A stretch of 14,310 bases of DNA from Planctomycetaceae bacterium (GTDB taxonomy: Bacteria > Planctomycetota > Planctomycetia > Pirellulales > Pirellulaceae): positions 1 to 14,310 of the forward strand of contig SKVE01001017.1 of assembly GCA_007129635.1 (NCBI GenBank). Reading direction: 5' to 3'. The notes beneath the pieces are model-generated. The model had not been told where the DNA came from and made no database searches. It saw nothing but the letters and a program-made list of their open reading frames with translations. Position numbers and translations under genes: made by a program. How positions within the stretch are numbered: the first letter of the stretch is position 1; each line of letters starts with the position of its first letter. Below are positions 1 through 14,310 of the stretch, in pieces.

Positions 1-164
1 GACACGACGGGTGAAAACGCAACCCCCGAGGTTGCGATTTCGGTTGTCAACGGTTACGTCTCCTGCGAGGTCGGAAAATAGAAAGGCAGGGGCAAGCGAA
101 TTTCGGGCAAGGGAATGTCCGGTGTCGTCGCTTTGCGACTCAGGTCAGGCCGACCATGTTTACG

Positions 165-264
165 ACCAGTCGCAACACGACGGCAGGCAATAGCCATGGG
201 TGCGAACCCATGGTGGACGTGCCGATTCATGGAGCACCAGTCGCAACGCGACGACAGGCGATGA
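165..264. repeat. Direct repeat pair (165-193 and 236-264)
   Basis: Two 29-base units, both beginning ACCAGTCGCAAC, match at roughly 25 of 29 positions and lie 71 bases apart. Each contains a GTCGC-AAC-(G/A)CGAC mini-hairpin. A third related stem, GTCGC-TTT-GCGAC, lies at 127-139. The hairpin at 194-213 sits between the two units. They look like dispersed intergenic repeats; function is unknown. Confidence 0.6.
194..213. repeat. Perfect 8-bp hairpin with GCGA loop
   Basis: CCATGGGT (194-201) pairs perfectly with ACCCATGG (206-213) across a GCGA loop, which is a GNRA-type tetraloop. No T-run follows on either strand, so it is not a typical intrinsic terminator. The core resembles a tRNA T-arm, but no cloverleaf can be built around it. 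It probably belongs to the surrounding dispersed repeats. Confidence 0.6.
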
Positions 265-390
265 CCGACGTCGAGAAACACCGCCGGTTGCATTGCGAAC
301 CGAACCGGCGCCAAACAACGATTCCGGCCCAACCCATCATTTCACCATTCGATTCCGGTCGTGGGACACCTGCCGTCGGGACCGACGCGG

Positions 391-2301
391 CTATTTCAGA
401 TACCGCGTATTGCCGTCGCGGCGCAGCAGGCCGGTGCGATCGAAGTAGTCCAGCAGCGGAAGAGCGTACTTGCGCGTGGTGTCCAGCAGGTACTTGAACT
501 TGACACTCTCCAAACGGCCCTGCTCGCGCAGGTGCTCGATCAGCCGTTGCCGAGCGACTTCGATCGCCTGGGCGTGGAACAGCAATCCTTGCCCGACCCA
601 GATCAAGCGGCCCTGGTCGCGCAGGTTCTTCAGGGTCTTCTCGACGGCATCTTTTCCGATTCCCGTGGCATGGACGATCTGCTCGACGCTCGGCGGTTGA
701 AAAGGCTGTTCGCGGAACAGCGTCTCGATCTGCGTAAAGTACTCGGCCTCGCGTTCCGATAGCGAGGTCTCGTGCGATGGTAACGCCAGGTGATTGTGCC
801 GTTCCACCAGACGTCCGTCGTTCTTCAGCATGACGATCACCGCGTCCAGCACGGGCTTGTCCCAGTGGGTCGCCCCTTTCAGTTCCTCGAAGGTCATGCC
901 CGGCCGGTCGGGGGTGTCGTGATGATGTTGCTGGACAATCTCCAGCACCTGGCTGCAAGCGGTGTCGGCCGTATCGCGGTGCAGGTATCGGCCGGCGGAG
1001 ATGCCGATCAGTTTTTGCTCCCGCATCCGCTTGGCCAAAATTTCCTGCAACCGGTCTGGCAGAATTTTGGCTCGAACTGCGATTTCGGCTTCGCCGGCTG
1101 CCAGTCCCCCAGCGGTGCGGATGCAGTATTCGACAAACCGGGCGTCATCGCCAATCGCCTGGGCTCTTTGTTCCAGTTCCTCGCGAAGCTGCGTGCGGGT
1201 CCGCTTCAGTCTTCGCGGGACGGCCTCGATGATCGTGCCGCCGCCCACCGTTTGCATGGGCGACAGCAGCCGCAGGATGAAAGGGTCACCCGGTCCGGCG
1301 ATGATCGGGGTTTGGGTACGGATCTGGATCAAGTACTCGCCCGGTTCGCCCACTTCGCCTTGCCCCAGATTGTAAATGGCGGCATTTACTTCGGTCGTCC
1401 CTGTATGGAATCGCACGGCGCCGCCCTGTTTCAAACGCAGCCTATCGCGGGGAAGCAACCGCAGGCGGCAAACGTACCAGGATTCGGGGGCAAAATATCC
1501 GGGCAACGTCAGCGTGTCGCCTCGACCGATCGCCTGGGATTCCCAGTGGCCCACATTCAACGCGGCACATTGCCCAGCCATGACTGTGTCGCTGGCGCGG
1601 CCGTACACTTCGACCCGCTTCAGTCGGCCGCCGAAATCCTGAGGCAGAATGACGACCTCGTCGCCCGGTTGAGCCTGGCCGCAGACCGGAATCCCGGCCA
1701 CGACGGTCCCATAACCCTGGACGGAGAACGCCCGGTCGACGGGCAGACGGAACACGCCGGTCGTGGTTTTCGGATTGATTTGTGCGACCAGCGTTTCCAA
1801 CGCTTCGAGCAGCGGGCTGTAACCCTGGCCGGTGACGTTCGAAACGGGCAAGATCGGTGCGCCTTCCAGGAAAGTCCCTTGAACCAAGTCGGCCAGTTCG
1901 GCTTGTGCCAACTCCACATCTTCCGCCGCGACACGGTCGATCTTTGTCAAGGCCACCAAGCCGTGCCGGATACCCAGCAGCGTCAAGATATCCAGGTGCT
2001 CGCGGGTCTGCGGCATCACCCCATCGTCTGCCGCGACGACCAGGATGACGCCGTCCATCCCCGCCGCGCCTGCCACCATGGTCTTGACGAAATTCTCGTG
2101 GCCGGGCACGTCGACGATCCCGACCTCCAAATTTCCGACGATGCAAGGAGCATATCCCAGATCGATCGACATCCCGCGTTCTTTTTCCTCACGCAGGCGG
2201 TCGGTCTCACAGCCCGTCAGGCTCTTGACCAAGGCTGTCTTGCCGTGATCGATGTGTCCGGCCGTTCCCAAGGTGATGTTGATCCGGTCATGCGACATCA
2301 T
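391..2301 (-). CDS. selB: Selenocysteine-specific translation elongation factor SelB
   Basis: SelB is the GTPase that carries Sec-tRNA(Sec) to the ribosome at UGA codons marked by a SECIS hairpin. The 636-residue product has the usual length (E. coli about 614). The N-terminal GTPase shows the P-loop GHIDHGKT at residues 15-22, the switch region [10 protein letters not shown] at about 42-51, DVPGH at 64-68 and TKID at 119-122. Translation-factor beta-barrels follow to about residue 380. The rest is the winged-helix array, with the typical SelB C-terminus [16 protein letters not shown] and RRDG. The start is the first of two adjacent ATGs, preceded by AGAGGA (2308-2313). It is transcribed away from the methyltransferase/dehydratase operon. 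It implies that the host decodes Sec, although selA and selC are not in this window. Family assignment is very secure. Confidence 0.97.
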
Positions 2302-2307
2302 CCAGGT

Positions 2308-2313
2308 TCCTCT
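2308..2313 (-). promoter_or_regulatory. Ribosome binding site of selB
   Basis: On the minus strand AGAGGA lies six bases before the first of two tandem ATG codons. It supports the start at 2301. Confidence 0.6.
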
Positions 2314-2356
2314 TCTAAAATCACCATGATTGACGAAAAATCTTGGTCGGATGCTT

Positions 2357-2386
2357 ATTTTAGCTCTCGACCGGGATGGGGTACAA
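2357..2386 (-). promoter_or_regulatory. Candidate selB promoter
   Basis: On the minus strand TTGTAC (2386-2381) is followed after 18 bases by TAAAAT (2362-2357). The -10 matches the sigma-70 consensus at 5 of 6 positions; the -35 is weaker (TTG only). Its -35 box overlaps the -10 box of the candidate promoter for the opposite operon. This is inferred from sequence only. Confidence 0.35.
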
Positions 2387-2387
2387 T
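2382..2387 (+). promoter_or_regulatory. Candidate -10 box for the methyltransferase/dehydratase operon
   Basis: TACAAT lies 38 bases before the methyltransferase ATG, at a distance expected for a -10 element, but no good -35 is seen at the right spacing. A TTGACG further upstream (about 2330) is too far from it. GGAAAGGAAACGGAG (2411-2425) before the ATG supplies purine-rich ribosome binding sequence. Moderate to low confidence. Confidence 0.35.
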
Positions 2388-2425
2388 AGATACGGCCGCC
2401 GTTCTATTTTGGAAAGGAAACGGAG

Positions 2426-3232
2426 ATGAAGCAGGTTACGAATATCGGATTGACCGAGGTACAGCGGGTTTACAGCGGAGTCGAAGGTGAACTCTGGGGG
2501 CTGATCATGGGCCAGCAGATTCACATCGGCGGATTCCGTTCGTCCCTGGACTTGGCGCAGCGGGCCAGCATCCAGCCGGGTTGGTCGGGCATCGATCTGT
2601 GCTGCTGTCACGGTGCAGGGATGCGATTTCTGCTTCGCTTCTTTCAAGTGGCCAGCATGCATGGTGTGGACGCTACCGCCGCAGTGATCCAGCAGGGTCA
2701 GCAACGGTGCCAGGCCGAGGGACTGTCCGATCAAATCGAATTCACGATGGCCGACGCCTGCCAGACCGGACTGCCGGACGGCAGCTTCGATTTCGTCTGG
2801 GGCGAAGATGCATGGTGTTACGTTGTGGACAAACGCCAATTGATTGCCGAGGCGGCGCGGTTGGTCAAACCCGGTGGCATCATCGCCTTTACCGATTGGA
2901 TCGAAGGCAGCCAGCCATTGACCGAAGACGAAGCCGTCCGGTTGCTGCGTTTTATGAAGTTTCCTAGCATCCAGGATCTGCAGGGCTACACCGAACTGTT
3001 ATCCGAACACGGTTGCGAGGTCCTGGTGGCCGAGGATACCGGACGATTCGCTCCGCACGTGGACCTGTATCTGAACATGCTGAACATGCAGTTGACGTAC
3101 GATGCGTTGCAGATCCTGGATTTCGACAACGTCGGCTTGAAAGCGATGGCTGACGAGATGGTGGGCCTGCAACAACTGGCCCATGCGGGAAAGATCGCCC
3201 AAGGTATCTTCGTAGCCAGGCGGAAAACATGA
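2426..3232 (+). CDS. Class I SAM-dependent methyltransferase, first gene of the dehydratase-like operon
   Basis: This is a 268-residue class I (Rossmann) methyltransferase. The SAM-binding motif I region is IDLCCCHGAG (residues 56-65), an unusual Cys-rich version of the common D-x-G-C-G-x-G. The acidic end of strand beta-2 is D82 in HGVDATAAVI. MADAC (108-112) fits motif II/III, LPDGSFDFVWGEDAWCYV (116-133) is the motif IV area, and RLVKPGGIIAFTDW (145-158) the post-motif. The N-terminus (VYSGVEGELWGLIMGQQIHIGG) resembles sarcosine/dimethylglycine and phosphoethanolamine N-methyltransferases, but the substrate cannot be told from sequence. The stop overlaps the next ATG by four bases (ATGA), so translation is probably coupled to the double-cubane-like protein. 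In context it may modify a product or substrate of the reductase system, possibly a selenium or sulfur compound; that is inference. Confidence 0.88.
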   Translation: MKQVTNIGLTEVQRVYSGVEGELWGLIMGQQIHIGGFRSSLDLAQRASIQPGWSGIDLCCCHGAGMRFLLRFFQVASMHGVDATAAVIQQGQQRCQAEGLSDQIEFTMADACQTGLPDGSFDFVWGEDAWCYVVDKRQLIAEAARLVKPGGIIAFTDWIEGSQPLTEDEAVRLLRFMKFPSIQDLQGYTELLSEHGCEVLVAEDTGRFAPHVDLYLNMLNMQLTYDALQILDFDNVGLKAMADEMVGLQQLAHAGKIAQGIFVARRKT

Positions 3233-4428
3233 CATCTTTTACAACGCGGGCGACCGACGACGCTGCGGATTGTTGCGCGGCGGCTGGCAAAGTCCCCGAC
3301 GATCAGGAACCGACGGCACAGCAGTATTTCGCGCAGATGATCCAGAATTGTCTGCAGAACGCTCAGGCCGCCAAGGATGCGGGACGCCCGATCGTCGGCA
3401 TCCTCTGCGAATTCACCCCCCGCGAACTGATCATGGCGGCAGGCGCCGTTCCCGTTTGCTTATGCGGCGGTTCGGCCAAGACCATTGCCGCGGCCGAACA
3501 GTACCTGCCTGCCAACCTGTGCCCGCTGATCAAGTCCACTTTCGGCTATCACTTGCAAGGGAATAATCCCTTCCTGGAAATGGCCGACTTGATCGTCGCC
3601 GAGACGACTTGCGACGGCAAAAAAAAGATGTACGAATTGATGGCCGAATCACGGCCCATGTATGTGCTGGAATTACCGCAAAAAGCCGATGATCCCGACG
3701 CATTGGAACACTGGGTGCGCGAACTGCAGAAGTTCCGCAGCTTCCTGGAGCAGCGTTTCCAGACGGAGATCACACAGGAGGCTTTGCGGAACGCGATCGC
3801 CACGATGAACCGAGAACGGGCGTTGCGCCGCGAGTTGGCTGCGTTGATGAAAGCGGATTCGCCGCCGCTGACCGGTCGCCAACTGCTGGATTTCAAGAGC
3901 AGCATCTCGGGCCTGTGCGAAGATTTCCGGCAGTACCAGCGGGCTTTGGCCGAGTATCGCGACCAGCAGGCGGGCGATTCGCGAGTCCGCGTTCTCCTGA
4001 CTGGCGTTCCGACGGTGCACGGTGCGGAACGCGTCGTGCAGTTGCTGGAAGACGCAGGCGGATTGGTGGTGGCCGCAGAGAACTGTACGGGCTTGAAGCC
4101 GATCATGGAGGACGTCGACCTGAACGCAGCCGATCCACTGCAAGCATTGGCCGAAAAGTACTTTCACCTGCCCTGCTCGGTGATGACCCGGAACGACCGC
4201 CGTCTGGAATTCCTGCGGGAATTAGCCGTCCAGTACCGGGCGCAATGCATCGTGGATCTGATCTGGCAAGCCTGCTTGACCTACGATGTGGAATCGCACC
4301 GCATCAAGCGGTTCGCCGAGCAGGAACTGGATTTGCCGTATCTTCGGATCGAGACCGATTACTCCCCGTCCGATTCGGCACGGATCATGGTACGGATCGA
4401 AGCCTTGTTCGAGACCATCCGCCGATGA
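3229..4428 (+). CDS. 2-hydroxyacyl-CoA dehydratase family protein, double-cubane (YjiM/DCCP) type
   Basis: The 399-residue protein aligns along its length with E. coli YjiM as I remember it, and so with the double-cubane cluster proteins of the HgdB superfamily. Shared blocks are CEFTPRELIMAAGA (from C60), NLCPLIKSTFG (C98), ETTCDGKKKMYE (C128), AENCTG (C286), PCSVMTRNDRR (C316) and WQACLTYDVES (C349). These six cysteines are the number expected to hold an [8Fe-9S] double cubane, as described for Carboxydothermus DCCP. Such proteins receive low-potential electrons from an ATP-dependent activator and reduce small molecules; the physiological substrate is unknown for most. The N-terminal 30 or so residues, including C15-C16, are an extra tail. 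It overlaps the genes on both sides by ATGA. Family is secure; the double-cubane assignment is inferred from the cysteine pattern. Confidence 0.93.
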   Translation: MTSFTTRATDDAADCCAAAGKVPDDQEPTAQQYFAQMIQNCLQNAQAAKDAGRPIVGILCEFTPRELIMAAGAVPVCLCGGSAKTIAAAEQYLPANLCPLIKSTFGYHLQGNNPFLEMADLIVAETTCDGKKKMYELMAESRPMYVLELPQKADDPDALEHWVRELQKFRSFLEQRFQTEITQEALRNAIATMNRERALRRELAALMKADSPPLTGRQLLDFKSSISGLCEDFRQYQRALAEYRDQQAGDSRVRVLLTGVPTVHGAERVVQLLEDAGGLVVAAENCTGLKPIMEDVDLNAADPLQALAEKYFHLPCSVMTRNDRRLEFLRELAVQYRAQCIVDLIWQACLTYDVESHRIKRFAEQELDLPYLRIETDYSPSDSARIMVRIEALFETIRR

Positions 4429-5486
4429 ATACGATCCTGTACGCGAGCCCGCTGGTTCCCGTCGAATGGTTGGCAGCACACGGGGTTCGGCCGATCTGGT
4501 GGCGAGCGTGCGATCCACGTCGGATCGACGCGGCCGACTGCGACGTGGACCGGCGCGGCGAGCCGGGTTCCCTACTCCGAGGTCGTCGCGGCGTCTGCCC
4601 GCTGGCAGCGGCCGTGGTAGACAGCGCCGCGCGAGCGTCGGCTTCGGCGGTGGTGCTGACCACGACTTGCGATCAGATGCGGTACGCCGCGTCCTGGCTG
4701 CAGTACCAACGCCGGCTTCCCACGTTCCTGATGAACGTCCCGTCTACTTGGGAAACCGAGACCGCTCGGTCGCTGTACCTGGCGGAACTAGAGCGGCTGA
4801 GCCGTCTGCTGGTCGCACTGGGCGGCACGCGACCTTCGAACGAAGCGTTGGCGGAAGTCATGCGTGATTTCGATGGTGCTCGAGCCCGTTTGCTAGGGAT
4901 CCGCGACCGGTTATTGGGACGCGATTTGGCCGCCGCACTGATCACGGTCCGCGAGACGGCGGCGCCGAACGAATGGCCGAGCGTCGCCGATTCGGTCCCA
5001 TCCTCCGACTGCCGACCACATCATGATCTTAGGCAAGGCGGTCCCCTGCGTTTAGCGATGGTCGGCGGGCCGTTGTCCGAGTCCGACTATGGTCTGTTCG
5101 ACTGGATCGAGCAGGCGGGTGGCCGGATCGTCCTGGACGCGACGGAGTGGGGCGAGCGGACATTACCTCGCGTTTTTTCGGCCGAATCGACTCGCCGCGA
5201 CCCGCTGAGCGAATTGGCCGACGCCTATTTCGGCACGATCCCCGACGTCTTTCGCCGTCCCAACCACATGCTGTACGAGTACCTGAGCCGCGAATTATCC
5301 GCGCGGCACGTGCACGGTCTGATCCTCCGCCGCTACCTATGGTGCGATCTATGGCACGCCGAGGTCGCGGTGCTGAAAGCGTGCAGTCCCGTGCCAGTTT
5401 TGGATCTGGATGCATCGGACAGCGAAGCCAGTTCGTCCGAACGCACACGTGGAAGAATCGAAGCCTTCCTGGAGATGTTGCCATGA
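4425..5486 (+). CDS. Divergent 2-hydroxyacyl-CoA dehydratase / BcrC-HgdB-like subunit (three-Cys type)
   Basis: This 353-residue protein is a diverged member of the same superfamily. It begins directly at the core fold (ASPLVPVEWLAAHGVRPI matches the CEFTPRELIMAAGAVPV block of the upstream protein) and lacks that block's cysteine. It keeps the CPLA motif (C58), TTTCDQMRYA (C82) and YLWCDLWHAE (C307), the three positions that bind one [4Fe-4S] cluster in HgdAB/BcrBC-type dehydratases. Positions matching C286 and C316 of the double-cubane-like neighbour are non-Cys (around E241-W242 and in the FGTIPDVF block). The ATG start lies in an ATGA overlap with the upstream gene, so it is preferred to the much longer open frame starting at 3915. 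It is probably one half of a heterodimer with the next gene product. Substrate is unknown; there are no membrane segments. Confidence 0.85.
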   Translation: MNTILYASPLVPVEWLAAHGVRPIWWRACDPRRIDAADCDVDRRGEPGSLLRGRRGVCPLAAAVVDSAARASASAVVLTTTCDQMRYAASWLQYQRRLPTFLMNVPSTWETETARSLYLAELERLSRLLVALGGTRPSNEALAEVMRDFDGARARLLGIRDRLLGRDLAAALITVRETAAPNEWPSVADSVPSSDCRPHHDLRQGGPLRLAMVGGPLSESDYGLFDWIEQAGGRIVLDATEWGERTLPRVFSAESTRRDPLSELADAYFGTIPDVFRRPNHMLYEYLSRELSARHVHGLILRRYLWCDLWHAEVAVLKACSPVPVLDLDASDSEASSSERTRGRIEAFLEMLP

Positions 5487-6853
5487 ACCATCCGCCACGG
5501 CGGATCAGCTTGGAGGATTGGGACCAACGTTACGCGGAGCTGGTCGACGCGGGGTTACACGAGCCGGCCTATGGCGGGCCGCTGCGCCGCCATGCCGAAT
5601 CCGGGGATCGGCGACTGACGCGGTTACAACTGGATAACTCGGCCGCAGCTCTGCAATTATGGAATTTCTTGCTGACCGAAGAGCAGCGTTTGCGGCAGGC
5701 ACGCGAAGTGGGCTGGCAGATATTGGGGACGGTGAAGGATCTGGGCACGATCCCCGTGATGGCCTATGCCCTGCGACGCGTGGTCGCCTTTTATCCGGAC
5801 GGTGCCTGGTGGCTGCCGTGCCTGATGGAGGATCAGACTCGCGTGCTGCAGACCGCTGATTCGCTGGGCATCGACGATTCGTTCTGTCCGGTCCGTGCGA
5901 TGCTGGGGGCCTTCGCCAACCAGGCCCATTTCCCGCTACCCGATCTACTGACCTGCAGTGTCGGAGCCACTTGCGACGACGTGTCGGCATTGGCCCAACG
6001 GCTGGAACGCATGGGCCATCCGATCCTTTGGTGGGAGGTGCCGCATCGGCGTCAGCCGGAACCGGGCGAACCAGCGATCCCGTTGCCTGGCGGATTCCAC
6101 GCGCCGGCCTGTCAAGTCGCGCTGGTGCAAGCAGAATTGACGCGTGTCCGTGACGCGCTGCAGGCTTGGTCCGGCCAGCCGTTAGGCGATCGGCAGCTTC
6201 GAGCCGGCATCGGGGCCGCGAATCGAGTCCGCAAGTTGCTGGGCGAATTGCGTTGGTTGGGCTATACGTCCGAGCCCTGCCCACTGCCAGCCTTGGAAAT
6301 GCTGGTGGCCGAGATGCTGGCCATCCATTTCTGCTCGGACCAACCCGAATCAATCCATGTGCTGGAGCAGTTGTTGGCCGAGGTGCGAGCGCGCGTCACG
6401 GCCGGGCTGGGCGTTTTGCCCAAGCATGCCGTACGCGTTTTTTGGGTCAATCCGGTGGCCGACTTGCGAGTCATGAATCTGTTGGAAGACGTCGGCGGGC
6501 GCATTTGCGGCACCGAGTACTTGTTCTGTCACGCGTTGGACTTGATCCCCGAGGATCTACCGCCATTGGAAGCGCTGGCACGCTGTGCGTTGGCCGACCC
6601 GATGGTCGGTCCCCCGCAGGATCGCAGCCAGCGGATCTGCCGGGAAATACGTCGGTTCGGAGCCCAAGCCGTCGTCATCTCCCGGATCCCCGGCGCCAGT
6701 CACTGCGGTCTGGAAGGGCTGGTCATCGCGGACATGGTTCGCGACCGGTTAGGAATTCCCGTCATCGAGATCGAAGTCCCCCCGATCACCGACGCCCTCG
6801 AACCCAGTCTCCGCACCCGGCTGGAAGCCCTGATCGAGCTGCAGAAAAGGTGA
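5483..6853 (+). CDS. Divergent 2-hydroxyacyl-CoA dehydratase / BcrB-HgdA-like subunit (three-Cys type)
   Basis: The 456-residue protein is a third, longer superfamily member. Recognisable blocks are DSFCPVRAMLGAF (C135), SVGATCDDVSAL (C164), RVFWVNPVADLRVMNLLEDVGG (about 318-339) and ASHCGLEG (C408). These correspond to the CPL, TTCD and QAC positions, so like its upstream partner it can bind one [4Fe-4S] cluster. The second-cubane cysteines of the YjiM-like protein are replaced. Further cysteines (C113, C158, C210, C266, C284, C342, C349, C368, C386) have no known role. The start is in an ATGA overlap with the previous gene. The last two codons and the TGA stop lie within the left inverted end of the RAYT element, so the element may have supplied the stop. 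The C-terminus (LEALIELQ) still resembles that of its paralogues, so little if anything is lost. Confidence 0.85.
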   Translation: MNHPPRRISLEDWDQRYAELVDAGLHEPAYGGPLRRHAESGDRRLTRLQLDNSAAALQLWNFLLTEEQRLRQAREVGWQILGTVKDLGTIPVMAYALRRVVAFYPDGAWWLPCLMEDQTRVLQTADSLGIDDSFCPVRAMLGAFANQAHFPLPDLLTCSVGATCDDVSALAQRLERMGHPILWWEVPHRRQPEPGEPAIPLPGGFHAPACQVALVQAELTRVRDALQAWSGQPLGDRQLRAGIGAANRVRKLLGELRWLGYTSEPCPLPALEMLVAEMLAIHFCSDQPESIHVLEQLLAEVRARVTAGLGVLPKHAVRVFWVNPVADLRVMNLLEDVGGRICGTEYLFCHALDLIPEDLPPLEALARCALADPMVGPPQDRSQRICREIRRFGAQAVVISRIPGASHCGLEGLVIADMVRDRLGIPVIEIEVPPITDALEPSLRTRLEALIELQKR

Positions 6854-6868
6854 CAGGCACCAAATTTG
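6844..6868. repeat. Left inverted end of the RAYT unit
   Basis: A 25-base sequence containing GGTGACAGGCACC. It is repeated exactly in inverted orientation at 7612-7636. It includes the final two codons and the TGA stop (6851-6853) of the third dehydratase-like gene. Confidence 0.85.
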
Positions 6869-6892
6869 GAGATGCCAGGCAGTCTAGGAGGC

Positions 6893-7579
6893 TTAGGATG
6901 ACGCCTGGGTTTTGGTGGCCTTCTTAGGACGGCCACGCGGCCGTAATGACGTCTCAAGCCCAAGCCGACCAGCGGTTGCCACCACCCAATCTTCGTCGCC
7001 ACATGGCGTTCCCCGCTGTACGCAATGACGCAAGGCTCTTAATTCGGCCTCCGTTTGCGGCTCGTTGACCAGATCGATCCAGTTGGCCGGGCGAGGCAAG
7101 GGCCATGCGGCTAGAATCTCGCGGTTACTTTCGTGCCGGCCGGGGCACAGACTCGACCAAGGCCACTGCTCAGCCCGCTCTACCAAGTTGGCTCGCAGTG
7201 CGTTTCGCTCGACGTAGCGAACGACCTGATAGAAATAACCCTCCGTCTGCACGGGGAACGACTTGTAACGTCCCTGGTACAGCGGACCGTAACCCGTCTC
7301 ATGCCGATGCTCTTTCCAACGCTTCACGTGCGTGTTGGTAAGCTGCTGCATAAAAGCGGGCAAATCCCCGTCGTGTTCAGGCCATAAGACGAAGTGCCAG
7401 TGATTGGGCATCCAACAGTATGCACAAACGCGCATCGAGCGTAAGCATAACGTTTCTTTCAACACACGTTCAAATGCCTCGAAGTCGTCCGCCTTATCAA
7501 ACAGATTACGGCGGCCAACTCCGCGGTTGAGGACATGATAAATCATTCCACCCGGGGCATATCGTGATGATCTTGGCAT
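6893..7579 (-). CDS. REP-associated tyrosine transposase (Y1_Tnp / TnpA-REP family)
   Basis: The 228-residue protein is an IS200-like single-stranded DNA transposase. It shows the family start GGMIYHVLNRG (10-20), the HUH metal-binding motif as H60-W-H62 in WMPNHWHFVLWP, LYQGRYKSF (100-108) and YFYQVVRYVERNALRANL (115-132), which supplies the catalytic tyrosine; Y117 or Y122 is the likely residue. The C-terminus ends in RPRGRPKK (213-220), an AT-hook-like basic patch. Such proteins nick and join REP hairpins and are usually single-copy, domesticated genes. It lies inside the 25-bp inverted ends and opposite to the interrupted operon. It appears intact, with no frameshift. No clear Shine-Dalgarno sequence precedes the ATG. 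Confidence 0.93.
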   Translation of the reverse strand: MPRSSRYAPGGMIYHVLNRGVGRRNLFDKADDFEAFERVLKETLCLRSMRVCAYCWMPNHWHFVLWPEHDGDLPAFMQQLTNTHVKRWKEHRHETGYGPLYQGRYKSFPVQTEGYFYQVVRYVERNALRANLVERAEQWPWSSLCPGRHESNREILAAWPLPRPANWIDLVNEPQTEAELRALRHCVQRGTPCGDEDWVVATAGRLGLETSLRPRGRPKKATKTQASS

Positions 7580-7611
7580 TCACTAAGTTTACCCAGAACG
7601 CCCATGCTTGT

Positions 7612-7636
7612 CAAATTTGGTGCCTGTCACCTTTTC
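7612..7636. repeat. Right inverted end of the RAYT unit
   Basis: Exact inverted copy of 6844-6868, with core GGTGCCTGTCACC. It marks the boundary between the mobile unit and the leader of the activator gene. Confidence 0.85.
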
Positions 7637-7719
7637 CGTTGCGGGAAGCTTTGATAGGCTGAGGTCTTTTCATGGGGGCTGTTGGCAGACCACGCTCTGG
7701 AGGACGGGAGAATTCGCCG

Positions 7720-8520
7720 GTGACGCTCTGCGTTGGCATCGATGCTGGATCGAGGACCTTGAAGGTCGTGTTGATCGATCACGACACCGATCGCATGGTG
7801 GCGGCGGGTGTACGGGATCAAGGAATCGACCAGGACGCGTTGGCGCATCAGTTGTTGCAGGAACTGCTGGACCAGCATGGCCTGGATCGGACACAGGTGG
7901 GCGCGATCGTCGCGACCGGCTACGGGCGACGGCTGATCCCCATCGCCGATGCGGTGGTGACCGAGATCACCTGCCAGGCTTGGGGAGTGCGCCGGTGCGT
8001 GCCCGCAGCTCGGGCGGTGATCGATATCGGCGGCCAGGACAGCAAAGTCCTGCAACTGCGACCCGATGGCGGGGTGGCAGACTTTATCATGAACGACCGT
8101 TGCGCCGCCGGAACGGGTCGGTTCCTGGAAGTCGTCGCGACACGGCTGGGCGTCAAGCTGCCGGCGTTGGGCCAATTGGCGGCGGCCAGCCCGACGGGCG
8201 CGACGATCAGCAGCATGTGTGTTGTCTTCGCCGAGACCGAAATCATCAGCCTGCTGGCGTCCGATGTCTCGCCGGCCGACATCGCCGCTGGTGTCCAGGC
8301 AGCCATCGCTTCGCGCGTGGCCGCGATGGCCGGCAGCGACCTGCCCGAGCCGATCGCGCTGACCGGCGGCGTCGCCCTGGTGCCGGGTATGGCTGCTGCG
8401 ATCCAAGTCGCGTTGGGCAAACCCGTGACGATCGCCTCCGACCCGCAGATCACCTGTGCGCTGGGCGCCGCCATCCTGGCCTCGCAACGCCTGGCCAATT
8501 TCCCACCACCTCATGGCTGA
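7720..8520 (+). CDS. 2-hydroxyacyl-CoA dehydratase activator ATPase (BadF/BadG/HgdC, YjiL-like)
   Basis: This is a 266-residue ASKHA-fold ATPase of the HgdC/BadF type. As a homodimer with one bridging [4Fe-4S] cluster it uses ATP to inject low-potential electrons into dehydratase-family proteins. Visible are the phosphate-1 motif GIDAGSRTLK, phosphate-2 IDIGGQDSK, and the adenosine motif ALTGGVALVPG. The cluster cysteines lie in NDRCAAGTGRFLE (C128) and SSMCVVFAETE (C167), 39 residues apart as in HgdC (C127, C166). I prefer the GTG start: it gives HgdC-like numbering and follows GGGAG at a good distance. An in-frame ATG at 7672 would add 16 residues. It surely serves the dehydratase-like proteins upstream, from which it is now separated by the RAYT unit. 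Confidence 0.94.
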   Translation: MTLCVGIDAGSRTLKVVLIDHDTDRMVAAGVRDQGIDQDALAHQLLQELLDQHGLDRTQVGAIVATGYGRRLIPIADAVVTEITCQAWGVRRCVPAARAVIDIGGQDSKVLQLRPDGGVADFIMNDRCAAGTGRFLEVVATRLGVKLPALGQLAAASPTGATISSMCVVFAETEIISLLASDVSPADIAAGVQAAIASRVAAMAGSDLPEPIALTGGVALVPGMAAAIQVALGKPVTIASDPQITCALGAAILASQRLANFPPPHG

Positions 8521-8636
8521 ACCAACCAGCCCGTGCACCGTGTCGGCGCACATCCGAGGTCGATCACGCAGAAGGGTAGCCGGAGAACGGCTAGCGCCAT
8601 TGATTCAAAACGACGTACCGGTCAGTCAGTAAAGCT
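8521..8636. other. Intergenic, repeat-like sequence without a gene
   Basis: The stretch after the activator stop contains GGCTAGCGCC and an A/T-richer segment that ends where the broken toxin gene loses similarity to its family. I take it to be dispersed-repeat material that replaced the rest of the toxin gene. No terminator with a T-run is visible for the activator gene. Confidence 0.35.
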
Positions 8637-8747
8637 TCATCGGCTGCGGAGACACTTGCGTTGTTGTGGCGCTAGATGTTTCGGAATGCTGGGATTGGTC
8701 ACCAAGCCGAGCGGCCCCGCATCCAACAAGACGACGCGGCTCACCAT
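8637..8747 (-). pseudogene. Truncated VapC-like PIN-domain toxin (N-terminal fragment)
   Basis: Starting from an ATG that overlaps the antitoxin stop (ATGGTGA), 36 residues can be read: MVSRVVLLDAGPLGLVTNP and a short unrelated tail. The VVLLDAGPLGLVTNP segment is the first strand and catalytic aspartate region (D9) of a PIN-domain toxin. A complete PIN domain has about 130 residues or more with further acidic residues, none of which follow. The gene is therefore a remnant cut off after about 20 authentic residues. It is non-functional as an endonuclease. Confidence 0.65.
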
Positions 8748-9040
8748 GTCACCCCTTTCAGTTCCAGGGGAAACAGTTTCCGGTTCGAAAGACGATCTTC
8801 GTCCAGGACGCGGATGAGGTACTCGCCGGTTTCTTGTTGTTCGGCCACATCATCGCCGTCGATCCAGGACTGCAGCAACGCCACCAATTCTGCTCGCCGT
8901 TCGGCAGGTGGCAGGTGCTGTTCCAGCAATCGCACGGCCAGCGCATCTGCGGACAGCCCCTGTTGCTCGGCTGCTTGCTTCAATCGCTGCTCCAATTCCG
9001 GAGTCAAGCTAGAGAAATGGTCATCAGGAGCATCCTTCAA
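8741..9040 (-). CDS. Antitoxin-like small protein, probably degraded at its N-terminus
   Basis: The 99-residue frame contains LTPELEQRLKQAAEQQGLSA and a C-terminal VLDEDRLSNRKLF segment. Its position, overlapping the ATG of a PIN-toxin fragment, fits a VapB-like antitoxin. The annotated ATG has GAAGG directly against it with no spacing. The ATG at 9024 has AGGA eight bases upstream and would encode MTISLA before a stop, in a frame shifted from LTPELEQ. I infer that the original protein began MTISL-LTPELEQ and that a small indel near 9010 broke it. The open frame that remains may be translated poorly or not at all. With its toxin truncated it is likely a relic. Confidence 0.55.
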   Translation of the reverse strand: MKDAPDDHFSSLTPELEQRLKQAAEQQGLSADALAVRLLEQHLPPAERRAELVALLQSWIDGDDVAEQQETGEYLIRVLDEDRLSNRKLFPLELKGVTW

Positions 9041-9504
9041 GTGGAAGAAACGTAACCCAGATCACGCGGGTCGTTCCGGCCGTAGTTTGCCCGCGAACGC
9101 TCAAGGCCCGCAGAATTCTAGCAGACTGGCCGAAGCGAGGCAATTCGAAAGCCTTCCCGCCCGGTCATGGTCGTGTTGGCTTGCTTCGCAACTTGATCAC
9201 CAGCCCCCAGTCCTCATCAGCGCGAGCGATCCTCAGCCGATTCCAGATGCTCCAAGTCTCCAACGTGCCTGCGCGTTCAGGTCACGTTCACCCAAACACC
9301 TTCGGGTGTGTATCCTGGCTTGATCGGACCAATTCTTCGATTGCTGCGGCAGCTTTTCTAATTCCTTCCGCTTGGGTTGCGGACGCCTGGAGGACCGCTT
9401 ATGCTGGGTCGACTAGCGTTGGGGAACCTGTCGTCCGACGCGACCGCGTCCGGCGGATGTTTTCTGACAAATCCTTTTCAAAACATTCGGTGCTGTGAAC
9501 TACA
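9041..9504. other. Gene-free region upstream of selD with repeat-like sequence
   Basis: I see no intact gene. On the minus strand, 9165-9281 reads as a 38-residue open segment without a start codon, ending in WGLVIKLRSKPTRP. I believe similar translated segments recur in planctomycete intergenic regions, which would make it a dispersed repeat rather than a gene. A hairpin ACACC-TTCG-GGTGT lies at 9296-9309. No clear promoter or Shine-Dalgarno sequence for selD can be picked out. Confidence 0.4.
9296..9309 (+). other. TTCG-capped hairpin
   Basis: ACACC (9296-9300) and GGTGT (9305-9309) pair perfectly around a TTCG tetraloop, a very stable RNA loop type. There is no T-run. It may belong to the repeat sequence in this gap. 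Confidence 0.35.
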
Positions 9505-9540
9505 TTGGCTACGAAAGACCTCGAAAAACGCCGGTTAGTG

Positions 9541-11142
9541 ATGCAGCGGTCCAAGCAATTGGGACACTGCATCTGCGACCCCAAAAAGCCTTGTCCTTGT
9601 GATCTGCTCTTGAACCAAGACATCTGCCCGTGCGCTGGCGAGCGGCTCGAGCCACCGTCGGGGCCGATACGGCTGACCGAACTGGTCGACAGTCCCGGCT
9701 GTGCCTCGAAGATCGACCAGGCAACGCTGCGCCGCGTGCTGCAGGGGCTGCCCACTCCCGAGGACCCGCGCGTGCTGATCGGCATGCCGGCGGGAGACGA
9801 TGCGGGCGTGTACCAGTTGGACGAAGACACCGCGTTGGTCCAGACGGTCGATGTCTTCACGCCCTCGGTCGACGATCCGTATGTCTTCGGTCAGATTGCG
9901 GCGGCCAATTCCTTGAGCGACGTGTACGCCATGGGTGGCCGGCCTCTGACCGCATTGTCGATCGTCGGTTTCCCCGCCCGCGTGTTGCCGGACGAGATCT
10001 TGCATCAGATCCTCCGCGGCGGGCTGGACAAGATGGCCGAGGCGGGGGTGGCGGTGATCGGCGGCCACAGCATCAATGATCCGCAGATCAAAGCCGGCTT
10101 CGCGGTCACGGGTATCGTGGCGCCGCAGCGGATCGCTTCGAATGCCGGGGCACAACCGGGCGACCGGCTGATCCTGACCAAACCCATCGGCACCGGGATC
10201 CTGGGCTTCGCAGCCCAGATCGGCCGAGCGTCTGAGGATTGGATTCAGGCCGCAGCCTGCTCGATGATCGCCCTGAACAAGCGGGCTGCCGAGTTAATGG
10301 TCCAGTTCCAGGCTCATGCCTGTACCGACATCACCGGCTTTGGACTGATGGGCCATTTGTCTGCGATGGCCTCGGCGGCTGGCGTCGATGTCGAGATCCT
10401 CTGGGACGATGTGCCGTTGTTGCCGGGCGTGTTGCAATGCGCGGCGGACAACATCTTGCCGGGCGGCGTCGAGCGGAACAAGGAGTCCAGCGGTGGAGCT
10501 TTGGCTGCCAGCCAGGGATTGGAATCAGCCGCGCTGGACATCCTGTTCGATGCTCAGACGTCGGGCGGGCTGCTGATCGCGGTCGCCCAGTCTTCGGCCG
10601 ATGCGTTGATCGATGCGTTGCGATCCGAGGGTTGCGCGGCGGCAGCAGTCATCGGTCGAGTGATTGGCGAGGGGAGCGGCCGAATCTTTGTACGAGGCGA
10701 AGGGCGCCGTACGATGCCCGCAGCCACCCCGATCCAACGGCCGCCCCGTGCGGCGAAGATCGCGGAAGACGTGAACCAGGTGGGACCTTCTTTTGACGAG
10801 GCAAGACGAATGAGCGAAAGTTGTTGTGGCGGGCCGAGCGAGTTTGGCGAACCCAATGCGAGCGGTCAGCAACCGGTGGTCGCCGAGAGCCAGCAGAAAT
10901 TCTTCGATTTCCTCCAGTCGGCCAATGCACCCGGCGCCTTGGACGCTGGAACCAAGCGGATCGTCGCGATCGCGCTGTCCGTGCTGGCTCGTTGCGAACC
11001 GTGCGTCAAGAGCCACGTCAAGAAGGCTCGCCAGGAAGGCTTCTCCCAAGACCAGATCGACGAAGCCGCCTGGATGGCCATCTCCTTCGGAGGTTCGCCG
11101 ACGATGATGTTCTACAAGGAAACTCAAAAGGGCGATCGTTAG
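9541..11142 (+). CDS. selD: SelD fusion: Cys-rich N-terminus, selenide,water dikinase, AhpD/CMD-like domain
   Basis: SelD makes selenophosphate from selenide and ATP. Numbering from the ATG at 9541 (533 residues), residues 8-34 carry three CxC pairs (C10/C12, C18/C20, C29/C31) that standard SelD lacks. The kinase follows: GCASK with C54 and K57 matching the catalytic Cys17 and Lys20 of E. coli (Ser stands for Cys19), AGDDAGVY, VFGQIAAANSLSDVYAMGG, GGHSI, TDITGFGLMGHL and DAQTSGG. It ends near residue 388. After a linker containing CCGG (C428-C429), an AhpD/carboxymuconolactone-decarboxylase-like domain (about 449-533) has the redox motif RCEPCVKSH (C485, C488, H492). A TTG at 9505 would add 12 residues; neither start has a good ribosome binding site. 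Fusion of the domains is seen directly; their cooperation in Se delivery or redox control is inferred. Confidence 0.93.
   Translation: MQRSKQLGHCICDPKKPCPCDLLLNQDICPCAGERLEPPSGPIRLTELVDSPGCASKIDQATLRRVLQGLPTPEDPRVLIGMPAGDDAGVYQLDEDTALVQTVDVFTPSVDDPYVFGQIAAANSLSDVYAMGGRPLTALSIVGFPARVLPDEILHQILRGGLDKMAEAGVAVIGGHSINDPQIKAGFAVTGIVAPQRIASNAGAQPGDRLILTKPIGTGILGFAAQIGRASEDWIQAAACSMIALNKRAAELMVQFQAHACTDITGFGLMGHLSAMASAAGVDVEILWDDVPLLPGVLQCAADNILPGGVERNKESSGGALAASQGLESAALDILFDAQTSGGLLIAVAQSSADALIDALRSEGCAAAAVIGRVIGEGSGRIFVRGEGRRTMPAATPIQRPPRAAKIAEDVNQVGPSFDEARRMSESCCGGPSEFGEPNASGQQPVVAESQQKFFDFLQSANAPGALDAGTKRIVAIALSVLARCEPCVKSHVKKARQEGFSQDQIDEAAWMAISFGGSPTMMFYKETQKGDR
10810..10812 (+). promoter_or_regulatory. 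Possible internal translation start for the AhpD-like domain
   Basis: An in-frame ATG begins MSESCCGGPSEF, the point where a free-standing AhpD-like protein could start. GAGG lies nine bases upstream, a better ribosome binding site than at either start of the full-length gene. It may be a relic of two formerly separate genes or may still yield a short product of 110 residues. Confidence 0.35.
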
Positions 11143-11163
11143 CCCGTGTTCCCAACGGAAAAG

Positions 11164-11212
11164 ACCAAGCTCTGTCACAGGTTTTCTGACAGAGCTTGGT
11201 TTGGTTTTCAAT
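11164..11212 (+). terminator. Rho-independent terminator of selD
   Basis: A perfect 14-bp stem, ACCAAGCTCTGTCA (11164-11177) with TGACAGAGCTTGGT (11187-11200), encloses a 9-base loop and is followed by the T-rich TTGGTTTTC. It begins about 20 bases after the selD stop. The upstream side is A-rich only over a few bases, so it acts mainly on the plus strand. It separates selD from the cytochrome gene. Confidence 0.85.
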
Positions 11213-11373
11213 TTCTCGCGTTCCTTAGCTTCACGATCCTCGCCACCAACAGATCGCGAGCGATCTCCTCGCTAGTTGAACCATCGGCGGCGTTCGAGCA
11301 TAATACATTCACCCAGCGCCTTTGGCTCGTCATCGCCCATCACGATTGACTCCCCCCCGGATTGCAGAATTTC

Positions 11374-13878
11374 ATGGCTGCCAGAAGAAGAAGAGCGACA
11401 AAAAAACAGAGTCAGACTGTGGCAGTAAAGCCGGTCCCACAGCCCGAACGCCCCCTTCGTTGGCCTTCACGCATCGTCTTCACCTTGGTCGCGGTGGCCG
11501 TCATCAGCGGCAGCCTGGTCTTTGCGGATTGGTGGCGTTACCTGCCGGACGATGTGGTCGCCACTTATGTAGGCAGCCATAGCTGTATCGAATGCCACCA
11601 GGACTATTATGAATTGTGGCGAGGGTCGCATCACGATCTGGCGATGAACCTGGCGACGCCGGAAACGGTCTTGGGTGATTTTGACGACGTCCATTTCGAG
11701 CACCATGGAATCCACTCGCGATTGTTTCGCCGCGACGGGAAGTACATGGTCCACACCGAAGGCCCCGATGGCCAGATGGACGATTTCGAGATCCAGTGGG
11801 TGTTCGGCGTCACACCGTTGCAGCAGTACATGGTCGAGTTCGATCGGACGGACGATCATGCGGACGACGAAGTGGCTCGCGTGCAGGTGCTGCGCATCAC
11901 GTGGGACACCGAGCGGCGAGAGTGGTTTTATCTGCCGCCGCCGGACGTCAAGGAACGACTTGCCCCGGACGACGACCTGCATTGGACCGGCGTGGCCCAG
12001 CGTTGGAACAACATGTGCGCCGATTGCCACTCGACCAACCTTCAAAAAAACTACGATCACGACACGGCCCAATACCGCACGACCTGGTCCGAGATCAATG
12101 TCGGCTGCGAGGCATGTCACGGGCCGGGCAGTGTGCATGTCGATCTAGCGAACCAGAATTCGCTGTTCTGGGATCGAAAGCGGGGGTTCGGGCTGGTCGA
12201 CTTGAAATCCGATCCACAGATCGAGATTGAAACCTGTGCTCCCTGCCATTCACGTCGCCGTTACGTACATCCTGGTTTTCTTCCGGGCGACAACTACTAC
12301 GACCACTATGCCAATGAATTAATCGAACGGGCGACGTATTTCGCCGACGGCCAGGTTTTGGACGAAGACTACGTGTACGGATCATTCATCCAGAGCAAGA
12401 TGTTCCACAAGGGGATCCGCTGCACCGATTGCCACGACCCGCACACGACCCGTACGATCCATGAAGGCAATGCGGTCTGTACTTCCTGCCACGAGCATCC
12501 GGCGGGCAAATACGACACACCGGCGCACCATTTTCACGAGCCAGGCACGCTGGGTGCTTCGTGTGTCGAATGCCACATGCCCAAGACGACCTACATGGAG
12601 GTCGATCCCCGCCGTGACCACAGTATTCGTAATCCGCGTCCGGATCTGAGCGTGGCGTTGGGATTGCCCAACGCGTGCACCAAGTGTCACCTGGACACAC
12701 AAGCGGAAGGATTGGCCGATCGCGACGATTTGCAACAGTACTTGGACTGGATGCTGGCAGCCCGCGACGGCGACCCGCTTGTCCAGCAAGAGTTGGCGCG
12801 GGTCGATGCGGAAATGAACGAGGCCTATCAGCAATGGTATGGCGAAAAAACGCTGGGGCCACGCGAGAAACCGCACTTCTCCCATGCCGTCACGCTTTCG
12901 CGGCAGGACGACGCGCAGGCCGTGCCCGGTCTGGTCGACATCGCCACCGACGCTCGGGCTCCCGGCATCATCCGAGCGACCGCCATGTTGGAGTTGGGCA
13001 TGCACGAGAGCCAGGCTCCGGTAGACGCAGCTCGTCGAGGGCTGGGCGATTCCGATCCGCAAGTCCGCGCCACGGCGATCTCTACCCTGCAGGGAAGGCT
13101 GGCCCCCAGGGAACTGGCTGCCGCTTTGGTCCCGCTGCTGGACGATCCGGTCCGCGTGGTTCGCTCCGAGGCGGCTCGCGTGCTGGCAACGGTCCCCGAA
13201 CGTGACCGGCCGGCGCGATCGCAGCAGCCGTTCGAACGGGCGTTGAGCGAATTCCATGCAGGCTTGATGATGTCCAACGACCGAGCGGCTGCTCATATGA
13301 CTTGGGGAATCGTCCAAGAGAATCTGGGGGACGACCAGCAAGCCATCGAGGCGTATGAAACGGCCATGCGAGTCGAGCCGGGATTTGCTGGGCCGCGTAC
13401 CAATCTGGCCGCCGTTTATGATCGGCTGGCCGAGGCGGCGGAGGCTCGCCAGCGGCAAACTGCCCTGGCGCGTCGCCCCTCCAGCCAGCCGCAGGCTGCC
13501 GAAGCTGCCGAAGCTGCCGAGCACTACCGCGAGCAGGCTCGACAATTGCGTGCCCAGGAACTCGTCTGGCTCGAGCGAGATGCCAACCTGGTACCGGACA
13601 ATGCGGCGATCCAGTACCGTTACGGGATGCTGCTGTATTTGCACCGCCGGTTGGAGGAAGCCGAGCAGGCTTTGTGGCGTGCCCACCAACTGGAGCCCCA
13701 CAATCCTCAGTTTTTGTTAGGCGTGGTCTTATTCTACCAAGAAGTCAAGGATTTCGAAAAAGCCTTTTCCCTGGCCGAAGAACTTGTTAAACTGCGGCCG
13801 GAAGATCGGATGTTCCAGCAGATTTTGCGGGATTTACAGCGTCGACGTATGGCGGACGTTCCGTTGCCGTCCCCATGA
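11374..13878 (+). CDS. Membrane-anchored octaheme c-type cytochrome with HEAT-like and TPR repeats
   Basis: The 834-residue protein starts with a basic tail (MAARRRRATKK) and one transmembrane segment at about residues 33-54, so the rest lies outside the cytoplasm. Eight CxxCH heme sites follow: CIECH, CADCH, CEACH, CAPCH, CTDCH, CTSCH, CVECH and CTKCH, between about residues 71 and 439. This resembles the cytochrome c554/NrfA-like multiheme group, but no catalytic subfamily can be named. Residues about 510-610 look like HEAT repeats (VPGLVDIATDARAPGIIRATAMLEL; DPQVRATAISTL; DPVRVVRSEAARVL). About 625-820 contains TPR-like pairs (HMTWGIVQENLGDDQQAIEAYETAM; YRYGMLLYLHRRLEEAEQALWRA). I chose ATG over an in-frame TTG at 11362; neither has a clear ribosome binding site. 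It is a likely electron-transfer protein; partners are unknown. The selD terminator upstream suggests its own transcription unit. Confidence 0.9.
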   Translation: MAARRRRATKKQSQTVAVKPVPQPERPLRWPSRIVFTLVAVAVISGSLVFADWWRYLPDDVVATYVGSHSCIECHQDYYELWRGSHHDLAMNLATPETVLGDFDDVHFEHHGIHSRLFRRDGKYMVHTEGPDGQMDDFEIQWVFGVTPLQQYMVEFDRTDDHADDEVARVQVLRITWDTERREWFYLPPPDVKERLAPDDDLHWTGVAQRWNNMCADCHSTNLQKNYDHDTAQYRTTWSEINVGCEACHGPGSVHVDLANQNSLFWDRKRGFGLVDLKSDPQIEIETCAPCHSRRRYVHPGFLPGDNYYDHYANELIERATYFADGQVLDEDYVYGSFIQSKMFHKGIRCTDCHDPHTTRTIHEGNAVCTSCHEHPAGKYDTPAHHFHEPGTLGASCVECHMPKTTYMEVDPRRDHSIRNPRPDLSVALGLPNACTKCHLDTQAEGLADRDDLQQYLDWMLAARDGDPLVQQELARVDAEMNEAYQQWYGEKTLGPREKPHFSHAVTLSRQDDAQAVPGLVDIATDARAPGIIRATAMLELGMHESQAPVDAARRGLGDSDPQVRATAISTLQGRLAPRELAAALVPLLDDPVRVVRSEAARVLATVPERDRPARSQQPFERALSEFHAGLMMSNDRAAAHMTWGIVQENLGDDQQAIEAYETAMRVEPGFAGPRTNLAAVYDRLAEAAEARQRQTALARRPSSQPQAAEAAEAAEHYREQARQLRAQELVWLERDANLVPDNAAIQYRYGMLLYLHRRLEEAEQALWRAHQLEPHNPQFLLGVVLFYQEVKDFEKAFSLAEELVKLRPEDRMFQQILRDLQRRRMADVPLPSP
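13495..13521 (+). repeat. 9-bp in-frame tandem repeat in the cytochrome gene
   Basis: Three units of GCTGCCGAA (the last ends GAG) encode Ala-Ala-Glu repeats in a linker between TPR-like units. A tract like this could vary in copy number without breaking the frame. Confidence 0.7.
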
Positions 13879-14027
13879 TGTCGATGCTATCACCCCGAGG
13901 TGGTTGTCCTGAAAAATCTGGGGGCAGTCCAAGCAGTTCTCCGCAACGTTTTGCCACGAACTGCCGATATCAATGCATCAGGCGGTCGACATGGCCCGAT
14001 CAGGTCGTCGGCCGACAGATCACGAAC

Positions 14028-14167
14028 AAAAACCTTCGGTCGCCATTCCGGCAGAGGGACCAACTTAATTGCGTTGGCCGGGGTCACCAGACGGCATGTG
14101 CAGAAGCACGCCAGACCCTCGCCTTTCTCGCAGCGACTCCACTCGTCGCAATCGACCGAAGGTTTTT
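14028..14167. repeat. 15-bp inverted repeat pair, 110 bases apart
   Basis: AAAAACCTTCGGTCG (14028-14042) is matched exactly in inverted orientation by CGACCGAAGGTTTTT (14153-14167). The A/T end lies on the outside of each copy and the right copy runs into T8C9. They could be ends of a small non-autonomous element or a large cruciform; nothing between them encodes a transposase. Confidence 0.6.
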
Positions 14168-14179
14168 TTTCCCCCCCCC
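14163..14179 (+). other. T8C9 homopolymer tract
   Basis: Eight T followed directly by nine C. Such runs slip in replication and are also prone to sequencing error, so the exact length is uncertain. Confidence 0.7.
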
Positions 14180-14310
14180 GTTGGTATCTAACAGTAAGAC
14201 ATCACCAAGACTCGCGAGTGTTCTCAACCACCGGCCAATGGCTACGATCACTTCGGGATCGGGGGCCGGAGGGGCGATGGCGTATCTACGCGGGGTTTAT
14301 ACGTCCAGGC

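What the first reader, a model, noticed from the sequence alone, without database searches (positions are those of the whole stretch)
2426..8520. ATP-driven reductase operon with three different dehydratase-family proteins and one activator
The sequence shows a methyltransferase, three tandem HgdB-superfamily proteins joined by ATGA overlaps, and an HgdC/YjiL activator. Known systems have either a single double-cubane protein plus its reductase (YjiM/YjiL, DCCP) or a two-subunit [4Fe-4S] dehydratase plus activator (HgdAB/C; BcrBC with BcrAD). Here both architectures appear together: the first protein keeps six conserved Cys (60, 98, 128, 286, 316, 349), while the second and third each keep only the three single-cluster Cys. 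I infer a composite complex in which a double-cubane protein and a three-Cys heterodimer share one ATP-dependent electron donor.
Basis: partly seen in the sequence, partly recalled or inferred. Interest (0 to 1): 0.8.

Follow-up and report, generated by a model that had tools for sequence, protein, structure and literature searches.

The report
Selenium-linked ATP-driven iron-sulfur reductase operon
A set of five genes for a probable ATP-powered iron-sulfur reductase, found in many environmental bacteria, often sits beside the genes that put selenium into proteins, so it most likely helps those bacteria handle selenium in a way not yet studied.

Summary
The genes are real: a methyltransferase (MT), three HgdB-superfamily proteins (H1, H2, H3) joined by ATGA overlaps, and an HgdC-type activator (Act) that a small transposon separates from H3 here. 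H1 is of the double-cubane type: its six cysteines align with those of DCCP. H2 keeps exactly the three single-cluster cysteines. Predicted structures of H2 and H3 show the superfamily fold.

The premise that known systems have one architecture or the other is wrong: benzoyl-CoA reductase BzdNO combines both cluster types.

The main finding lies outside the given coordinates: this is a selenium gene cluster (SelB upstream, a SelD fusion downstream). Among relatives, 40 of 60 long loci have SelA, SelB, SelD or tRNA-Sec within 10 kb. All 18 H3-bearing genomes of a 343-genome phylum sample carry SelD, against 203 of 325 others.

Best reading: an ATP-driven reductase of selenium metabolism, probably supplying reduced selenium to SelD. 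The selenium link is well supported; the reaction is inferred.

The parts
391..2301 (-). SelB, selenocysteine-specific elongation factor (divergent neighbour)
   Evidence: NCBIfam TIGR00475 343.2 bits, cut-off 242
2426..3232 (+). MT, class I SAM methyltransferase with a Cys-rich motif I (DLCCCHG, C59-C61) and C131
   Evidence: Pfam Methyltransf_11 1.9e-17; best NCBIfam hit is DVU_1556 family, 60.7 bits, below its cut-off of 155; C59, C60, C131 in 62/62, C61 in 61/62
3229..4428 (+). H1, double-cubane-cluster-type reductase subunit
   Evidence: NF040772 420.7 bits, cut-off 350; six Cys match DCCP
4425..5486 (+). H2, single-cluster-type HgdB-superfamily subunit, three conserved Cys (58, 82, 307)
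5483..6853 (+). H3, HgdB-superfamily subunit with an N-terminal extension and extra conserved Cys (113, 284, 342)
6844..7636 (.). REP-type transposon with 25-nt inverted arms; transposase gene 6893-7579 on the minus strand; separates H3 from Act
   Evidence: Pfam Y1_Tnp 2.7e-11; NCBIfam NF047646 63.2 bits, below cut-off 80; inverted arms
7720..8520 (+). Act, HgdC-type ATPase/activator (longest ORF from 7672; GTG at 7720 is the likelier start, judged from relatives)
   Evidence: TIGR00241 245.2 bits, cut-off 125.4; C144 and C183 in 67/67
9505..11142 (+). SelD with a six-Cys N-terminal segment and a C-terminal CMD/AhpD-like domain (CxxC 497-500)
   Evidence: TIGR00476 373.6 bits, cut-off 125; CMD 1.6e-16; Cys 22, 24, 30, 32, 41, 43, 66 in 35/35

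Best explanation
MT-H1-H2-H3-Act is a conserved module of selenium metabolism. Act, an ATPase with a [4Fe-4S] cluster, fires low-potential electrons into H1, whose [8Fe-9S] double cubane stores or uses them, and into the H2/H3 pair, whose [4Fe-4S] clusters have an open iron site. I propose that the open site binds and reduces a selenium species to selenide and hands it to the SelD variant (six-Cys N-terminus, CMD domain), which makes selenophosphate for SelA. The methyltransferase probably acts on a soft thiol- or selenol-type substrate. Shown by computation: gene content, fold, cysteine positions, linkage to selenium genes. Inferred: clusters, electron path, shared activator, substrate, hand-over to SelD. 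My own odds: selenium link 0.9; ATP-driven reductase chemistry 0.75; selenide supply to SelD 0.4.
For: Loci: 49 of 80 H3 loci carry SelA, SelB, SelD or tRNA-Sec within about 10 kb, and 40 of 60 loci of 10 kb or more; 20 of 26 loci with at least 9 kb upstream and 5 kb downstream. MT H1 H2 H3 Act stand in that order in 45 of 80 loci, SelD next in 29 of these; the two commonest maps are MT H1 H2 H3 Act SelD (13) and SelB(-) SelA(-) MT H1 H2 H3 Act SelD (11) (tRNA not in this count).

Genomes: of 18 loci given (17 without a selenium gene nearby, plus L046 with SelA nearby), SelD passes its cut-off in 17 genomes and SelA in 16. In 343 phylum genomes H3 is in 18, the window's own included, and SelD in 221: 18/18 with H3 against 203/325 without, Fisher P 2.8e-4. 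The six-Cys SelD start is in 14/343, 7 of them with H3, P 8.5e-7.

Of nine places where H1 stands apart, it lies by SelB (L106), by SelA and tRNA-Sec (L102), or in SelB, NapH-like, H1, SelD, SelA, SelD (L107); in the other six no Sel gene is seen. The window's genome has tRNA-Sec, 66.6 bits, gathering score 47.

DCCP has been tied to methyl-selenium clusters (PMC10418091, passages). TudS, a relative, carries [4Fe-5S] and transfers sulfur (PMC11971306, passages).
Against: 20 of 60 long loci have no selenium gene within reach. L068's genome has neither SelD above cut-off nor SelA. SelA enrichment in the phylum sample is not significant: 15/18 against 204/325, P 0.06. Seven of 14 genomes with the six-Cys SelD show no H3; they are 72-91% complete, three of them at 90% or more. 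G361 (locus L080) has MT-H2-H3 but no H1 or Act was found, and G343 has no H1. L064's SelD ends before the CMD domain. Many genomes are incomplete MAGs, so absences are weak in both directions. Nothing here shows that a selenium compound is the substrate.
Confidence: 0.45

Rival explanations
1. Methyl-selenium salvage or detoxification: MT and the reductase form or break methyl-selenium compounds, recycling selenium lost to methylation, as proposed for mlp clusters, many of which hold a DCCP.
For: Many mlp clusters contain a DCCP, several also SelABCD, and they are proposed for methyl-selenide recycling (PMC10418091, passages). MT is part of the module (37 of 39 well-flanked loci) and has invariant cysteines.
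Against: mlp clusters use corrinoid-dependent methyltransferases; the module has a SAM-type one. A SAM methyltransferase normally adds methyl groups, so it would not by itself demethylate.
Confidence: 0.2
2. The module is a selenium-dependent enzyme: H2/H3 carries labile selenium placed by SelD, so the module consumes selenium instead of supplying it.
For: SelD goes with H3 in 18/18 phylum genomes, even where SelA was not found (G000, G050, G290). Extra conserved cysteines in H3.
Against: SelA, SelB and tRNA-Sec are also neighbours, which a cofactor enzyme would not need. No in-frame TGA is seen at a conserved Cys of H1, H2 or H3, which excludes only the selenocysteine form of this idea.
Confidence: 0.12
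3. A CoA-ester reductase or dehydratase like BzdNO or HadBC, beside selenium genes by clustering of anaerobic functions.
For: Same fold and, for H2, the same cluster positions; BCR and HAD act on CoA esters (PMC11971306, passages). Two of 102 neighbouring ORFs match Enoyl-(ACP) reductase/short-chain dehydrogenase and two match NAD_binding_4, which I read as general dehydrogenase matches.
Against: In those 102 ORFs, from the 20 long loci without selenium genes, no CoA ligase or acyl-CoA dehydrogenase family is among the 25 commonest Pfam families; ferredoxin-type domains (up to 5 members) and NUBPL (3) lead (121 families with two or fewer members were not shown). It does not explain the linkage to SelD.
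Confidence: 0.1
4. An unrelated ATP-driven reductase for some other small molecule needed by anaerobes that also use selenium; the linkage reflects shared regulation by anoxia.
For: DCCP reduces acetylene, hydrazine and azide, with unclear physiological relevance (PMC11971306, passages). Some loci lack selenium neighbours.
Against: The neighbours are the selenium genes themselves, in several bacterial groups, and a particular SelD variant is enriched with H3.
Confidence: 0.13

Closest known systems
DCCP with DCCP-R (6eno, 7yyl, 7yzm; from Carboxydothermus, and E. coli YjiM/YjiL as kin, both recalled)
   Same: H1 matches DCCP by sequence (2.5e-58), by all six cysteines and by NF040772; Act matches the activase chain 7yyl_E (1.3e-40).
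   Different: Two further single-cluster-type paralogues and a methyltransferase are part of the set, and it sits with selenium genes. Act's best solved match is MbdQ (6.8e-49), not DCCP-R.
Class I benzoyl-CoA reductase BzdNO with BzdPQ
   Same: Combines a double-cubane subunit with a single [4Fe-4S] subunit (PMC11971306, passages). H2 and H3 have the same fold.
   Different: Two paralogues, not three; a CoA ester is the substrate. H2 and H3 are deeply diverged: the best BLASTP piece of H2 against H3 is 29 residues at E 0.2.
2-Hydroxyisocaproyl-CoA dehydratase HadBC with HadI
   Same: H2 keeps the same three cysteines as HadC; Act matches its activator 4eht (2.1e-48).
   Different: No double-cubane partner (PMC11971306); I know of no selenium link of HAD (recalled).
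Type 1 mlp gene clusters with DCCP, its reductase and SelABD
   Same: A DCCP tied to selenium genes (PMC10418091, passages and figure legends).
   Different: Corrinoid-dependent methyltransferases instead of a SAM methyltransferase; no H2/H3 is mentioned in the passages seen ('dehydratase' occurs 0 times).
HgdB-like and activase genes near SelABD in Slackia (Lin et al. 2015, Table 1)
   Same: STRING lists 2-hydroxyglutaryl-CoA dehydratase subunits and an activase as linked to candidate selenium genes (PMC5322559, one passage).
   Different: No three-paralogue module is described in the passage seen.

Membership tests
Double-cubane cluster protein (for H1) | Six Cys ligands at DCCP positions | tested here: met
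   H1 60/98/128/286/316/349 align to Cys 76/114/144/309/341/374 of 7yyl_C
Double-cubane cluster protein (for H1) | Passes NF040772 | tested here: met
   420.7 bits, cut-off 350
Double-cubane cluster protein (for H1) | [8Fe-9S] cluster present | not testable with these tools
   Needs Fe/S analysis, EPR or a structure
Double-cubane cluster protein (for H2 and H3) | Six Cys ligands | tested here: not met
   H2 has three of six; H3 two exact and one shifted by three residues; scores 66.6 and 59.5, cut-off 350
BCR/HAD/DCCP superfamily (H2, H3) | Superfamily fold | tested here: met
BCR/HAD (H2/H3 as heterodimer) | Three-Cys [4Fe-4S] site with an open iron | tested here: inconclusive
   H2 trio at exact positions; H3 third Cys offset by three residues. 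The cluster itself was not testable
BCR/HAD (H2/H3 as heterodimer) | CoA-ester substrate | not tested
   No recurrent CoA ligase or acyl-CoA dehydrogenase among the families shown, which is only indirect
HgdC-type activator (Act) | Activase family with two conserved Cys for the bridging [4Fe-4S] cluster | tested here: met
   TIGR00241 245.2 bits, cut-off 125.4; C144 and C183 in 67/67; their role as bridging ligands is recalled
DVU_1556 methyltransferase (MT) | Passes NF045667 | tested here: not met
   60.7 bits, cut-off 155
Selenophosphate synthetase SelD | Passes TIGR00476 and keeps the catalytic Cys | tested here: met
   373.6 bits, cut-off 125; C66 in 35/35; the same position reads TGA in L060 and L078. 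That C66 is the catalytic position is recalled from E. coli SelD

The most novel reading that the evidence does not exclude
A dedicated ATP-driven selenium reductase: a three-paralogue Fe-S machine in which H1's double cubane and the open-site clusters of H2/H3 produce cluster-bound selenide and pass it directly to a specialised SelD (six-Cys N-terminus, CMD domain), giving an enzymatic, channelled selenide supply in place of free selenide.
Probability: 0.3. Interest if true: 0.87.

Novelty: new variant of a known kind. Interest (0 to 1): 0.64.

Why it matters
How cells deliver selenide to SelD without releasing this toxic species is, as far as I recall, an open question. A conserved ATP-driven reductase that travels with SelD and with a modified SelD would make it testable. 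It would also give double-cubane proteins like DCCP, whose physiological role is called unclear in the 2025 BzdNO paper (PMC11971306, passages), a concrete pathway, and add two deeply diverged, unnamed subfamilies (H2, H3) to the BCR/HAD family.

Tried and rejected
Rejected: H1-H3 as recent tandem copies. H1/H2 are 23% and H1/H3 27% identical over part of their length, and H2/H3 show no significant match; H1 and H2 (12 sequences each) are each one clade with support 1.0. H3 is one clade too, but its support value (0.045, at the midpoint root) is not usable.

Rejected: selenocysteine in the module itself. Internal stops in H1 and H3 matches are four, in H2 none, and none is at a conserved Cys; SelD shows TGA at its catalytic Cys in L060 and L078. 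Split readings of H1, H2 or H3 (e.g. L036, L040, L045, L056, L023) look like frameshifts and were not followed.

No coordinates come with the models, so Cys-Cys distances could not be measured.

Literature: searches showed no paper that, by listing or passages seen, describes this three-paralogue module or a SelD-CMD fusion; the 2008 selenium-gene paper PMC2432076 holds none of six terms asked (dehydratase, HgdB and others). The library holds only open-licence PMC papers. Haft and Gwadz 2023 and the 2018 DCCP paper are not held, so a description there cannot be excluded.

Limits of counts: the 80 loci are the best 80 of 134, found with H3 patterns. ARAGORN was run on 47 of the 80, so the tRNA-Sec count is a lower bound. 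The 18 genomes are those of 17 of the 20 long loci without selenium genes, plus L046. The 11 genomes are those of 10 of the 17 loci without H1, plus L093's. The Cys counts include the window and only matches above score and length limits. In one search I gave 102 ORFs from the 20 long loci without selenium genes and left out the longest by hand; these are computed ORFs, not proven genes.
Full report
WHAT IS THERE. The window is contig C143 of G000, a genome bin of 63.6% estimated completeness. Its genes are SelB (391-2301, minus), methyltransferase MT (2426-3232), H1 (3229-4428), H2 (4425-5486), H3 (5483-6853), a REP/Y1 transposase (6893-7579, minus), activator Act (ORF 7672-8520, likely start 7720), a RelB-like ORF (8741-9040, minus), a SelD fusion (9505-11142) and a multihaem cytochrome with HEAT and TPR repeats (11362-13878). 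ATGA overlaps at 3229, 4425 and 5483 join MT, H1, H2 and H3. The transposon, with perfect 25-nt inverted arms at 6844-6868 and 7612-7636, lies between H3 and Act; the stop codon of H3 (6851-6853) is inside its left arm. In relatives Act starts within 350 bp of the end of H3 in 69 of the 70 loci that show it, so I read the gap as a recent insertion.

CYSTEINES. The six H1 cysteines align to Cys 76, 114, 144, 309, 341 and 374 of DCCP. In BzdN five align to Cys 36, 73, 100, 263 and 327, and the sixth falls one residue from Cys293; these are the [8Fe-9S] ligands named in PMC11971306 (passages). H1 has two more invariant cysteines, C77 and C79 (61/61). H2 keeps only the positions of H1 C98, C128 and C349, the same three that HadC keeps. 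In the H2 model all three stand just before a helix (59-70, 83-95, 308-320). H3 keeps C98 and C128 exactly (C135, C164). Its third candidate, C408, is three residues past the aligned position and sits in the first turn of helix 406-423. C113 and C284 (81/81) and C342 (76/80) are extra. So 'only three' is right for H2 and wrong for H3.

CONTEXT. A scan of named genomes with the H3 alignment gave 134 relatives, of which 80 were kept. By record title they are mostly Planctomycetota, with Verrucomicrobia, Kiritimatiellae, Lentisphaerales, Omnitrophota, Armatimonadota, Sumerlaeota, Hydrogenedentes, Myxococcota and one Riflebacteria bin. All five genes are in the same locus in 53 of 80, and in 31 of 39 loci with at least 5.5 kb upstream and 2 kb downstream of H3; they stand in the order MT H1 H2 H3 Act in 45 of 80. 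Selenium genes (SelA, SelB, SelD or tRNA-Sec) lie within the roughly 10 kb flanks in 49 of 80, in 40 of 60 loci of 10 kb or more, and in 20 of 26 of the best-flanked loci. By a rough estimate of mine, four genes in a 4 Mb genome would fall within such a stretch by chance about 2% of the time. Loci whose H3 is only 33-39% identical still hold MT, H3, Act and HgdB-like partners, though no selenium gene was seen in those five stretches (L095-L099). In the 47 loci scanned by ARAGORN, tRNA-Sec was found in 16, and the only other tRNA was one tRNA-Gly call in L027.

CO-OCCURRENCE. Among 18 loci given (17 without any selenium gene nearby, plus L046), SelD passes its cut-off in 17 genomes and SelA in 16; L068's genome has neither. 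In a 343-genome phylum sample H3 occurs in 18, the window's own genome included, SelA in 219 and SelD in 221. SelD is present in 18/18 H3 genomes and 203/325 others (P 2.8e-4); SelA in 15/18 and 204/325 (P 0.06, not significant). SelA was not found in the window's own incomplete bin, but tRNA-Sec was (66.6 bits).

THE SELD VARIANT. The window's SelD has six N-terminal cysteines, a Cys-Cys pair and a CMD domain with CxxC, all conserved in the 31 to 35 aligned sequences that cover them (only the better SelD matches were aligned). It is not universal: L064's SelD ends before the CMD domain. Many rows of the phylum SelD table carry one in-frame TGA, as expected for selenocysteine-type SelD (position not checked), whereas the window's SelD has none. 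The six-Cys start is found in 14 of 343 genomes, 7 of which have H3 (P 8.5e-7, and 1.7e-5 among SelD genomes only). It is therefore enriched with H3 but not confined to it.

H1 AS PARTNER. Of 11 genomes examined whose H3 locus shows no H1, 9 have an H1 elsewhere. Its neighbours there are SelB (L106), SelA and tRNA-Sec (L102), a run of SelB, NapH-like ferredoxin, H1, SelD, SelA, SelD (L107), MT (L100), Act (L101), a NapH-like membrane ferredoxin (L108, short contig), and nothing recognised by my queries in L103, L104 and L105. H1 is thus a steady partner by gene content, and tied to selenium genes on its own in 3 of 9 places.

SHARED ACTIVATOR. G287 (99% complete, one contig) has one activator and one H1 at the thresholds used, so one ATPase must serve H1 and H2/H3 there if all are active. 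G355 and G356, of unknown completeness, also show one activator with H1 moved away. Against this, in G284 the only DCCP found (37% identical to H1) has its own activator beside SelD and tRNA-Sec, while MT-H2-H3 has another activator, and in G361 no activator was found. Sharing is plausible, not proven.

MECHANISM. Family knowledge: an ATP-dependent electron-activation module feeds the Fe-S partner; BzdN's double cubane is thought to store electrons and BzdO's [4Fe-4S]-OH2 to do the chemistry; TudS, a relative, uses [4Fe-5S] and transfers sulfur (PMC11971306, passages). Reduction of elemental selenium to selenide needs a very low potential (recalled, not looked up), which would fit an ATP-driven donor. 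From this and the linkage I infer that H2/H3 handles a selenium species and feeds SelD. The substrate and the role of MT are the weakest points.

NOVELTY. H1 is a member of a known family, and DCCP has already been tied to selenium (PMC10418091, passages; PMC5322559 Table 1 lists HgdB-like genes). New here, as far as the searches listed under Tried and rejected reach, are the three-paralogue module with a Cys-rich methyltransferase, its spread, its link to selenium genes and to an unusual SelD. I rate it a new variant of a known kind.

Noticed in passing
9505-11142: SelD carries a conserved six-Cys N-terminal segment and a C-terminal CMD/AhpD domain with CxxC; the six-Cys start is enriched in genomes with H3 (7 of 14).
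   Followed up: partly
2426-3232: The methyltransferase has a triple Cys in its SAM-binding motif I (DLCCCHG; 61/62 or better) plus invariant C131; its substrate is unknown.
   Followed up: partly
6844-7636: REP-type transposon with perfect 25-nt inverted arms inserted at the very end of H3; the H3 stop codon lies in the left arm.
   Followed up: partly
L107:3054-11252: Selenium cluster SelB, NapH-like membrane ferredoxin, H1, SelD with one in-frame TGA, SelA, a second SelD without one, with tRNA-Sec beside it.
   Followed up: partly
L076:5120-5947; L009:19852-20709: A NapH/MauN-like membrane ferredoxin (69.9 and 63.4 bits, below the cut-off of 213) recurs in 13 of 80 loci and might feed electrons to the activator.
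   Followed up: partly
L086:2871-6442: A double-cubane protein (437.6 bits), the only one found in that genome, with its own activator directly before the SelD fusion, next to MT-H2-H3-Act.
   Followed up: partly
8741-9040: Weak RelB-like antitoxin match (26.6 bits, cut-off 50); no toxin was looked for.
   Followed up: no
11362-13878: Multihaem c-type cytochrome with HEAT and TPR repeats downstream of SelD.
   Followed up: no
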